Source of the DNA: Barnesiella sp. An22
Lineage (GTDB): Bacteria > Bacteroidota > Bacteroidia > Bacteroidales > Barnesiellaceae
Reading direction: 5' to 3'
Assembly: GCF_002159975.1 (NCBI RefSeq)
Contig: NZ_NFJR01000001.1
Span: forward strand, 62,001-126,000
DNA: 64,000 nt
Below the pieces are notes generated by a model. That model saw nothing but the letters and a program-made list of their open reading frames with translations, was not told where the DNA came from and ran no database searches. The stretch's first letter is position 1, and each line of letters begins with the position of its first letter. The translations under genes and the position numbers were made by a program. This document shows, piece by piece, positions 1 to 64,000 of this stretch.

Positions 1-875
1 TGGGCGGTATGGCCAAGGCTATCGAGACCGGTATCCCCAAACTCCGTATCGAGGAGGCTGCCGCTCGTACACAGGCTCGTATCGACTCGGGCAAACAGAC
101 TATCGTGGGTGTGAACAAATATCGTCTCGAGAAAGAGGCTCCCATCGACATCCTCGAGGTGGACAACACCGCCGTGCGTAAAGAGCAGATTGAGCGCTTG
201 CAATACCTGAAGTCGCACCGCGACAACGAGGCCGTACAAGCTGCCCTCGATGCCATTACCGAGTGCGTGAAGACCAAACAGGGCAACTTGCTCGACCTGG
301 CCGTGAAAGCCGCCAAGGTGCGCGCTACGTTGGGCGAAATCTCCTACGCTTGCGAAAAAGTGGTAGGTCGTTATAAAGCAGTAATCAGAACTATTTCAGG
401 CGTGTATTCTTCAGAAACCAAAAAAGATGCCGATTTCGTTCGGGCAACGGAATTGTGCGAAAAATTTGCCAAGAAAGAGGGCCGTCAACCGCGTATCATG
501 ATTGCGAAGATGGGACAGGATGGTCACGACCGTGGTGCCAAGGTGGTAGCTACGGGATATGCCGACTGTGGCTTCGACGTAGATATGGGCCCGTTGTTCC
601 AGACTCCGGCCGAGGCTGCTCGCCAGGCTGTCGAGAACGACGTGCATGTGCTGGGCGTCTCTTCACTGGCTGCCGGTCACAAGACTTTGATTCCGCAGGT
701 AATCGAGGAGTTGAAGAAACTGGGTCGTGAAGATATTGTAGTCATTGCCGGTGGTGTAATTCCTCCCCAGGATTACGACTTCCTTTACAAGGCCGGTGTG
801 GCAGCTATCTTCGGTCCCGGTACTTCGGTAGCCAAGGCTGCTTGTCAGATTCTCGAAATTCTTCTCGACGAATAA
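1..875 (+). CDS. mutB: Methylmalonyl-CoA mutase large subunit, C-terminal part (gene enters from left edge)
   Basis: This is the C-terminal ~290 residues of the adenosylcobalamin-dependent mutase that interconverts succinyl-CoA and (R)-methylmalonyl-CoA, the key step of the succinate-propionate route in Bacteroidales. The frame is open to the window edge: codons before the first internal Met at position 9 encode two Gly, as in the conserved [10 protein letters not shown] segment of the family, so the true start lies outside. The B12-binding domain is clear. DGHDRG lies at 519-536, and its His codon at 525-527 is the predicted cobalt ligand. The downstream SSL and GGV strands of the Rossmann-like cobalamin fold also match. 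The cobalamin signature assigns it to the catalytic large subunit rather than the small MutA-type subunit. It ends at TAA and is followed 27 bases later by an intrinsic terminator. The identification is firm. Confidence 0.96.
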
Positions 876-902
876 TTCTTTTGCAGAAGATATTGTTTCA
901 GG

Positions 903-939
903 GCAAGGCGCACCCGCAATGGGAGTGCCTTGCTTTTTT
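903..939 (+). terminator. Intrinsic terminator after mutB
   Basis: A stem GCAAGGC (903-909) pairs with GCCTTGC (927-933), extended inward by further GC pairs around a five-base loop, and is followed by six T. It closes the mutB transcript. Confidence 0.9.
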
Positions 940-1024
940 ATTTGAAAAAATAATATAAAATAATTGTATGTAATTCGAAAAATAACCAAATTTACACCAT
1001 GGAATAACCGCTTAATTGATATAT

Positions 1025-3469
1025 ATGAAAAATAGCATTGCACTGGCAGCCTGCCTTTCGCTCGGCTTAGTCGCTCAAGCCGAGAAACCCCAGTGGGGTA
1101 CCCCCGACACGATAGCACACTATCCCATAGGACCGGGGGCGGTGTATACCCACATCGAGTTTACTCAGAAACCTATCCAGCTCTTTCAGGTTACACTCGA
1201 CCTGAACGACGAGTATAATGCCGTGGAGGTATATCCGTCGAACGGGAAGACTCCCGATGCCACGCGTGAGACCACCTCGTCGCAGTGTCGTAGCAATTCG
1301 TACGAAGGTCACCGGGCCTTCTTCGGTGTGAACCACGATTTGTTCCATTACAGCGGCCAGACTACGGCGGCGGGAATCAACGTGCGCAATGGCGAAATCA
1401 TCAGCCATTACGGCGATTACGGACGGTCGGTCCTCTCAATCAACAAGGACAAGGTGGCCGAGGTATTTCCGCCCTGCTACGAGGCCAAGGTCATTTGCCC
1501 GGACCAGACCGAAATCAAAATCGACAACGTCAACGAGTCGGCCTACGGGATACAGTCTTATCGGAATTGTGTTCTCTTCAATACATACAGCAGCCTCACC
1601 CTTACGACCGAGGGACTCTATGCCAAGCTGGAGCCGCAGGGCGAGTGGATTATCAACGGTGAGCCTACCCCTTGCCGGGTGGTCTCGATAGGCCACACCC
1701 CCATACAGCCCGACGGGAAGAGCCATATTCTCTTCATGCGCAACGATGCCGCTACCCAGTTCGAGAGTCGGGTGCAGGTAGGCGATGTGGTGCAGATCGA
1801 CCAGCGTTTTGTCAATACCACCTTTCCCAATTCGGGACTGTCGGTTCCGCCGGCCCAGCAGGTGCTGCAGGCCTTCCACGGTTGGCCCAGCGTCATCTTG
1901 AACGGCGAGCTGCATGACAAGGAGTATAACGACTTCGTGACTCCGGGGCGTGAGTTTCAGGACTATCCCTGCACGCTGGTGGGAATCACCAAAGACGGCA
2001 AGAAGCTCTTCATCATCACGGCCGACAAGGGCTCGATGGTCGAGGATGCCTACTATCTGGTAGAGCAGGGGGCTTGGAATGTGGTCAACTTCGACGGTGG
2101 CGGATCGGCCACGATGGTGGTATACGACCAGGTGGTCAATTCGCCCACCGATGGCAAGGAGCGTGCCGTGATGGACTCGTTCCAGGGCATCTCGCTGGCT
2201 CCCGACGACCCTGTCTTTTCGTTCCTCTCCTTCTCTAAACCCTCGATAAAGACTCACCCCCTGGGGGTAACACCACTGCGATTGCTGGCTCATAACCGCT
2301 ACGGTATCGTCATCGACGACGACTGCCGCGAGGTCGAGTTCTCGTGCGAGCCCGAGGAGCTGGGCTATGTCAACAGCCGTGGCGAGTTCTGTGCCGGGCC
2401 GGTGGCCATGTCGGGTACGATAACGGCCCGCCGGGGCGACTCGACCTGCAAGATGCGGGTAACGATGAGTGGCACTACCGGCGAGCCTCGCCTCTGTATC
2501 GACAGTCTTTATATCGACGACATCCGGGAGTATCCCATCGAACTCGAGGCCGAAGCCAGTGGTGAGACCTATCGGGTGAACCCCGAGATATTGACGTGGA
2601 GCGTGACCGGCGACGACTGTTGCCAAGTGGTCGAAGGAGCTGTCAAGGGCGTGAAGAGCGGCCGGGCCATGTTGCGAGGCAGCTACGAAGGTACGACCGT
2701 CGAGTTTCCCGTGGTGGTCGAAATCGGGGCGGGCGAAATGGTGCACGAAGATTTTGCCGACGTTGCATCGCTGCCGGTAACCGCCAGTTCGGCCGTAGCC
2801 CAGATGCGTTTCGATTCGTCGATACTACCGGCCGGGTGGAGCGACGGCAATACCCTCGTCTTCGACCTGAATACGGGGCGGGCACCCAATATCGTGATTG
2901 ACCACTCGATGCGTTTCTTCGGTTTGCCCGATTCGGTATCGATGCAGATTAAAAACTGGGATTCGATTATCAGCTCCATATCGTGCGAGTTTACCTGCCC
3001 GACCGGCTCGTGGATACATACCCTTACTCCCGAGGCCGACAGCGACTCGGTCTATGTAGTACCGTTGTCCGACCGGGGCGTGAGCGATTTCCCCGTGACG
3101 CTCGATAATCTCAAGATTTATCTCTCGACCCAGCAGAAGGGGACCGACCGGAAGATTTCGTTCCGCGATTTCAAGGCCTATTATCCGCACGAAGCCACCG
3201 ACGGCATTGTGGCGCCCGTTCGGGAGCCGGGTCTTACGGTGTTCAAGAGTTCGCCCGGGAGCCTCATGATAGAAGGCCTTGCGACATACGAGGGGAGTGC
3301 CAGTGTCACCTTGTCGGACATGAACGGGCGTCGGCTGGTTATGCTCGAGACATCGGTTTCGCCGTCGGGTACCTGCGAGGTGTTGCTTCCGACTACACTC
3401 TCTCGAGGTGTTTATCTGGTTGGTGTACAGACTGAGACCGGCTTTCGGGTAGCAAAACTGGTGTGGTAA
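1025..3469 (+). CDS. Secreted phosphodiester glycosidase (NAGPA/DUF2233-type) with C-terminal sorting-like domain
   Basis: The protein has 814 residues. I chose the ATG at 1025 because the longer frame begins only at a TTG nine bases upstream and the ATG opens a clean signal peptide (MKNS, hydrophobic core, cleavage near AQA at residue 20). Residues ~60-400 match the phosphodiester glycosidase family related to the enzyme that uncovers mannose-6-phosphate. The best marker is NFDGGGSATMV around residue 353-363. The middle part (~400-560) looks like Ig-like beta repeats. The last ~75 residues end in a GVYLVGV...VAKLVW tail like type IX-secretion C-terminal domains. Substrate is unknown; family members act on phosphodiester-linked sugars. 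The gene stands between two terminators and is probably monocistronic. Confidence 0.82.
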   Translation: MKNSIALAACLSLGLVAQAEKPQWGTPDTIAHYPIGPGAVYTHIEFTQKPIQLFQVTLDLNDEYNAVEVYPSNGKTPDATRETTSSQCRSNSYEGHRAFFGVNHDLFHYSGQTTAAGINVRNGEIISHYGDYGRSVLSINKDKVAEVFPPCYEAKVICPDQTEIKIDNVNESAYGIQSYRNCVLFNTYSSLTLTTEGLYAKLEPQGEWIINGEPTPCRVVSIGHTPIQPDGKSHILFMRNDAATQFESRVQVGDVVQIDQRFVNTTFPNSGLSVPPAQQVLQAFHGWPSVILNGELHDKEYNDFVTPGREFQDYPCTLVGITKDGKKLFIITADKGSMVEDAYYLVEQGAWNVVNFDGGGSATMVVYDQVVNSPTDGKERAVMDSFQGISLAPDDPVFSFLSFSKPSIKTHPLGVTPLRLLAHNRYGIVIDDDCREVEFSCEPEELGYVNSRGEFCAGPVAMSGTITARRGDSTCKMRVTMSGTTGEPRLCIDSLYIDDIREYPIELEAEASGETYRVNPEILTWSVTGDDCCQVVEGAVKGVKSGRAMLRGSYEGTTVEFPVVVEIGAGEMVHEDFADVASLPVTASSAVAQMRFDSSILPAGWSDGNTLVFDLNTGRAPNIVIDHSMRFFGLPDSVSMQIKNWDSIISSISCEFTCPTGSWIHTLTPEADSDSVYVVPLSDRGVSDFPVTLDNLKIYLSTQQKGTDRKISFRDFKAYYPHEATDGIVAPVREPGLTVFKSSPGSLMIEGLATYEGSASVTLSDMNGRRLVMLETSVSPSGTCEVLLPTTLSRGVYLVGVQTETGFRVAKLVW

Positions 3470-3493
3470 GCTCTCGCGACAATCACATAAGTG

Positions 3494-3533
3494 CAGGCGC
3501 TTCGACACAATCGTCGGGGCGCTTGTCTTTTTT
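3494..3533 (+). terminator. Intrinsic terminator after the phosphodiester glycosidase gene
   Basis: A 13-bp stem with some G-T pairs (CAGGCGCTTCGAC, 3494-3506, with GTCGGGGCGCTTG, 3513-3525) encloses a six-base loop and is followed by TCTTTTTT. Confidence 0.9.
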
Positions 3534-3580
3534 ATTCAAATATTATTCGTATATTTACTCACTTTTCTAAACCTGATAAT

Positions 3581-6184
3581 ATGAAGAAAGTCTTTATCAC
3601 TTTGTGCGCGAGTGCCTTTTTGGGGATATCCTCGCTTTTTGCCTTACCGGCGAGGTCTATCCCCGAGACCGTAACCCAGCCCGACGGGACGGTAGTTACC
3701 GTTCGAGTGGTCGGCGATGAGTTTTATCATTATCAAATGACAGCCGATGGCATTCCGGTCGTTCGGGGTGCCGATGGCTTTTATCGGTATGCCGAACTGA
3801 CCCCCGACGGTACGGTGGTGGCCGGGCAAGTGATAGCCCGCGATGCTCACCTGCGTACGGCTTCGGACAAGGTCTATCTCGAGCAGTTGGCCACCCGGCA
3901 GGTGTCGCAAGGGATGGTTGCCCAACGTCAGTTGAAGCGGCAACAGAAGCTGCGCTCGGTTACCCGCCGGGCCATGCAGGCCACTACGGGCGACGATGTA
4001 CATGGTCTGGTGTTGCTGGTCGAGTTTAGCGACCAGAAATTTAATGCGGCAAATACCCTCGAAGACTTCAAGGAGATGATGAACAAAGAGGGGTACAACT
4101 ATCAAGGGGCCATAGGCAGTGCACGCGATTATTTCATCGCACAGTCGGGCGGACAGTTCCGTCCCACCTTCGACGTGGTAGGCCCCATTACGCTCGACAA
4201 GACGATGGCCTACTACGGGGGCAACGACAAGTATACGGGTAACGACAGCCGTCCCGAAGAGATGGTTATCGACGCTTGCCGCAAGGTAGAGTCGACGGTC
4301 GATTTTTCCATCTACGACCGCGACAACGACGGTTTTGTCGATTTGGTCTATGTCATTTATGCCGGTTACGGCGAGTCGGCCAACGATAACGCCGGTTCGC
4401 TCGACGACACCATCTGGCCCCACGCCTGGTATATCTACCAGGGTGCCGGGAAAGAGGTTTCGGTCGATGGCAAACTGCTCGACGCATACGCCTGTTCGGC
4501 CGAGTTGCAGGGTAATACCGGGACCTATCGTGATGGTATCGGTTCGTTCTGCCACGAGTACAGTCACACGTTGGGTTTGCCCGACTTCTACGATACCAGC
4601 GGTTCCAACTATGGAATGAGTTCGTGGAGCCTGATGGATTACGGTTGCTACAACGGTCCCGATATGAACGGCGACGGCCATAGCGACGGTTCTGTACCCG
4701 TAGGCTATACCGCGTATGAACGCGAATTTTGCGGCTGGCTCACCATCGAAGAGCTGACCGAGCCGGCTACCCTCACGCTCGAAAATCTGGCCGATAGCAA
4801 GAAAGCCTACAAGATTGTATCGAGCGACCAAAATCAATACTTCACTCTCGAGAATCGTCAGCAAACGGGGTGGGATACCTACATGGCCTCTTCGGGCTTG
4901 ATGATTCTGAAGGTCGATTACGACCGGATGATTTGGGATAACAATATCATAAATTGCGAGCCTACTCGCCAGCGCATGACCATCATGCCGGCCGATAACC
5001 ATCGTAGCTTCTACGACGAGACGGGAGACCTCTATCCCTACAAGAATAACAACTCGTTTACCGACCAGAGCACACCGGCGGCAGTGACCAATACAGGGCT
5101 GTTGCTGGGTAAGCCGGTAACCAACATTACCCAGACAGACGGGGTGATTACCTTCGATTTCATGGGCGGCACGCCTGTCGATGCGCCCGTAGCCAACGAG
5201 GCTACCGGCATAACCGCTACCGGCTTTACGGCCAACTGGTCGCCGGTCGAGGGGGCTGCCAGCTATACCCTCTATGTCGACCGCCGTCAGCCGTCGGCCG
5301 GGGGTGAGATTCTGTTGTCGGAAGATTTTGCCAAATGTACGACTGCGGGTACGGCCAACCTGGGCGGAACCAATGCCTTCCAGACCGTAGACGGCCAATA
5401 TTTCCAGACTTCGGGCTGGAGCGGCAAATACCTCTATCCCGAGGTGGGTATGATGAAGATGGGCAACTCGTCGAACGGTGGTGCCCTGTGTACCCCGGCC
5501 ATCGACTTGTCGTCCAACGGCGGGACTTTCACGGTTCAATTTGCGGCTTCGCGTTACAACAACGATAAGGAGAAGACGGTGATGAAAGTCTATCTCGAGG
5601 GCGACGAGGCTCATGCCCAAACCACCGAGATGCTGCCGCTCGACCCCATGAATACCTATACGTTGACCTTTACCGGCGGCACGGCCAGCAGCAAGATCGT
5701 GTTCGAGTCGACCGCCGACAGCGGCAAGAAGCGGGCCTATATCGACAATATCGTGGTGTACAGCGGCGAGGTTCAGCCCGAAGCCATGGCCAAGCCGGCG
5801 GCGGTTGCAGCCGAGTGGCCCCTGGAGATAACGGGAATTACCGAGACCTCCTACACGCTTACCGCTCTCGAGCCGGGCTATCTCTATTCGTATAAGGTAA
5901 AGGCCGTGACGGCCGAGAACGAAGAGGGGGCTTACTCCAATGTGGTGAAGGTCGACTTGAGTTCGGGTATCTGCGATATTCTTGAGGTCAACCACCGCAT
6001 CTATGCCGCCGAGGGTGGTGTCGTGATTGAGTGCGAATCTGCTCAACCGGTCGAGATTGTCAACCTGGCCGGTCAGGTGGTTGCGTCGACCGAGGTAAAC
6101 GGCCGGGCCGTAGTGCCGGTACCGGCAGCCGGGGTTTACATCGTGCGTTGCGGTGCAGCGGCTACCCGCGTGATGGTACGCTGA
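3581..6184 (+). CDS. Secreted M6-family zinc metalloprotease with FN3-like and C-terminal sorting-like domains
   Basis: The protein has 867 residues. The ATG at 3581 starts a typical signal peptide (MKKVFITL, then a hydrophobic stretch). Upstream in-frame codons run through the preceding terminator and are not used. A prodomain-like segment precedes the peptidase region. The zinc site HEYSHTLGLPD begins at residue 325 and fits the M6 (immune inhibitor A-like) HExxHxxGxxD pattern. After ~residue 540 an FN3-like beta segment (ANWSPVEGAASYTLY) appears to be interrupted by a ~150-residue beta-sandwich-like insert and then resumes (LEPGYLYSYKVKAV). The final ~70 residues form a type IX-like C-terminal domain (NLAGQVV, AGVYIVR). 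The enzyme probably degrades extracellular protein. Signal peptide and tail suggest export past the outer membrane or attachment to the cell surface. Confidence 0.88.
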   Translation: MKKVFITLCASAFLGISSLFALPARSIPETVTQPDGTVVTVRVVGDEFYHYQMTADGIPVVRGADGFYRYAELTPDGTVVAGQVIARDAHLRTASDKVYLEQLATRQVSQGMVAQRQLKRQQKLRSVTRRAMQATTGDDVHGLVLLVEFSDQKFNAANTLEDFKEMMNKEGYNYQGAIGSARDYFIAQSGGQFRPTFDVVGPITLDKTMAYYGGNDKYTGNDSRPEEMVIDACRKVESTVDFSIYDRDNDGFVDLVYVIYAGYGESANDNAGSLDDTIWPHAWYIYQGAGKEVSVDGKLLDAYACSAELQGNTGTYRDGIGSFCHEYSHTLGLPDFYDTSGSNYGMSSWSLMDYGCYNGPDMNGDGHSDGSVPVGYTAYEREFCGWLTIEELTEPATLTLENLADSKKAYKIVSSDQNQYFTLENRQQTGWDTYMASSGLMILKVDYDRMIWDNNIINCEPTRQRMTIMPADNHRSFYDETGDLYPYKNNNSFTDQSTPAAVTNTGLLLGKPVTNITQTDGVITFDFMGGTPVDAPVANEATGITATGFTANWSPVEGAASYTLYVDRRQPSAGGEILLSEDFAKCTTAGTANLGGTNAFQTVDGQYFQTSGWSGKYLYPEVGMMKMGNSSNGGALCTPAIDLSSNGGTFTVQFAASRYNNDKEKTVMKVYLEGDEAHAQTTEMLPLDPMNTYTLTFTGGTASSKIVFESTADSGKKRAYIDNIVVYSGEVQPEAMAKPAAVAAEWPLEITGITETSYTLTALEPGYLYSYKVKAVTAENEEGAYSNVVKVDLSSGICDILEVNHRIYAAEGGVVIECESAQPVEIVNLAGQVVASTEVNGRAVVPVPAAGVYIVRCGAAATRVMVR

Positions 6185-6205
6185 TAAGAATTGTCTCTAT
6201 ATGAA

Positions 6206-6249
6206 GAAGACCGGGGTCTGTGTTCGACGACCTCGGTCTTCTCTCTTTT
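6206..6249 (+). terminator. Intrinsic terminator after the M6 protease gene
   Basis: A 13-bp stem (GAAGACCGGGGTC, 6206-6218, with GACCTCGGTCTTC, 6229-6241, one G-T pair) has a ten-base loop and is followed by TCTCTTTTT. It separates the convergent protease and oxidoreductase genes. Confidence 0.88.
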
Positions 6250-6272
6250 TGTGGTTATGTAGAATTGAGAAC

Positions 6273-7658
6273 TCAGATGCTTGCCTTGCGATTGCTCAGG
6301 CGGCTCTTCTCGGCCATGAAACCCATGATATGGCTCTCGACCGAAACCTCGATGGGGCTCGACAGGTAGCTGGGGTCGTTGTTGCCCACGGCGTTGATGA
6401 AGTCGCGGACCAGGCACAGGTCGCCGCCGCCGTGACCGTGGCCCACATAGGTCTTGACCTCTTCGACCTTGGCATCCCATACCCGCTTCTTCCCGCTGCG
6501 GAAATCGGTCACCGTGAAGGCACTCATGTCGCCCTCGATTTCGCCCCGGGTGGCCATGATTCGGGTACGCCGTCCGCCCTTGGCCATGAAGGCCTCCATC
6601 GAGAAGTTGGCCGTGACGCCATTCTGGAACTCCATACTGGTCACGTAGTGGTCGCACTGGTCGTTGTCCATCTGGAATACACAGCGCCCGTAGTTGGTGG
6701 TGCGCAGTACCTGCCGGATGGCATCGTCTTGCCGGCTGCGCTCCTTGGGCAGGTCGAAGGCATAGATGTGTTGCCGTTTCTTGATGTAGATATCCAGAGC
6801 CGAGTAGGGGCATTCACTCTCGTAAGGACAGTTGTCGATACAGCGTTCGGCGGCCCCTTTGGGCATGTTTTCGCGCTTGAAATAGGTAAGTGAGCCATAG
6901 GCGGCAATCGACTTGCAGGGCGAGCCTACCAGCCACCGGATGATGTCGAGGTCGTGGCACGACTTGGCCAGGATAATCGGGGTCGTCTCGCGCGAGTTGT
7001 GCCAGTTGCCCCGCACAAACGAGTGGGCCATGTGGGCATACTGTATGGGCTCGAGGTGCTGTATGCTGATGAGTTGCCCGATTTCGCCCGAGTCGATAAT
7101 CTGTTTCAGGGCAATGAAGTAAGGGGCATAGCGCAGCACGTGGCATACCCCCACGATGGCCTTCTTTTTCAGGGCCAGGTCACGTATGTCGGTGCACTCT
7201 TTTTCGGTGGGGGCAATCGGTTTTTCGAGCAGGATGTGGTAGCCCATTTCGAGAGCCTTCATGCAAGGCTCGTAGTGCAGGTTGTCGGGCAGGCTGAGCA
7301 CGATGGCATCGGCCATCTTGGGGCGGGCGAGGGCCTCTTTCCAATCGGTGAACCTGTTCTCCTGAGGCACGTTGTGGTCTTCGCTCATGTTCTCCAGCCG
7401 CAGCCGGTTGATGTCGGCCACACCCACGATTTTCATACAGTCGGGGTAGCGTTTGGCATAGCCGGCGTAGACGTTTCCGCGGTTGCCGGCACCGAGTACG
7501 AGAAAGGTCACCGGTCGGTCGACCGAGGCTTTCAAATCTTTTATCTGGGCATCGATATGTTGTACGTTGTCCGATTTCCCGTTGGCCAGAATCGAAGGCG
7601 CAAAGGCCGCACCAACGGCAGTAAGTCCCATAAGTTTTAAGAATTCCGAGCGTTTCAT
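6273..7658 (-). CDS. Exported Gfo/Idh/MocA-family oxidoreductase
   Basis: The 461-residue protein belongs to the NAD(P)-dependent Gfo/Idh/MocA sugar dehydrogenase family. The nucleotide-binding loop GAGNRG lies at 56-61 and the diagnostic EKP motif at 145-147. The C-terminal half has the expected substrate-domain strands and a GHGGGD segment. An N-terminal hydrophobic leader (SEFLKLMGLTAVGAAFAPSILA) suggests export. It resembles the substrate-secreted oxidoreductases of Bacteroidetes but lacks a twin-arginine pair. A Cys cluster, CIDNCPYESECPY, lies near residues 270-282 and is not part of the core fold. Substrate unknown; sugar or cyclitol oxidation, or NAD-dependent glycosidase chemistry, are possible. 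It is probably transcribed alone from the -7 box at 7685-7692. Confidence 0.88.
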   Translation of the reverse strand: MKRSEFLKLMGLTAVGAAFAPSILANGKSDNVQHIDAQIKDLKASVDRPVTFLVLGAGNRGNVYAGYAKRYPDCMKIVGVADINRLRLENMSEDHNVPQENRFTDWKEALARPKMADAIVLSLPDNLHYEPCMKALEMGYHILLEKPIAPTEKECTDIRDLALKKKAIVGVCHVLRYAPYFIALKQIIDSGEIGQLISIQHLEPIQYAHMAHSFVRGNWHNSRETTPIILAKSCHDLDIIRWLVGSPCKSIAAYGSLTYFKRENMPKGAAERCIDNCPYESECPYSALDIYIKKRQHIYAFDLPKERSRQDDAIRQVLRTTNYGRCVFQMDNDQCDHYVTSMEFQNGVTANFSMEAFMAKGGRRTRIMATRGEIEGDMSAFTVTDFRSGKKRVWDAKVEEVKTYVGHGHGGGDLCLVRDFINAVGNNDPSYLSSPIEVSVESHIMGFMAEKSRLSNRKASI

Positions 7659-7684
7659 GTGTTAGATTTGTTTGAAAAGTGCTA

Positions 7685-7692
7685 CAAATATA
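7685..7692 (-). promoter_or_regulatory. -7 promoter box for the Gfo/Idh/MocA gene
   Basis: On the minus strand the sequence reads TATATTTG, an exact match to the Bacteroidota -7 consensus TAnnTTTG, 27 bases before the start codon. A TTG-containing -33 region lies about 20 bases further up. Confidence 0.65.
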
Positions 7693-7855
7693 AAAAAGAT
7701 AAAAATTCGAAACAATGTATTTCTGTTTTATTTTCGATTTATGTATATTTTATTTCGAATTTTATATTGTAACCCTCTTTTCTAATTTTTGTTAGCGCTA
7801 TTGGGGATAAGGAAATGAATCGCTATATTTACTTATCGAAAACAAACAGACCTCT

Positions 7856-8392
7856 ATGGAGCAGAACGATTGGCATGCGATTGTGGCAAAGCCGAGCCGA
7901 AAGGAGTCGATGGCTGCGGCTGTGGCCGAGTTGTTGCAACGGGACCCGAGTCTCGATGCCGTGATGGATATGGCGTTGGGGCAGGGGGCCGAAGCCTTTC
8001 GGGCGTCGCGATGTGTGGCGTGGGTTTACGAGTGGGACCGGGCTCTTTTTGCTCCATACAAGAGGCGGTTCGTATCCGATTTCGACCGCGTGGCTCATCC
8101 CGGGGTACGGCGCATATACGGCAGCCTCATGCACCATTTGTTGGAGCGGGGTGAGTATCGCCCCGACTGCAAAGCCGCCGAGCATCTGGCCGAGGTGGTG
8201 TGTAGCTGGAGCATAGAGCCCGGTGTAAAGGTGTCGACGCTCGTATGGACGCTCGCTGTTCTCGGACTGTTGGCCCGGCAAGTCGAGTGGGCCGACGATA
8301 TGATAGCCCAACTCGTGGTCTTGAACGATCTGGACCGTTCGCCGGGCATGCGGGCCTTGCTGCGGCGGGTGCGAGCCAATCATTTAAAATAG
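7856..8392 (+). CDS. Unrecognised alpha-helical protein
   Basis: This 178-residue protein has no signal peptide or membrane segment. It is rich in Leu, Ala and Arg with regularly spaced amphipathic helices, for example AAVAELLQRDPSLDAVMDMA and MHHLLERGEYRPDCKAAEHL. That pattern suggests a HEAT-like or other helical-repeat fold, but I do not recognise a named family. Similar small helical proteins are common hypothetical proteins in Bacteroidales. It is followed after 83 bases by a lipoprotein gene with its own likely promoter, so it is probably a single-gene unit. Function unknown. Codon use matches the surrounding genes, which supports a real gene. Confidence 0.7.
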   Translation: MEQNDWHAIVAKPSRKESMAAAVAELLQRDPSLDAVMDMALGQGAEAFRASRCVAWVYEWDRALFAPYKRRFVSDFDRVAHPGVRRIYGSLMHHLLERGEYRPDCKAAEHLAEVVCSWSIEPGVKVSTLVWTLAVLGLLARQVEWADDMIAQLVVLNDLDRSPGMRALLRRVRANHLK

Positions 8393-8435
8393 CTTAAATG
8401 TATCTGATTCGCCCCGAGAACACGGGGTTATGAAT

Positions 8436-8443
8436 TACATTTG
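8436..8443 (+). promoter_or_regulatory. -7 promoter box for the lipoprotein gene at 8476
   Basis: TACATTTG matches TAnnTTTG exactly and lies 33 bases before the start. A small hairpin (CCCCG, six-base loop, CGGGG at 8412-8427) occupies the place where a -33 box would be. Confidence 0.6.
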
Positions 8444-8475
8444 TAGAGAGAAACCTGTGGTGGAAAGGAGATTTT

Positions 8476-9516
8476 ATGATGAGAAAGTTTTTGTTTTTAA
8501 TGGCTGCGGTCTCCCTGTTATTGACGGGTTGCCGATCGGTATCGGTCCTTTCGTTCGATGTGTGGCGACCGGCTAAAGTTACCTTCCCGCCGACCATCCA
8601 GCGCGTGACGGTCGTGAACAATTCGGCAGAGCCCAATGAAAAGGTAGGGAACAAATATACCGATATGTCGGGGCGTGAGTATACGCTGGTCGTTCCCCAC
8701 GACAGCACCACCTATCGGTTGGCCGAGTGCATAGCTCTCGACTTGGCCGATGCGCACTACTTCCCCGAAATTACGATTTTCTACGACGACTCCATCACCT
8801 TGCCCAAGAGTCTCTATCCGTTGTTGTCGGCCGAACAGTTGGCCGTGATACGGGGTGGAGCCGACCAGACGGCGGTCGTATCGCTAGACCACACCGATAT
8901 GGCCGTGAACATGGTGGACCAGACGGTGGTGGATGCCATGGGCGAAACCGTGTTCGTGACCGACCTCTCGGTGGCTACGACGTTGGGGGTGCGGGTCTAC
9001 TGGCCCGATAAGGCCGAGCCTACTACCCAGATGGTGAGCGATACGGTCTACTGGCAATCGTTTGGCTATACGCCCGACGATGCCCACAGTTCGCTGCCTC
9101 AGACGGCCGGCTTCATTCAAGAGGCCATGCACCGCGTTTCCAAGCGGGTGCGCGATCTCTTCATCCCGCATGTCGATAATGTAGAGCGGTATATCTACAC
9201 CTCTACCGAACCGGCCTTGAAAGATGCCTATGTCTTCTGGCAGCAGAAGAAATACACCGAGGCTTCGTATCTGTGGGAGTATGTCTACGAGGAGCAGAAG
9301 AGCACGACTCACCGGGCTATGGCTGCGGCCAACCTGGCGGTCTATAACGAACTGTTCGACCATTACGACGCTGCTATCGAGTGGGTAGAGAAGGCCATTT
9401 CGCTTTTTGAAAAGAGGGCGAACGGCGAGACAGCCGATGTGGCCATGCTGAAAGATTACAAGCGACAACTGCTCGAGCGGAGAAACGACAACTCTACCCT
9501 GCAACAGCAGATGTAG
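8476..9516 (+). CDS. Lipoprotein of DUF6340 type with C-terminal TPR-like helices
   Basis: The 346-residue protein starts with a lipoprotein signal (MMRKFLFLMAAVSLLLTGC); the lipobox Cys is residue 19. A clear AAAGGAG ribosome-binding site lies at 8464-8470, unusual in this genome, and either of two adjacent ATG codons could be used. The first ~230 residues are beta-rich and describe a target such as VVNNSAEP and YRLAECIALDLADAHYF. Residues ~245-330 are helical and look like tandem TPRs (KDAYVFWQQKKYTEASYLWEY, AANLAVYNELFDHYDAAIEW). This layout resembles the DUF6340 lipoproteins of Bacteroidetes, whose function is not established. It is probably anchored in the inner leaflet of the outer membrane. 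The family label is moderately sure; the lipoprotein call is firm. Confidence 0.8.
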   Translation: MMRKFLFLMAAVSLLLTGCRSVSVLSFDVWRPAKVTFPPTIQRVTVVNNSAEPNEKVGNKYTDMSGREYTLVVPHDSTTYRLAECIALDLADAHYFPEITIFYDDSITLPKSLYPLLSAEQLAVIRGGADQTAVVSLDHTDMAVNMVDQTVVDAMGETVFVTDLSVATTLGVRVYWPDKAEPTTQMVSDTVYWQSFGYTPDDAHSSLPQTAGFIQEAMHRVSKRVRDLFIPHVDNVERYIYTSTEPALKDAYVFWQQKKYTEASYLWEYVYEEQKSTTHRAMAAANLAVYNELFDHYDAAIEWVEKAISLFEKRANGETADVAMLKDYKRQLLERRNDNSTLQQQM

Positions 9517-9534
9517 TTGTGGGTATGAAAATAG

Positions 9535-9588
9535 AAAAAGATTGGCGGGAGACCGAGTGTGTGAAACTCTTCTCCCGCCAATCTTTTT
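9535..9588. terminator. Bidirectional terminator between convergent genes
   Basis: AAAAAGATTGGCGGGAGA (9535-9552) is perfectly complementary to 9571-9588, giving an 18-bp stem with A-run and T-run on opposite sides. It can terminate both the plus-strand lipoprotein gene and the minus-strand operon ending at 9611. Confidence 0.92.
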
Positions 9589-9610
9589 TGTGGCGTATCG
9601 GGGGCTTCGG

Positions 9611-10159
9611 TTAGCGTTCGAACAGTACCGTTACCGAGCCCGAACCTACGGCAGATGCCAGTCCGTCCGGGTTGTCTACCCGTCCGATGCGGGTGTAGCT
9701 GTATGAGGTCGAGAAGGTTTTGTAGAACAGCACAACGCACGACGAACCGTAGAGCATGATGTCGCCCGTCTGTATGGTACCCGGCGACGAGGCCTGAACA
9801 GGCAGGCTCTGGTCGAGGTATACATACTTTTCGTTGTTGTTCAGTTCGCTCATCGACAAGCTCATCGGCAGCATGGCGGCGAAGGCTTGGGCCGTAGCGT
9901 TATCGGCCAGTGTGGCCGTGAAGGTAGAGTTTCCTATTTTCAGTGTCATGGTTCGAGTGGTTTCGGGGCTGTCGCCGTTGTTATCGTCATTGTCTTCGTT
10001 ATCACCGGGTGTATTGCCGGTATTGTCGCTGCTGTCGCTACTGCCTCCCGTCGGGGTATTGATTGTAGTCGTGGGGTCGTCGTTGCGATCGCACGCGGTA
10101 AAGGCCGGGCACGCGGTTGCGGCAAAGAGCAGGGCCAATGTCAAAAATAGCGGTCTCAT
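9611..10159 (-). CDS. Cyclophilin-like-fold lipoprotein
   Basis: The 182-residue protein has an N-terminal leader with two candidate lipobox cysteines (ATAC and FTAC near residues 17 and 23). A disordered linker of Asp, Asn, Gly, Ser and Thr follows (~25-68), and then a compact domain of ~110 residues. That domain (MTLKIGNSTFTATLADNATA at its start, then YGSSCVVLFYK and IGRVDNPDGLA near its end) matches the bacterial cyclophilin-like-fold family, which lacks proven proline isomerase activity. It is the last gene of a three-gene minus-strand operon, 5 bases after the O-acetyltransferase gene. In many Bacteroidetes this domain is linked to redox and acetyltransferase genes, but its substrate is unknown. 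Confidence 0.82.
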   Translation of the reverse strand: MRPLFLTLALLFAATACPAFTACDRNDDPTTTINTPTGGSSDSSDNTGNTPGDNEDNDDNNGDSPETTRTMTLKIGNSTFTATLADNATAQAFAAMLPMSLSMSELNNNEKYVYLDQSLPVQASSPGTIQTGDIMLYGSSCVVLFYKTFSTSYSYTRIGRVDNPDGLASAVGSGSVTVLFER

Positions 10160-10164
10160 ACGCG

Positions 10165-10749
10165 TTATGCTTTAGATTCCTCTTCGGTTTCGATTACATG
10201 GATTAACCGGGCCGGAACACCGCCGACAACCGTGTTGGCTGCCACGTCTTTAGTCACAACGGCACCGGCTGCCACTACGGCATTGTCGCCGATGGTGACC
10301 CCTTGCAGGATGGTAGCGTTGGCACCTACCCACACGTTACGTCCCAACACGATAGGGGCGGGGTAGGTGGTTTTGCGGTCCTTGGGGGCGAGCCCATGGT
10401 TGAGTGTGGCAAATACGACGCCGTGCCCGATTTGGCAGCCGTCGCCGAGGGTGATGCCGCCGTGGTCCTGGAAGTGGCAACAGTCGTTGATAAAGACCTC
10501 TTCGCCCAGGTGTATGTTCTTGCCGAAGTCGGCATAGAGCGGTGGGAATACCCGAACCGTTGCCGGTATGGGTTGGCCGGTAAGTTGGGCAAGCAGTTCG
10601 CGTATCTCGTCGGGGGTGTGGTACGAGCCGTTCATCTGGCAGGTAATGCGCCGGGCCTCGTCGCTCATCTCGTTCATAAACTGTCCGATCTCGGGGCCGC
10701 AAAGCGGTTTGCGTTCGGCCGTATGTTTCAGAAATTCTTCGAGAGTCAT
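10165..10749 (-). CDS. Maltose/galactoside-type O-acetyltransferase (left-handed beta-helix)
   Basis: The 194-residue protein has the short N-terminal helical Mac domain (residues ~5-60) followed by hexapeptide repeats. Examples are DGCQIGHGVVFATLNHG, IVLGRNVWVGANATILQGVTIG and NAVVAAGAVVTKDVAANTVVGGVPAR. This layout and length are standard for the maltose/galactoside/nodulation O-acetyltransferases that transfer acetyl from acetyl-CoA to a sugar hydroxyl. The conserved catalytic His lies in the NHG segment. The natural acceptor cannot be read from sequence. The gene sits 10 bases after the alpha/beta hydrolase and 5 bases before the cyclophilin-like gene, so the three are surely co-transcribed. 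Confidence 0.9.
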   Translation of the reverse strand: MTLEEFLKHTAERKPLCGPEIGQFMNEMSDEARRITCQMNGSYHTPDEIRELLAQLTGQPIPATVRVFPPLYADFGKNIHLGEEVFINDCCHFQDHGGITLGDGCQIGHGVVFATLNHGLAPKDRKTTYPAPIVLGRNVWVGANATILQGVTIGDNAVVAAGAVVTKDVAANTVVGGVPARLIHVIETEEESKA

Positions 10750-10759
10750 GGCTGTCTCC

Positions 10760-11773
10760 TTATTTTAAGTATTGACGGAAGAATGCTTCGATTTTGTCGA
10801 AGGGAATGATGTCGGTGCGGTCGTACAGGTCGACGTGCGAGGCGCCCGGGATAATCAGCAGTTCCTTGTTGTCTCCGGTCAGTTTCTTGAAGGCATCCTG
10901 GCTGAAGTAGAGCGAGTGGGCCTTCTCGCCGTGAATCATGAGCACGGCACTGCGAATCTCGTTGCTGTACGTCAGCAGGGGCGTGTTGATGAACGAGAGG
11001 GCCGAGGTGACATTCCAGCCGCCGTTGGAGTTGAGCGAGCGTTTGTGGTATCCCCGCGGAGTTTTGTAATAGGCATAGTAGTCTTTGACAAACTGCGGAG
11101 CATCGTCGGGCAGCGGGTCTACCACGCCACCGGCCAAGGCATATGAGCCGTTGCGGGCATCTTCGGTGCGCTGGGCGTTGAGTTTCTGGCGCAGGGCGTA
11201 GCGTTGGTCGGCATCCATCGAGTCGAAATAGCCGTTGGCATTGACCCGGCTCATGTCGTACATGGTCGAGGTGACCGTAGCCTTGATGCGGGTATCGATG
11301 GCTGCAGCGTTGAGGGCCATGCCGCCCCAGCCGCAAATGCCCAGGATACCGATGCGCTCGGGGTCCACGTCGTCGCGTATCGACAGGAAGTCGACTGCGG
11401 CGCTGAAGTCTTCGGTATTGATGTCGGGCGAAGCCACATACCGGGGCTCGCCGCTACTCTCGCCCGTGTAGGAGGGGTCGAATGCCAGGGTGATGAATCC
11501 GCGTTCGGCTAGAGTCTGGGCATAGAGACCCGAGGCCTGCTCCTTCACGGCACCGAAGGGGCCCGATATGGCGATGGCCGGCATCTTGCCCTCGGCGTTT
11601 TTGGGGATATACATATCGGCGGCCAGTGTGATGCCGAACCGGTTCTTGAACTCTACACGCTCGACCGTTACCCGGTCGCTCGGTGCAAACGTCTTGTCGT
11701 TCTCTTGTGCTTGAATCGTAGTCATTGCAAACAGAATTAAAAACAGGGTAATGATAAAATTTTTCGTATTCAT
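10760..11773 (-). CDS. Exported alpha/beta hydrolase with Cys nucleophile (dienelactone-hydrolase-like)
   Basis: The 337-residue protein begins with a signal peptide (MNTKNFIITLFLILFAMTTIQA) and continues as an alpha/beta hydrolase. The nucleophile elbow is GICGWGG with Cys147 in the place of the usual Ser, as in dienelactone hydrolases and YcjY-like proteins. A GASHVDLYD segment near the C-terminus supplies the catalytic His. The oxyanion region (AISGPFGAVKEQ) and a cap region (~165-260) are also visible. It is the first gene of the operon with an O-acetyltransferase and a cyclophilin-like lipoprotein. The substrate is unknown; an ester, thioester or acylated sugar would fit. The fold call is firm. 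Confidence 0.88.
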   Translation of the reverse strand: MNTKNFIITLFLILFAMTTIQAQENDKTFAPSDRVTVERVEFKNRFGITLAADMYIPKNAEGKMPAIAISGPFGAVKEQASGLYAQTLAERGFITLAFDPSYTGESSGEPRYVASPDINTEDFSAAVDFLSIRDDVDPERIGILGICGWGGMALNAAAIDTRIKATVTSTMYDMSRVNANGYFDSMDADQRYALRQKLNAQRTEDARNGSYALAGGVVDPLPDDAPQFVKDYYAYYKTPRGYHKRSLNSNGGWNVTSALSFINTPLLTYSNEIRSAVLMIHGEKAHSLYFSQDAFKKLTGDNKELLIIPGASHVDLYDRTDIIPFDKIEAFFRQYLK

Positions 11774-11820
11774 TGTCTCTCCATGAGTGAAGGGTGGGTT
11801 CGAGTCCCTTTTCTCGAGTA

Positions 11821-11828
11821 CAAAAATA
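11821..11828 (-). promoter_or_regulatory. -7 promoter box for the hydrolase operon
   Basis: The minus strand reads TATTTTTG, matching TAnnTTTG, 47 bases before the hydrolase start. No good -33 box is seen. Confidence 0.45.
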
Positions 11829-11980
11829 GAGGGTATTTCCCGCTTGGGTTGTATACGATTTACGGTATTTCATACCTGAATCTTGGTTTCCCGAGTGGCC
11901 TGTTCCCGGTTGTTGTCGATAAGGAATCTCGGCTTTACCCCTTACCACGAAGAGAGTCCTGTTTCTATCCGGTTTGCCGG

Positions 11981-12664
11981 TCAATCGAATATGACACCGG
12001 GGTTCATCTCGGCCGGTGAGCGCCAGCGGATGCCGTAGTCTTGGAAGAGAATGCGTTGAAGCGTGGGCCAATAGACAAAGCAGAATCCCATGCCGCGAGG
12101 TTCGTCGGCCAGCAGGGCGTGAGCTTTCTCGTCGGCTTCCGCAATGACCTCTTCATATTCGGCCGTCCATTCTATGGGGTCTTTGCGCAGGTGGCCGTCC
12201 TCCTCAATATCGTCGAAGCGTTTCTGGTCGGCCGCCATGATGTTGAGCGCGTAGCGTGTGATTTCGGCATTGAGTGGGTCGATGCCCATCTCCAGGTCTT
12301 CGGCCCGGTCGTCGCCGACTCCTTCGATGGCCTCGCGCTCGAGTTCCATCAGCCGCAGGCTGAGGCGCGGGTGGTCATATAGGGCCATTCGGGCCCGGTG
12401 GCATACGTTCCCGGCCATTACCCACTTTTCTTCGTCCTCGATAATTGCCGGGATGTATTTGGCAATCTCCCGGCACAAAGCGGCGTTTTTCCAAGAGGGG
12501 CCGAAATCCATGATGTATTCTTCGCACAGCAGCGCATCGGCACAAACCAGTTCGACGATGGCATCGGCATTGCCGGCATCTTTCTGCAACACGTCGAGTT
12601 GTTGGCGTCGTATCTCTTCCAAATCGGCAACCTGGTAAATTTTGCCGTCTATTTCTTGAGCCAT
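11981..12664 (-). CDS. Unrecognised acidic cytoplasmic protein, conserved C-terminal motif
   Basis: The 227-residue protein lacks a signal peptide and membrane segments. It is acidic and largely helical (for example MELEREAIEGVGDDRAEDLE). The C-terminal ~35 residues have a distinctive pattern, GMGFCFVYW then GIRWRSPAEMNPGVIFD, that I recall from other hypothetical proteins of Bacteroidetes but cannot assign a function. It follows the TPR-like gene by 28 bases on the same strand, so the two probably form an operon. Such paired soluble helical proteins sometimes act as toxin-immunity or chaperone-type pairs, but nothing here proves that. Function unknown. Confidence 0.7.
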   Translation of the reverse strand: MAQEIDGKIYQVADLEEIRRQQLDVLQKDAGNADAIVELVCADALLCEEYIMDFGPSWKNAALCREIAKYIPAIIEDEEKWVMAGNVCHRARMALYDHPRLSLRLMELEREAIEGVGDDRAEDLEMGIDPLNAEITRYALNIMAADQKRFDDIEEDGHLRKDPIEWTAEYEEVIAEADEKAHALLADEPRGMGFCFVYWPTLQRILFQDYGIRWRSPAEMNPGVIFD

Positions 12665-12692
12665 GGTTGAGTGTAGTTAGGGAGTTAGCAAA

Positions 12693-13979
12693 TTATATTT
12701 CACAATCGTATTGACGGGCAACGGCCTCGTAGCTGGCGATGAGTTCGGGGTCGGCCTGGTCGTCCTTGAGCATGTTCAGATAGGCGATAATCGATAGTCG
12801 GTGCCCTCGGTTGGCCGCCAGGCAATATTGCGAGAGGGCTGTCTTGTGGAAATTGTCGGCGCGTTCGTGGTCACCCTCCTTGCTCACGATTTCCGAGGCT
12901 ATGTCGCAAATCCATCCCATGTAGTAGCGGCACCACAGCGAGCCGGCGTCGAGACCCCTCTGCATGTAGTCTACCAGGTTGTCGTCGAAGAAGCTCATGC
13001 CGTTCCTGAGGAAGTAGTTCATCAATACCAACCCGAGAATCTCGTAGCTCTCTTCGGCATCGGAATGCTCGTCGTAATATTTCGACAGCAAGTCGGCATA
13101 CTCGGCCATCCGGGCATCCTTGTCGGGGTCGTCCATATCGGCCAGCCAGTCGTTGAGCAGGTTCTGTCCCTTGATGAGCAATCCCTCCCACGTACCGTCG
13201 GCAATCATCTGCTCGAGCAGTTCGCCGGCCATCTTCTCCTTGTGTCGGAAACCGTAGCGGGCCACGGCATCGAATATGCCCATGTCGGCACCATTCTCGC
13301 GGGCTATGGCGGCATAGCGGCATGCTTGCGGAATATGGCCCATGTAGGTGGCGGCATTGACCATCGACTGGAGTATGGCCAATAAGAGCCGTTCGGTGCG
13401 GTGCTCCAGGTCGAGCATCTGCTCGGCGGCCCATCGCAGATATTGCAGCGCATGGCTCATATCGACATTCCCGTACAAGGGTAGCATGTACATCCTGCCT
13501 ATGCGATAGGCGGCCAGAGCGCGGTATTCGGGCCAGATTTTTTCGTCGTCGACTACCGACTGGTACAGTTGCGAGGCGCGGGTGAGGTATTCGCTGCCGG
13601 TCATGCCACTCTCGTGCAGGAAACTCCAGTGGTCGGGATTGGCAAACCAGTCGGCCGCATTCAAGGCCGATTGATAGTCGCCGGCTTCGCCCTCCCTTTG
13701 CCATCCCAGGACTGTCGCATACTCCTCTTCGAGGTTGGGGGTGGGAGTGCTGTCGTCCGATGGGTCGATAGCCTCTTTACATCGTTCGTATTGGGTACGG
13801 GCAGTATAGATGAGGTCGGTATAGTCTTCGTTGAGATCGCGCAACTTCTGCAATTCGAAGTAGCAGTTCCAAGCCCGTTCGGCCATATCGAGGGCTTCGT
13901 GATAGCGCCCCTCCTGATACAGGGTGCCGCTGGCGCTCAACGATGTTAATGCTTCTTTCTTCAGTTCGATTTTGTTCAT
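12693..13979 (-). CDS. Unrecognised TPR/Sel1-like repeat protein
   Basis: The 428-residue acidic protein has no export signal. It is made almost entirely of helix pairs that look like divergent TPR or Sel1 repeats. Examples are ASGTLYQEGRYHEALDMAER (~16-35), ALAAYRIGRMYMLPLYGNVD (~155), and ALSQYCLAANRGHRLSIIAY near residue 395. Such proteins are protein-protein scaffolds; no catalytic motif is seen. It is the upstream member of a two-gene minus-strand unit with the 227-residue unknown protein. I do not recognise a named family. The start ATG at 13979 is followed at once by a charged helix and no better start is evident. Confidence 0.72.
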   Translation of the reverse strand: MNKIELKKEALTSLSASGTLYQEGRYHEALDMAERAWNCYFELQKLRDLNEDYTDLIYTARTQYERCKEAIDPSDDSTPTPNLEEEYATVLGWQREGEAGDYQSALNAADWFANPDHWSFLHESGMTGSEYLTRASQLYQSVVDDEKIWPEYRALAAYRIGRMYMLPLYGNVDMSHALQYLRWAAEQMLDLEHRTERLLLAILQSMVNAATYMGHIPQACRYAAIARENGADMGIFDAVARYGFRHKEKMAGELLEQMIADGTWEGLLIKGQNLLNDWLADMDDPDKDARMAEYADLLSKYYDEHSDAEESYEILGLVLMNYFLRNGMSFFDDNLVDYMQRGLDAGSLWCRYYMGWICDIASEIVSKEGDHERADNFHKTALSQYCLAANRGHRLSIIAYLNMLKDDQADPELIASYEAVARQYDCEI

Positions 13980-14287
13980 GGTATGCGTAATGAGGGGGTA
14001 TGACGATAAACAGATTGAGTCTCGGATACAATGAATAAGTCCCTATGATAATATCTCGGTGGCTAAAGGTATGGAAAATTTATAGGATTTCCATCGTTTT
14101 CGTGAAAAAATGTAGGATAATTGCTGAAAACATAGCATTCCGTATCCGATTCTCCTCTTTTGTCTTCGAGTACAGAGCTGGGGTGAGATTGGGTTTGATG
14201 CTTATGCTTGCATGGGATAACCCCATAAAAAAAGCATCCGGAGAAAATCTTCTCCAGATGCTTCTGTATAGTTTATAAAGCAGGGTA
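13980..14287. other. Intergenic stretch between the TPR-like gene and pgk
   Basis: About 308 bases hold the pgk terminator at the right end and AT-rich sequence that should include the promoter of the TPR-like gene. I see no exact TAnnTTTG box on the minus strand and no convincing gene. Confidence 0.5.
14227..14261 (-). terminator. Intrinsic terminator after pgk
   Basis: On the minus strand GCATCTGGAGAA pairs with TTCTCCGGATGC (12 positions, one mismatch) around a four-base loop, followed by seven T. Confidence 0.92.
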
Positions 14288-15550
14288 TTAGCCTTGAATA
14301 GCGGCGATACCGGGCAATACTTTACCTTCGATAGCTTCGAGCAGGGCACCGCCACCGGTCGAAACGTAAGAAACCTGGTCGGCCAGACCGAACTTGTTGA
14401 TACAAGCAACCGAGTCACCACCGCCAACGAGCGAGAAGGCACCGTTCTTCGTAGCCTCTACGATAGCGTCGGCAACAGCGCGCGAACCCGAGGTGAAGTT
14501 CTCAAATTCGAATACGCCCGTCGGACCGTTCCAGAGGATGGTTTTCGATTTCTTGATTACGTCGGCAAACAGAGCTTCCGATTTGGGACCGATGTCCATA
14601 CCTTCCCAACCGTCGGGAATTTTGTCTACGTCGCAGAAGTCGGTGTGAGCGTCGTTCGAGAAGTCGTCGGCGATTTTGGCATCGACGGCCAGCACGAGGT
14701 TCACGTGGTTGGCTTTGGCTTTTTCAATCAGTTCGAGAGCCAGGTCGAGTTTGTCGTCCTCGCAGATAGAGTTACCGATTTTGCCACCCAGAGCTTTGGT
14801 GAAGGTGTAGGTCATACCACCGGCGATGATGAGGTTGTCGACTTTGGTCAACAGGTTTTCGATGATTTCGATCTTCGACGAAACTTTCGAACCACCCATG
14901 ATGGCGGTGAAGGGGCGAACCATCTCTTTCATCACTTTGTTTACGGCAGCAACTTCTTTACCCATCAGATAACCGAACATTTTGTTTTCGGGGGTGAAGT
15001 ATTCGGCCATCAGAGCCGTGGAGGCGTGAGCACGGTGAGCCGTACCGAAGGCGTCGTTTACATAAACGTCGGCCAGGCTGGCGAGGTCTTTGGTAAACTC
15101 TTTCTGGCTGGCTTTGATAGCTTTCTTGGCAGCAGCTTTTTCTTCGTCGCTGGCATCTTCGGCCAAGCCTCTGGGTTTGCCCTCTTCTTCGGCGTGGAAG
15201 CGGAGGTTCTCGAGCAGCAGCACTTCGCCCGGTTTCAAGGCAGCGGCAGCAGCTTTTACCTTGTCGCCTACGCAGTCGTCGACAAATTTAACCTCGGTGC
15301 CCAGCAGTTCGCTCAGGTGAGCTACGATGTGACGCAGAGAGAATTTATCTTCGGGACCTTTTTTGGGACGGCCCAGGTGCGAACCGATAATGAGGCTGCC
15401 ACCATCGGCCAGAATCTTTTTCAACGTAGGCAAAGCCTTTACCATACGAGTGTCGTCGGTGATGTTAAAGTTCTCGTCGAGGGGAACATTAAAATCTACG
15501 CGTACAAATGCCTTTTTACCGGCAAAATTGTAATTGTCAATAGTTTGCAT
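14288..15550 (-). CDS. pgk: Phosphoglycerate kinase
   Basis: The 420-residue enzyme interconverts 1,3-bisphosphoglycerate plus ADP and 3-phosphoglycerate plus ATP in glycolysis and gluconeogenesis. The N-terminal domain begins with [10 protein letters not shown] (~17-26), and the substrate-binding SHLGRPKKG motif follows at ~58-66. The C-terminal nucleotide-binding lobe ends with [13 protein letters not shown] and [14 protein letters not shown]. Length is typical for the family. It has a -7 box 39 bases upstream and its own terminator, so it is a single-gene unit. Its strong codon bias toward a few codons (for example GCT/GCC and AAG) fits a highly expressed glycolytic gene. Confidence 0.98.
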
Positions 15551-15588
15551 ATCGTTTAATATTTAGTATGTAACTCGTTTCCGTTTGG

Positions 15589-15596
15589 CAAATTTA
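15589..15596 (-). promoter_or_regulatory. -7 promoter box for pgk
   Basis: The minus strand reads TAAATTTG, an exact TAnnTTTG match, 39 bases before the start. The -33 box is not evident. Confidence 0.6.
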
Positions 15597-15645
15597 GGTA
15601 AAAATCGATTATCTTTTTACTATTAAATGCTATTTTCTTTAAAAA

Positions 15646-16476
15646 TCAGAGTAATCCCTTGCTGTGCAACAGATGTTCCATCTCGTATTGTACCTTCAGG
15701 GCCTCTTCGCGGGCAGCTTGGGCGAAGGTTTCGTCGTTGGCCGCGTAGATGATTTTGCGCGATGAGTTAACAAGCAGGCCGCACTCGCTGTTCATTCCGT
15801 ACTTGGCAACCTCTTCGAGACTGCCGCCCTGGGCGCCTACGCCGGGCACCAGCAGAAAGTTGTTGGGGGCAATGCGGCGCACATCCTCAAACAGTTGGCC
15901 TTGTGTGGCACCCACGACAAACATCAGTTGCTCGTCGGTAGCCCAGGTTTGGGCCGTGCGCAGCACCTTCTCGAACAGGCGTTCGCCGTTGGCATCGGTC
16001 GTCAGCTGGAAGTCGTGCGACCCTTTGTTCGAGGTGAGGCCGAGCAGGATGACCCACTTGTCGGGGTAGCCGAGGAAGGGCTTCACGCTGTCTTCGCCCA
16101 TGTAGGGGGCCACGGTCACGGCGTCGAGGTCGAGGTGGCAGAAGAAGCTGCGGGCATAGAGTTCCGAGGTGTTGCCGATGTCGCCTCGCTTGGCGTCGGC
16201 AATGATAAACTGGTCGGGGTAGTTCTCGCGCAGGTAGCTGACGGTTTTCTCGAAGGCCGTCCAACCCATCACGCCCAGGCTCTCGTAGAAAGCCAGGTTG
16301 GGTTTGTAGGCTACGCAGAGGTCGGCCGTGGCGTCGATAATCGCCTTGTTGAAGGCGAAGATGGGGTCTTCGTCTGACTTCAGGTGTTCGGGAATCTTCT
16401 GGATGTCGGTATCCAGTCCCACACAGAGGAAAGATTTTTTCCGCTTGATATTCTCGAATAGCTGTTTCTTGTTCAT
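15646..16476 (-). CDS. pyrF: Orotidine 5'-phosphate decarboxylase (long, type 2)
   Basis: The enzyme converts OMP to UMP, the last step of de novo pyrimidine nucleotide synthesis. The catalytic signature [10 protein letters not shown] is clear, and the N-terminal GLDTD and C-terminal VPGVGAQGG (phosphate-binding) segments match the ~270-residue type 2 family. I start it at the ATG at 16476 ([12 protein letters not shown]). An in-frame ATG at 16500 would overlap the end of prfA and adds residues that do not resemble the family. The start follows the prfA stop by 13 bases, so prfA and pyrF form an operon. The protein has 276 residues from this start. Confidence 0.96.
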
Positions 16477-16489
16477 GATTATATGCAGA

Positions 16490-17602
16490 TTATAATTCAC
16501 TCTCTTTGAGTCGCTCGGCGTTTTCGGCCACGATGAGGTGGTCGATGCAGTCCTGTATGTCGCCGTCCATGAAGGCTGCCAGATTGTAGATGGTGTAGTT
16601 GATGCGGTGGTCGGTGATGCGTCCCTGCGGGTAGTTGTAGGTGCGAATCTTGGCCGACCGGTCGCCCGTCGATACCATGGTCTTGCGCCGGCTGGCGATG
16701 TCGTCGATATATTTCTGGTGCTCCTTGTCGTAGATGAACGAGCGCAACCGCGAGAGGGCCCGTTCCTTGTTCTTGGGCTGGTCGCGCGTTTCGGTACACT
16801 CGATGAGTATCTCTTCCGTCACGCCGGTAATGGGGTTCTTCCAGTTGTAGCGCAGCCGCACACCCGATTCTACCTTGTTCACGTTCTGGCCGCCGGCACC
16901 GCTCGAGCGGAAGGTATCCCACTTGATTTCGCCCTCGTTGATTTCTACGTCGAACTCTTCGGCTTCGGGCAGCACGGCTACCGTGGCGGCCGAGGTGTGT
17001 ACGCGCCCCTGGGTTTCGGTGGCCGGTACACGTTGCACGCGGTGTACGCCCGACTCATACTTGAGGGTGCCGTACACGTTGTCGCCTGTCACGGTGAAGA
17101 TAATTTCTTTGAAACCGCCCGAGGCACCTTCGCTGTAACTGCTTACCTCGGTCTTCCACCCCTTGGTCTCGCAATACTTGGTATACATGCGGAAGAGGTC
17201 GCCGGCAAAGATGGCAGCCTCGTCGCCGCCCGTTCCGCCACGTATCTCGACGATGGCGTTTTTGCTGTCTTCGGGGTCGGCCGGTACGAGCAGCAGCTTT
17301 ATCTCCTCCTCGAGTTGCGGCAGTTGGGCCGTGCACGATTCGAGCTCGTCCTTGGCCATCTCGCGCATTTCGGGGTCGTTTTCGCTGTCGAGTATCTGTC
17401 TCGATTCGTTTATTCCGTTCAGCAGTTGTTTATAGCGTTTGGCTGCTTCCGATATTTTTTCGAGTTCCCGGTATTCTTTGGTGAGTTTTACATACCGTTT
17501 CATATCGCCTATGACGGCAGGGTCGGTGATGAGAGTCCCTATTTCTTGAAATCGGATAAGCAATCCCTCTAATTTTTCCAGTAGTGAATTTTGTTCGCTC
17601 AT
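16490..17602 (-). CDS. prfA: Peptide chain release factor 1
   Basis: The 370-residue protein releases finished peptides at UAA and UAG codons on the ribosome. The catalytic GGQ lies in [13 protein letters not shown] (~residue 240), where the Gln is normally methylated. The codon-recognition region includes the [11 protein letters not shown] stretch (PAT-containing), which is the RF1 form rather than the SPF of RF2. The N-terminal helical domain spans the first ~100 residues. It is transcribed from a good -7 box 36 bases upstream, with pyrF following after 13 bases. Length is near the family norm. Confidence 0.98.
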
Positions 17603-17637
17603 GAGGTTTATGTTTGCTTTGCGATATTTGCTTTGTG

Positions 17638-17645
17638 CAAAGATA
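17638..17645 (-). promoter_or_regulatory. -7 promoter box for prfA-pyrF
   Basis: The minus strand reads TATCTTTG, an exact match to TAnnTTTG, 35 bases before the prfA start. Confidence 0.7.
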
Positions 17646-17821
17646 CGAAATTCGCACGATTTATTTTAACGGTAAGAGGGAAAAGATGACTCGGTGCAGG
17701 GACGGGGCATTGCCTGTCGTCTCGACGCCGGGTCATCTTGATATACAGAGTAGTAGTTTGGGGATAAAACGCATGTGTGGAAATAATGTTTGTCGAGACG
17801 AAAAACTTAACGAGCTTTAAC

Positions 17822-17861
17822 AAAAACAGATCGCCAGACTCCCGTGCGGGAATCTGGCGAT
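17822..17861 (-). terminator. Intrinsic terminator after glgP
   Basis: An inverted repeat ATCGCCAGA...TCTGGCGAT (17830-17861) with an inner CCCG-tg-CGGG pairing is followed on the minus strand by CTGTTTTTG. It lies 85 bases after the glgP stop. Confidence 0.82.
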
Positions 17862-17946
17862 AGATGGTATAGGGTCGGGAGAATGTTGGTCGGGAGCCGC
17901 CCTCATGCGAAGCAGAGTGTGGTCCCTCTCTCCACGACGACTCCGA

Positions 17947-20502
17947 TTAGAACCAGCGGACGTATGCCAAATCTTGACGATGGGGCAGGTCGGGGTTCTG
18001 GGGGAACATGCGGAACGAGTAGCGGAATACACCCGAGTCGTTGAGCAGGTAGCGCAACTTGTAAGTCACCTTGGTGCCATCGGTCTGTACCGGTTTCATT
18101 TCGAGAGTCTTGTACGGTTCGGTATTGCCCTCTTCGGCATTGGCGATGACGAGTTCTACACCCAAGCAGTTGCCCAAGCCCTTGTTGTCGAGAACGACTG
18201 TCATCTCATACTCTTCGCCTACGTGGGGGTTGTAGAGCAGACCGTCGGGAATCGATACCGAGCAGATTTCGATGTCGTTCCATTTCGATACGAACTCCTC
18301 TTTCCAGGCGGCAATCTCTTTGGCTTTGGCATAGTTGTCGGCCTTGAGCAGGTGAGTACGCTTGCCCTCTTTCAGGTAGAAGCGGTCGATGTAGTCGTGC
18401 AACATGCGCTCCATGGTGAAGTGGGGAGCAATCTTGGCAATCGAGTTCTTGATGTATTGAATCCACTCGGGAGAGTAGCCTTTGCTGTTCTTGGCGAAGT
18501 AAAGAGGAACGATTTGGTTCTCGAGCATCGAGTAGATGGTAGCGGCATCGAGTTTGTCTTGCTGTCCTTGGTCCTGGAAGGTGCGTTTGTCGGTCAGCGC
18601 CCAGCCGGCACCCTCTTTGTAACCTTCGTACCACCAGCCATCGAGTACCGAGAAGTTGAGCACGCCGTTCATTTCGGCTTTTTCGCCCGACGTACCCGAT
18701 GCCTCGAGCGGACGGGTAGGCGTGTTCAACCAAATATCCACACCCGAGATAAGCCGTTTGGCAACCTTCATGTCGTAGTTCTCGAGGAAGATGATCTTGC
18801 CCAGGAACTCAGGCATGCGCGAGATTTCGACAATCCGTTTAATCAGACCCTGGCCGGCACCGTCGGCGGGGTGAGCCTTACCCGAGAAGATGAACTGTAC
18901 CGGGTAGTTGGGGTTGTTGACAATCTTGGAGAGACGGTCGAGGTCGGTAAAGAGCAGGTGTGCACGTTTATAGGTGGCAAAACGACGGGCGAAGCCGATG
19001 AGCAGGGCGTTGGGGTTGATTTTCTCGAGAACCGAAACGATGCGTGAGGGGTCGCCCTGGTTTTTCAGCCAGGTTTCGCGGAAGTCGTCTTTCACGAATT
19101 TCACGAATTTGTTTTTCAACGTCTGACGGATATTCCAGATGATTTCGTCGTCTACGTCGTAAATCTTCTCCCACATCTTGGGGTCGGACTGGTGATCCAT
19201 GAAGTCGGGACCGAAGGTCTTTACATAGAACTCTTTCCACTCCGAAGCGGCCCAGGTAGGCATGTGTACACCGTTGGTTACGTAGCCTACGTGCAGTTCG
19301 TCGGGGCTGTATCCTTTCCAGATGGGTTGGAACATCTTTTGCGATACCTTGCCGTGGAGCCAGCTTACACCGTTCACCTCCTGGCAGGTGTTGCAGGCAA
19401 ACACACTCATCGAGAACTTCTCGTTGGTGTCGGGGTTTTCGCGACCCATGTTCATCAGGTCTTTCCATTCGATGCCCAGTTTGGCGGGGAACTCACCCAT
19501 GTACTTGCCGAAGAGCGACTCGTCGAAGTAGTCGTGACCGGCAGGTACCGGCGTGTGTACCGTATAGAGCGACGAAGCACGCACTACCTCGAGGGCTTCG
19601 CCGAATTTCAGATGTTCGTTTTGTACATAGTCTACCAACCGTTGTACATTCAGCAGGGCAGCATGGCCCTCGTTGCAGTGGTAGAGATCGGTCTTGATAC
19701 CCAGCTTGTTCAGCATCAAGATACCGCCGATACCCAGCAGATACTCCTGTTTCATACGGTTTTCCCAGTCACCGCCGTAGAGCTGGTAGGTGATGGAGCG
19801 GTCCCATTCGCTGTTCGAGTCGAGGTCGGTGTCGAGCAGATAGAGTTTGATGCGGCCTACATTCACGCGCCAGATGTGGGCATAGACAATGCGGCCGGGG
19901 TAGGGAACCTCGAGTACCATAGGACGGCCGTCTTTTTCGGTCATCTGCTCGATGGGGAGCTGGTTGAAGTTCTGGGCCTCGTAGTTGGCAATCTGCTGAC
20001 CGTCCATCGAGAGGGTCTGCGTGAAGTAGCCATAACGGTAGAGGAAGCCAACGGCCGTCATATCGACGTTGCTGTCGCTGGCCTCTTTCAGATAGTCGCC
20101 GGCCAGAATACCGAGACCTCCCGAATAGATTTTCAGCACGTGGCTCAAGCCATATTCCATGCTGAAGTAGGAAATCGACGGTACATCCTTCCGCTTCTCT
20201 ACCTGAAGATATTTTTCGAAATGATCATACACCTCTTTGATGTCGTGCATGAGCTGTTTGTCCTTAGTGATTTCTTCGAGTCTTTCGTACCCGATGCGTT
20301 GCAAGAATAGAACGGGGTTCTCGTGAACCGCTTTCCACAAATCCTTATCTATCGATTTAAACAAGTTTTTGGCCTCACTATTCCATGACCACCATAGATT
20401 TTTTGCTAAGACTGCCAGGCAGTTCAACTCTGCTGGAACTTGCGATTTAACAGTAATATCACGCCAGTTAGGAGTGTTTGTGTTGCTTACTTGTACTTTC
20501 AT
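17947..20502 (-). CDS. glgP: Alpha-glucan (glycogen) phosphorylase, GT35
   Basis: The 851-residue enzyme removes terminal glucose from alpha-1,4-glucan as glucose 1-phosphate, using pyridoxal phosphate. The N-terminal LAKNLWWSW motif (~33-41) marks the short alpha-glucan phosphorylase subfamily common in bacteria and archaea. [11 protein letters not shown] near residue 500 and [14 protein letters not shown] near 590-603 are the conserved active-site and PLP-associated segments. It lies 32 bases after the GT3 glycogen synthase on the same strand, so synthesis and breakdown enzymes share an operon. The assignment is firm; the physiological glucan is presumably glycogen. Confidence 0.95.
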
Positions 20503-20534
20503 AATAGAATATTGAATTTATTATTAAGTCTTTT

Positions 20535-22223
20535 CTACATTAAATTATCCGAGTTATCCGAGTTGTCCGAGGGCTTTCGCAGAGCCGACTTTTTCAGCGC
20601 TATGTGGAAGGCCTTCGTGTAGTAGGTAATAAAGTTTTTCCATTCGGCTTCGAGCGAAACGGCGGTTGCAGCCTGGGCTATTTTTTCGCGTTGCACTTTT
20701 CCGCAATGGCTCAGGGCAAGGATGGTATCGGCCAGTTCTTCCGAAACCTCCACGAAGTTGAAGTCGCTCCTGTGCAGTACCTTTACGCCCGATTTCTTCA
20801 ACCCCTGTTCCTGACGGCTGTTGATCCATTGGCCGAATCCCGAAAGGTCGGTCGTAATGGTGGGCACCCCGAAGGCGATACTCTCGAGCGGGGTGTAGCC
20901 CCACGGTTCGTAGTACGAGGGGAATGCCGTGGCATCGAGGCCGATAAGCAGGTCGTAGTACGACAGGTTTACAATGCCGTCGTCGCCCGTCAGGTACGAC
21001 GGGATGAAGACAATCTTCAGCCGGCTGCCGGCATGGTTGTCGAGATGCAGATAGTGTATCTGGTTCACCACGCTGTCCTGGTCGTAGTTGTGCAGCGTGT
21101 GGGTGATAAAGGGTTCGGGCAGAGGTGTAGTCTCGTGGACCTGTCGATTCAACCGGTCTTGCAGGTCGGCCCGGGGAACATCGATCCAGGCCGGCACCAG
21201 TACGAAGGCTACGATTTCGCGCTCCAGGTCGGGACTCTTGGCTATGCGTTCAACCGCATCGACAAAGAGGTCGATACCCTTATTCTTGTATTCATAGCGT
21301 CCCGAGGTGGCAATCAGGTATGCGTTTTTGTCGGGACGTTCGCCCGTGAGCGCTTCGGTGATGTCGAAGAGGCGTTGGCGGGCAACCTTACGGCGTTCCT
21401 TGTAAACATCGTCCGATGGTACGAAGTTCCGTTCGAAACCATTAGGCGTCACGATGTCGGGCTTGCGGTCCAGCAGTTGGGTACACTCCTTGGCCGTGAT
21501 TTCGCTCACCGTTGTGAAACAGTCGGCCTCGATAGCCGCTGTTTTTTCCAGCGAGTGCTTCGATACGATGTTCAACTGTTCGGCCATTTGGTCGCCGTTG
21601 TAGCCGGCCAGATAATCGTACAGCGGTTTCCCGTTGCCGGCAATCGAGCGACCTATCGAGGTGGCGTGTGTGGTAAAGAGGGTAGCCACCTGCGGCAAGG
21701 TGTATTTGATATGCAACAACCCCATGCCGGTCATCCACTCGTCGAAGTGGGCCACGACGTTGTATTTCTCGCCATGGATAAACTTGTAGTAGCTCTCGAT
21801 AACCAGCGCCGAGGCGTAGGCAAAGGCACACGACTCGTCGTAGTCGCCATAGGCCGGCAGCGAGTTTACGCCATAGCGGTTCCACATTTCGCCGTAGAGG
21901 TCGTTTTTGTAGGCATAGAGCGGTTTGAAGTCTACCAGAATCACGATAGGGCGACCCGGTACATTCCAGCGGCCCACCTTTACCTTCATGTTCTGCGGCA
22001 GACATGCCTCGCGTTGCCACTCTTTCAATAGTGTTTTCGAGCGTGTGAAATAGGGTGAGGGTTTATCGCCCCAAACATCGGGGCCTATAAAGATGACTTT
22101 ATCCTTATATTGTTTTTGCAGAGTCTTTGCTTTGGTCGAAAGTACCGTATAGATACCGCCTACCTTGTTGCAAACCTCCCAGCTAACTTCAAAAATATAA
22201 TCAGGTACGAGTTGTTTTTCCAT
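20535..22223 (-). CDS. Glycogen synthase, GT3 (eukaryote-like) family
   Basis: The protein has 562 residues from the ATG at 22223 (MEKQLVPDYIFEVSWEV). The longer frame to 22331 adds Lys/Phe-rich residues that cross the probable promoter, so I reject it. The N-terminal VSWEVCNKVGGIYTVLSTKA is diagnostic of the GT3 family found in animals, fungi and Bacteroidetes rather than the ADP-glucose GlgA family. The C-terminal YYEPWGYTPLESIAFGVPTITTDLSGFG carries the retaining-glycosyltransferase E-x7-E pattern. It makes alpha-1,4-glucan from a nucleotide sugar (UDP-glucose is likely). The extreme C-terminus is encoded by a short tandem repeat. It forms an operon with glgP downstream. Confidence 0.93.
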   Translation of the reverse strand: MEKQLVPDYIFEVSWEVCNKVGGIYTVLSTKAKTLQKQYKDKVIFIGPDVWGDKPSPYFTRSKTLLKEWQREACLPQNMKVKVGRWNVPGRPIVILVDFKPLYAYKNDLYGEMWNRYGVNSLPAYGDYDESCAFAYASALVIESYYKFIHGEKYNVVAHFDEWMTGMGLLHIKYTLPQVATLFTTHATSIGRSIAGNGKPLYDYLAGYNGDQMAEQLNIVSKHSLEKTAAIEADCFTTVSEITAKECTQLLDRKPDIVTPNGFERNFVPSDDVYKERRKVARQRLFDITEALTGERPDKNAYLIATSGRYEYKNKGIDLFVDAVERIAKSPDLEREIVAFVLVPAWIDVPRADLQDRLNRQVHETTPLPEPFITHTLHNYDQDSVVNQIHYLHLDNHAGSRLKIVFIPSYLTGDDGIVNLSYYDLLIGLDATAFPSYYEPWGYTPLESIAFGVPTITTDLSGFGQWINSRQEQGLKKSGVKVLHRSDFNFVEVSEELADTILALSHCGKVQREKIAQAATAVSLEAEWKNFITYYTKAFHIALKKSALRKPSDNSDNSDNLM

Positions 22224-22268
22224 TACTGTAAAAATCATTCCCGGTTGTTTCTTGGGAAATGGAGAGTG

Positions 22269-22276
22269 CAAATTTA
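22269..22276 (-). promoter_or_regulatory. -7 promoter box for the glycogen operon
   Basis: The minus strand reads TAAATTTG, 45 bases before the synthase start. It also shows that the longer start at 22331 is unlikely. Confidence 0.6.
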
Positions 22277-22587
22277 GAGAAAATATTTTGTAACACAGCG
22301 ATAAAAAAAATTTTTTGCAAATTCTTATCACGATAAAACGATGACCCGTGGAGTAAAAATCGGTTGTGCTCTCTGATCGGGAAAGGAAATCTTTTGTATT
22401 GCAAAAGTTGTATCTGTTCTATAAAGGATATAAAAAACAAGAGCCCGATTCTCAATTCTATGTCTATTGTATTTATCGAGGGTATGCGTTATTCCATATC
22501 ATTCGTTGATGATGTCTTATAAAAGGAGGAAAGAAAGGTTTTCGTAATCTTCGAAATTCAATTTACCTGAAAAAACTGCGCCTTTCG

Positions 22588-22619
22588 TTTGCCTTTCCGC
22601 ACTCCTTTCCTTATCTTTG
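22588..22619 (+). promoter_or_regulatory. Upstream copy of tandem promoters
   Basis: A TTTG -33 box (22588-22591) and a TATCTTTG -7 box (22612-22619) are exactly 20 bp apart. The spacer shares GCCT, CACT and CCTTT elements with the second copy 76 bases downstream. Confidence 0.8.
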
Positions 22620-22663
22620 TTACACGAAAATAGGATGCGGTTCGGCATAGTCAAACTTTCCTG

Positions 22664-22695
22664 TTTGCCTCTGCACTCACCTTTTCGTATCTTTG
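22664..22695 (+). promoter_or_regulatory. Downstream copy of tandem promoters
   Basis: TTTG (22664-22667) and TATCTTTG (22688-22695) have a 20-bp spacer and precede the start codon at 22722 by 26 bases. Confidence 0.82.
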
Positions 22696-22721
22696 ACCAA
22701 ACCTAAAAAAATAGAAAAGCT

Positions 22722-23003
22722 ATGGCTAACAAAAGAACATTGAAAAAAGAGATTAACTACATCGCCGGTGAATTGCTGGCCGAGTGTCTGTTCAATAAAT
22801 ATTATGTGCCCGGTGTCGATGCCGACAAGCTCGATGAGCTGATGGGTAAAATCGTTAGTATTCAAGACGATTTCCTGTGCCGTGTAAGTGCCAATGGCGA
22901 CAAAGACCCCAAAAAGGTGAAAGTCTATTACAAGAAACTGCGTGCCGACTTCGATAAGGCCATCGACGGTGTATTCGAAGATTTGGCTGCCCTTAACGGC
23001 TAA
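22722..23003 (+). CDS. Small conserved Bacteroidetes protein of unknown function
   Basis: The 93-residue protein begins MANKRTLKKEINYIAGELLAE and is charged and helical throughout, with no signal peptide, Cys cluster or membrane segment. I recognise it as a short conserved hypothetical protein seen in Bacteroidales but know of no function. Its stop codon overlaps the start of the acyltransferase gene by one base (TAATG), so the two are translationally coupled. It is the first gene after two strong tandem promoters, which suggests good expression. Confidence 0.85.
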   Translation: MANKRTLKKEINYIAGELLAECLFNKYYVPGVDADKLDELMGKIVSIQDDFLCRVSANGDKDPKKVKVYYKKLRADFDKAIDGVFEDLAALNG

Positions 23004-23560
23004 TGGGTAAGATGAAGCGGGCCCTGAGTTCCTTCTTGCTGAAGGCGCTGGGGTGGCGGGTGGTAGTCACGCTGCCCGATTATCCCAAGTGTGTCATCTG
23101 CGTGGCGCCTCATACGAGCAACTGGGATTTCATCATCGGCAAGTTGGCCTATCTGTCGATAGGGCGCTTTGCCGGATTCATGATGAAGAAAGAGTGGTTT
23201 TTCCCGCCTCTCGGTGCCTTGTTCCGCTCGATGGGCGGGGTGCCCGTGTCGCGCGACAGACGTACCGATATGGTGTCGCAACTGGTGGCGATATTCAACG
23301 AGCGCGAACGCTTTGCGATTGCCATTACCCCCGAGGCTACCCGCAAGCCTAATGCCGATTGGAAGAAGGGCTTTTACTACATTGCTCAGGGGGCGGGTGT
23401 TCCTATCGTGCTGGCCTATATCGACTACAAGGAGAAGCGGGTGGGTATCGAGCGCACCTTTACCCCTACGGGCGATGTTGAGGCCGATATGCGGGCCATC
23501 AAGTCGTATTACAAGGATTTCCATGCTCGTAAGCCCGAGAATTTCATAACCGGATTGTAA
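23003..23560 (+). CDS. PlsC-like 1-acylglycerol-3-phosphate acyltransferase
   Basis: The 185-residue protein has the acyltransferase block HTSNWD (H-x4-D) at residues ~38-43, followed by VPVSRDRR and the PEATRK segment corresponding to the usual PEGTRS block. It should transfer an acyl chain to a glycerol phosphate or related lipid acceptor at the inner membrane. It is shorter than typical PlsC and belongs to the compact single-domain branch. The start ATG overlaps the preceding stop by one base. It precedes the omega-amidase gene by 67 bases and is likely in the same operon. The precise acceptor is not certain. Confidence 0.88.
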   Translation: MGKMKRALSSFLLKALGWRVVVTLPDYPKCVICVAPHTSNWDFIIGKLAYLSIGRFAGFMMKKEWFFPPLGALFRSMGGVPVSRDRRTDMVSQLVAIFNERERFAIAITPEATRKPNADWKKGFYYIAQGAGVPIVLAYIDYKEKRVGIERTFTPTGDVEADMRAIKSYYKDFHARKPENFITGL

Positions 23561-23627
23561 GTAAATTTTGTATGAGCCGAGCGGGCTGGTTGGGTCTGCT
23601 CGACTTTTTTGTATAAACACGATTGAG

Positions 23628-24410
23628 ATGGACGAATTGTTGAGGGTCGCCTTGGTGCAGACCGATATTGTGTGGGAGGATAAGGTACAGAATCGGGCGC
23701 GTTGTGCTGCGATGCTGGAGCGTCTTGCCGGGCATTGTGATCTGGTGGTGCTCCCCGAGATGTTTACCACGGGCTTTTCGATGCGGGCCGAAGCGTTGGC
23801 CGAGCCGGTTTCGGGTCCGACGGTCGAGGCTTTGACGTCGTGGGCCCGGCAGTACAACCTGGCGGTGGCGGGCAGTTTCATGGCCCGGGAGGGCGAGGTG
23901 TGCTATAACCGCGGATTCCTGGTTACCCCTGATGGCACCCCGCACTACTACGACAAGCGTCACCTCTTCCGCATGGGCGAGGAGGGGCGTCATTTTGCAG
24001 CTGGCGACCACAAACTCGTGGTGAATTATCGGGGGTGGAATATCGCCTTGCAGGTGTGCTACGATTTGCGTTTCCCGGTGTGGTGCCGCAATGTGAACAA
24101 CGAGTACGACCTGATGCTGGTGGTGGCCAACTGGCCGCAGTCGCGGGCCTATGCCTGGCGCAGTCTGCTGGTGGCTCGTGCTATCGAGAATGCCGCCTAT
24201 GTGTGCGGGGTGAACCGTACCGGCAACGATGCTACCGCAATGGTCTATCGGGGCGATACGATGGCCGTAGGGGTGAAGGGCGAGATTCTGGCCGAGGCCG
24301 AACCCTTTGCCGAGCAGGTGCTCGAGGTCGAACTCGACTTGTCGAAGGTGCGCCGGTTTCGGGAAAAGTTCCCCGTGTGGAAGGATGCCGACGATTTTGA
24401 ATTGCGGTAG
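23628..24410 (+). CDS. Omega-amidase / nitrilase-family amidohydrolase (YafV/Nit2-like)
   Basis: The protein has 260 residues from the ATG at 23628; the in-frame extension to 23568 adds sequence lacking similarity to the family. The nitrilase catalytic triad is visible: Glu in LPEMFTTGFSM, Lys in DKRHLFRMGEE and Cys in QVCYDLRFPVW. The segment organisation matches YafV/Nit2 enzymes, which hydrolyse alpha-ketoglutaramate to 2-oxoglutarate and ammonia and repair related amides. It is the third gene of the small-protein/acyltransferase operon. The substrate is inferred from family. Confidence 0.92.
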   Translation: MDELLRVALVQTDIVWEDKVQNRARCAAMLERLAGHCDLVVLPEMFTTGFSMRAEALAEPVSGPTVEALTSWARQYNLAVAGSFMAREGEVCYNRGFLVTPDGTPHYYDKRHLFRMGEEGRHFAAGDHKLVVNYRGWNIALQVCYDLRFPVWCRNVNNEYDLMLVVANWPQSRAYAWRSLLVARAIENAAYVCGVNRTGNDATAMVYRGDTMAVGVKGEILAEAEPFAEQVLEVELDLSKVRRFREKFPVWKDADDFELR

Positions 24411-24439
24411 TCTTTACCGGAGTGGTTTTTTAGGATATT

Positions 24440-24482
24440 AAAAAAAAAGAAAGTGGCAGCGACCCTCTCGGGCCTCTGCCAC
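24440..24482 (-). terminator. Intrinsic terminator after the ABC-exporter operon
   Basis: GTGGCAG...CTGCCAC (24453-24482) with an inner CCC-tctc-GGG pairing is followed on the minus strand by a run of T (A-run at 24440-24448 on plus). It also may stop plus-strand transcription. Confidence 0.85.
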
Positions 24483-24519
24483 GCTTGTTATTGTGTGTAA
24501 TCTGTAAAAGTCGTATTTG

Positions 24520-24936
24520 TCAGGGCTGGGGATTGGTTGCAGCAGCCTGTTCGCGCAGGCGGCATTCCCAGATAACCCCTTTGTCGACGGCACCTTCGAA
24601 AAACTGACGGATTGCTTCCCGACGGGCCGGGGGCATGAGGCCTCCGTATTTGAGGCACATCTTGCCCTCACTGTCGTAGACCGTAGTGGTATTTTTGTCG
24701 AAGGCTCCGGGAGTAGGCATATAGACGACGTAGTAGAGCGCTCCCTCTTTCTCGTAGAGGGTGATGCGGCATTCGGTCTGCGAAAGAGTTTTCTTCCGCT
24801 CCTTCAACCACTCGATTTCATCGACGGGGTTGTGCTTTGCGGGATTCTTCTCCACTACATATTTACTACCGGCGCAAGAGGAGAGCATCAGCAGACCGGC
24901 GCATAGCAGAGTTATGAAATTTCGTACCGTTTTCAT
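24520..24936 (-). CDS. Small lipoprotein of unknown function
   Basis: The 138-residue protein has a lipoprotein signal with lipobox LSSC and modified Cys at residue 21. The mature part is soluble and mixed alpha/beta (ECRITLYEKEGALYYVVYM, GKMCLKYGG). I do not recognise a family. It starts 5 bases after the ABC permease stop and is the last gene of the three-gene operon, which suggests a role near the exporter at the cell envelope, but this is inference. Confidence 0.8.
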   Translation of the reverse strand: MKTVRNFITLLCAGLLMLSSCAGSKYVVEKNPAKHNPVDEIEWLKERKKTLSQTECRITLYEKEGALYYVVYMPTPGAFDKNTTTVYDSEGKMCLKYGGLMPPARREAIRQFFEGAVDKGVIWECRLREQAAATNPQP

Positions 24937-24941
24937 ACTGC

Positions 24942-26291
24942 TCAGGCTTTATAACGTATCCATTTAATCATCTCTTTATAGCTGGGTTTCTTGCCGTACA
25001 TGAGTATGCCCACACGGTAGATGCGGCCGGCTACCCAGGCCAGCCCGATAGCCGAGCCGTAGAGGATAACCATCGAGAGGGCCAGCTCCCAGGTCGATAC
25101 CCCGAAGGGGATACGCACCATCATGACGATGGGCGAGGTAAAGGGTATCATCGAGCACCACATGGCCAGCGGTCCGTCGGGATTCTCGGCACTGAAGATG
25201 CCGGCATAGAGGGCAAAGATGATGATGAAGGTGATGGGTACCATGAATTGTTGAGTGTCCGACTCGTTGTCGACGGCCGACCCGATGGCGGCGAAGAGCG
25301 AGGCATAGAGGATATACCCGCCGATGAAGAAGAACACGAAGCTGACGAGCAACTGGGTGATGTTGATGCTCCCCAGCATTTGCTGTACTTCGGCCATGGC
25401 GCCCATGTCGCCGGCCAGTTGAGTGGCGTCGACACCGTTCATCGTAGTGGTCATGGCGGCCATGTCGCTCATTTGGGCGGGATCAACACCTCCGTTGAAC
25501 GAGAAGTAGGCACCGGCCGAGAGGAATATGCCCACCAGGAAGATAATCCAGATGCCCAACTGGGTGAGCCCTACCAGCCCGATGCTGACGATTTTGCCAA
25601 TCATCAGTTCAAACGGTTTGACCGACGATACCATCACCTCGACGATGCGGTTGGTCTTCTCCTGCATGACGCTCGACATCACCTGTCCGCCATAGAGCAT
25701 GAGGAACATGTAGATGATAAGGGTCATGGCCATGCCGATAATCGTCACGAACTCGGTCGAGGTCTGGGTCTCGGCCCCATCCTCTTCGAGCCGGATGGTG
25801 TCGACCTGGAGATTGATGTCCGACTCGTCGATGATGCGCTTGATGTCGGGGATATTGTACGAGAGCAGTTTCTCGTCCTTGAGGTAATCTTCCATCTGCG
25901 AGATGATGTTCAGCTCGCAACTGGAGGTAATCTGTTTCTGCGAATAGATGGTCATGCCCTGAGGATTGTCGAGCAGGTTGTCCTTGATGATGACATAGGC
26001 ATAGGGCATGGCGCTTTCGTCGCCGTCGACCCGCATCTGGTCGGGCGATAAGGTCCCTTGGGTATACGTGTAGTGATACTCGTCGGTATCGTGATAAATA
26101 TCCTTGTACAGGCCGGTCTGGTCGATGATAGCGATGAGGCGGGTCTCGTCGCTCGAGAGCTTGGAGAGCCAGATGGGTGCAAAGACGAGGGCCACCATGA
26201 TGATGGGGGAGAGAATCGTCATCAGGATGAACGATTTCTTTTGAACTCGGGTGAGGTACTCGCGTTCTATGATAAGCGATATTTTACTCAT
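24942..26291 (-). CDS. ABC-2 transporter permease (NatB-like)
   Basis: The 449-residue protein has the ABC-2 exporter layout. One N-terminal membrane helix (~20-42) is followed by a large extracytoplasmic domain (~45-185), and then about five membrane segments (IGMAMTLIIYMFLMLYGG, IGLVGLTQLGIWIIFLVG and others). The conserved QEKTNRIVEVMVSSVKPFELMIGKI segment is the cytoplasmic coupling region of this family. It is 16 bases after the ATPase gene. The substrate is unknown; NatAB-type systems export Na+ or small molecules. Confidence 0.9.
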   Translation of the reverse strand: MSKISLIIEREYLTRVQKKSFILMTILSPIIMVALVFAPIWLSKLSSDETRLIAIIDQTGLYKDIYHDTDEYHYTYTQGTLSPDQMRVDGDESAMPYAYVIIKDNLLDNPQGMTIYSQKQITSSCELNIISQMEDYLKDEKLLSYNIPDIKRIIDESDINLQVDTIRLEEDGAETQTSTEFVTIIGMAMTLIIYMFLMLYGGQVMSSVMQEKTNRIVEVMVSSVKPFELMIGKIVSIGLVGLTQLGIWIIFLVGIFLSAGAYFSFNGGVDPAQMSDMAAMTTTMNGVDATQLAGDMGAMAEVQQMLGSINITQLLVSFVFFFIGGYILYASLFAAIGSAVDNESDTQQFMVPITFIIIFALYAGIFSAENPDGPLAMWCSMIPFTSPIVMMVRIPFGVSTWELALSMVILYGSAIGLAWVAGRIYRVGILMYGKKPSYKEMIKWIRYKA

Positions 26292-26307
26292 GATGCAGTG
26301 TGTTTAG

Positions 26308-27237
26308 CTAAGCGTTTTGTTTTTCTTCCAGAGCCGACTCGCCAACGGTATCGATAAAGATTTCGTTCATCGTGGGCAGTATCTCTTCAAATCCGGCTAT
26401 CTGGCATTGTTGCGTGAGCAGCCCGATGAGCTCGTTGTTGCTCATGTGCGGGTCGCGCTTGCGCAGGGTATAGGCGTGGCCGCGGGCGATGGTCCGTGCC
26501 TCGGTAATTTCGTAGAGGTCGTTGCTTTGCAACTCGCCCTGTTGTACTTCGACCTGAAAGAGATGCTTCTTGTGCTGTTCGCGGATGTCGTTGACCTTGC
26601 CTTGCAGCACGGCGTGCGAGCGGTTGATGAGGGTAATCTCGTCGCACAACTCCTCGACCGAACCCATGTTGTGAGTCGAGAAGATGATGGTGGCACCCTT
26701 GTCGCGCATTTCGAGAATCTCGCGTTTGAGCAGATTGGCATTCACGGGGTCGAATCCGCTGAAGGGCTCGTCGAAGATGAGCAGTTGCGGGTTGTGCATC
26801 ACCGTGGTGATGAACTGTATCTTTTGTTGCATGCCTTTGGAGAGCTCTTCTATTTTCTTCTTTTCCCAACCGCGGATGTCGAATTTGCCCAGCCAATAGT
26901 TCATGCTCTCTTTGGCAGCTTGTCGCGACATGCCTTTCAATTGGGCCAGGTAGAGAATCTGTTCGCCCACCTTCATCTTTTTATAGAGGCCTCGCTCTTC
27001 GGGCAGATAGCCTATGTGCTCGACATCCGAGGGGTGTAGCGGGCGGCCGTCGATGAGAACTTCGCCTTCGTCGGGGGCGGTAATCTGGTTGATGATACGA
27101 ATCAGGGTCGTTTTACCGGCTCCGTTGGGCCCCAGCAGGCCATAGATGCCGTTGCGGGGTACGCGCACGGTGACATCGTCGAGTGCTCGGTGTGAAGCAT
27201 ATTGTTTGACAATGTGATTGGCTTCGAGATAGTACAT
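26308..27237 (-). CDS. ABC transporter ATP-binding protein (NatA-like)
   Basis: The protein has 309 residues from the ATG at 27237 (MYYLEANHIVKQYASH); the longer frame to 27273 adds twelve atypical residues. All ATPase motifs are present: Walker A GPNGAGKTT, signature LSKGMQQK, Walker B LLIFDEPFSGFD and the switch His in FSTHNM. A C-terminal regulatory extension of ~90 residues follows, as in NatA/DrrA-type exporters. It is the first gene of the exporter operon and drives the permease encoded next. The exported molecule is unknown. Confidence 0.93.
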   Translation of the reverse strand: MYYLEANHIVKQYASHRALDDVTVRVPRNGIYGLLGPNGAGKTTLIRIINQITAPDEGEVLIDGRPLHPSDVEHIGYLPEERGLYKKMKVGEQILYLAQLKGMSRQAAKESMNYWLGKFDIRGWEKKKIEELSKGMQQKIQFITTVMHNPQLLIFDEPFSGFDPVNANLLKREILEMRDKGATIIFSTHNMGSVEELCDEITLINRSHAVLQGKVNDIREQHKKHLFQVEVQQGELQSNDLYEITEARTIARGHAYTLRKRDPHMSNNELIGLLTQQCQIAGFEEILPTMNEIFIDTVGESALEEKQNA

Positions 27238-27354
27238 AGTGTTTTGACAATAGGTATATGATTGATGAGACAAAGGAACGTATATTTTTTGAATTAAACA
27301 AGTAAAATGATAAAATTTTATTGTTTTTCGATAAATAAATATTGAATATCTTTT

Positions 27355-29601
27355 TTATCTCGGCGATACGATACGGTCGCCTATCTGCTTGGCCAACGCT
27401 GTTCTCACCCGGTTGAGCTCGACGTTCTGCTCGATGAGCTCGATTATCCGTTGCTCGTCCTTGTTGCGCGAGGCCTCTTTGATTTGCTCCTGTATCTGCT
27501 TGATCGACTGCTCGAGAATGGCGTTTTTCAGCTCGTAGATGGCCCGTGGAATAAGCTCCCACAGACGATCGGCCTCCAGTTCTACCTTCTGGAATTTGGT
27601 GTGTACTTTGCTGAGCTGGTATTTCTCGCTCACCAGGTCGACGGCAAGCATGCTGATCGAGGAGTCGGGATGGGTCGTGAAATAGCGTTCGAGAAAATTG
27701 GTTTCGAAGGTTTGCAACTCTTCTTCCATCTCGCGGGCGATACGTGTTTGAGCTTCGGCCTCTTTCCGTTGTTTGTCGGCAATATCGCCGCTTTCGAGGC
27801 GTATCTGTTCGATGGCTTCGTCGACCAGTTTTTGTTCCTTCACCTGCAGTTCGGTCCGCAAGGCGGCTACTTGTTGAGCTTCGTATTCCCGCTGTTCGGC
27901 TGTCAGTTCTACGATATGCTTGTACAGCGGATTGCACAGTTCGATATTGTCGATCGAGAGCTCTTCGACGATGTATTCCCACACCTTTTGCCACGACCCG
28001 TCGGGCAATTCGAACAGGTTGCGGTAGCCATAGCGCACGATATAGCGGATAATCTCCCGCTCGTATTTTTCGAGGGGCGATTGCTGTACCATCCGTTGCG
28101 ACAGCGTGTGGTCGGTGACGGGGACGGCTTCGGGTGTTTCGGCCGGTGCCGGCATATCGGCCAGCGAAGGGGGTGGGGGAGTTTCGTTGCCGTTGGCCGG
28201 TGCGGCGGTAGTTGTGTTTCCCGATTTCGGGGCGTTCGTCGTGGCGGCCGATTGCCTCTCCTGATTGTAGCGCTCGCGCGAGAACTGCTGTTCGGCCCGT
28301 TTCTGGCGGCGTTTATTCAGTTCCGACAGCAGTACCTGTTCGTCGATTTGCAACAGGCGGCTGCACTCTTGCACGTAGACCGAGCGGACAATGGCATCGG
28401 GAATGAGAGAGATGCTCTCGACGATATTCGAGATGATGTCAGCCCGTTTGATAGGGTCTTCGCCAGCATCTTCGAGCAGCAGTTGGGTCTTGAACCGAAT
28501 GAAATCGGTCTCGTGTCCCTTGATATAACGGGTGAACGACTCGGCACTCTGACTCTTGGAGAAAGAGTCGGGGTCTTCGCCGTCGGGCAGCAACACTACT
28601 TTGATGTTGAGCCCCTCCTGCAGCAGCAGGTCGATACCTCGCAACGAGGCTTTGATGCCCGGAGCATCGCCGTCGTAGAGCACCGTGATGTTGTCGGTGA
28701 AGCGGTGAATGAGTCGTATCTGTCCGTGGGTAAGTGCCGTACCCGACGAAGCTACGACATTTTCGATACCCGACTGGTGCATCGACAGCACGTCGGTATA
28801 CCCCTCGACCAGATAGCAGCGCCGCTCTTTCTCGATGGCCCGCTTGGCCTGGTAGATGCCGTAGAGCTCGTCGCTCTTGTGGTAAATATCCGATTCGGGG
28901 GAGTTGAAGTATTTGCTTATCTTCACCCCCGACTTCAAGATGCGTCCGCCAAAGGCGACCACCTTGCCCGATACGCTGTAGACCGGGAACATGACCCTGC
29001 CCGAAAAGAGGTCGTAGATGCGGCCTTCCTGTGTCTCGCGGCAGAGCCCCGTCTTGAGCAGATAGTCGATCTTATAGCCCCGTTTCTGGGCCTCCACGGC
29101 CAGGGCGTCGCGCTTTTCGGGCGAATATCCCAGCCCGAACTTGCGGATGATGTCTTCGTTGAAGCCCCGCTCCTTGAAATAGGCCAGACCCACCGAACGG
29201 CCTTCGTCGGTCTCGAGCAGCGACTTGCTGAAGAACTCTTGAGCGAAGGTGTTGATGACAAACATGTTTTCGCGTTCGCTCCGTTTCTGACGCTCTTCGT
29301 CGGTCAGCTCCTTCTCGTGAACCTCGATGTTGTATTTCTTGGCCAGGTATTTCAGCGCTTCGTAGTAGGAGAGCTGCTCGTGCTCCATGATGAAGTGTAT
29401 GGCGCTGCCCCCCTTGCCGCAACTGAAACATTTGCAAACCCCCTTCGACGGCGATACGCTGAACGAGGGCGACCGGTCGTCGTGAAACGGGCATAACCCC
29501 CAATAGTTGGCTCCGCGCCGGCGCAAGCTGACGAAGTCGGATACGACATCGACGATGTCGGTCGCGGCCATAATTTTATCGATGGTTGCCTGGTCTATCA
29601 T
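27355..29601 (-). CDS. dnaG: DNA primase
   Basis: The 748-residue protein makes RNA primers for replication. The CHC2-type zinc ribbon is C37-x2-H40 and C58-x2-C61. The RNA polymerase core includes the toprim motifs YLVEGYTD (~264) and LYDGDAPG (~314). A Pro/Ala/Thr-rich linker (~445-510) leads to a long helical C-terminal region (~530-748) for DnaB-helicase contact. It is longer than E. coli DnaG (581), as is usual in Bacteroidetes. The ATG at 29601 fits the conserved MIDQATIDKI start. A -7 box lies 79 bases upstream, implying a moderate 5' leader. Confidence 0.97.
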   Translation of the reverse strand: MIDQATIDKIMAATDIVDVVSDFVSLRRRGANYWGLCPFHDDRSPSFSVSPSKGVCKCFSCGKGGSAIHFIMEHEQLSYYEALKYLAKKYNIEVHEKELTDEERQKRSERENMFVINTFAQEFFSKSLLETDEGRSVGLAYFKERGFNEDIIRKFGLGYSPEKRDALAVEAQKRGYKIDYLLKTGLCRETQEGRIYDLFSGRVMFPVYSVSGKVVAFGGRILKSGVKISKYFNSPESDIYHKSDELYGIYQAKRAIEKERRCYLVEGYTDVLSMHQSGIENVVASSGTALTHGQIRLIHRFTDNITVLYDGDAPGIKASLRGIDLLLQEGLNIKVVLLPDGEDPDSFSKSQSAESFTRYIKGHETDFIRFKTQLLLEDAGEDPIKRADIISNIVESISLIPDAIVRSVYVQECSRLLQIDEQVLLSELNKRRQKRAEQQFSRERYNQERQSAATTNAPKSGNTTTAAPANGNETPPPPSLADMPAPAETPEAVPVTDHTLSQRMVQQSPLEKYEREIIRYIVRYGYRNLFELPDGSWQKVWEYIVEELSIDNIELCNPLYKHIVELTAEQREYEAQQVAALRTELQVKEQKLVDEAIEQIRLESGDIADKQRKEAEAQTRIAREMEEELQTFETNFLERYFTTHPDSSISMLAVDLVSEKYQLSKVHTKFQKVELEADRLWELIPRAIYELKNAILEQSIKQIQEQIKEASRNKDEQRIIELIEQNVELNRVRTALAKQIGDRIVSPR

Positions 29602-29679
29602 CTCTTTTCGTTTGGGTGCACGAAGATAGCGATTTCTTGACGATAATGGTTCGTCGAGCTCTTACTTTTTTCAATGCTG

Positions 29680-29687
29680 CAAAAATA
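29680..29687 (-). promoter_or_regulatory. -7 promoter box for dnaG
   Basis: The minus strand reads TATTTTTG, matching TAnnTTTG. It is 79 bases before the dnaG start and has no clear -33 partner. Confidence 0.45.
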
Positions 29688-29779
29688 GGTTAGAGTTGGT
29701 TGTTTTTGATTCTATTTTGCTAAAATGTTGTGTTTAAATAATAAATAATGTTGTATAGTCGTATTTTCAAGTTGAATTT

Positions 29780-29811
29780 CTTGCCGTCGACTCGAAAAAT
29801 TCATACATTTG
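29780..29811 (+). promoter_or_regulatory. Promoter of the candidate small RNA
   Basis: A CTTG -33 box (29780-29783) and an exact TACATTTG -7 box (29804-29811) are spaced by 20 bp. Transcription would start near 29818. Confidence 0.62.
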
Positions 29812-29817
29812 CAATGT

Positions 29818-29884
29818 GTTTTTCATAGTATTAGATTTAAGGTTAATGAAGATTGGTTGTCGTGAGACAACCTTTCCTTTTTTA
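29818..29884 (+). ncRNA. Candidate short non-coding RNA (~65 nt)
   Basis: A complete promoter ends just upstream and a strong intrinsic terminator starts 37 bases into the predicted transcript. The terminator has a 7-bp perfect stem GGTTGTC/GACAACC (29855-29872) capped by a GNRA tetraloop (GTGA) and followed by TTTCCTTTTTT. The transcript would be about 65 nt and lie free between dnaG and a secreted-protein gene. No known RNA family is assigned. An alternative is a leader attenuator, but the next gene starts more than 300 bases later with its own promoter. Confidence 0.5.
29855..29884 (+). terminator. Intrinsic terminator of the candidate small RNA
   Basis: GGTTGTC-gtga-GACAACC followed by a U-rich tail; perfect seven-base stem with a GNRA loop. 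Confidence 0.75.
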
Positions 29885-30162
29885 AACCCCTCGCAAATTC
29901 TTCCATCCGGGGCTTTCCTTCTCTTTTCATACAAGTGTGGCAACTATCTGTTTTCGGGCCGGTAGATTGCATGGTCGGTACGATTTAGTTTGTTCGTTTC
30001 AGTTGTAAGCAGGTTTGTTTTATTTGTATTTTTCTGTTAAACAGATTGTTGTGGAAATATCATCTGCTTTGAGATTAAAATTTGCAGGGGTGTAATCATT
30101 TTCAAAATGAAATTTTTAATAGATTTTTATTAGAAAAATGACTTTATTTATCAAAATATTAT

Positions 30163-30170
30163 TACATTTG
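30163..30170 (+). promoter_or_regulatory. -7 promoter box for the gene at 30216
   Basis: TACATTTG is an exact TAnnTTTG match 45 bases before the start codon. The -33 region is only TTTA-like. Confidence 0.6.
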
Positions 30171-30215
30171 TGTACATATTTTTTGACCCCAAAGTAGTAA
30201 CTTAAAAAAAGTGGT

Positions 30216-31466
30216 ATGAAAAAATTTACTTTTGTGTTGGCCGCTACGGCCTTGTGTGTAAATGTTGGCTTTGCCCAAACATTTGAACCGATGAATCGCT
30301 TGACTCCGGTTAAACAAGTAGCCCTCGAGAAGATTGAAAAGTCCTCGTTGAGCAGAACTTTACCGGGTACTGCTGAAACCAAATTTGATTTTATTAAGGA
30401 GAATCAAAAACGTATTGCCAAAAAACCGGCACAAGTTGCTGCTTTGACGGCACCTGAAGCTCTCCCTGCTACAAATGTAACACCTTCTTATTTTGTAGCT
30501 AACTGGAATGCTGTGTCGGGAGCTAATTATTACGAAGTAGATACATATAGAATATTTACTACGGCTGCCGATTCTGTTGAATATTGTGCTTTGTATGAAG
30601 ATTTCTATTTCGCAGAGGCAAGTGATGAGTCGATTACCAACTATCTTAATGGTAGTACCTACCGTTCTCAGTGGGTATTGATCGATGGTAAGTTGGGCGA
30701 TCAGTCTGTTATTCTCCCTGCCGCAGCTGCAGAGGGTTGCGAGTTGGATACTCCCCCGTTGGATTTGACGGCTGGTGGTGAAACCGGGAATATCCATTTC
30801 AGTCTCAGTCTAGAGGGTAATACCGGTGATAAGGTTTATATAGGGTATTATTATGATGAAAATGGTGAAAGCAAAGCTTATGCTTTGGGTGACCTGACTT
30901 TGGAAGATGGCGGGTTGAAAGGAAGTTATTCGGTTCCAGATCTTCCGTTGACTGAAGAATCGGGACTTTTCTTATATACGATGGCTTCGGAGAATACAGG
31001 TGATATAAAGGTTAATGAATTCGTTGTATCACAAACTCTTGCTCCCGGTCTTGAGTTTATGGCTTTCCATGATTATGCCACGACCACGGGTACATCGGTT
31101 CAGGTATTTACGATGGAGAGAGATGTAATGTCCGAAGGGGTAACTGATAATTTCTTCTATGGTGTATTTGCCTTGAATGTCAATATGGCCACCGGTCAAG
31201 TTACCGATGCTTCCAATATTTCAAATTTGATTGATGTAGATGGCCAAAGCGGTGTAGAAGGTGTACAAGTTAGCAACGACAAGATTTTCGTACACGACAA
31301 TCTGCACGTTGTTCTTGAGAAACCGGCTACAATTGCCGTCTACAACATGGCCGGTGTACTGGTTATGAGTGTCGAGGGTGTGGAAGGTGAGAACGAAATC
31401 GCCTTGCCCGCTGCCGGTGCCTATATTGTAAAAGCCGGTAACACGGTTGCCAAAGTGATGAAATAA
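30216..31466 (+). CDS. Secreted FN3/beta-sandwich protein with C-terminal sorting-like domain
   Basis: The 416-residue protein starts with a signal peptide (MKKFTFVLAATALCVNVGFAQ). After a short charged linker it shows an FN3-like half (PSYFVANWNAVSGANYYEV, ~95-113) and then a jelly-roll-like segment (ILPAAAAEGCELDTPPLDL onward) resembling choice-of-anchor or cleaved-adhesin domains. The tail ends NMAGVLVMSV...AGAYIVKAG...VAKVMK, like type IX sorting domains. Codons here are noticeably more A/T-rich than in neighbouring genes. It probably sits at the cell surface or is secreted, perhaps as an adhesin. It is monocistronic with a strong terminator. Confidence 0.82.
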   Translation: MKKFTFVLAATALCVNVGFAQTFEPMNRLTPVKQVALEKIEKSSLSRTLPGTAETKFDFIKENQKRIAKKPAQVAALTAPEALPATNVTPSYFVANWNAVSGANYYEVDTYRIFTTAADSVEYCALYEDFYFAEASDESITNYLNGSTYRSQWVLIDGKLGDQSVILPAAAAEGCELDTPPLDLTAGGETGNIHFSLSLEGNTGDKVYIGYYYDENGESKAYALGDLTLEDGGLKGSYSVPDLPLTEESGLFLYTMASENTGDIKVNEFVVSQTLAPGLEFMAFHDYATTTGTSVQVFTMERDVMSEGVTDNFFYGVFALNVNMATGQVTDASNISNLIDVDGQSGVEGVQVSNDKIFVHDNLHVVLEKPATIAVYNMAGVLVMSVEGVEGENEIALPAAGAYIVKAGNTVAKVMK

Positions 31467-31490
31467 TTTTATCACAGACTGATAAGACAA

Positions 31491-31529
31491 GGGGCTGCAT
31501 CGCAACCGATGCAGCCCCTCTTGTTTTTT
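31491..31529 (+). terminator. Intrinsic terminator after the secreted FN3 protein gene
   Basis: A perfect 11-bp stem GGGGCTGCATC/GATGCAGCCCC (31491-31518) with a six-base loop is followed by TCTTGTTTTTT. Confidence 0.93.
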
Positions 31530-31547
31530 CTTTCTGTTCTTATGAGT

Positions 31548-33014
31548 CTATGACTTCAGGTCGTCTTTTTTCTTAAAGGGATTCAGAAGCCACGACAGCC
31601 AGTTCTTGCGAGGTACTGGCTTTTTCTCCAGAACCTCTTCGACATTGAAGATGATTTGGTCGGTCTCTTCGTCGATTATCGCCCCGCTGTCGGTATCCAT
31701 ATAGGTACACAAATCGACCAGCAGCTCTTTGCATCGTTCCATATCCAGCTTGCTCCTCTTCATGGTCCAAATCAATATGGTGCCCATGTGGTCGGGAAAC
31801 TGGCCAAAAATCTGCGCTCTCGACTTCACCAGTTCGTTGGTCAATATCCCTACATATTGGGGAGTTACCTTCTTGGGATTTTTTATGTCGCAGCCATTGG
31901 TAATGGTGTACCAGTAATCGCTGATGATAGAGCCATGATACATGCGCTTCTTCGACAGGTGCAGGCGCACGCCGGGATAACTCAACCAGGCCACGGGTAT
32001 CTCTATATGGTCGGCATCAAACTCTTTTCCCATGGTGGCGTAGTAGCCATATTTGTCGGGGCAAATAAATCCATCTTTATAAGTGCAGAAGAAACGGATT
32101 ATCTTCTCGGCATACTCGTTATGACTTTTCTCCCACAGGTCGTGTAAAAAGGTATTTAATTTGGCCCTATCAAAGTCCCAGTTCTGCATGAACTCTACAA
32201 ATCGCGGGTCGGTCAGGTTGGGCTTGACCTGTATACATAAGCATAAAATCGGTGGCTGTTTGCCGGGTTCCTGTTGCCGTATCGCGGGTTTCTGCTCCTG
32301 GTTTTGTGGGTCGGCGATTTCCTGTCCCTGGCTCTGCTGATTGGCCAAGGCCTTTTGCATGAGGTTGTTGAAGTATTCTTCGGTCTCTTTTTGTGATTTC
32401 CATTTCTCTTCGTAGATGTTTTTCTCGGCATTGCCGAAGAGATCGAGCAGGACTTCGCCCGTTTTATCGTCATACATGATGCCGTAGTCGGCTTTCAGGT
32501 ATTCGCAAAAGTCCCGCAGAAGTTGTTCCACAAAACTCCTGTCAATCTTCCATTGTTTGTGAAAAACAAAGGTGATGACACCCATATATTCCGGTAAGAC
32601 ACGTTTGGGACGTAAGACTTTTTCCACTCCTCCATCTCCGATAATAGCATATGACTTATTGTATATAAGAACAAGATATTTACGCAGTTTCTTCATATAC
32701 AAGTCTCCTGCCGGAAAACTTAGCTCGGCAATCGGGTCTGATATATCGTTCTTGTCAAAGGGATATTTTATCGGGTCACAACTGTTGTACCGATCGGGAC
32801 ATATAAGCCCGTCGCGATAGTTGACAAAAAATTCTACAATTTGTCGAGCCCGTTCATTGTAGAACGGTCGTTCCAAGGAATCCAGAAATGTATGAAAGTC
32901 TTTTAATGAGAAATTCCAATCTTTTTCTTCGAGAAATTTTGTTATTCTCGGATCGGTCAGATTCTCTCTTATCTGTATTTTTATACCGATGTTTTCACAA
33001 TTTGTCGCTTCCAT
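31548..33014 (-). CDS. Unrecognised protein made of two copies of one domain
   Basis: The 488-residue protein has no signal peptide or membrane helix. Its N-terminal part (~8-205) and C-terminal part (~265-465) are copies of the same domain. Matching landmarks are NLTDPRITKFL and NLTDPRFVEFM, then YRDGLICPDRY and YKDGFICPDKY, then LPEYMGVITF and TPQYVGILTN, then DYGIMYDDKTGEVLLD and DSGAIIDEETDQIIFN. A Gln/Pro-rich linker (~210-262) joins them, and a basic Trp/Phe/Lys tail ends the protein. I do not know a family for the repeat. It sits between two terminators and is probably monocistronic. The gene is clearly coding because the two copies conserve residues, not just bases. Confidence 0.78.
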   Translation of the reverse strand: MEATNCENIGIKIQIRENLTDPRITKFLEEKDWNFSLKDFHTFLDSLERPFYNERARQIVEFFVNYRDGLICPDRYNSCDPIKYPFDKNDISDPIAELSFPAGDLYMKKLRKYLVLIYNKSYAIIGDGGVEKVLRPKRVLPEYMGVITFVFHKQWKIDRSFVEQLLRDFCEYLKADYGIMYDDKTGEVLLDLFGNAEKNIYEEKWKSQKETEEYFNNLMQKALANQQSQGQEIADPQNQEQKPAIRQQEPGKQPPILCLCIQVKPNLTDPRFVEFMQNWDFDRAKLNTFLHDLWEKSHNEYAEKIIRFFCTYKDGFICPDKYGYYATMGKEFDADHIEIPVAWLSYPGVRLHLSKKRMYHGSIISDYWYTITNGCDIKNPKKVTPQYVGILTNELVKSRAQIFGQFPDHMGTILIWTMKRSKLDMERCKELLVDLCTYMDTDSGAIIDEETDQIIFNVEEVLEKKPVPRKNWLSWLLNPFKKKDDLKS

Positions 33015-33139
33015 AAGTGTGTTCTTTTTCAGATTAAGGCTTTACATATTATATCAGTTACAAAGTAGCAAAAAATTATTGAAAGAAACAATCTAGACCC
33101 ATGCTTTTCTCGGGTGGAACGATTATGTACGTTTATAAG

Positions 33140-33176
33140 GAAAGAGGCTGCATCCAAGATAGATACAGCCTCTTTC
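33140..33176 (-). terminator. Intrinsic terminator after lpdA
   Basis: GAAAGAGGCTG...CAGCCTCTTTC (33140-33150/33166-33176) forms an 11-bp stem. The tail on the minus strand (CTTTATAAACG region) is only moderately T-rich. Confidence 0.7.
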
Positions 33177-33202
33177 GTTATCCTGTGGAGTAGGGGGATT
33201 CC

Positions 33203-34558
33203 CTAAAATTCCCGGGCACACTCTTGCAGCACCTCCGAGAGGGTGGGGTGTGCATGTACCATCTCTTTCAGTTGGGCTACGGTGGTAGCGCGGTTCATCA
33301 GGGCCGAAATCTCCTGTATCAGATCGGCAGCGTGGGCCCCGAAGATATGGCCGCCGATGATGCGGCCGTTTTCGTCGGCAATGAGTTTGCACAGCCCGTC
33401 GGGCTCGCCCATGCTCACCGCCTTACCGTTGGCCCGGAAGAGCGATTTCTTGGCCGTGAAGGCGATGCCCTGCTGTTTGCACTCCTCTTCGGTGAGTCCC
33501 ACCATGCCGGCTTCGGGGTGGGTAAATACGGCCGAGGGAATGATACTGAGGTCGATGCCGCTCTCCTGGCCCAGCAGGTGGTCGATGACCTTGCGGCCTT
33601 GGAACGAGGCGGCATGGGCCAGCAGACAGCGGCCGTTCACGTCGCCTATGGCATAGACGTCGGGCACGTTGGTCTGCAGGTTGTCGTCGGTCTCGATGCC
33701 TTTGGGTGAGTAGTGTATGCCCACGGTGTCGAGTCCCAGCCCTTCGACGCGAGGGGCCCGGCCGGTAGCAATCAATACCGTGTCGGCCTCGACCGTGTGC
33801 TCCTGGTTTTTCCAGGTGTAGCGGACGGTCAGCCCCGAGCCGGTCGACTCGATGGCGTTTACACCGGCCTGGTTGAAGAACTCGATGCCCCGCTTGGAGA
33901 GAACCTGTTTCAGCCGTTTGCTGATGTCGGTGTCGAAGTTGGGCAGAATCTCTTTAGCAAACTCGAGCATGGTGACTTCGCTGCCGAAGCTGCGGAAGAT
34001 GGAGGCGAACTCGAGCCCGATGACACCGGCCCCCACGATGCAGAGCCGCGAGGGTATGTGGTCGATGTCGAGCAGTTGGGTCGAGGTGACTACCCCGGGC
34101 AGGTCACTCCCCGCGATGGGCGGAATCTTGGCCGTAGAGCCGGTGGCTATGAGTATGTGCCGGGCCGTATAGGTCTCGCCCGAGGCGCTCTTCACGGTGT
34201 GGGCGTCGAGCAGTTCGGCCCGTTCGGGTATGCAGGTGATGAGTTTGTTTTTCAACAGGAACTCGATGCCGGCGGTGAGTTGGGCCACCACCTCGTTTTT
34301 GCGGGCTACGACACGTGCCATATCTACGGTAGGAGCCGTCGCCCCGATACCCATCGCCTCGCAGTGGGCAATGGTGTCGGCCACCTCGGCGCTGCGGCAG
34401 AAGCATTTGGTGGGGATACACCCCTCTTGCAGACAGGTGCCTCCGACCCGGCGCTCTTCAAACAGGGTGACGCTCAGTCCCTTCTTGGCAGCATACAGGG
34501 CCGTCTCGTATCCGCCGGGGCCGGCTCCGATGATGATAATATCGCTGTTCATGTGCAT
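33203..34558 (-). CDS. lpdA: Dihydrolipoyl dehydrogenase (glycine cleavage L-protein)
   Basis: The 451-residue flavoprotein reoxidises the dihydrolipoyl arm of GcvH with NAD+. The FAD-binding GAGPGGYET (11-19) and redox disulfide GTCLQEGCIPTK with C42 and C47 are visible. The second Rossmann motif GAGVIGLEFAS and the C-terminal HAHPTLSE with the catalytic His are also present. Starts at 34558 and 34552 are both possible (MHMNSD). It is the last gene of the glycine cleavage locus. A strong intrinsic terminator lies between gcvPB and its start, so its transcription probably depends on read-through or anti-termination. Confidence 0.96.
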   Translation of the reverse strand: MHMNSDIIIIGAGPGGYETALYAAKKGLSVTLFEERRVGGTCLQEGCIPTKCFCRSAEVADTIAHCEAMGIGATAPTVDMARVVARKNEVVAQLTAGIEFLLKNKLITCIPERAELLDAHTVKSASGETYTARHILIATGSTAKIPPIAGSDLPGVVTSTQLLDIDHIPSRLCIVGAGVIGLEFASIFRSFGSEVTMLEFAKEILPNFDTDISKRLKQVLSKRGIEFFNQAGVNAIESTGSGLTVRYTWKNQEHTVEADTVLIATGRAPRVEGLGLDTVGIHYSPKGIETDDNLQTNVPDVYAIGDVNGRCLLAHAASFQGRKVIDHLLGQESGIDLSIIPSAVFTHPEAGMVGLTEEECKQQGIAFTAKKSLFRANGKAVSMGEPDGLCKLIADENGRIIGGHIFGAHAADLIQEISALMNRATTVAQLKEMVHAHPTLSEVLQECAREF

Positions 34559-34567
34559 GTAAGAAAT

Positions 34568-34612
34568 AAAAAACGGAGAGGGGAAAGCGCAGGGCGCCTT
34601 CCCGGTCTCCGT
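34568..34612 (-). terminator. Intrinsic terminator between gcvPB and lpdA
   Basis: On the minus strand ACGGAGA pairs with TCTCCGT and an inner GGGAAGGCGC-type stem pairs with GCGCTTTCCC, ending in six T about 10-16 bases before the lpdA start. No promoter is visible between the terminator and lpdA. Confidence 0.85.
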
Positions 34613-34624
34613 AAAGGTGAGGTT

Positions 34625-36082
34625 TTAATAATTCAAATCTTTGAAGCGCAAGATGGGGTTCTTGGCTGCGGTCGTCTCGTCGAGTCGGCGTACGGGTGTC
34701 ACGTGCGGAGCGCTCTTCACCATTTCGGGGTCGTCGATGGCTTCGCGGGCCACGGTGCGCATGGCTTCGATAAATTCGTCGAGCGTCTCTTTCGACTCCG
34801 TCTCGGTAGGCTCGATCATAATCGACTGATGGAACAGCAGCGGGAAGTAGATGGTAGGCGCATGGTATCCATAGTCGAGCAGCCGTTTGGCCACGTCGAG
34901 TGTAGTGACGCCGGTCGACTTGTCGAGCAGGCCGTCGAATACGAACTCGTGCTTGCAGATGCCCTCGATGGGGAGGTAGTAGCAATCTTTCAACGACTCT
35001 TTCACGTAGTTGGCGTTGAGTGTGGCCAGTTCGCCCACATGTTTGATTTGCTCCTTGCCCAGCGAAAGGATATAGGCGTAGGCCCGCATCATCACCCCGA
35101 AGTTGCCGAAGAAACCCGATACGCTGCCCAGGCTGTCGGCACCCCCTTCGACGGCGTAGCGGTCGCCGTGTTTCACCACGCGGGGACGGGGCAGATAGTC
35201 GACCAGAGCGGCAGCCACACCTACGGGGCCGCTACCGGGACCACCACCGCCGTGCGGGGTAGAGAAGGTCTTGTGCAGGTTGATGTGCATGATGTCGAAG
35301 CCCATGTCGCCGGGACGGCAACGGCCCAGCAGCGGGTTGAGGTTGGCTCCGTCGTAGTAGAGCAGACCGCCGCATCCGTGTACCAGCTTGGCAATCTGGG
35401 GAATCTCTTTCTCGAAGATACCCAGCGTGTTGGGGTTGGTCATCATGATACCGGCAATCGTGTCGTCGAGCAGCGGTTCGAGCTTGGCCACGTCGATGGT
35501 TCCTTCGGGGGTCGAGGGCACCTCGACAATCTCCAGGCCGCACACGGCCGCACTGGCCGGGTTGGTGCCGTGGGCACTGTCGGGTACGATGACCTTGGTA
35601 CGTTTCAGGTCGCCCCGTTTGATGTGGTACTGACGCATGAGCATCAGACCGGTCAGCTCGCCGTGAGCACCGGCAAAGGGGTTGAGCGTGAATTCGGCCA
35701 GACCCGAAATCTCGGCCAATGCCTGGGCCAACTCGTAGTAGAGCCGCAGGGCACCCTGTACCGACTCTTCGCTCTGCCGCGGGTGCAGCGTGGTGAAGGC
35801 CGGCATCGCAGCCATCTCTTCGTTTATCTTGGGGTTGTACTTCATGGTGCAGGAGCCCAGCGGATAGAAGCCGGTCTCGACACCGAAGTTCTTGTTCGAT
35901 ACGTTGGTATAGTGGCGCACTACGTCGAGTTCGCTCACTTCGGGCAATTCGGCCGGAGTCTCTCTCCGCAGTGTCTGGGGCAGGTCGGCCAGCGAATAGT
36001 TGCCGAAATCGGATTGGGGCAGGGAGTAGCCTACGCGTCCCGGTTTTGAAATTTCGAATATCAGTTTGTTGTAATACTTCAT
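34625..36082 (-). CDS. gcvPB: Glycine dehydrogenase (decarboxylating), subunit 2
   Basis: The 485-residue protein is the PLP-bearing subunit of the split P-protein, which decarboxylates glycine and passes aminomethyl to GcvH. The PLP Lys is K271 in HINLHKTFSTPHGGG. The HGTNPASA and GEWYYDG-like (LLYYDGANLNP) segments line the PLP site. It starts 3 bases after the gcvPA stop, so the two subunits are translated together, as needed for the alpha2beta2 enzyme. Length is typical for the split type. Confidence 0.97.
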   Translation of the reverse strand: MKYYNKLIFEISKPGRVGYSLPQSDFGNYSLADLPQTLRRETPAELPEVSELDVVRHYTNVSNKNFGVETGFYPLGSCTMKYNPKINEEMAAMPAFTTLHPRQSEESVQGALRLYYELAQALAEISGLAEFTLNPFAGAHGELTGLMLMRQYHIKRGDLKRTKVIVPDSAHGTNPASAAVCGLEIVEVPSTPEGTIDVAKLEPLLDDTIAGIMMTNPNTLGIFEKEIPQIAKLVHGCGGLLYYDGANLNPLLGRCRPGDMGFDIMHINLHKTFSTPHGGGGPGSGPVGVAAALVDYLPRPRVVKHGDRYAVEGGADSLGSVSGFFGNFGVMMRAYAYILSLGKEQIKHVGELATLNANYVKESLKDCYYLPIEGICKHEFVFDGLLDKSTGVTTLDVAKRLLDYGYHAPTIYFPLLFHQSIMIEPTETESKETLDEFIEAMRTVAREAIDDPEMVKSAPHVTPVRRLDETTAAKNPILRFKDLNY

Positions 36083-36085
36083 GGC

Positions 36086-37414
36086 TTATCCCTCCTGTTC
36101 GATTAGTGAAACCAAATTGTCAATCTCTTCGCGGGTGCGTTTTTCGGTTACGCAGAAGAGTATCGTGTCGTCGGTTCCTTCGACGGGGATACCGGCCAGG
36201 AAGCCTTTCTCTTCGAGATGTTTCATCAGCGTCTCCCGGTTCAGGGTGGTGCGTACGGCGAACTCTTTCAGGAAGGGCTTGTCGAAGCAGAGCGAGAATT
36301 TGCCCGTAGCCAGCAGTTTGTCGCACAGGTAGTGTGCCCCGGCATAGGATTTCTCGTTGACCTCCTGCAAACCGCGTTTGCCCATGAGAGCCATGTAGAT
36401 GGTGACATACAGCGCCATGAGCGACTGGTTGGAGCAGATGTTGCTGTTGGCCTTCTGCCGGCGGATGTGCTGCTCGCGAGCCTGCAGGGTGAGCACAAAG
36501 GCCCGTTTGCCGTCGACATCCTTCGTAGCGCCTACGATACGGCCCGGCAACTTGCGCACCAGGTCGCGCGAGGCGGCCAGATAACCCACGTAGGGACCGC
36601 CGAAGTTCAACGGCATGCCCAGCGACTGACCGTCGCCGCAGGCAATATCGGCACCCCATTCGCCGGGCGTCTTCAACACGGCCATGGCCGAGGGGTCGGC
36701 GTTGACGATAAAGAGAGTCTTGTGGGCGTGCGTGCTCTCGGCAAAGCCGGTGAAGTCCTCGATGATGCCGTAGCGGTTGGGGGTGCTCACGATGACACCG
36801 GCCACGTCGTTGGCCTCGAGCATCTGTTCCATGGCGGCCTTGTCGGTCACGCCATCATTCTCGGGAATATAGTCGAGCGTCACGCCGTGGAAACGGGCGT
36901 AGGTCTCTACGACGGCAATCACCCGTTCGCTCACCGTGCGCGAGATAATCACCTTGTTGCGTTTCTTGGCATGGGCGATGGCCATGAGCATGGCCTCGGC
37001 CGTAGCGGTGGCGCCGTCGTACATCGAGGCGTTGCAGCACTCCATGCCGGTGAGTTCGCACATCATGCTTTGGAACTCGAAGATGTATTGCAGGGTTCCC
37101 TGCGAAATCTCGGGCTGGTAGGGGGTGTAGGCCGTGAGGTACTCCGAGCGGGCGATGAGCTGTCCGATGACCGAGGGAGAGTAGTGGTCATAGGCTCCGC
37201 CGCCGGCAAAGACGGTGAGCGGGTGGTTCAGGTTGCCCAGCTCCTTGAAATAGTTACGTACCTCGTCTTCCGACATCGACTTCTTCAGGTTGTAGTCTTT
37301 GTCGAAGCGAATGCTTTCGGGGATTTCGGCGTAGAGATCGTCGAGCGACGCGACGCCTATCCGCTCCAGCATTTCGGCAATATCCGATTCGGTATGCGGG
37401 AAATATTTGTACAT
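36086..37414 (-). CDS. gcvPA: Glycine dehydrogenase (decarboxylating), subunit 1
   Basis: The 442-residue protein is the N-terminal half of the split P-protein. It begins MYKYFPHTESDIAEML, as usual. Conserved segments include GAGAYDHYSP (here GGGAYDHYSP), PYQPEISQGTLQYIFEFQSM and ELTGMECCNASMYDGATA. It forms the active enzyme with GcvPB, whose gene follows after 3 bases. Gene order gcvH-gcvPA-gcvPB is common in Bacteroidetes and Firmicutes. Confidence 0.97.
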   Translation of the reverse strand: MYKYFPHTESDIAEMLERIGVASLDDLYAEIPESIRFDKDYNLKKSMSEDEVRNYFKELGNLNHPLTVFAGGGAYDHYSPSVIGQLIARSEYLTAYTPYQPEISQGTLQYIFEFQSMMCELTGMECCNASMYDGATATAEAMLMAIAHAKKRNKVIISRTVSERVIAVVETYARFHGVTLDYIPENDGVTDKAAMEQMLEANDVAGVIVSTPNRYGIIEDFTGFAESTHAHKTLFIVNADPSAMAVLKTPGEWGADIACGDGQSLGMPLNFGGPYVGYLAASRDLVRKLPGRIVGATKDVDGKRAFVLTLQAREQHIRRQKANSNICSNQSLMALYVTIYMALMGKRGLQEVNEKSYAGAHYLCDKLLATGKFSLCFDKPFLKEFAVRTTLNRETLMKHLEEKGFLAGIPVEGTDDTILFCVTEKRTREEIDNLVSLIEQEG

Positions 37415-37435
37415 GTACTTATCCTCCTCCGTCGA

Positions 37436-37813
37436 TTATTCGCAAATAGCTTTGTAGGCCTCGGCGTCCATCAGGTTCTTCAACTCTTCGGGGTCGCTTA
37501 TCGTTACCTTGCAGATCCAGTTGTTGAAAGCATCTTCGTTCAACAGTTCGGGCTTGTCTTCCAGCGCTTCGTTAATCTCAACGACGGTTCCGCTGATGGG
37601 CGACAGCAGGTCGCTGGCAGCTTTCACACTCTCGACGGCTCCGAACTCTTCGCCCTGGTTCAGCTCATCGTCTACCTCGGGCAGGTCTACGTATACTACG
37701 CTACCCAGTTGGTGTTGGGCATAGTCGGTGATACCGATGTAGCCGAATTCGCCTTCAACTTTTAACCACTCGTGTGATTCGGAATAATAAAGTCCGTCCA
37801 ATACTGTACTCAT
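37436..37813 (-). CDS. gcvH: Glycine cleavage system H protein
   Basis: The 125-residue protein carries the lipoyl group that shuttles the aminomethyl group between P-, T- and L-proteins. The lipoylated Lys is K64 in GAVESVKAASDLLSP. The surrounding hybrid barrel motifs GYIGITDYAQ and GSVVYVDLP are standard. It lies 21 bases before gcvPA and 30 bases after gcvT in the same operon. LplA encoded at the operon head can supply the lipoate. Confidence 0.98.
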   Translation of the reverse strand: MSTVLDGLYYSESHEWLKVEGEFGYIGITDYAQHQLGSVVYVDLPEVDDELNQGEEFGAVESVKAASDLLSPISGTVVEINEALEDKPELLNEDAFNNWICKVTISDPEELKNLMDAEAYKAICE

Positions 37814-37843
37814 AATCTTGTTATTTTTAGGTTTGTCAATAAA

Positions 37844-38938
37844 TCATTTTTTATAGTTCTTTTCGTAGAAGCGTTTCTTGACGACCGTTCCCTTGAAGAA
37901 TTTCTTGCGGATGTGAATCTCTACCTCGGTACCCAGGGCGGCGTAGGCGCTGTCGATAAGGGCCATGCACACGCTCTTGCCGGTAGATATGGAGTTGTAG
38001 CCGGTTGTGACGTGGCCTATCACCTTGCCGTCGGCATAGACTTCGTAGCCGCTGCGGGGGATAGCCTTGTCGGCCAGTTCGATGCCCACGATTTTGCGTT
38101 TGGCACCTTCGGCCTTCTGGCGGGCGATAGCCTCTTTGCCGATGAAATCGTCCTTGTCGAGTTTGACAAACATGCCCAGGCCGGCCTCGATGGGGGTAAT
38201 GTCTTTTTCGAGTTCGTGACCGTAGAGCGGCAGTCCTACCTCGAAGCGCAGCGTGTCGCGGCAACCCAGTCCGCAGGGCAGTACCTGTTTCGAACCTACC
38301 AGCACATCCCATACCTTGTTGATGAAGGCGTGGCTGCCGTAAATCTCGAAACCGTCTTCGCCGGTATAGCCCGTGCGCGAAACGATGATGGTTTCGCCGT
38401 CGCACTCAATCTCCTTGCAGGTGTAGAACTGCAGATCCTTTACCTCGAGGTGCAGCAGCTCTTCGATGCAGGCTTCGGCCTTGGGACCCTGCACGGCCAC
38501 TTCGCCGTAGTAGTCCGACAGGTTTTCGATATTCAGGTTGTAGCCGGCGCTGTGCTCGACAATCCACTGGTAATCCTTGGCAATGTTCGAGGCGTTTACC
38601 ACGAGGAAGAAGCGCTCGTCGCCCATCTTGTAGACCAGCAGGTCGTCGACGGTACCGCCGTCGGGGTAGAGCAGCATGCCGTAGAAGATTTTCCCGGGCT
38701 CGGCACCCCGTATGTTGTTGGTGAAAATGTAGTTGATGTAGCGCTCGCTGTCGGGGCCGGTAATGAGTATCTCGCCCATGTGCGACACATCGAATATGCC
38801 GGCGGCGTGGCGTACGGCATTGTGCTCCTCGATAATCGAGGTGTATTCAATAGGCATGTCAAATCCGCCGAAAGGCATCATCTTGGCACCCAGATCGAGG
38901 TGTTTCTGATGCAGGCACGTTTTTAAAATATCTTCCAT
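37844..38938 (-). CDS. gcvT: Glycine cleavage system T protein (aminomethyltransferase)
   Basis: The 364-residue enzyme transfers the methylene group from aminomethyl-lipoyl-GcvH to tetrahydrofolate and releases ammonia. I use the ATG at 38938 (MEDILKTCLHQKHLDLGAKM). The frame extends only to a TTG two codons earlier. Conserved parts include MPFGGFDMPIEY, VSHMGEI and GYTGEDGFEIY in the folate-binding region, and the C-terminal GHVTTG. It follows lplA by 28 bases. Confidence 0.97.
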   Translation of the reverse strand: MEDILKTCLHQKHLDLGAKMMPFGGFDMPIEYTSIIEEHNAVRHAAGIFDVSHMGEILITGPDSERYINYIFTNNIRGAEPGKIFYGMLLYPDGGTVDDLLVYKMGDERFFLVVNASNIAKDYQWIVEHSAGYNLNIENLSDYYGEVAVQGPKAEACIEELLHLEVKDLQFYTCKEIECDGETIIVSRTGYTGEDGFEIYGSHAFINKVWDVLVGSKQVLPCGLGCRDTLRFEVGLPLYGHELEKDITPIEAGLGMFVKLDKDDFIGKEAIARQKAEGAKRKIVGIELADKAIPRSGYEVYADGKVIGHVTTGYNSISTGKSVCMALIDSAYAALGTEVEIHIRKKFFKGTVVKKRFYEKNYKK

Positions 38939-38966
38939 AGTCAACAGGTGTTTTTTATGATAAAAT

Positions 38967-39944
38967 CTATTTCTGCTCGTTGAATAAAATATGGGTAAAG
39001 ACCGCCCGGTCGAGCCGGTGTATGTAGCGCTCGATGGGGGTATCGTCGAGTACCCGGTCGAAGGCTTCGCGGGTGAAGGGCACCTCGCGGAAGCGGTCGA
39101 GGAACTCGTCGATTTCGCCTATCGGGAAGTAGTCGCCCATGAGGTTCAGCGCCTTGACGATGCCGTTTTTGATTTCGATACGGGCCTCTATCTCACCGGC
39201 CGAGCCGTAGCCGCGGCGCACCAGCGTATAGCGCGGGTTGTTACCCAGAATCCACTCCTCTTTCAGGTACTCCTTTTCGATTTCGCCGATGCGGGTGATG
39301 TCGTCGGGGGTAAGGCACTCCTCGCTGTCGCAGAGCGACGTGCGCATGAAGCGCTTGAACTCCTCGATGTCGATGTCGAGATACTCCTTGAGGTTGGTCA
39401 CCCGTTTGCGCACCGACTCCACCCCCTTGGTGATGAGCTTCTCGTTGCTGGGGGTAATGGAGAGAACCAGGTCTTCGAGGTTGGTGTCGAAGAGCATGGT
39501 GCCGTGTACGATGCTGCGGCCTCCCACACGGTAGAACGCGTTTCCCGACACCTTCTTGCCGTCGACGGTGATGTCGTTGCGTCCCGAAGCCAAGGCCTGC
39601 ACGCCCAGTTTGTTCAGGGTGCGGGCGATGAGTTGCAGGTAGCGGTCGAAGGTGAAACTGACGTTGAAGTCGTCGGTGATGTAGGAGAACATGATGTTGC
39701 TGAAGTCGGCATAGACGCAGCCTCCGCCCGATTTGCGGCGATAGTACTGGATGCCGTGCGAGCGAACGTAGTCCATGTTTATTTCATTCTCCATCAACTG
39801 GTTGCGTCCAAAAATAACGGTAGGGTTTACCTGCCACATGAAGAAGCAATCTTCGCCGCTTCGCGTACGGGCTATGTATTCTTCCATAGCCAGGTAGAAC
39901 GACAGGCGGCGCACTGTTTGGTCCGGCAGGGCGATATATCTCAT
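38967..39944 (-). CDS. lplA: Lipoate-protein ligase A
   Basis: The 325-residue enzyme activates lipoate with ATP and attaches it to lipoyl domains, here most likely GcvH. The core motif RRKSGGGCVYAD (~69-80) binds lipoyl-AMP, and GNDITVDGKKVSGNAFYR-type residues (RNDITVDGKKVSGNAFYR) complete the site. A C-terminal accessory domain (~245-325) matches bacterial LplA. It heads the glycine cleavage locus and is transcribed from a -7 box 31 bases upstream with a short leader, so there is no room for a glycine riboswitch. Confidence 0.95.
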   Translation of the reverse strand: MRYIALPDQTVRRLSFYLAMEEYIARTRSGEDCFFMWQVNPTVIFGRNQLMENEINMDYVRSHGIQYYRRKSGGGCVYADFSNIMFSYITDDFNVSFTFDRYLQLIARTLNKLGVQALASGRNDITVDGKKVSGNAFYRVGGRSIVHGTMLFDTNLEDLVLSITPSNEKLITKGVESVRKRVTNLKEYLDIDIEEFKRFMRTSLCDSEECLTPDDITRIGEIEKEYLKEEWILGNNPRYTLVRRGYGSAGEIEARIEIKNGIVKALNLMGDYFPIGEIDEFLDRFREVPFTREAFDRVLDDTPIERYIHRLDRAVFTHILFNEQK

Positions 39945-39974
39945 AGGTATCAGGTCAACAGCGTTTGTACCTTA

Positions 39975-39982
39975 CAAATTTA
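39975..39982 (-). promoter_or_regulatory. -7 promoter box for the lplA-gcv operon
   Basis: The minus strand reads TAAATTTG, an exact TAnnTTTG match 31 bases before lplA. No glycine-riboswitch-like structure is seen in the short leader. Confidence 0.6.
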
Positions 39983-40147
39983 TATATTCTTTTGTAAAGG
40001 ACGATAAATTGTCTCGAATTTTTCTTGAATTTTCTTGTTGCCCCGGTTTGGATGCTTTCAAATTGTACAAGAGTCGAACAGCGGTAGTCTTGTGAGTGTG
40101 TGGCGGTTTGGTCCTGTTGGCTCGTGTGTACGGACAAGCAGGTATGC

Positions 40148-40189
40148 AAAAAGCCCGCGGCTCACATGGGGGTGAGTAGCGGGCCTTTT
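40148..40189. terminator. Bidirectional intrinsic terminator after the 2-hydroxyacid dehydrogenase gene
   Basis: GCCCGC...GCGGGC (40153-40184) with inner CTCAC/GTGAG pairing is flanked by AAAAA and TTTT. It ends the minus-strand dehydrogenase transcript. Confidence 0.88.
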
Positions 40190-40205
40190 ATCTTGTTCGG
40201 ACCGA

Positions 40206-41270
40206 TTAGCGGTTTACCTGGTTGACGATGTTCCCGGCGATGTATTGGCGTATGTTATCGGCAGCAATCTGCATCAACCGCTCGCGGGCCTCGAGGGTGG
40301 CCCAGGCAATGTGCGGGGTGATGTAGCAGTTGCGGGCAGCGACGAGCGGGTTGTCGGGCCGCGGCGGCTCCTGCGACAGAACGTCGACTCCGGCGGCCTT
40401 GATGCGGCCGCAGTTCAGCGCCTCGGCCAGGTCGTGCTCGTTGACCAGCGGGCCGCGTCCCGTGTTGATGACGATAGCCGTCGGTTTCATGCGGGCAATG
40501 GCGTCGGCATTGACGAGGTTGCGGGTCGAGTCGGTGAGAGGGCAGTGCAGCGTGATGACGTCGCTCTCGGCCAACAGGGTTTCCCAGTCGACGGGGGTGA
40601 CGTAGTCGGGCAGGGTTTCGCGGCTCTTGGAGGTCTTGGCCAGTACCTTCATGCCGAATGCGTGGGCGATGCGGGCCACGGCACTGCCAATGTGTCCGAA
40701 CCCGACGATGCCGATGGTCTTGCCGGCCAGCTCGAATACCGGGCTCTTCAGATAGCAGAAGTCTTTGCAGCGTGCCCAGTCGCCGGCTTTCACGCTCTGC
40801 GAGTGGGTGGCCACGTCACTGGCTATGTTGAGGATGTGGGCAAATACCATTTGAGCCACCGAGTCGGTGCTGTACGACGGTATGTTGGTGACTACGATGC
40901 CGCGCTCTTTGGCGGCTTCGATGTCGACGATGTTGTATCCCGTAGCCAATACCCCGATGTAGCGCAGCCGGGGCAACTTGTCCAGCGTAGCGGCACTGAG
41001 CGGAGTCTTGTTGGTGAGTACGATGTCGGCTTCGGCGGCCCGTTCCACAATCTCGTCGACTGCGGTGCGGTCGTAGACGGTGAAGTCGCCCAGCGCTTCG
41101 ATCTTCTCCCACGACAGGTCGCCGGGGTTCAGTCCGTAGCCGTCGAGCGCCACGATGCGGTGTGCCGGGCGACGCTCTTCGGCGGTCTTTTCGGTTGTAC
41201 GTTTCAGTTCGTTCCAGGAGACTTCTCCCTCTTTTACTTTATATCCTTCGGTTATTTTCCACTCTTTCAT
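40206..41270 (-). CDS. D-2-hydroxyacid dehydrogenase (HprA/glycerate dehydrogenase type) with N-terminal extension
   Basis: The 354-residue protein is an NAD-dependent D-isomer 2-hydroxyacid dehydrogenase. The coenzyme motif GFGHIG lies at 190-195, and the catalytic Arg (NTGRGPLV), Glu (SQEPP) and His (TPHIAW) are present. It most resembles enzymes that start near residue 37 with VALDGYGLNPGDLSWE. Here 37 extra, highly charged residues (MKEWKITEGYKVKEGEVSW first) precede this. A GTG at 41153 could be an alternative start. Its substrate may be hydroxypyruvate or glycerate. It follows lon by 12 bases, so the two may be co-transcribed. Confidence 0.9.
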   Translation of the reverse strand: MKEWKITEGYKVKEGEVSWNELKRTTEKTAEERRPAHRIVALDGYGLNPGDLSWEKIEALGDFTVYDRTAVDEIVERAAEADIVLTNKTPLSAATLDKLPRLRYIGVLATGYNIVDIEAAKERGIVVTNIPSYSTDSVAQMVFAHILNIASDVATHSQSVKAGDWARCKDFCYLKSPVFELAGKTIGIVGFGHIGSAVARIAHAFGMKVLAKTSKSRETLPDYVTPVDWETLLAESDVITLHCPLTDSTRNLVNADAIARMKPTAIVINTGRGPLVNEHDLAEALNCGRIKAAGVDVLSQEPPRPDNPLVAARNCYITPHIAWATLEARERLMQIAADNIRQYIAGNIVNQVNR

Positions 41271-41282
41271 AATGCACTATTC

Positions 41283-43715
41283 TTATTTAATCTCTATGGC
41301 ATTTTTTACCTTTTCGTCGGTGAGGGCAATCTTCAACACCTCTTCGATATTCTTCACGTAGTGGAAGGTGAGCCCTTTCAGGTAGGTATCCTTGATTTCT
41401 TCGATGTCTTTGCGGTTCTCCTCCGAGAGGATAATGTCGCGTATGCCGGCTCGTTTGGCCGCCAGAATCTTCTCCTTGATACCGCCCACGGGCAGCACTT
41501 TGCCCCGCAGGGTAATCTCGCCCGTCATGGCCAAGTGGTCTTTCACCTTGCGTTGCGTGAAGGTCGAGGCCAGCGAGGTGACCATGGTGATACCGGCCGA
41601 GGGGCCGTCTTTGGGAATGGCACCTTCGGGTACGTGGATGTGCACGGCCCACTTGTCGAATACATCTTCGTCGATATCCAGCAGCGAGGCGTGCGACTTG
41701 ATGTATTGCAGGGCAATGACGGCCGACTCCTTCATCACGTCGCCCAGGTTGCCGGTGAGGGTGAGTTTCTCGCCCTTCGATTTGCTTAGGCTCGATTCGA
41801 CGAAGAGTATTTCGCCGCCTACCGCCGTCCAGGCCAGCCCGGTTACGACACCGGCGTAGTCGTTGTTTTCGTATTTGTCGCGGTTGTACTCCTGAGCTCC
41901 CAGATACTCGTGCAGGTCGTCGAGCGAGAGGGTGTGGTTGTACTCCTTGCCCGAGGCCTTCATGCGGGCGATTTTCCGCATGATGCGGGCTATTTTCTTG
42001 TCGAGCTCGCGCACGCCCGACTCGCGGGTGTACTGGTCGACGATGGCAGCCATCACCTTTTTGGGGATGACTACGTCGCCCTCTTTCAACCCGTGGTTCT
42101 CGAGTTGCTTGGGTACCAGGTGCCGGCGGCCGATTTCGACCTTCTCCTCGAGTATGTATCCGCTGATGTCGATCAGCTCCATACGGTCGAGCAGGGGCTG
42201 CGATATGGTGTTGAGATTGTTGGCCGTAGCGATGAACAGAATCTTCGACAGGTCGTAGTCGATGTCGATGTAGTTGTCGTGGAAGGCGTTGTTCTGTTCG
42301 GGGTCGAGTACCTCGAGCAGAGCCGAAGCCGGGTCGCCCTTAAAGTCGTTGCCTATCTTGTCGATTTCGTCGAGCACGAATACCGGGTTGGAGCTCTTCG
42401 CCTTGATGAGTCCCTGGATAATACGGCCCGGCATGGCCCCGATGTAGGTGCGCCGGTGACCCCGTATCTCGGCCTCGTCGTGCAGACCGCCCAACGAGAT
42501 GCGTATATACTTGCGGTTCAGTGCCTCGGCTATGGATTTACCCAGCGAGGTCTTGCCCACGCCCGGAGGTCCGTAGAGGCAGATGATGGGCGATTTCATG
42601 TCGCCCCGCAGCTTCAGCACGGCCAGATGTTCGATGATGCGCTCTTTCACCTTGTCGAGACCGTAGTGGTCCTTGTCGAGCTGTTTCTGCACGTGGTTCA
42701 GGTTGAAGTTGTCTTGCGTGTACTCGTTCCACGGCAACTCGAGCAGCGTGTCGAGGTAGGTATACTGCACCGAGAAGTCGGGCGATTGCGGGTGCAGCCG
42801 CTCGAGCTTGCGCATCTCTTTCTCGAAAATCTCGGCCGTCTTGGCATCCCATTTCTTCTTTTCGGCCCGTTCGCGCAACTCCTGTATGTCCTGGTCCTGC
42901 ATGTTGCCGCCCAGCTCCTCCTGGATAGTACGTATCTGCTGTTGCAGGAAGTGTTCCCGTTGTTGCTGGTTCAGGTCCTCGCGGGTTTTGGACTGGATGT
43001 CGGCCTTGATTTGCAGCAGTTGCGCCTCTTGGGTGAGCATCTCGTAGAGCTTGAAGAGGCGGGCCTTCATGTTGTCGATACCCAGCAGTTCCTGTTTTTG
43101 AGCAGCTGTCAGCGGGATATTGGCTCCCAGGAAGTTGATGAGGTAGTGGGCATTGTCGATATTTCGAATGGCAAAAATCAACTCTTTGGCCTGCTCGCCG
43201 ATGTTTTTCAGCAAGTCGAAGGTCAGGTCTTTCATGGCCGATACCAACGCTTCAAACTCCTTGTCGTCGGGTTCGGGCATGATTTCGTCGAGTAGCGACA
43301 CATTGGCACGCATGTAGGGGAAGGTCTCGGTCACTTCGTCGATTTTGAAGCGCTTCATCTTACCCTGCAGAATCACGGTCGTGCTGTCGTCGGGCATCTC
43401 CAGTATCTTGATGATTTCGCCGATTACACCCACCTCGTACAGGTCGTCGCGCCCCGGGTCTTCAACGGCTGCATTGCGCTGACATACCACGCCGATGGGG
43501 GTATGGTTGTTCTGAGCATCCTTGACCAGTTGCAGCGACTTGGGGCGGCCTACGTTCACCGGGATGGCTACTCCCGGGAACAATACCATGTTGCGCAAGG
43601 CGAGAATAGGCAATCCTTTGGTGTCTAACGTCTTGCATTCCGAATCGTTTTGTCCGGATATTTCGGTAAACAGTGGCATAATCGAAGGTGTATTTTCGTC
43701 GTTTTCGCAGATCAT
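41283..43715 (-). CDS. lon: ATP-dependent protease La (Lon)
   Basis: The protein has 810 residues from the ATG at 43715. It degrades damaged and regulatory proteins in the cytoplasm. Domains in order are the LON substrate-binding domain ([18 protein letters not shown], from ~36), an AAA+ ATPase with Walker [10 protein letters not shown] and Walker B VFVLDEID, and the protease with catalytic Ser in [11 protein letters not shown] and catalytic Lys ~40 residues later. In-frame ATGs at 43757 and 43790 are possible; the 43790 start has a GGGGAAG upstream. Codon use in that extra stretch is less like this genome, so I prefer 43715. Confidence 0.96.
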
Positions 43716-43836
43716 AAACTTGTTCTTATTCTTAGGTGTTTGGTTCCATATTGACATTTTGGCAGGTAGCCATACTTCTGTTGCAAGCATAGTCTTCCCC
43801 TGTCTCTTATTTTATGTTATCCTGCAACAGGCGTGC

Positions 43837-43844
43837 CAAAGTTA
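43837..43844 (-). promoter_or_regulatory. -7 promoter box for lon
   Basis: The minus strand reads TAACTTTG, an exact TAnnTTTG match, with a TTCG -33-like box about 20 bases upstream. The predicted start near 43830 is compatible with both lon starts. Confidence 0.6.
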
Positions 43845-43914
43845 CGCAAATAAGAGGGCATTGTCGAAATTATTATGTTTTTTTGTTTATTTTGCATGCC
43901 CAAAGCAAAGCAAT

Positions 43915-44628
43915 ATGGCAAATTCTTTTTTCAAATTCAAGCAGTTTACGATTTATCAGGAGCGTGCCGCCATGCGGGTAGGTACCGATGGGGTGTTGCT
44001 CGGGGCCTGGTGTCGCATCGGAGAGGGCAAGCGCATTCTCGACGTGGGGACCGGCACCGGGCTGATAGCTCTCATGGCGGCTCAACGCTCGGCGGCTTGT
44101 ATCGACGCCGTCGAGCTGGATTTCGGGGCTGCCTGCGATGCGGCTCTGAATGCGGGACTGTCGCCCTGGAGCGACCGTGTCACAATCTATAAGGCCGATT
44201 TCGGCGATTGGTTCGGCCGATACACCCGGCCGCGGTACGACCATATTCTCTCCAATCCGCCCTATTTCGTGCAGTCGTTGTTGCCGCCCGACAGCCGTCG
44301 GGAGAGGGCCCGGCACACTGGTACGCTCGACTACGAGACTCTGTTCGAGGGGGCAGCTGCGCTGCTGTTGCCGGGCGGACGTGTGTCGCTTATCTCACCG
44401 GCCGATTTGGAGGAGCATCTCACCTTTGTGGCCTTGTTGCACGGCTTCTATCCGGCCCGGTTCACTTATGTGTCGGGTATCGCGGGGCGAGCACCCAAAC
44501 GGTTGCTGTCGGAGTGGGGCAGGGCACGCCGGCCTTTGCAGACCCATGCCATGGCTATCGAACAGCGGGGTGCGGGCTACACAACAGACTATGTGTCGCT
44601 TACCCGTGATTTTTATCTGAAAATGTAA
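43915..44628 (+). CDS. trmN6: tRNA1(Val) (adenine-37-N6)-methyltransferase
   Basis: The 237-residue enzyme is a SAM-dependent methyltransferase that N6-methylates A37 of tRNA1(Val). The start is the ATG at 43915 (MANSFFKFKQFTIYQ); longer in-frame sequence overlaps lon on the other strand and is not used. Diagnostic motifs are VGTDGVLLGAW (motif region), the SAM loop DVGTGTGLIALM and the target-base motif SNPPYF. Length matches the YfiC family. It lies divergent from lon and 79 bases before the HdeD-like gene. Confidence 0.94.
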   Translation: MANSFFKFKQFTIYQERAAMRVGTDGVLLGAWCRIGEGKRILDVGTGTGLIALMAAQRSAACIDAVELDFGAACDAALNAGLSPWSDRVTIYKADFGDWFGRYTRPRYDHILSNPPYFVQSLLPPDSRRERARHTGTLDYETLFEGAAALLLPGGRVSLISPADLEEHLTFVALLHGFYPARFTYVSGIAGRAPKRLLSEWGRARRPLQTHAMAIEQRGAGYTTDYVSLTRDFYLKM

Positions 44629-44707
44629 AACCCGGAACAAATGCGGTATCCCGACTGTTATAGTTGTAGTTTGTGTGAATCTATAATTTTAATTACAACT
44701 ATTTGCT

Positions 44708-45265
44708 ATGATGGATATTTCAACCATGTATTTCTGGGGCAAAACCAAGTATTGGTGGGCCCTGATTGTAGTCGGGTTATTGATGATACCTTGCGGCTTG
44801 TGGCTTTGGTCGCAGCCGACACTGGGCTATGAAGTGCTCTCCATGCTGTTGGGATGGATGCTGATTTTGTTTGGTGTTGTGCAGCTCATTGTATCGAACA
44901 ATGTAAAGCGTAAGGTGCGCGGCTGGGGCTGGTGGTTGGCCGGGGGTGTCATCGACATACTCATTGGTTTCATTTTGGTGGGGAATCTTTCGTTCAGCGA
45001 AACGGTGTTACCTTTCTTCTTTGCATTCATATTCCTGTACAAGGGTATTTCCAATCTGGCTTCGGCATTTGCCATGACCTCTACGCACCGGTACTGGTGG
45101 GTCTATCTCATCAACGGTCTGTTGCTGCTCGTTCTTGGATTCCTGTTTTTGTCGATGCCTTTCATGGCCACCTTCTCGATTGTCTTTTTATGTGCCGCAG
45201 CCTTCCTCTACTGGGGTATCACACTTATCCTTTTCGGCTATTCGTTACGGCCTAAGGCTCAATGA
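44708..45265 (+). CDS. HdeD/DUF308-family membrane protein
   Basis: The 185-residue protein has about six membrane segments in pairs. Examples are WALIVVGLLMIPCGLWLW, VLSMLLGWMLILFGVVQLI and LINGLLLLVLGFLFLSMP. This repeating two-helix DUF308 unit defines the HdeD family of inner-membrane proteins associated with acid resistance in enterics. The N-terminal residues up to KTKYWW are cytoplasmic or at the membrane surface. Two adjacent ATGs could start it. It ends with its own terminator. Function in Bacteroidetes is not established. Confidence 0.88.
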   Translation: MMDISTMYFWGKTKYWWALIVVGLLMIPCGLWLWSQPTLGYEVLSMLLGWMLILFGVVQLIVSNNVKRKVRGWGWWLAGGVIDILIGFILVGNLSFSETVLPFFFAFIFLYKGISNLASAFAMTSTHRYWWVYLINGLLLLVLGFLFLSMPFMATFSIVFLCAAAFLYWGITLILFGYSLRPKAQ

Positions 45266-45293
45266 CGGTTCCCGACAGGCTGTTTTGCATCGA

Positions 45294-45325
45294 GCGCTCG
45301 TCTCTATCGGAGGTGAGCGCTTTTT
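45294..45325 (+). terminator. Intrinsic terminator after the HdeD-like gene
   Basis: GCGCTC...GAGCGC (45294-45320) with inner CTC/GAG pairing is followed by five T. Confidence 0.8.
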
Positions 45326-45377
45326 GTTTAAGTGCGTTAAATCCTTTTGTGGGTGTTTCTTATAAGCAGGAAAAGAG

Positions 45378-45385
45378 TATATTTG
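45378..45385 (+). promoter_or_regulatory. -7 promoter box for the aromatic/Ser-rich protein gene
   Basis: TATATTTG matches TAnnTTTG exactly. A TTTC -33-like box lies 18 bases upstream. The predicted transcript has a ~140-base leader before 45533. Confidence 0.6.
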
Positions 45386-45532
45386 TAGAAAATTAAGAGA
45401 ACTGTATGCAGTATATATCGGCTTTTTAGTTTCTTTTAGTAGAAAGGCCGTTAAACTATTTTTTGAAAGAAAAGTCTAATGGATAAATTATAGAATCAAT
45501 CAATAGAGTAATTAAACTAAGGAGAAGTGGTT

Positions 45533-46936
45533 ATGAAAACAAGAAGATTTGCCCTGTTGATTATATTGCCGATGCTTGGGGTGAGCTTTGCCAGGGCAAG
45601 CTCGTATGTAATCGAAGATGATATTTATTATAATCCGAATGATAAGAATCCGATTGTAGAGCAAAAGGCAAAGGAGAAAGCTGCGCAGGCTGCCGCCGTC
45701 AGGGCAGCTTCGGATACGGTTGTGAAGAAGACGTTGGTGATGACTGCCGACAAACAGTTCTTCGATGTCGACGAGTACAATCGTCGAGGCAGTTCGGCTC
45801 CGGAGGTGACCCTCGATCAGTTGGCAGCCAATCAGCAGGAAAATTATGTCGAGTATAATATTGTCGACGAGAATGGCGATGACGGTTACTACCTGAATGG
45901 TTTCAACGGATCGGCTTCGGACTATGAGTATGCCCTGCGTATTCGTCGGTTCCACAACCCCAAGTTTGTGGTGTCGGTAAGCGATCCCTTCTATTCCGAT
46001 ATTTATTTCCTCGACAATAACGACTGGAATGTCTACATTTCGGACAACTATGCTTGGGTAACTCCCACCTGGACGAATCCCTGGTACTGGGATTACATGT
46101 GGACACCCTATTCCTATACCAGTTGGTCGTGGCGCTGGAGTGTGGGCCCGTGGCGGTTTGGTTGGGGATATGATCCCTACTACTACGGTTGGGGCGGCTA
46201 CTGGGGTGGCTATTGGGGATGGAACTCGTGGTACAGTCCCTATTTCCATCACCATCACTACTATTCGCCCTACTACTACCATCGTCCCTACTACGGGTGG
46301 AATGCTCCGGCACGTCCGCAATATACTCCCAACGGGCGTCAGCCCAATCGCTATGGCGGTAATATCGTATCGTCGGGCAATGGGGTGACGACTACCGGAC
46401 GTCGGGCAACGGTGGGTACCGCTTCGACTTCGGCGTCGACTACGACCAGTCGCCGAGCAACGACCAGTGTTTCTTCATCGTCGAATGGCAGCAGTTCTGT
46501 AAATGGTGTTCGCACCAACCGGGGAACGGTCATCAGCAATAGCTCCAGCTCCAATTCGAATCGTGGGTATAGTTTCGGCTCTGCCAATACTTCTCGCCGA
46601 GGCACCAGTTCGTCGTCGAGCTCGGTATCGGTTCCGTCGACGACTCAAAGTCGCAGACAGACGACAATCAATACCCGTCCGAGCTCCTCGAGCAACAGCT
46701 ATAACAGGGGTTACAACAGTGGTACTGTCGGTACCAGTCGACGGGGCAGCAGCTCGAGCTCAAGCTCTTCGTTCAATCGCAACTCCTCGACTTCGGGGCG
46801 TTCCTCGAGCTTCTCGAGCGGATCGTCGAGCCGTCGCTCTTCGGGTAGCTATTCGGCGCCATCCTCTTCGTCGGGAAGAAGCAGCGGTACCTCTTCGCGG
46901 GGATCCAGTGGAGGAGGCCGTGGAGGTCGTAGATAA
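45533..46936 (+). CDS. Exported low-complexity protein with aromatic-rich middle and Ser/Arg-rich tail
   Basis: The 467-residue protein has a signal peptide (MKTRRFALLIILPMLGVSFARA). The start ATG at 45533 has a good GGAGAAG site (45521-45527). Residues ~25-150 are ordinary with a VVKKTLVMTADKQFFDVDEYN-like segment. Residues ~165-265 are extremely rich in Trp, Tyr, Gly and His (WTNPWYWDYMW, YYYGWGGYWGGYWGWNSW, YFHHHHYY). The last ~190 residues are a disordered Ser/Arg/Thr tail with repeated TSRRG(T/S)SSSSS units. I recognise no family. It precedes the FadL-like gene by 30 bases, suggesting an operon and an outer-membrane or surface role. Confidence 0.8.
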   Translation: MKTRRFALLIILPMLGVSFARASSYVIEDDIYYNPNDKNPIVEQKAKEKAAQAAAVRAASDTVVKKTLVMTADKQFFDVDEYNRRGSSAPEVTLDQLAANQQENYVEYNIVDENGDDGYYLNGFNGSASDYEYALRIRRFHNPKFVVSVSDPFYSDIYFLDNNDWNVYISDNYAWVTPTWTNPWYWDYMWTPYSYTSWSWRWSVGPWRFGWGYDPYYYGWGGYWGGYWGWNSWYSPYFHHHHYYSPYYYHRPYYGWNAPARPQYTPNGRQPNRYGGNIVSSGNGVTTTGRRATVGTASTSASTTTSRRATTSVSSSSNGSSSVNGVRTNRGTVISNSSSSNSNRGYSFGSANTSRRGTSSSSSSVSVPSTTQSRRQTTINTRPSSSSNSYNRGYNSGTVGTSRRGSSSSSSSSFNRNSSTSGRSSSFSSGSSSRRSSGSYSAPSSSSGRSSGTSSRGSSGGGRGGRR

Positions 46937-46966
46937 GCAAGACGTGAATCATCAAGTAAGAACAAT

Positions 46967-48597
46967 ATGAAAACGGTAAAATATGCTTTGGCTGGAGTTG
47001 CTCTTTGTAGCAGCTCCATGCTCTTTGGTCAAGGCGTGGTCGATGCCTTGAAATATTCACAACAAGATATACGAGGTACGGCCCGGTATATGGGCATGGC
47101 CGGAGCCTTCGGCGCATTAGGCGGCGATATAACGACCTTGGGCCAGAATCCGGCTGGTATAGGTGTCTATAGAAACTCCGACATTGCCGCCACCATCGAC
47201 TTTTCGAATCAGGTGAGCACGGTGAATACTGCCGGTAATAACTACTCCGACAGTAAGTTCAAATTCTCGTGCAACAATTTCGGTTTTGTCTGGACCGTTC
47301 GTTTCAATCAGGAGGCCCTGAAGAATCTGAATTTCGGCTTTGCCTACAACAAGCAGAAGTCGTTCGACCGCTCATACAAAACCAGCTATGCCAATATCTC
47401 GGGTGCCAATTCGCTATCGGGGTATATCGCCAAACTCTCCGATGGAATCTCGGTCGACAATCTGGCGTCGAGCAACAATTCCAGTTTCGACCCTTACGAC
47501 AGCAGCCCCTGGCTCAATGTGCTGGGCTATCAGTCGTACCTGATTAACCCAAAGAGCTCAAATACCTGGAGCAGTGTCGTGGGTAGCGGGACTTCGGCTA
47601 CCGGCGACCTGTATGTGCGGGAGAAAGGCTCGATTGACGAGTACAACTTCAACATCGGCGGTAATATCTACGATGTCTTCTACTGGGGTATCGGCGTTGC
47701 AGTTACCGACTTTTCGTATGACATACAGAGCGGATATGGCGAGAACTTTACCGGGGGTTATCTGCCCGACGATAACGGCTCGGTGAGCAGCGCCAATACC
47801 AATGGCTGGTATCTCATGCAGAATGCCTTGCACACCAACGGCTCGGGTATCAAGGCCAACTTGGGTGTGATTATGCGGGCAACCAATAACTTCCGGTTGG
47901 GTTTTGCTTTCCATACCCCCAACTATTACAAAATGACCGTACCTATTCGGCTGCCGTAAAATATAATTTCGACCGTAGCGGGACCTCGTATAACGATTTG
48001 GCCGAGACGCCTAACGGAAGTTACAGCTACGAGTTTGAGTCGCCTTGGCGCATGATTGCCAGTGCCGCCTACGTGTTTGGGCAGGGTGGTATTCTGAGTT
48101 TCGACTACGAGTATACGGCCAATAACAACATGTCGTTCGACGATCCCTATACAATTGACATGTTTTACAATACAAACAACGAAATTTCCGAGATGCTCTC
48201 TCCCGTGCATACTTTCAAGGTGGGTGGCGAATATCGCATTACTCCGCAGTTTAGTGCTCGGTTGGGCTATGCCTACCAAACGTCTCCTGTGAAATCGGAG
48301 TACAGGTCGGGACATGAGATTCCTACTGCCGGGACCCTGACCATGTTTACCCTCGACCGGGAGACCAACTACTTTACCGTAGGGCTTGGGTACCGTTTTG
48401 CCAATGTCTATGTCGATGTTGCCTATATGCACCGTTATCGTCGCAGCGAGCTTTTCCCCTTCTCTCCGCTGCCTTCGGGTTCCGACGACCTCTTCGATCC
48501 CGGTGTCATCAATCAGGCGTTGGCTATTTCGCCTCAAATATCAACGCTAACCGACCACAACAATTCGTTTGCCTTGACGATGGGAGTGAAGTTCTGA
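46967..48597 (+). pseudogene. FadL/OmpP1-family outer-membrane transport protein, split by a frameshift
   Basis: The 5' part (46967-47959, 330 residues) has a signal peptide and the family signature QDIRGTARYMGMAGAFGALGGD with NPAGIG (~40-65). It breaks in the phrase YYKMT. The correct continuation (TYSAAVKYNFDRSGTSYND) follows one frame back and runs as ORF 47998-48597 to a normal porin end (SFALTMGVKF). One missing base near 47938-47941, probably in a GAT codon, explains the break. The intact product would be ~543 residues, a 14-strand beta-barrel for hydrophobic solutes. It is either a true pseudogene, a phase-variable gene or a sequencing error. Confidence 0.88.
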
Positions 48598-48617
48598 CCG
48601 GCAGAAAAACAGTTTTT

Positions 48618-48655
48618 GAAAGGACGTTTCGTTTTGAAGCGTCCTTTCGCTTTTT
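48618..48655 (+). terminator. Intrinsic terminator after the FadL-like gene
   Basis: GAAAGGACG...CGTCCTTTC (48618-48648) with inner TTC/GAA pairing is followed by GCTTTTTGG. Confidence 0.85.
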
Positions 48656-49105
48656 GGGGGACCAGTAATAAGTGTTTATACGAATCAATAGTCGAAAATC
48701 AACTAAAATTCAGGACCTGAAGAGGCTATATATTATTTATTAACCATCATAATATATCCCTTTTTCTTTAATGAGTAATAGAAATCCGTGTGGTTGTTAT
48801 ACGTTACATGAGACCAATTGCTATTAAACTTCGGAGGTAAAGAGAAAGATGTAGAATATGATGCGCCCGAGATTTCAATATGGATGAATATAGACTGTAA
48901 AGAATAGAAGAGCTGAAATATTCCCTCTAAATATTTCAAATTGATTAAAGGGAGAACCCTCCGGTCCGATACCGAAAGATTCTCCCTTTATTGTATTCTT
49001 AAACAGAAGTCTATATTCTTCAACGGCCCGTCCAGACGGGAACAATGCGTTGCATACGCTAAATGTCAGCACAAATAAGTTAAGTTCCAGAAACTTACTG
49101 ACCAA
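48656..49105. other. AT-rich stretch with a repeated hairpin and small uncertain frames
   Basis: This 450-base stretch is more AT-rich than its surroundings. Two minus-strand frames (68 codons ending at 48733, 76 codons ending at 48875) are weak candidates. One begins right after the hairpin at 48947-48989 and ends SLKKKGYIMMVNK; neither has a family I recognise. They could be remnants of a degraded gene. Confidence 0.4.
48947..48989. terminator. Hairpin, likely terminator, downstream of the SecD-head-like lipoprotein gene
   Basis: A 10-bp stem AAAGGGAGAA/TTCTCCCTTT encloses a smaller CGG...CCG hairpin. Related sequence (CCGAAAGGTTCTCCCTTTTT) recurs at ~49870-49891. Confidence 0.6.
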
Positions 49106-49672
49106 TTATCTTTCAAAGCCCACTATGATGGCACAAGCATCATTATAATCCAAAGAGTTTATGATTGAATCCTGTTCAACCTGTCCCAGGCGGTTGTAAA
49201 AAAGGGTGTCTATTTCCCAGCCTTTGTTTTTGAACAGAGCATCCAAAGAATCTTTCTTCTCGTTTAAAAGACTTCTGTATAGTGACTTCATATCATAATT
49301 CTTATTTGTCGCTATTTGGAATGTGCCACTTTCCAATCTCATATTTATACGAGGCGCGGTAATTACGGAATCATTGAATACAAATCCCATTCGCTTGTCT
49401 ACCAGCTGTTCTGTCGAATCGGACCACGCTTGCAATTTATGTTTACTTACATTTCCTATTATCACGCTTTTCCCAAAATAATCTTCGTCCAATCTCAAAT
49501 CGGTAAATTCTTTTACCGTAATGATAGGAGTGGAAGCGATACTGTCTGTTTGTCCGTCTATAATGCGATACCAGCCGTTTTCACGATGATGGCCCGTGCC
49601 TTGATGACTACAACTTGTGGCAAAGAAAGTGATCAGCAGAAGAAGTCCAAATGCGTGTGTATTCATGTTCAT
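49106..49672 (-). CDS. Lipoprotein with SecD P1-head-like domain
   Basis: The 188-residue protein has a lipoprotein signal with lipobox ATSC (Cys ~21). The central domain (~48-118) runs FGKSVIIGNVSKHKL and then KRMGFVFNDSVITAPRINMRLESGTFQI. That pattern resembles the P1 head subdomain of SecD/SecDF, where a similar segment ends in VISAPVI-type residues, but here it is detached from the membrane export complex. A helical C-terminal part follows. Codons are AT-richer than average. It has its own -7 box 24 bases upstream. The role is unknown; a periplasmic, outer-membrane-anchored position is inferred from the lipobox. Confidence 0.7.
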   Translation of the reverse strand: MNMNTHAFGLLLLITFFATSCSHQGTGHHRENGWYRIIDGQTDSIASTPIITVKEFTDLRLDEDYFGKSVIIGNVSKHKLQAWSDSTEQLVDKRMGFVFNDSVITAPRINMRLESGTFQIATNKNYDMKSLYRSLLNEKKDSLDALFKNKGWEIDTLFYNRLGQVEQDSIINSLDYNDACAIIVGFER

Positions 49673-49695
49673 ATTATGTTTTCTTTTGTTTATCG

Positions 49696-49703
49696 CAAAT
49701 ATA
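49696..49703 (-). promoter_or_regulatory. -7 promoter box for the SecD-head-like lipoprotein
   Basis: The minus strand reads TATATTTG, an exact TAnnTTTG match, 24 bases before the start. Confidence 0.55.
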
Positions 49704-50084
49704 CGGATTATGTCCTATTTAGTTATAAGCAAAGGAATATATAATTTATTCCGTTGAGCATTGCTTAAACCATCTGCAAATCTGTAATATCCAATTCTCA
49801 GCCTTGCTCTCTAACTACAACAATAAAAAAGAACAGAGAGAATATAAAAAGGAAAAATCTATCGACTCGATGCCGAAAGGTTCTCCCTTTTTCTTTTACT
49901 CTTCAATGAAGTAGCATATACTCTACTTTCTCTTTGCTTTTGAAGGTCTGTGCAGTTTTGCTTTATCGGACAGCAATAATTTTTTTATATAAAAAGAAAT
50001 CGCTACCTTTGGATAGGGTAGCGGTCGGTTGGGCTCGAGCAGGAAAGTAGCTTTGCTTACAGTGCCGTCTGGCTTGTCGTACGC

Positions 50085-50092
50085 TACCTTTG
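50085..50092 (+). promoter_or_regulatory. -7 promoter box for the Pif1-TPR/AsmA operon
   Basis: TACCTTTG is an exact TAnnTTTG match 29 bases before the ATG at 50121. The in-frame TTG at 50097 would leave almost no leader, supporting the ATG start. Confidence 0.65.
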
Positions 50093-50120
50093 CAAATTGT
50101 CGAAAATAAGAAAAGCCTTC

Positions 50121-52139
50121 ATGGACAAGCAGCCCACCATAGATACAACGAATAAAGAGTTTCAAGATGCCTTGAGCCTTATTCGCTATACGCATCAGTC
50201 GGTATTCCTTACCGGAAAAGCCGGCACAGGCAAGTCTACCTTTTTGAAGTATGTGTGCGAGCATGTGAAGAAGAAGCATGTTGTGCTGGCTCCTACGGGA
50301 GTGGCCGCCATCAATGTGGGCGGCAGCACCATCCATTCGTTTTTCAAGATGCCGTTCCGGCCCATGCTGCCCGACGATCCCGACTTGAGTCTGACCGGCG
50401 GTCGCATCTACGACCTGCTCAAGTACAACAAAAAGCAACGCCAGCTCTTGCGTGAGGTCGAGCTGATTATCATCGATGAAATTTCGATGGTGCGGGCCGA
50501 TATGATCGATTTCATCGACCGGGTATTGCGCGTCTATTCGGGCAACATGCGCCTGCCGTTCGGTGGCAAGCAGTTGCTGCTGGTGGGCGACGTCTATCAG
50601 TTGGAGCCGGTGGTGACGGCCGACATGCGCGATATTCTGGGCCGCTTCTATCCCAATGCCTATTTCTTTTCGGCCCGGGTGTTCCACGAGATGGCCCTGG
50701 TGCCTATCGAGTTGCAGACGGTCTACCGCCAGCAGGACAGCCGCTTTGTCGAGATTCTGGACAAGATACGCAACAACACGGCTACTCGCGAAGAGCTCAC
50801 GATCCTGAACAGTCGCTATATACCGCAATACGATGGCAATCAGGATGATTTCTCGATTACCCTGGCAACCCGTCGCGACCAGGTCGACTATATCAACGAA
50901 AACCGGCTGGCTCGTCTGCCGGGCGAGGAGCATACTTTTCACGGTGAAATCAAAGGCGATTTCCCGGAAGGAAGTTTGCCCACGCTGCTCGATTTGGTCC
51001 TCAAGAAGGGGGCTCAGGTCATGTTTATCAAAAACGATCCCGAACGCCGGTGGGTGAATGGCACGATAGGCATCGTGTCGGACATTACCCCCGACGAGAA
51101 AATCGAGGTCGTGCTCGAGTCGGGCGAACTGTATGAGTTGGAGCGTTGTGTGTGGGAGAATATCAAGTATACCTATAACGAGAAAGAGAAGAGTATCGAG
51201 GAGAATGTGCTGGGTACTTTCGTGCAGTTTCCCATCCGGCTGGCCTGGGCCATTACGGTGCACAAGAGCCAGGGGTTGACCTTCAACAAGGTGGTTGTCG
51301 ACTTTACCGGCGGAGCCTTTGCCGGCGGGCAGACTTATGTGGCGTTGAGCCGCTGCAAGTCGTTGGAGGGGATTGTCCTGAAGAAGCCTATCATGCACCG
51401 CGACATCTTTGTCAACTCCGATATTGTGCGGTTCAGCCGGGAGTTCAACAACCCGGCGCTCATCGAGCAGTCGCTCAAGCTGGCCCAGGCCGACCGCCTG
51501 TATGCCGATACGGTGAAAGCCTTCGACGAAGGCGATTTCGACCTCATGCTGCAATCGTTTTTCAAAGCCATTCACACCCGGTACGACATTGAGAAGCCGG
51601 TAATCCAGCGCTATATCCGTCGCAAACTGAATGTGATAAATCAGTTGAGGGCCCGGAATCGCGAATTGCAACAGGCTTTGGCCGATAAGGATGCGGTGCT
51701 GCGCCAATATGCCCGGGAGTATTATTTGCTGGGCAACGAGTGCATCACCAAGGCCAAAGATGTGCGGGCGGCTTTGGCCAACTTCGACAAGGCGTTGTCG
51801 CTCGACCCGACGATGGTCGATGCCTGGGTGCGTAAGGGCATTACGCTCGAGGATAGCGGCGACGAGCACGAGGCCATGGCCTGTTACAACGAGGCCGTGC
51901 GGTTGAGCCCGCTCAACTTCAAGGCCCTCTACAACCGGGGCAAGTTGCGCTACAAGCAGGGCGATTACGACTCGGCACTCTCCGATTTTGCCAAGGCCGT
52001 GAAGCAGAAACCGGGCCATGCCACGGCACACGACCGCCTGGGCGATACCTTTATCAAACTCGATATGCCCGACATGGCTGCCCGCCACTGGGCCATAGCC
52101 GAGGAGCTGCGTGAGAAACGACAACAGAACAACCAATAA
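50121..52139 (+). CDS. Pif1/RecD-like helicase with C-terminal TPR domain
   Basis: The 672-residue protein starts at the ATG at 50121. The SF1B helicase core has Walker A TGKAGTGKST (31-40), PTGVAAINVGG (motif Ia), IIDEISMV (motif II, ~115), GDVYQLEPV (motif III) and AITVHKSQGLTFN plus TYVALSRCKSLEG near residues 375-425 (motifs V-VI). A helical region (~445-540) leads to tandem TPRs (~555-655: ALANFDKALSLDP, DEHEAMACYNEAVRLSP, DYDSALSDFAKAVKQKP). It should unwind DNA 5' to 3', perhaps at G-quadruplexes or replication barriers, with partner binding by the TPRs. The AsmA gene follows after 8 bases. Confidence 0.9.
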   Translation: MDKQPTIDTTNKEFQDALSLIRYTHQSVFLTGKAGTGKSTFLKYVCEHVKKKHVVLAPTGVAAINVGGSTIHSFFKMPFRPMLPDDPDLSLTGGRIYDLLKYNKKQRQLLREVELIIIDEISMVRADMIDFIDRVLRVYSGNMRLPFGGKQLLLVGDVYQLEPVVTADMRDILGRFYPNAYFFSARVFHEMALVPIELQTVYRQQDSRFVEILDKIRNNTATREELTILNSRYIPQYDGNQDDFSITLATRRDQVDYINENRLARLPGEEHTFHGEIKGDFPEGSLPTLLDLVLKKGAQVMFIKNDPERRWVNGTIGIVSDITPDEKIEVVLESGELYELERCVWENIKYTYNEKEKSIEENVLGTFVQFPIRLAWAITVHKSQGLTFNKVVVDFTGGAFAGGQTYVALSRCKSLEGIVLKKPIMHRDIFVNSDIVRFSREFNNPALIEQSLKLAQADRLYADTVKAFDEGDFDLMLQSFFKAIHTRYDIEKPVIQRYIRRKLNVINQLRARNRELQQALADKDAVLRQYAREYYLLGNECITKAKDVRAALANFDKALSLDPTMVDAWVRKGITLEDSGDEHEAMACYNEAVRLSPLNFKALYNRGKLRYKQGDYDSALSDFAKAVKQKPGHATAHDRLGDTFIKLDMPDMAARHWAIAEELREKRQQNNQ

Positions 52140-52147
52140 TAGCGACC

Positions 52148-54796
52148 ATGATGAACAAAAGTCTGAAAAAAGGTTTGAAAATTACCGGCATAACCCTGGC
52201 GGCAATTTTGGTATTGATGTTTGTCTTGCCCTTTGCTTTCCAAGACAAAGTGATGAACATTGTAAAGAAGGAGGCCAACGAGATGTTGAATGCCCGGCTC
52301 GACTTCGAGTCGCTTCACATCAGCCTCTTCTCGCATTTCCCCAGTGCCTCGATCGAGTTGAATGGGCTCTCCCTCTCGGGCGTGGGCGACTTCGAGGGCG
52401 ATACGTTGGTATCGGCTCGCTCTATCGATGTGGCTGTCAATGTGATGAGCCTTTTCGGTGACGAGGGTTTCGATGTGAACTACATCGTGCTCGACCGGCC
52501 GGCCGTCAAGGCTGTGAAGCTGGCCGACGGGCGGGTAAACTGGGATATCATGAAACCCGATACCGTGGCCGAGGAGGATACGGTCGAGGAGGAGAGCTCG
52601 TCGGCTTTCAGGCTGAAACTGAAACACTTCAAGATTATCGATGCCACCCTTGTCTATCTGGACGATTCGACCCAGATGCAGTTCTATACCGACAAGTTGA
52701 ATCTGAAACTCTCGGGCGACATGAGTGCCGACGTGACCGATATAGACAGCAAGCTCTCGTGCGAGAATATCTATTTTGCCATGGGCGGAGCCTCTTACCT
52801 GAAACAGGCCCGGACCGAAGCCAAACTGACAGTATCGGCCGATTTGAAGAACAACAAGTTTACCTTGAAGGAAAATTCGTTGAGTCTCAACGCCATTACG
52901 CTGAATCTCGACGGTTGGGTGGCCATGCTCGACAACGGAGCCATGGATATGGACCTGAAGGTAAACACGCCCGAAATCAACTTCAAAGAGATATTGTCGC
53001 TGATACCGGCCATCTATCAAAACAATTTCGACAAGTTGCGCACCACGGGCAACATGTCGCTCACGGCCTTTGCCAAGGGGCGTATGGAGGGTGACACCAT
53101 GCCGCAGTTCGGCCTTACGCTGGGTGTAAACGACGCTACCTTCAGCTACGAGGGGATGCCCGCTTCAATCAACGGCATACAGATAGCCGCCACCGTGAGC
53201 AACCCCGGCGGTGTGTTGGACAAGACAGTTATCGACCTGTCGGACTTCCGGCTCAATATGGCCGGCAACCCCTTCCAGGCCACACTCTATGCGGCTACGC
53301 CCATCTCCGATTTGAACTTCAAGGCTACGGCCAAAGGTACGGTACATCTGGGTAAAGTCAAGGATATTTATCCGCTGGGCGACTCGATTAGCCTGAGTGG
53401 TATCGTTACCGCCGATTTGCGCCTGGCCGGACGCATGTCGGATATTGAAAAAGAGAACTACGAAAAGATACAGGGCGAAGGTACCTTCTCGATTGCCGAC
53501 ATGGACCTGACCATGAAGGGAATGCCCGCCGTAGCGGTGAAGAAGGCTCAGGCCTCGATTTCGGCCAAGGCCATGTCGCTCTCGCAACTCGATGTGAAGG
53601 TAGGGCAGAGCGACCTGCAGGCCCAGGGCTCACTCACCAACTATCTGGCTTATGTATTGAAGGACGAGACGATAAAGGGTACCCTAACGGTTACCTCGTC
53701 GCTGCTCGATTTGAACGAACTGATGGGCGAGAGCGAAACGACCGAAGAGCCGACGGCCGAGGCCGATACGACAGCCCTCTCGGCCATCGAGGTGCCCAAG
53801 AATATCGACATGACCCTGAACGCTTCGTTCAACAAGATTCTGTTCCAGAAGATGGTGCTCGAGCAGGTGAAGGGCAAACTGGTCGTAGCCGACGGGGCCG
53901 TGCGCATGACTCCGCTCAGCTTGAAAGCCTTCGGCGGTACGATGGTGGCCAACGGTACCTATTCGACGGCCCAGAACGCATTGCAGCCGCAAGTCAACTT
54001 CGACCTCGATATACAGAAAGCCTCGTTCGAGAAGACGTTCGATCAACTCGATATGGTGAAGCAGATTGTTCCCATATTTGCCAAAACGGGCGGAACCTAT
54101 TCGGTTCAATTCGATTTGAAGTCGGCCCTCGACAGCCAGATGTCGCCCGACCTGAATACTTTGACGGCTCAAGGTGTTATCCAGTCGAACGATATACAGT
54201 TGCAGAATATCGAGGTGTTCAGCCAGTTGGCAACCCTGTTGAAGAACGACAAGTTGCGCAACATCGAGGCCAAGGATTTGAAAATCTCCTTTGCCATAGC
54301 CGACGGCAAGGTGAAGACTTCGCCTTTCGACATCAAGATGGGCAACATCACCATGAACCTCTCGGGTGTCACCGGGCTCGACCAGACTATCGACTACACG
54401 GCCAAAATCAATATTCCTGGAGCCGGCGCCTTGAGCAACGTATCGGCTACCATCGGGGGAACCTTTACGAAGCCTTCGATCAAGCTGAATACCGAGGAGG
54501 TGGTGAAGAATGTGGTGACCAGTACGGTCGCTTCGAAAGTGCTGGGTGTCGATGCCGAAGATGTGGAGGCCCAGAAGGCAGCCATTCGCAAACAGGCCGA
54601 AGATGCCGGCAACAAACTGATTGCAACCGCCCAGTCCGAGAGTGAGAAACTGGTGGAAAAAGCCTCGAATCCGTTGGCCAAGATAGCTGCTCAGGCAGCC
54701 GGCAAGAAGCTGGTCGAGGAGGCCGAGAAGCAGGCCCAGAACTTGAAGGAAGAGGCCGAGAAGCTAATCGAGAAACAGTACGGAAGCGGCAAGTAA
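52148..54796 (+). CDS. AsmA-family envelope protein
   Basis: The 882-residue protein has one N-terminal membrane segment (~10-32: ITGITLAAILVLMFVLPF) and a long extracytoplasmic part with AsmA/TamB-like beta-rich repeats. Typical phrases are LNARLDFESLHISLFSHFPSASIELNGLSL (~47-75) and, near the C-terminus, GAGALSNVSATIGGTFTKPSIKLN. The last ~100 residues are a charged helical extension (EEVVKNVV...EAEKQAQNLKEEAEKLIEKQ). AsmA-like proteins act in lipid transport or outer-membrane homeostasis between membranes. It shares an operon with the helicase, 8 bases apart, though no functional link is obvious. Confidence 0.88.
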   Translation: MMNKSLKKGLKITGITLAAILVLMFVLPFAFQDKVMNIVKKEANEMLNARLDFESLHISLFSHFPSASIELNGLSLSGVGDFEGDTLVSARSIDVAVNVMSLFGDEGFDVNYIVLDRPAVKAVKLADGRVNWDIMKPDTVAEEDTVEEESSSAFRLKLKHFKIIDATLVYLDDSTQMQFYTDKLNLKLSGDMSADVTDIDSKLSCENIYFAMGGASYLKQARTEAKLTVSADLKNNKFTLKENSLSLNAITLNLDGWVAMLDNGAMDMDLKVNTPEINFKEILSLIPAIYQNNFDKLRTTGNMSLTAFAKGRMEGDTMPQFGLTLGVNDATFSYEGMPASINGIQIAATVSNPGGVLDKTVIDLSDFRLNMAGNPFQATLYAATPISDLNFKATAKGTVHLGKVKDIYPLGDSISLSGIVTADLRLAGRMSDIEKENYEKIQGEGTFSIADMDLTMKGMPAVAVKKAQASISAKAMSLSQLDVKVGQSDLQAQGSLTNYLAYVLKDETIKGTLTVTSSLLDLNELMGESETTEEPTAEADTTALSAIEVPKNIDMTLNASFNKILFQKMVLEQVKGKLVVADGAVRMTPLSLKAFGGTMVANGTYSTAQNALQPQVNFDLDIQKASFEKTFDQLDMVKQIVPIFAKTGGTYSVQFDLKSALDSQMSPDLNTLTAQGVIQSNDIQLQNIEVFSQLATLLKNDKLRNIEAKDLKISFAIADGKVKTSPFDIKMGNITMNLSGVTGLDQTIDYTAKINIPGAGALSNVSATIGGTFTKPSIKLNTEEVVKNVVTSTVASKVLGVDAEDVEAQKAAIRKQAEDAGNKLIATAQSESEKLVEKASNPLAKIAAQAAGKKLVEEAEKQAQNLKEEAEKLIEKQYGSGK

Positions 54797-54852
54797 TCGA
54801 TGTTGTAGCAGAGAATACAGAGGTACAATGTACCCGTAGCTGATATTCAGAG

Positions 54853-54890
54853 GAGGGGAACCCGATCGGTTATACCGACGGTTTCCCCTC
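54853..54890 (+). terminator. Hairpin terminator after the AsmA gene
   Basis: GAGGGGAA...TTCCCCTC (54853-54890) with inner CCG/CGG and CGGT/ACCG pairing. The following bases (TTCGCTG) are only weakly T-rich. Confidence 0.6.
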
Positions 54891-54966
54891 TTCGCTGTAT
54901 CTATACCCGGCCAAGGAGGAGTGAAGTGATTATGAATTAACAATGCTATATAAAATATAAATTGTA

Positions 54967-54998
54967 TTTGCTTTATTCTGATGTGGATTTTATCTTTG
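54967..54998 (+). promoter_or_regulatory. Promoter of the alpha-fucosidase gene pair
   Basis: A TTTG -33 box (54967-54970) and TATCTTTG -7 box (54991-54998) are 20 bp apart, a full Bacteroidota promoter 21 bases before the start codon. Confidence 0.85.
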
Positions 54999-55019
54999 TA
55001 AGGTTAAATATATAATATT

Positions 55020-56519
55020 ATGAGACATATCTGTAAAAGATTAACATTAGCCTCGCTTGTCATAGGAATGACAAGTATGACTTTTTCTGTGAAATCGCAA
55101 GATTTTACGGAGCAAAACCTCCCGAATCCCGATAATATTCCGGCTCCTGTTTTTCCGGTACCTACCGAGAGACAATTAAACTGGATGGAGACCGAGTTTT
55201 ATGGATTCTCGCATTATGGACCCAATACCTTTGTGGGTACCGAGTGGGGAAATGATCGCCGGCCCAATCCTAAAGAGTATGCACCGCAGACGATTCCCGA
55301 TTGCGACCAATGGGTAGAATCGATGCACGCTGCCGGTATGAAAGGGGCCGTGGTTATCTGCAAGCACCACGATGGTTTCTGTCTGTGGCCTACCGAGAGC
55401 ACCGATTTCTGTGTGACGAACGGTGGCGGGGTAAGTGCGCAGGTCGATATTCCCAAACTCTTCTCCGAAGCCTGTAAAAAATATGGTATGAAATTCGGTG
55501 TATATCTGTCGCCGTGGGATGCCAGCAACGAATACTATGCCTCGAGCACCTATGTGACCGACGTGTTCTTGAAACAGATTACCGAGCTTTGTACCAATTA
55601 CGGTGAATTGTTCGAAATCTGGTTCGACGGTGCCAACGGCGGTAGCGGTTACTATGGCGGATCTTACCTGACAACCCGTACAATCGACAAAAAGACCTAT
55701 TACGATTGGGATAACCTCACGCAACGTATTCACGAAATGCAGCCCAATTGTGTCGTATGGGGACGTGAGTTCCGCTGGTGCGGTAACGAAGACGGTTATT
55801 CGGGCAAGACCTGCTGGTCCAATTTCGACGTAAACGCAGTCAATAGCGAAACCACCAATAATGTAGGTGCCGAAGACGGTCTGCTGTTCATGCCCTCTGA
55901 GGTCGATGTAAGAACGACGTCAAAGTGGTTCTGGACCTCGTCGGAACAAGCCAAGTCGGCCGAGCAACTCTTCAAAATCTATCTCGAGAGTGTAGGCCGC
56001 AATGCTACGCTGATTATGAACTGTGCCCCCAACAGCGACGGGAAAATGCCCGACAACGTACGCACGAGCCTCAGCGGTCTGGGTACATTGCTCACCGAGC
56101 GTTTGAGCAACGACATGGCCTTGCACGCCAATGTAACGGCCGAGCAGACCCGTACCCCGGGTAATTTTGCCGCTTCGAACATGACCGATGGCGACAAGAC
56201 TACCTACTGGGCTACCAACGACGACGAAACTACGGGTACTTTCGTTATAGATTTGGGCGAGCTGAAAACGATTCACTACGTTACCCTGCAAGAGTATATC
56301 GCGCTGGGACAACGCGTAAAGGGCTTTACTATTGAAACCAGCCAGGACAACGGTTCGTGGGATTCGTTTGCTACCGGTACCACAATCGGTTACAAACGCA
56401 TCATGGCCAAGAACGACGACACTACCTCGTATGGCAGTGGTACGCAGGCCCGTTATATCCGTGTGAAGATAACCGACAGCAAAGCCTGTCCGCTCATCAG
56501 TACCGTTTCGGTTTTCTAA
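55020..56519 (+). CDS. Secreted alpha-L-fucosidase (GH29) with C-terminal F5/8C domain
   Basis: The 499-residue enzyme has a signal peptide (MRHICKRLTLASLVIGMTSM). The GH29 catalytic domain contains HYGPNTFVGTEWG, KHHDGFCLWP and the nucleophile Asp203 in EIWFDGANG. After ~residue 365 a discoidin-like (F5/8 type C) domain follows, ending with RYIRVKITDSKACPL and probably binding sugars. It removes alpha-L-fucose from glycans, most likely mucin or milk oligosaccharides in the gut. The gene is led by a complete promoter and followed 29 bases later by a second secreted-protein gene. Confidence 0.94.
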   Translation: MRHICKRLTLASLVIGMTSMTFSVKSQDFTEQNLPNPDNIPAPVFPVPTERQLNWMETEFYGFSHYGPNTFVGTEWGNDRRPNPKEYAPQTIPDCDQWVESMHAAGMKGAVVICKHHDGFCLWPTESTDFCVTNGGGVSAQVDIPKLFSEACKKYGMKFGVYLSPWDASNEYYASSTYVTDVFLKQITELCTNYGELFEIWFDGANGGSGYYGGSYLTTRTIDKKTYYDWDNLTQRIHEMQPNCVVWGREFRWCGNEDGYSGKTCWSNFDVNAVNSETTNNVGAEDGLLFMPSEVDVRTTSKWFWTSSEQAKSAEQLFKIYLESVGRNATLIMNCAPNSDGKMPDNVRTSLSGLGTLLTERLSNDMALHANVTAEQTRTPGNFAASNMTDGDKTTYWATNDDETTGTFVIDLGELKTIHYVTLQEYIALGQRVKGFTIETSQDNGSWDSFATGTTIGYKRIMAKNDDTTSYGSGTQARYIRVKITDSKACPLISTVSVF

Positions 56520-56548
56520 CAAATCAATCCTATCTAAAATTGTAAAAG

Positions 56549-58207
56549 ATGAAAAGAATATATAAGAACCTCATTGGTGCCGTTTCGTTGCTTTGGGCAT
56601 TTGGTGGATATGCCGAAACTACTTTGTGCCAGTTTGAGGAAGTTGATTACAGCGCAATCTCCACCTATGATTATTGGGACAAGTCTCCGTTCAATACCGG
56701 CTTGCTGACCGGTCAGATTAAGGTGGTAGACAACCCGGTATCCGACGATATAAACGGGTCGGCCAAGGTGCTGGCTTTCCAGCGTTCGCGATATGGCAGC
56801 CACTTGTACGGTGCCCGCATCGATTTGACTTCGCCTATTGCTTTGTCGCCCACACCGCAATACATCCATGTACTGATGTATAAACCTGTGGCCGGTCGTG
56901 TAGCTCTTGTCGGACTCGGTAAACGTAACGACTGGGCCGACCAGCCGGCTACGACCGTACAGTTTGTGACGGCTGCAACCAAGGAGCTCGACGCCAACAA
57001 ATGGGTCGATGCCGTATTCAGTGTGTATGGCAACGACGCTGCCGAACTGCACAGCATTGTCATTGTGCCCGATGTAGACTCGCACCTGGCTACCGAAACC
57101 GATTACGTGGCCTATTTCGACGAGATTCTCATCAACGACGATTCGCAACAGCGCTTTACATTCGATCCCTATCCCTTGAACTTCGAGGCTACGCAAGAGA
57201 AAACCCGTAATGACCGTGCTCTCGAGGGCCTTGCTTTCTCGGGCAATATGGGGGCTTCGTATCAGTCGAACATAGCAAGCGAGAAGACCGTATATGTCGA
57301 CAAGACCTCGGCCGATCCCATTGAGTTGAAAGTGGGCGAGACCGTCAATGTGGCATTTACCTACACCGGTAGCTGGATGCACCGGTATGTCTATATCGAT
57401 AAGGGTAACGACGGACGTTTCGATGTAGATATTCAGAACAATGTTCCTACCGCCAGCAGCGATTTGGTCGCCTATTCTTATTTGTCGGGCTATAACAGTA
57501 CCGGTGCATCGGCTTCGAACGATACAAGCCTCGATCCTCCTGCATTTACGCTTGCTTCCGACATGGCGCCGGGCTTCTACCGCATCCGTTGCAAGGTCGA
57601 CTGGGATAGCTCGGTGGCTGCCGGTAACCCGGCTTCCGACAACTCGGTTGTAGCCAATGGTGGTGGTATTGTCGATTACCTGGCCAATGTACACCGCGAC
57701 AATGTGGCTTTGAATGTAGTAGCCAGAATGTGCGAAGTGACTGCCGCCGACGGTTCGGCTCTGCCTGCTGAGATTCCCTTTGGCGAAGACTTCTCGTTCA
57801 ACATTGCCATGGACGACAACTACGACATTACCGGTCTCGAAATCAAGCACGGCTACAACCACGAGGGCGAAGAGTATCTGTTCGGTAACCGTCAGTGGAA
57901 AGTCGATAATATGGAGCTTAGCGAAGATGGTTTGATTACAATCCCGGCCGAATATATCGACGGCGATGTTGCCATCACAATCTTGTTCGAAAACAAATCG
58001 GTAGGTATCCAGGAGTCGGAGAACGACGGCTTGAGAGTGATTGCCGGTGAAAACCAAATCGAGCTGCTCAGCAACGAAGAGGTTGACTATTCGGTAGTTC
58101 ATGCCAACGGCGCTTGCTATGCTACGGGCAAATTTGCCGGACGTGAAGTAATCGAGTTGCCGGCCGGTGTCTATTTTGTAAATGGTCAAAAGTGTATTGT
58201 ACGTTAA
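56549..58207 (+). CDS. Secreted beta-rich protein with C-terminal sorting-like domain, fucosidase partner
   Basis: The 552-residue protein has a signal peptide (MKRIYKNLIGAVSLLWAFGGYA). The first ~220 residues are beta-rich with lectin-like or jelly-roll features. A segment around 250-390 (VNVAFTYTGSWMHRYVYIDKG, APGFYRIRCKVDW, NNSVV-like) resembles GEVED-type domains. The final ~70 residues (ANGACYATGKFAGREVIELPAGVYFVNGQKCIVR) form a type IX-like tail. It follows the GH29 gene by 29 bases on the same transcript, so it may bind or display the fucosylated substrate. The family is only partly recognised. Confidence 0.78.
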   Translation: MKRIYKNLIGAVSLLWAFGGYAETTLCQFEEVDYSAISTYDYWDKSPFNTGLLTGQIKVVDNPVSDDINGSAKVLAFQRSRYGSHLYGARIDLTSPIALSPTPQYIHVLMYKPVAGRVALVGLGKRNDWADQPATTVQFVTAATKELDANKWVDAVFSVYGNDAAELHSIVIVPDVDSHLATETDYVAYFDEILINDDSQQRFTFDPYPLNFEATQEKTRNDRALEGLAFSGNMGASYQSNIASEKTVYVDKTSADPIELKVGETVNVAFTYTGSWMHRYVYIDKGNDGRFDVDIQNNVPTASSDLVAYSYLSGYNSTGASASNDTSLDPPAFTLASDMAPGFYRIRCKVDWDSSVAAGNPASDNSVVANGGGIVDYLANVHRDNVALNVVARMCEVTAADGSALPAEIPFGEDFSFNIAMDDNYDITGLEIKHGYNHEGEEYLFGNRQWKVDNMELSEDGLITIPAEYIDGDVAITILFENKSVGIQESENDGLRVIAGENQIELLSNEEVDYSVVHANGACYATGKFAGREVIELPAGVYFVNGQKCIVR

Positions 58208-58238
58208 TCGGGTCGATTCGTACGAACATAGATTAAAG

Positions 58239-58273
58239 AAGAGGCCGCCTCGGGTTACGGGGTGGCCTCTTTC
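58239..58273 (+). terminator. Intrinsic terminator after the fucosidase operon
   Basis: AAGAGGCCGCCT (58239-58250) pairs with GGGTGGCCTCTT (58260-58271), allowing two G-T pairs, and is followed by TCCG. Confidence 0.75.
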
Positions 58274-58435
58274 CGTATCGCCCGGCCGGTTTATATATGG
58301 GTGCGGTGTAGATGTCTCTCGGAGGTGAAGCCTGGGAATGATTGTTCCAAAATGCGGTATCGTTTTTCGATAACTCGCATAGCCGATTTTCGTATTGGTT
58401 TATTCCTTATCTTGGCACTCTGTTAATAAGAAAGA

Positions 58436-60064
58436 ATGAAAGCAGGTAAAAAGATTTTAGGGATATGGGTAGGTGTGAACCTCCCTTTTTTCGTCTCGTA
58501 CGTTTCGGCTGCAGAGCCCGATTCGATATATAGGAGAGAGATTATGGAAGTCGGCATGGACAGCTGTATCGTGAACAGAGCCATGTCTTCTCAGCATGCC
58601 GTTACAATCGATTCGTCGGGTATGGAGGCCCGAGTCGACAGCAGTCGTGTCGATACCGCTTTTCAGGTACCCCAAGAGATAAGTAATCCCGATTGGGATA
58701 TAGCAGCCCCTCCTCGCAAACGGCCATGGTTGTCGGGGGTAGAGGTGGTGGGAACCAATGCGTTGTTTCACATTATTACCCGTTATATCATTCACGAAGA
58801 CTATGCACAGATTACCTGGTCGTCGATTAAAAACAATTTTAAGACGGGGTTCTTGTGGGATAACGACAAGTTCAACACCAACCTCTTTTTCCATCCATAT
58901 CAGGGCGGATTGTATTTCAACTGTGCACGCTCCAACGGTTTGAACTTCTGGGAATCGGCTCCCTATGCCTTGTTTGGCAGCTCCATCTGGGAGTTGTTTC
59001 TGGAGTTGCAGCCACCTTCGACCAACGATATTATCTCTACTACCCTGGGCGGTATGGCGCTGGGCGAGGTGAGCTATCGCTTGTCGTCGCTTGCGCTCAA
59101 CGGGCAGGCTCGGGGGTGGAATCGCTTTGCACACGAGGCGGTGGGCTTGATACTCAACCCGGTGCGTGGAGTCAATCGATTGATGACCGGCGAGGCCTGG
59201 CGCGTGGGACCACGATATGTCGACCGTACGGCTACCGTGCCGTTTTATTTTCAGTTCGATGCCGGCTATCGGGTGCTCAACTGTTTTGACTCACAGCCCA
59301 ATCGCAGCCGACATATCGGGTTCATTGGATTTAATATGTTTTATAACGATCCGTTCGAGATCGAGGGGAATGAGCCGTTCGAGCATTTTACGGCACGTAT
59401 GTTGTTGAATCTCTTTTCTCGTCAGCCGGCTATCGGTGAGGCCAGTATCTGTGCCTCGATATGGGGTAGGGCACACGACTATGCCAATGGCAACGAGCTG
59501 TTTGCCGGTATCTTCCAGAATTATAACTATTACGACAGTGAGAGCTTTTCGGATGAATCGTCATACACACCGTTCCGCATAGCCGAGACGGTCTCATACG
59601 GCCCCGGTTTGTTGTATCGGGCCCGGTTTCAAGGCAACAATAGCCTGTCGCTGAATGGCTTTCTGTCGGGCATTGTGTTAGGTGGTTCGTTGAGTGACTA
59701 CTTTCAGTTTCACGACCGGGACTACAATATGGGCAGCGGGTATAGCGTGCGGGTCAACGGGCTCTTTTCGCTGCGGCAAAAGCTGGGGCTCTATCTGGCT
59801 TTTGAGAATTACCACATTTTCACCTGGAAAGGCTATGAACAGAAAGATTATGAGCATATAGACCAGAACTACCTCAATGCGCAGGGCGATGTGGGCAATG
59901 CCCGGTTACAGCGTTTGAACTTCAGAGCCTCGTTTGCCATAGCTCCTCAGCTCTCTATTGCAGCCGAGACGGCCTGGTATCGACGTAAAACCCATTATAA
60001 ATATTTCCCCGACGTGCGTTCCGATACGTTTGAATTTCGACTGATGCTCTCGTATCATATTTGA
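58436..60064 (+). CDS. DUF3943-family outer-membrane beta-barrel protein
   Basis: The 542-residue protein has an N-terminal leader (MKAGKKILGIWVGVNLPFFVSYVSA). A central segment (~150-215) matches DUF3943: FFHPYQGGLYFNCARSNGLNFWESAPYALFGSSIWEL, then NDIISTTLGGMALGEVSYRL. The C-terminal ~300 residues are alternating aromatic/polar beta strands ending in an aromatic-rich strand (LMLSYHI), as expected of an outer-membrane barrel. The function of DUF3943 is unknown. It is transcribed alone. A TATCTTGG resembling a weak -7 box lies upstream, but no exact box is found. Confidence 0.88.
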   Translation: MKAGKKILGIWVGVNLPFFVSYVSAAEPDSIYRREIMEVGMDSCIVNRAMSSQHAVTIDSSGMEARVDSSRVDTAFQVPQEISNPDWDIAAPPRKRPWLSGVEVVGTNALFHIITRYIIHEDYAQITWSSIKNNFKTGFLWDNDKFNTNLFFHPYQGGLYFNCARSNGLNFWESAPYALFGSSIWELFLELQPPSTNDIISTTLGGMALGEVSYRLSSLALNGQARGWNRFAHEAVGLILNPVRGVNRLMTGEAWRVGPRYVDRTATVPFYFQFDAGYRVLNCFDSQPNRSRHIGFIGFNMFYNDPFEIEGNEPFEHFTARMLLNLFSRQPAIGEASICASIWGRAHDYANGNELFAGIFQNYNYYDSESFSDESSYTPFRIAETVSYGPGLLYRARFQGNNSLSLNGFLSGIVLGGSLSDYFQFHDRDYNMGSGYSVRVNGLFSLRQKLGLYLAFENYHIFTWKGYEQKDYEHIDQNYLNAQGDVGNARLQRLNFRASFAIAPQLSIAAETAWYRRKTHYKYFPDVRSDTFEFRLMLSYHI

Positions 60065-60121
60065 GCGCATCGTCGCATCGGGAGTGCAGTCGGGGAAAGA
60101 TGATGAACCGGTTGCCGTCGG

Positions 60122-61240
60122 TCAGACGGTAATCAGTTCATATTGCATGGTACCTAATCCTATCTTTTCGGCATGTTCGAGACCGGCTTGCCAGTTGGTG
60201 TCTGGGTGCATCAGGTGGAACTTGTCGGCACCTTCGAGATGTTCGTGAGGATGCTTCTCGACCAGACGGCTGCCGTCGATGGCCGGAGCGGCAATCACCA
60301 GATCGGCACAAGCCTTGTCGAGAGCTACGGGGTCGAACGAGGCCAGGATACCCAGGTCGGGCACGATGGCGGCATCGTTGTGATTCCAGCAGTCGCACTC
60401 GGGCGACACGTTCATGATGAAACTGATGTGGAAGTTGGGTTTATCTTTCAAGATGGCTTGCGTGTATTCGGCAATCTTGTAATTGAGCCGTTCCGAGGTA
60501 TCGCTTTCGCCCATGACGGCTGCATCGTGTTGGCACAAGGCTACGCACTGTCCGCAACCTACGCATTTGTCGTAGTCGATTACGGCCTTGTGGTCGGCAT
60601 TGAGGTGTATGGCGTCGTGGGCACAGTGTTTCACGCATACGTTGCAGCCCTTGCAGTTGTCAATATCGATACGGGGTTGCGAGTTGCAGTGCAGCTCCAG
60701 TTTGCCGCCCACGCTGGCACCACCCATACCCAGGTTTTTCAAGGCTCCGCCAAATCCGGCCTGCTCGTGCCCCTTGAAATGGGTCATCGAGATAATGATG
60801 TCGGCATCGGCCAAGGCAGCCCCGATTTTAGGCGCTTTGCAATATTCGCCATTCAGGGGTATTTCGCGGTATTCGGTCCCTTTCAGACCATCGGCAATGA
60901 TTACCTGGCATTGGGCCGAGATGGGGTTATAGCCGTTTTCCATGGCGCTTTGCAGGTGGTCTACGGCATTGGCACGTCGGCCCGAGTAGAGCGTATTGCA
61001 GTCGGTGAGGAAGGGTTTGGCACCCCACGAACGGAGCAGATTGGCCAGTCGGGCGGCATAGTTGGGCCGCAGGTAGGCCAGGTTGCCCGGCTCCCCGAAG
61101 TGGATTTTTATAGCTACAAACTGGTCCTTGAAATCGATGGTCTCGATACCGCCCCGTTTGATTAACCGCTCCATCTTGTCGAGCAGGTTGCTCGAGGGGG
61201 TGGTGTGCAGATTGGTGAAAAATACCTTTGACTTTTCCAT
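60122..61240 (-). CDS. DUF362 domain protein with two [4Fe-4S] ferredoxin motifs
   Basis: The 372-residue protein starts at the ATG at 61240 (MEKSKVFFTNLHT); the longer frame to 61351 crosses the probable promoter. The N-terminal ~200 residues match DUF362 (for example KIHFGEPGNLAYLRP, DIIISMTHFKGHEQAGFGGALKNLGMG). Two [4Fe-4S] motifs follow: CKGCNVCVKHC and CVGCGQCVALC (~200-240). The C-terminal part includes SFIMNVSPECDCWNHND. It probably moves electrons as a ferredoxin-like protein in the cytoplasm, but the partners are unknown. Confidence 0.9.
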   Translation of the reverse strand: MEKSKVFFTNLHTTPSSNLLDKMERLIKRGGIETIDFKDQFVAIKIHFGEPGNLAYLRPNYAARLANLLRSWGAKPFLTDCNTLYSGRRANAVDHLQSAMENGYNPISAQCQVIIADGLKGTEYREIPLNGEYCKAPKIGAALADADIIISMTHFKGHEQAGFGGALKNLGMGGASVGGKLELHCNSQPRIDIDNCKGCNVCVKHCAHDAIHLNADHKAVIDYDKCVGCGQCVALCQHDAAVMGESDTSERLNYKIAEYTQAILKDKPNFHISFIMNVSPECDCWNHNDAAIVPDLGILASFDPVALDKACADLVIAAPAIDGSRLVEKHPHEHLEGADKFHLMHPDTNWQAGLEHAEKIGLGTMQYELITV

Positions 61241-61320
61241 AACAGCTTGTTTTAGTTGAATGTCGTGTACTGTATAGAAGACCCTCTGATTGGTAGTGGG
61301 CCTCCCTCTCTTTTCTGAAA

Positions 61321-61328
61321 CAAATGTA
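61321..61328 (-). promoter_or_regulatory. -7 promoter box for the DUF362 gene
   Basis: The minus strand reads TACATTTG, an exact TAnnTTTG match 81 bases before the ATG, with GTTG about 20 bases further up as a -33 box. Confidence 0.6.
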
Positions 61329-61437
61329 CGAAAAAAAATATCGGAATACAACTGCTATTTGTAGAGCAAGAATTGAATAAAATTTATTTCTATATAAATA
61401 AAATTGAACTTTTATTTTATTTATGGAAAAGTAATAC

Positions 61438-61445
61438 TATATTTG
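61438..61445 (+). promoter_or_regulatory. -7 promoter box for the hydrolase-DUF2089-Yip1 operon
   Basis: TATATTTG is an exact TAnnTTTG match 32 bases before the ATG at 61477. The -33 region is T-rich without a clear TTTG. Confidence 0.6.
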
Positions 61446-61476
61446 TAGAAGAAATTTAACCGATAAAAGTATAGCG

Positions 61477-62430
61477 ATGAAACGGAAAAACGTAAAACTG
61501 ATGATGCTGGCAGCCTTGTTCCCGATGCTCTGCTGGGCTGCCGGGGAGCAACCGATTTCGCTCGGTACTCCTACGGGTGAAATCCAGGGAAGGGTGATGC
61601 TGCCCGATGTCGAACGTCCGCCGGTAGTTCTGATTATTGCCGGGTCGGGTCCTACCGATATGGATGGCAATTCGCTGCTGGGAGCCGTCACCCTTAAAAA
61701 CAATTCGTTGAAACTGCTGGCCGAAGGGTTGGCCCGGCGGGGTATCGCCTCGCTGCGTTACGACAAGCGGGGCATTGCCTCGAGTGCCGCGGCCGGTAAG
61801 GAGGAGAAGGATTTGCGATTCGACGATTATGTGGCCGATGCCCGGGGGTGGATAGAGCTGTTGAGTGAGGATAGCCGTTTTTCGGGTATCTTTGTCGTGG
61901 GGCATAGCGAGGGGTCGTTGATAGGCATGCTGGCCAGTGAAGGGAATGCGAAAGTAAAAGGTTTCGTCTCCATAGCTGGTGCGGGACATCCGGCTTATGA
62001 GATTATCGAGACTCAGATGAGCAACCAGCCGGCCGAGGTGCGCCAGTTGGTGAAGAACATTAACGACTCGTTGCGGGCCGGAAAGGCTGTGAACGACGTA
62101 CCTGTGGGATTGATGGCGCTGTATCGCCCCTCGGTGCAACCCTATCTGATGTCGTGGTATCGGTACGATCCGCGGGAGGTAGTGGCCCGTTTGGAGCAGC
62201 CGGTGCTGTTGGTCCAGGGCGATAAGGATATACAGGTATCGGTAGGGGATGCCGAAGCGTTGAAGGCGGCTCAGCCTCAGGCCGAGTTGCATCTCATCGA
62301 GAACATGAATCACGTATTGAAGTCGTGCGACACGGTCGATGCCGGAGTGCAGCAGGCTACCTATACCAATCCCGACCTGCCGGTCGTAGAGGAGTTGTTG
62401 AACGTAATCGAAAAATTTATAAAGCCATGA
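61477..62430 (+). CDS. Exported alpha/beta hydrolase (Ser nucleophile)
   Basis: The 317-residue protein has a signal peptide (MKRKNVKLMMLAALFPMLCWA). The hydrolase triad is Ser144 in VVGHSEGSLIG, an acidic residue in LVQGDKDIQV and His in IENMNHVLK. The oxyanion loop is LIIAGSGPTDMDGNS. The substrate is unknown; similar proteins are called esterases, peptidases or dienelactone hydrolase-like. Its stop (TGA) overlaps the start of the DUF2089 gene (ATGA), so the two are coupled, and the Yip1-like gene is coupled to that one in turn. Confidence 0.92.
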   Translation: MKRKNVKLMMLAALFPMLCWAAGEQPISLGTPTGEIQGRVMLPDVERPPVVLIIAGSGPTDMDGNSLLGAVTLKNNSLKLLAEGLARRGIASLRYDKRGIASSAAAGKEEKDLRFDDYVADARGWIELLSEDSRFSGIFVVGHSEGSLIGMLASEGNAKVKGFVSIAGAGHPAYEIIETQMSNQPAEVRQLVKNINDSLRAGKAVNDVPVGLMALYRPSVQPYLMSWYRYDPREVVARLEQPVLLVQGDKDIQVSVGDAEALKAAQPQAELHLIENMNHVLKSCDTVDAGVQQATYTNPDLPVVEELLNVIEKFIKP

Positions 62431-62714
62431 ATCAAAACGAAACGAAAAAACGATTGCCGCTGCGCTGCCCGGCGTGTGAGGCTCCGTTGAAGGTCGCCAA
62501 GATGGTTTGCGACCAGTGTGGCACCGAAGTGTCGGGCGTGTTTGACCTGCCGGTTCTGACCCGGCTGACCGAAGAGGAGCAACGCTTCATGCTCGAGTTT
62601 GTAAAAGCGAGCGGAAGCCTGAAGGATATGGCCAAGCAGATGGGGGTGAGCTACCCTACGGTGCGCAACTATCTGGACGATTTGATTGAGAAACTGAATA
62701 ATATGGAGGCATGA
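62427..62714 (+). CDS. DUF2089-family small regulator (zinc ribbon plus HTH)
   Basis: The 95-residue protein starts at the ATG at 62427. Two CxxC motifs (CPACEAPL and CDQCGTEV, ~15-35) form a zinc ribbon. The C-terminal ~55 residues are a helix-turn-helix (TRLTEEEQRFMLEFVKASG then MAKQMGVSYPTVRNYLDDL). This is the full DUF2089 architecture, a likely DNA-binding transcriptional regulator. It is translationally coupled to both neighbours and may control the membrane protein gene that follows. Confidence 0.9.
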   Translation: MNQNETKKRLPLRCPACEAPLKVAKMVCDQCGTEVSGVFDLPVLTRLTEEEQRFMLEFVKASGSLKDMAKQMGVSYPTVRNYLDDLIEKLNNMEA

Positions 62715-63301
62715 TGAAAACGGTTTTGGCATTTTTGAAAAATCCCTTTTACAGGGTAGCCGGTTACACCTCGCTCGTGTGGGGTGTGGCAGGTATCGTG
62801 GTGGCTACGGCTATCGCATTTGTGGGCGGAGTTCATTTTCATGGCCTGCTGCACTATGGCGGTGCTCCCAACGGGGCGTGGTGGTGCTTTGTGGTCGAGC
62901 ATTTGGCCGTTTGGCTGGTACCCTCGGTGTTGATTTATCTTTTGGCCTTGTTTTGCAGCCGTTCGCATGTGCGGCCCGTCGATGTGTTGGGAACCGTCGC
63001 CTTTGCCCAACTGCCCTTTGTGCTGCTCTCGCTCTTCATGGCATTACCCCCGATGCACGAGATCGTGAAAATACAGTCGTTGCAGGCGGCCGACCGGCTG
63101 CTCTCCGACACGACTTGGCTGCTGGCAGTTGTGTGGCTCGGTGCCGTGAGCCTGTTGCTTACGATATGGGTATTGTACTGGATGTTTAGGGCCATATCGG
63201 TCGCTTGTAATCTGAAGGGGCGAAACCTGTGGCTGGTCTTTATCATCGGTATCTTTGGCGGTGATATACTCTGCCGCTATTTGATAGGGCTCTGCTATTG
63301 A
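62711..63301 (+). CDS. Yip1-domain integral membrane protein
   Basis: The 196-residue protein has about five membrane segments (for example SLVWGVAGIVVATAIAFVGG, WLVPSVLIYLLALFC and LLLTIWVLYWMFRAISVA). A conserved amphipathic start (LAFLKNPFYRVAGYTS) resembles Yip1-like bacterial membrane proteins. The start ATG overlaps the DUF2089 stop. DUF2089 plus a small membrane protein is a recurrent gene pair in Bacteroidetes; the role is unknown. Confidence 0.8.
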   Translation: MMKTVLAFLKNPFYRVAGYTSLVWGVAGIVVATAIAFVGGVHFHGLLHYGGAPNGAWWCFVVEHLAVWLVPSVLIYLLALFCSRSHVRPVDVLGTVAFAQLPFVLLSLFMALPPMHEIVKIQSLQAADRLLSDTTWLLAVVWLGAVSLLLTIWVLYWMFRAISVACNLKGRNLWLVFIIGIFGGDILCRYLIGLCY

Positions 63302-63321
63302 GCGGAGAGATATGACTCAAG

Positions 63322-63366
63322 AAAAAGTGAAGCGGCTATCGGGGATGAATGCCCGGTAGCCGCTTC
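63322..63366 (-). terminator. Intrinsic terminator after the DUF4252 gene
   Basis: GAAGCGGCTA...TAGCCGCTTC (63329-63366) forms a 10-bp stem followed on the minus strand by ACTTTTTC. It may also act on plus-strand read-through. Confidence 0.85.
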
Positions 63367-63395
63367 GTTCGTATGAGAAAATCGTGTGCTGTTCG

Positions 63396-63875
63396 TTATT
63401 GTATGTTTTTGGTCAGACTCTGGAGCTGACTGATGGAGATATCGCCGGTGAGCTGTATGAGCACAAACTCTTCGCTGCCGTCGTCGACCAGCATCACCAG
63501 TTCCTTGATTTTTTTCTGAGGCTTGGGATAGATGTAGATGACAACCGACTCTTCGTCGTCCTTTACCTGCATCAACTCCTCATAGGGGGCTTTCTTGAAG
63601 TAGGCCGAGCTGGCCTTGCGAATGCGCTTGATCAGGTTGGCATCCTCTTCACAAGTAAGAATCTGGATGCGGTCGAGGTCGTTGATGACGCTTTTCAGGT
63701 CGAGGGCATCGACCTCCAGCTGCCCCGCGGGCATCATGTTCAGCAGTGCTTTGGATATGTTGACATAGGTGACGTTTTTCTCGTTGGAGAATTGGTCGAA
63801 TATGGAGGAGTTTTGAGCCTGGGCCGAGAACAGCCCGAGAGCCATCCATAACAGCGTATAAATAAGTCGTTTCAT
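63396..63875 (-). CDS. DUF4252-family exported protein
   Basis: The 159-residue protein has a signal peptide (MKRLIYTLLWMALGLFSAQAQ) and a compact mature domain. The DUF4252 pattern is visible in FSNEKNVTYVNISKALLNMMP and DLKSVINDLDRIQILTCEEDA, and the C-terminal GDISISQLQSLTKN. In Bacteroidetes these genes often sit beside ECF sigma/anti-sigma genes, which may lie just outside the right edge. The function is not established. The mature protein should be periplasmic or surface-exposed. Confidence 0.9.
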   Translation of the reverse strand: MKRLIYTLLWMALGLFSAQAQNSSIFDQFSNEKNVTYVNISKALLNMMPAGQLEVDALDLKSVINDLDRIQILTCEEDANLIKRIRKASSAYFKKAPYEELMQVKDDEESVVIYIYPKPQKKIKELVMLVDDGSEEFVLIQLTGDISISQLQSLTKNIQ

Positions 63876-63878
63876 AGT

Positions 63879-64000
63879 TTATTCGTATTTGAAATGTTTG
63901 TTGATGATTCGGTTGGTCTTGATAATCTCCTGCTGGGCCTGTTGCCACTGCTGGGTACCTTTGTTCAGTTTCTGAGAGACGAGCAGCAAGGCTCGTTGAG
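63879..64000 (-). CDS. C-terminal end of an unknown protein (runs off the right edge)
   Basis: A minus-strand frame ends at TAA (63879-63881) 3 bases before the DUF4252 start. Its visible C-terminus is LLLVSQKLNKGTQQWQQAQQ followed by KTNRIINKHFKYE, a charged Gln/Lys-rich helix. The tight spacing to the DUF4252 gene suggests an operon. Only ~40 residues are in the window, so no family can be named. Confidence 0.6.
   Translation of the reverse strand, partial: QRALLLVSQKLNKGTQQWQQAQQEIIKTNRIINKHFKYE

Follow-up and report, generated by a model that had tools for sequence, protein, structure and literature searches.

A FopS-family small RNA beside dnaG in Barnesiella sp. An22, with no RbpB over cut-off in the same genome

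The locus and its family

The window analysed here is a 64-kb stretch of the genome of Barnesiella sp. An22 (3.35 Mb, 56 contigs, 99.68% complete), and the DnaG proteins nearest to its own (81-86%) are those of Barnesiella. Two divergent genes flank the element under study: dnaG (27355-29601, minus strand; Pfam and synteny), the neighbour conserved with it, and a gene for a 416-aa secreted protein (30216-31466, plus strand; ORF list and tail profile), whose T9SS-like tail scores 21.8 bits, just under the cut-off of 23. Between them, on the plus strand, a CTTG -33 element (29780-29783), one base off the consensus TTTG, is followed after 20 bases by an exact -7 element, TACATTTG (29804-29811; consensus TAnnTTTG). 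The latter was identified from the sequence and by orthologue comparison, and CTTG or TTG is retained at the -33 position in most dnaG-adjacent orthologues. Downstream lie a terminator hairpin with a perfect 7-bp stem and a GTGA (GNRA) loop (GGTTGTC-GTGA-GACAACC, 29855-29872, plus strand) and a U-rich tail, TTTCCTTTTTT (29873-29883, plus strand). The initial annotation had described this promoter, stem, loop and tail between divergent genes, and we found all of them where it placed them. It had also seen no good ORF in the transcript, which agrees with the absence of any plus-strand ORF of at least 50 aa inside it. The region contained three terminator-like sites compared to 0.4 in shuffles, and the fold z of the RNA was -2.06, which is weak by itself.

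We then compared the window with Rfam 15. The sole match above cut-off in the whole 64 kb was RF04319 (BTncRNA_FopS) at 29816-29886 on the plus strand (76.7 bits versus a cut-off of 56, E = 1.7e-9 for the whole window, model positions 1-71 of 71). This is the kind of covariance search that the initial annotation had proposed, and its idea that the element encodes a small RNA standing alone, under its own promoter and terminator, is borne out by the full-length match to a curated, experimentally founded sRNA family and by five further copies in the genome. Its estimate of a ∼65-nt transcript with a 5′ end near 29818 needs a slight correction: the model starts at 29816, the G of GUGUUUUU, and with a predicted 3′ end at about 29883-29886 the length becomes ∼68-71 nt.

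In B. thetaiotaomicron, FopS comprises 14 paralogous sRNAs of ∼65-70 nt, defined by northern blot as free small RNAs, and expression and induction by bile salts are among the family traits (PMC11697453, Ruttiger et al. 2025). The window RNA shares with the family the full-length model match over cut-off, a single-stranded R1′ seed region, GUGUUUUUCAUAGUAUUAGAUUUAAGGUUAA (29816-29846, plus strand; from the copy alignment, with the R1′ role taken from PMC11697453), a sigma-ABfr-type promoter, a single rho-independent terminator hairpin right after the seed, a predicted transcript length near ∼65-70 nt and the presence of several copies. Judged by its sequence, it is a genuine and well-conserved member of FopS, an already known family, with its function assigned by homology. 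From the family we infer that this copy is transcribed in strain An22. Several near-identical copies with a common seed are likewise found in LhrC, Qrr and OmrA/B of other phyla (named in PMC11697453), although these have no known homology to FopS and differ in their seeds and partner proteins.

Copies and conservation

Six FopS copies over cut-off are present in the genome, one of them adjacent to dnaG, compared to 12-15 in Bacteroides, and five or six were found in each of the nine Barnesiella genomes. We sorted the Barnesiella copies by sequence and upstream region into six classes (A-F), among which class A is the dnaG-adjacent one that includes the window copy, and class E carries a 5-nt insertion. 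Class A is present in all nine genomes, and the same site is found in the Barnesiella isolate An55. The copy adjoined dnaG in those Barnesiella loci that a DnaG search had retrieved, and likewise in one MAG further removed (L020, DnaG identity 56%). Among the Barnesiella copies of class A the first 31 nt do not vary, and the MAG copy departs from them at 2 positions; the -33 and -7 boxes are for the most part retained, in contrast to a diverged spacer and 3′ flank. The loop of class A in Barnesiella stays GNRA (GTGA, GAGA or GCGA). In the seed, nucleotides 4-11, 13-20 and 22-29 are invariant over 53 distinct copies drawn from several families, save for length variants around position 21.

The initial annotation had named compensatory changes in the stem as support, and these were found: four of the seven pairs are changed on both sides among FopS copies, with stem types GGTTGTC/GACAACC, GGCTGTC/GACAGCC, GGAGTCA/TGACTCC and GGAGTAC/GTACTCC. 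In the alignment 94.6% of the cells pair; five rows are one base off, and when stems are located directly every cell pairs. Covariation reached 0.244 compared to 0.138 in shuffles (none of 500 shuffles attained 0.244) and at most 0.123 in slid versions of the stem, where the rows are related and the counts thus represent non-independent events.

The published survey describes conservation of FopS within the Bacteroidaceae (PMC11697453), and the Barnesiella locus extends the family beyond them. FopS-like matches also occur in five phage records and 22 records of a plasmid collection, and the phage matches agree with the remark on phage occurrence in the FopS paper (PMC11697453). The match in Bacteroides phage BX-TP2 (L268, 44806-44852) covers 47 bases, consists of the FopS seed region only and lies where no gene is annotated. 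A further FopS-like element with a score under the cut-off (26.9 bits) lies at G000:C12:203364-203439 on the minus strand (locus L007). It reads TTTTTTCATAGTTAAGGTTTAGGTTAAAT and continues into a long hairpin capped by GAGA, and is possibly a diverged seventh relative.

Predicted mode of action, the missing RbpB and other readings

In B. thetaiotaomicron, the R1′ seed of FopS-10 pairs at the start region of the susC gene BT_3983 and halts translation in vitro; the block is lifted by RbpB, and seven more PUL polycistrons are bound in vitro (PMC11697453). By analogy with FopS-10, the most likely role of the window copy is repression of SusC-type and glycosidase mRNAs through pairing over their start codons. 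Sequence and family suggest the following course: transcription would begin at 29816 from the housekeeping sigma-ABfr promoter and end near 29884 at the GNRA hairpin and U tract. The unpaired 5′ end, UUUUUCAU(A/G)GUAUUAGAUUUAAGGUUAA, is the reverse complement of the start region UUAACCUUAAAUCUAAUAC(C/U)AUGAAAAA, so that the seed would pair over the AUG of mRNAs for SusC-type transporters and for glycosidases encoded as first genes, and ribosome entry would be blocked.

We searched the genome with a single pattern, the seed complement AATCTAATAC(C/T)ATGAAAAA with up to three mismatches. Besides the six FopS genes it matched eight sites, compared to two for the reversed control pattern, and four of the eight coincide with ORF starts. 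These are a susC start (C12:12884), the start of a GH13 susA-like gene 4.4 kb from it on the same strand (C12:17280), the start of a GH31-like glycosidase gene (C28:287; family judged by eye) and the start of a gene for a small secreted protein. These matches make the susA-like and susC starts of the one locus on C12 the leading candidate targets in this genome. Their predicted duplexes with the seed include the AUG and have energies of about -20 to -27 kcal/mol, in a model that leaves site accessibility aside. In the susA orthologue of genome G004, CTAATANTATGAAA is kept and TTAACC lies further upstream. The susA-like gene is absent (at E 1e-100) from four of the nine Barnesiella genomes and thus cannot be a general FopS target. 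Seed pairing was also stronger at 27 SusC-like starts (mean z -1.00) than at 91 other starts (mean z -0.48, p = 0.02), a modest difference that is supportive of such targets and falls short of proof: ATGAAAAA is the reading of many starts in general, some control starts also score well, the start codons come from a rule-based choice, and shuffled seeds are an incomplete control for the UUUUUCAU element. The gene at 30216 was considered as a special target and set aside, its 9-base match being common to many ATGAAAAA starts.

FopS of B. thetaiotaomicron associates with RbpB, an RRM-1 protein. In the 99.68%-complete An22 genome, neither an RRM_1 domain nor an RNA-binding regulator of family NF058537 was found over cut-off, and RbpB appears to be absent; the window FopS would act in its absence. 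Six of the nine Barnesiella genomes, An22 among them, have no RbpB-type match above the cut-off, and all nine carry five or six FopS copies. In the other three (G002, G003 and G006) the gene for an 81-aa RRM protein of the NF058537 type is flanked by two conserved genes, of 297 aa and ∼411 aa; the G003 protein scores 120.5 versus a cut-off of 100 bits. In G000, G001, G004, G005, G007 and G008 both neighbours of this slot were found and the RRM gene was not. Genome G008 has an RRM (G008:C1:906512-906739) that scores below the NF058537 cut-off and sits inside a 615-aa ORF, far longer than the 81-aa proteins of related genomes.

We extended the comparison to 295 Bacteroidales genomes, with FopS counted at E 1e-8 or better. 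FopS was present in 52 of them, and RRM_1 was absent from 23 of these 52. When only FopS genomes at least 98% complete were considered, 16 of 36, from eight families, lacked RRM_1. As FopS is kept in RRM-less genomes, its upkeep does not depend on a protein of the RRM type, although some unrelated RNA-binding protein could still serve. The missing RbpB does not decide membership in FopS, because the association was reported in one species and lies outside the Rfam definition. In several lineages FopS has outlived the loss of its reported partner protein, a result that goes beyond the FopS paper.

We next weighed other readings of the locus. The 5′ end of the window RNA is common to GibS and BTnc231, and it scores 42 bits with GibS (RF04182) and 34.5 bits with BTnc231 (RF04180), the latter having a related hairpin as well. 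However, these scores are far below the respective cut-offs of 115 and 80.4 whereas FopS exceeds its own, the BTnc231 model has 154 positions, and GibS, which shares the 5′ R1 seed, spans ∼142 positions, bears two seeds and is read from another promoter, PM2. The second hairpin and the R2 part of GibS are absent from the window RNA, and no GibS over cut-off exists anywhere in the genome, so that an assignment to either family is very improbable. A nitrite-responsive RNA described in a preprint is unrelated. The RNA might instead be the beginning of a longer message for 30216-31466, as its 5′ leader or attenuator, in which termination at the hairpin would be regulated: it lies on the same strand 330 bases upstream of 30216, and 9 bases at the start of that gene, GGTATGAAAAAATTT, are complementary to the seed. 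Yet the gene has its own exact -7-like TACATTTG at 30163-30170 on the plus strand, the RNA keeps its place beside dnaG in relatives, and paralogues of it occur elsewhere in the genome. The separate TACATTTG and the copies in unrelated contexts make a leader hardly credible, and the FopS family is defined by free RNAs.

A genuine FopS locus could also have become mainly a decoy or sponge, or a silent relic, instead of a repressor. Six near-identical seeds could be redundant, and RbpB is missing; but the seed, promoter boxes and terminator of the window copy are constant over the nine genomes and the more distant MAG. A relic would not show such constancy, and we regard this reading as unlikely. 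The best explanation, which we hold with high confidence, is a base-pairing FopS sRNA that would mask the start codons of SusC-type and glycosidase mRNAs and would do so here without RbpB.

A palindrome in FopS promoters

Upstream of many FopS copies we found a palindrome, ATGYTNNNNARCAK (the last base is C in a few), which is present in 42 of 92 distinct FopS upstream regions, a count that includes orthologues and is not one of independent cases. In 40 of the 42 it starts at -34 to -36 and spans near -35 to -22. The chance expectation for its presence is ∼0.0007 per region, and it is found at none of the 44 other TAnnTTTG sites in the window. Among the Barnesiella copies it belongs to classes B, C and E (a class C promoter reads ATGTTGTACAACAT), and genomes from five further families (f60, f61, f106, f20 and f3) also have it; the promoters that carry it near -35 include those of L001, L002, L005, L211-L219, L222, L225, L231-L234, L240 and L244. 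The window FopS promoter is without it. As the palindrome recurs at a fixed place across families and paralogues, a chance origin is unlikely. One ancestral promoter from which some copies lost it is possible.

The FopS paper postulates a regulator of unknown identity, and the palindrome is absent from its account (PMC11697453). By its sequence and position ATGYTNNNNARCAK is a candidate operator, a concrete one for the postulated regulator, and in this respect goes beyond that paper. Among its sites elsewhere in the An22 genome we saw neither an evident shared regulon nor a regulator gene under its own control. That ATGYTNNNNARCAK is the published PM2 motif seems less likely, as the published work gives PM2 to GibS and the canonical promoter to FopS. 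Taken further, FopS may be a start-codon-masking system that spans many Bacteroidales families and is able to work without RbpB, with one palindrome-binding regulator for a subset of copies and a plain housekeeping promoter for the others, the window copy included. We put this forward tentatively, at somewhat less than even odds. If true, FopS copies would differ in the timing of their synthesis and not in their pairing partners. Class D FopS promoters (L003, L144 and L146) carry another inverted repeat, GCATATAAAATTATATGC, between the -33 and -7 boxes.
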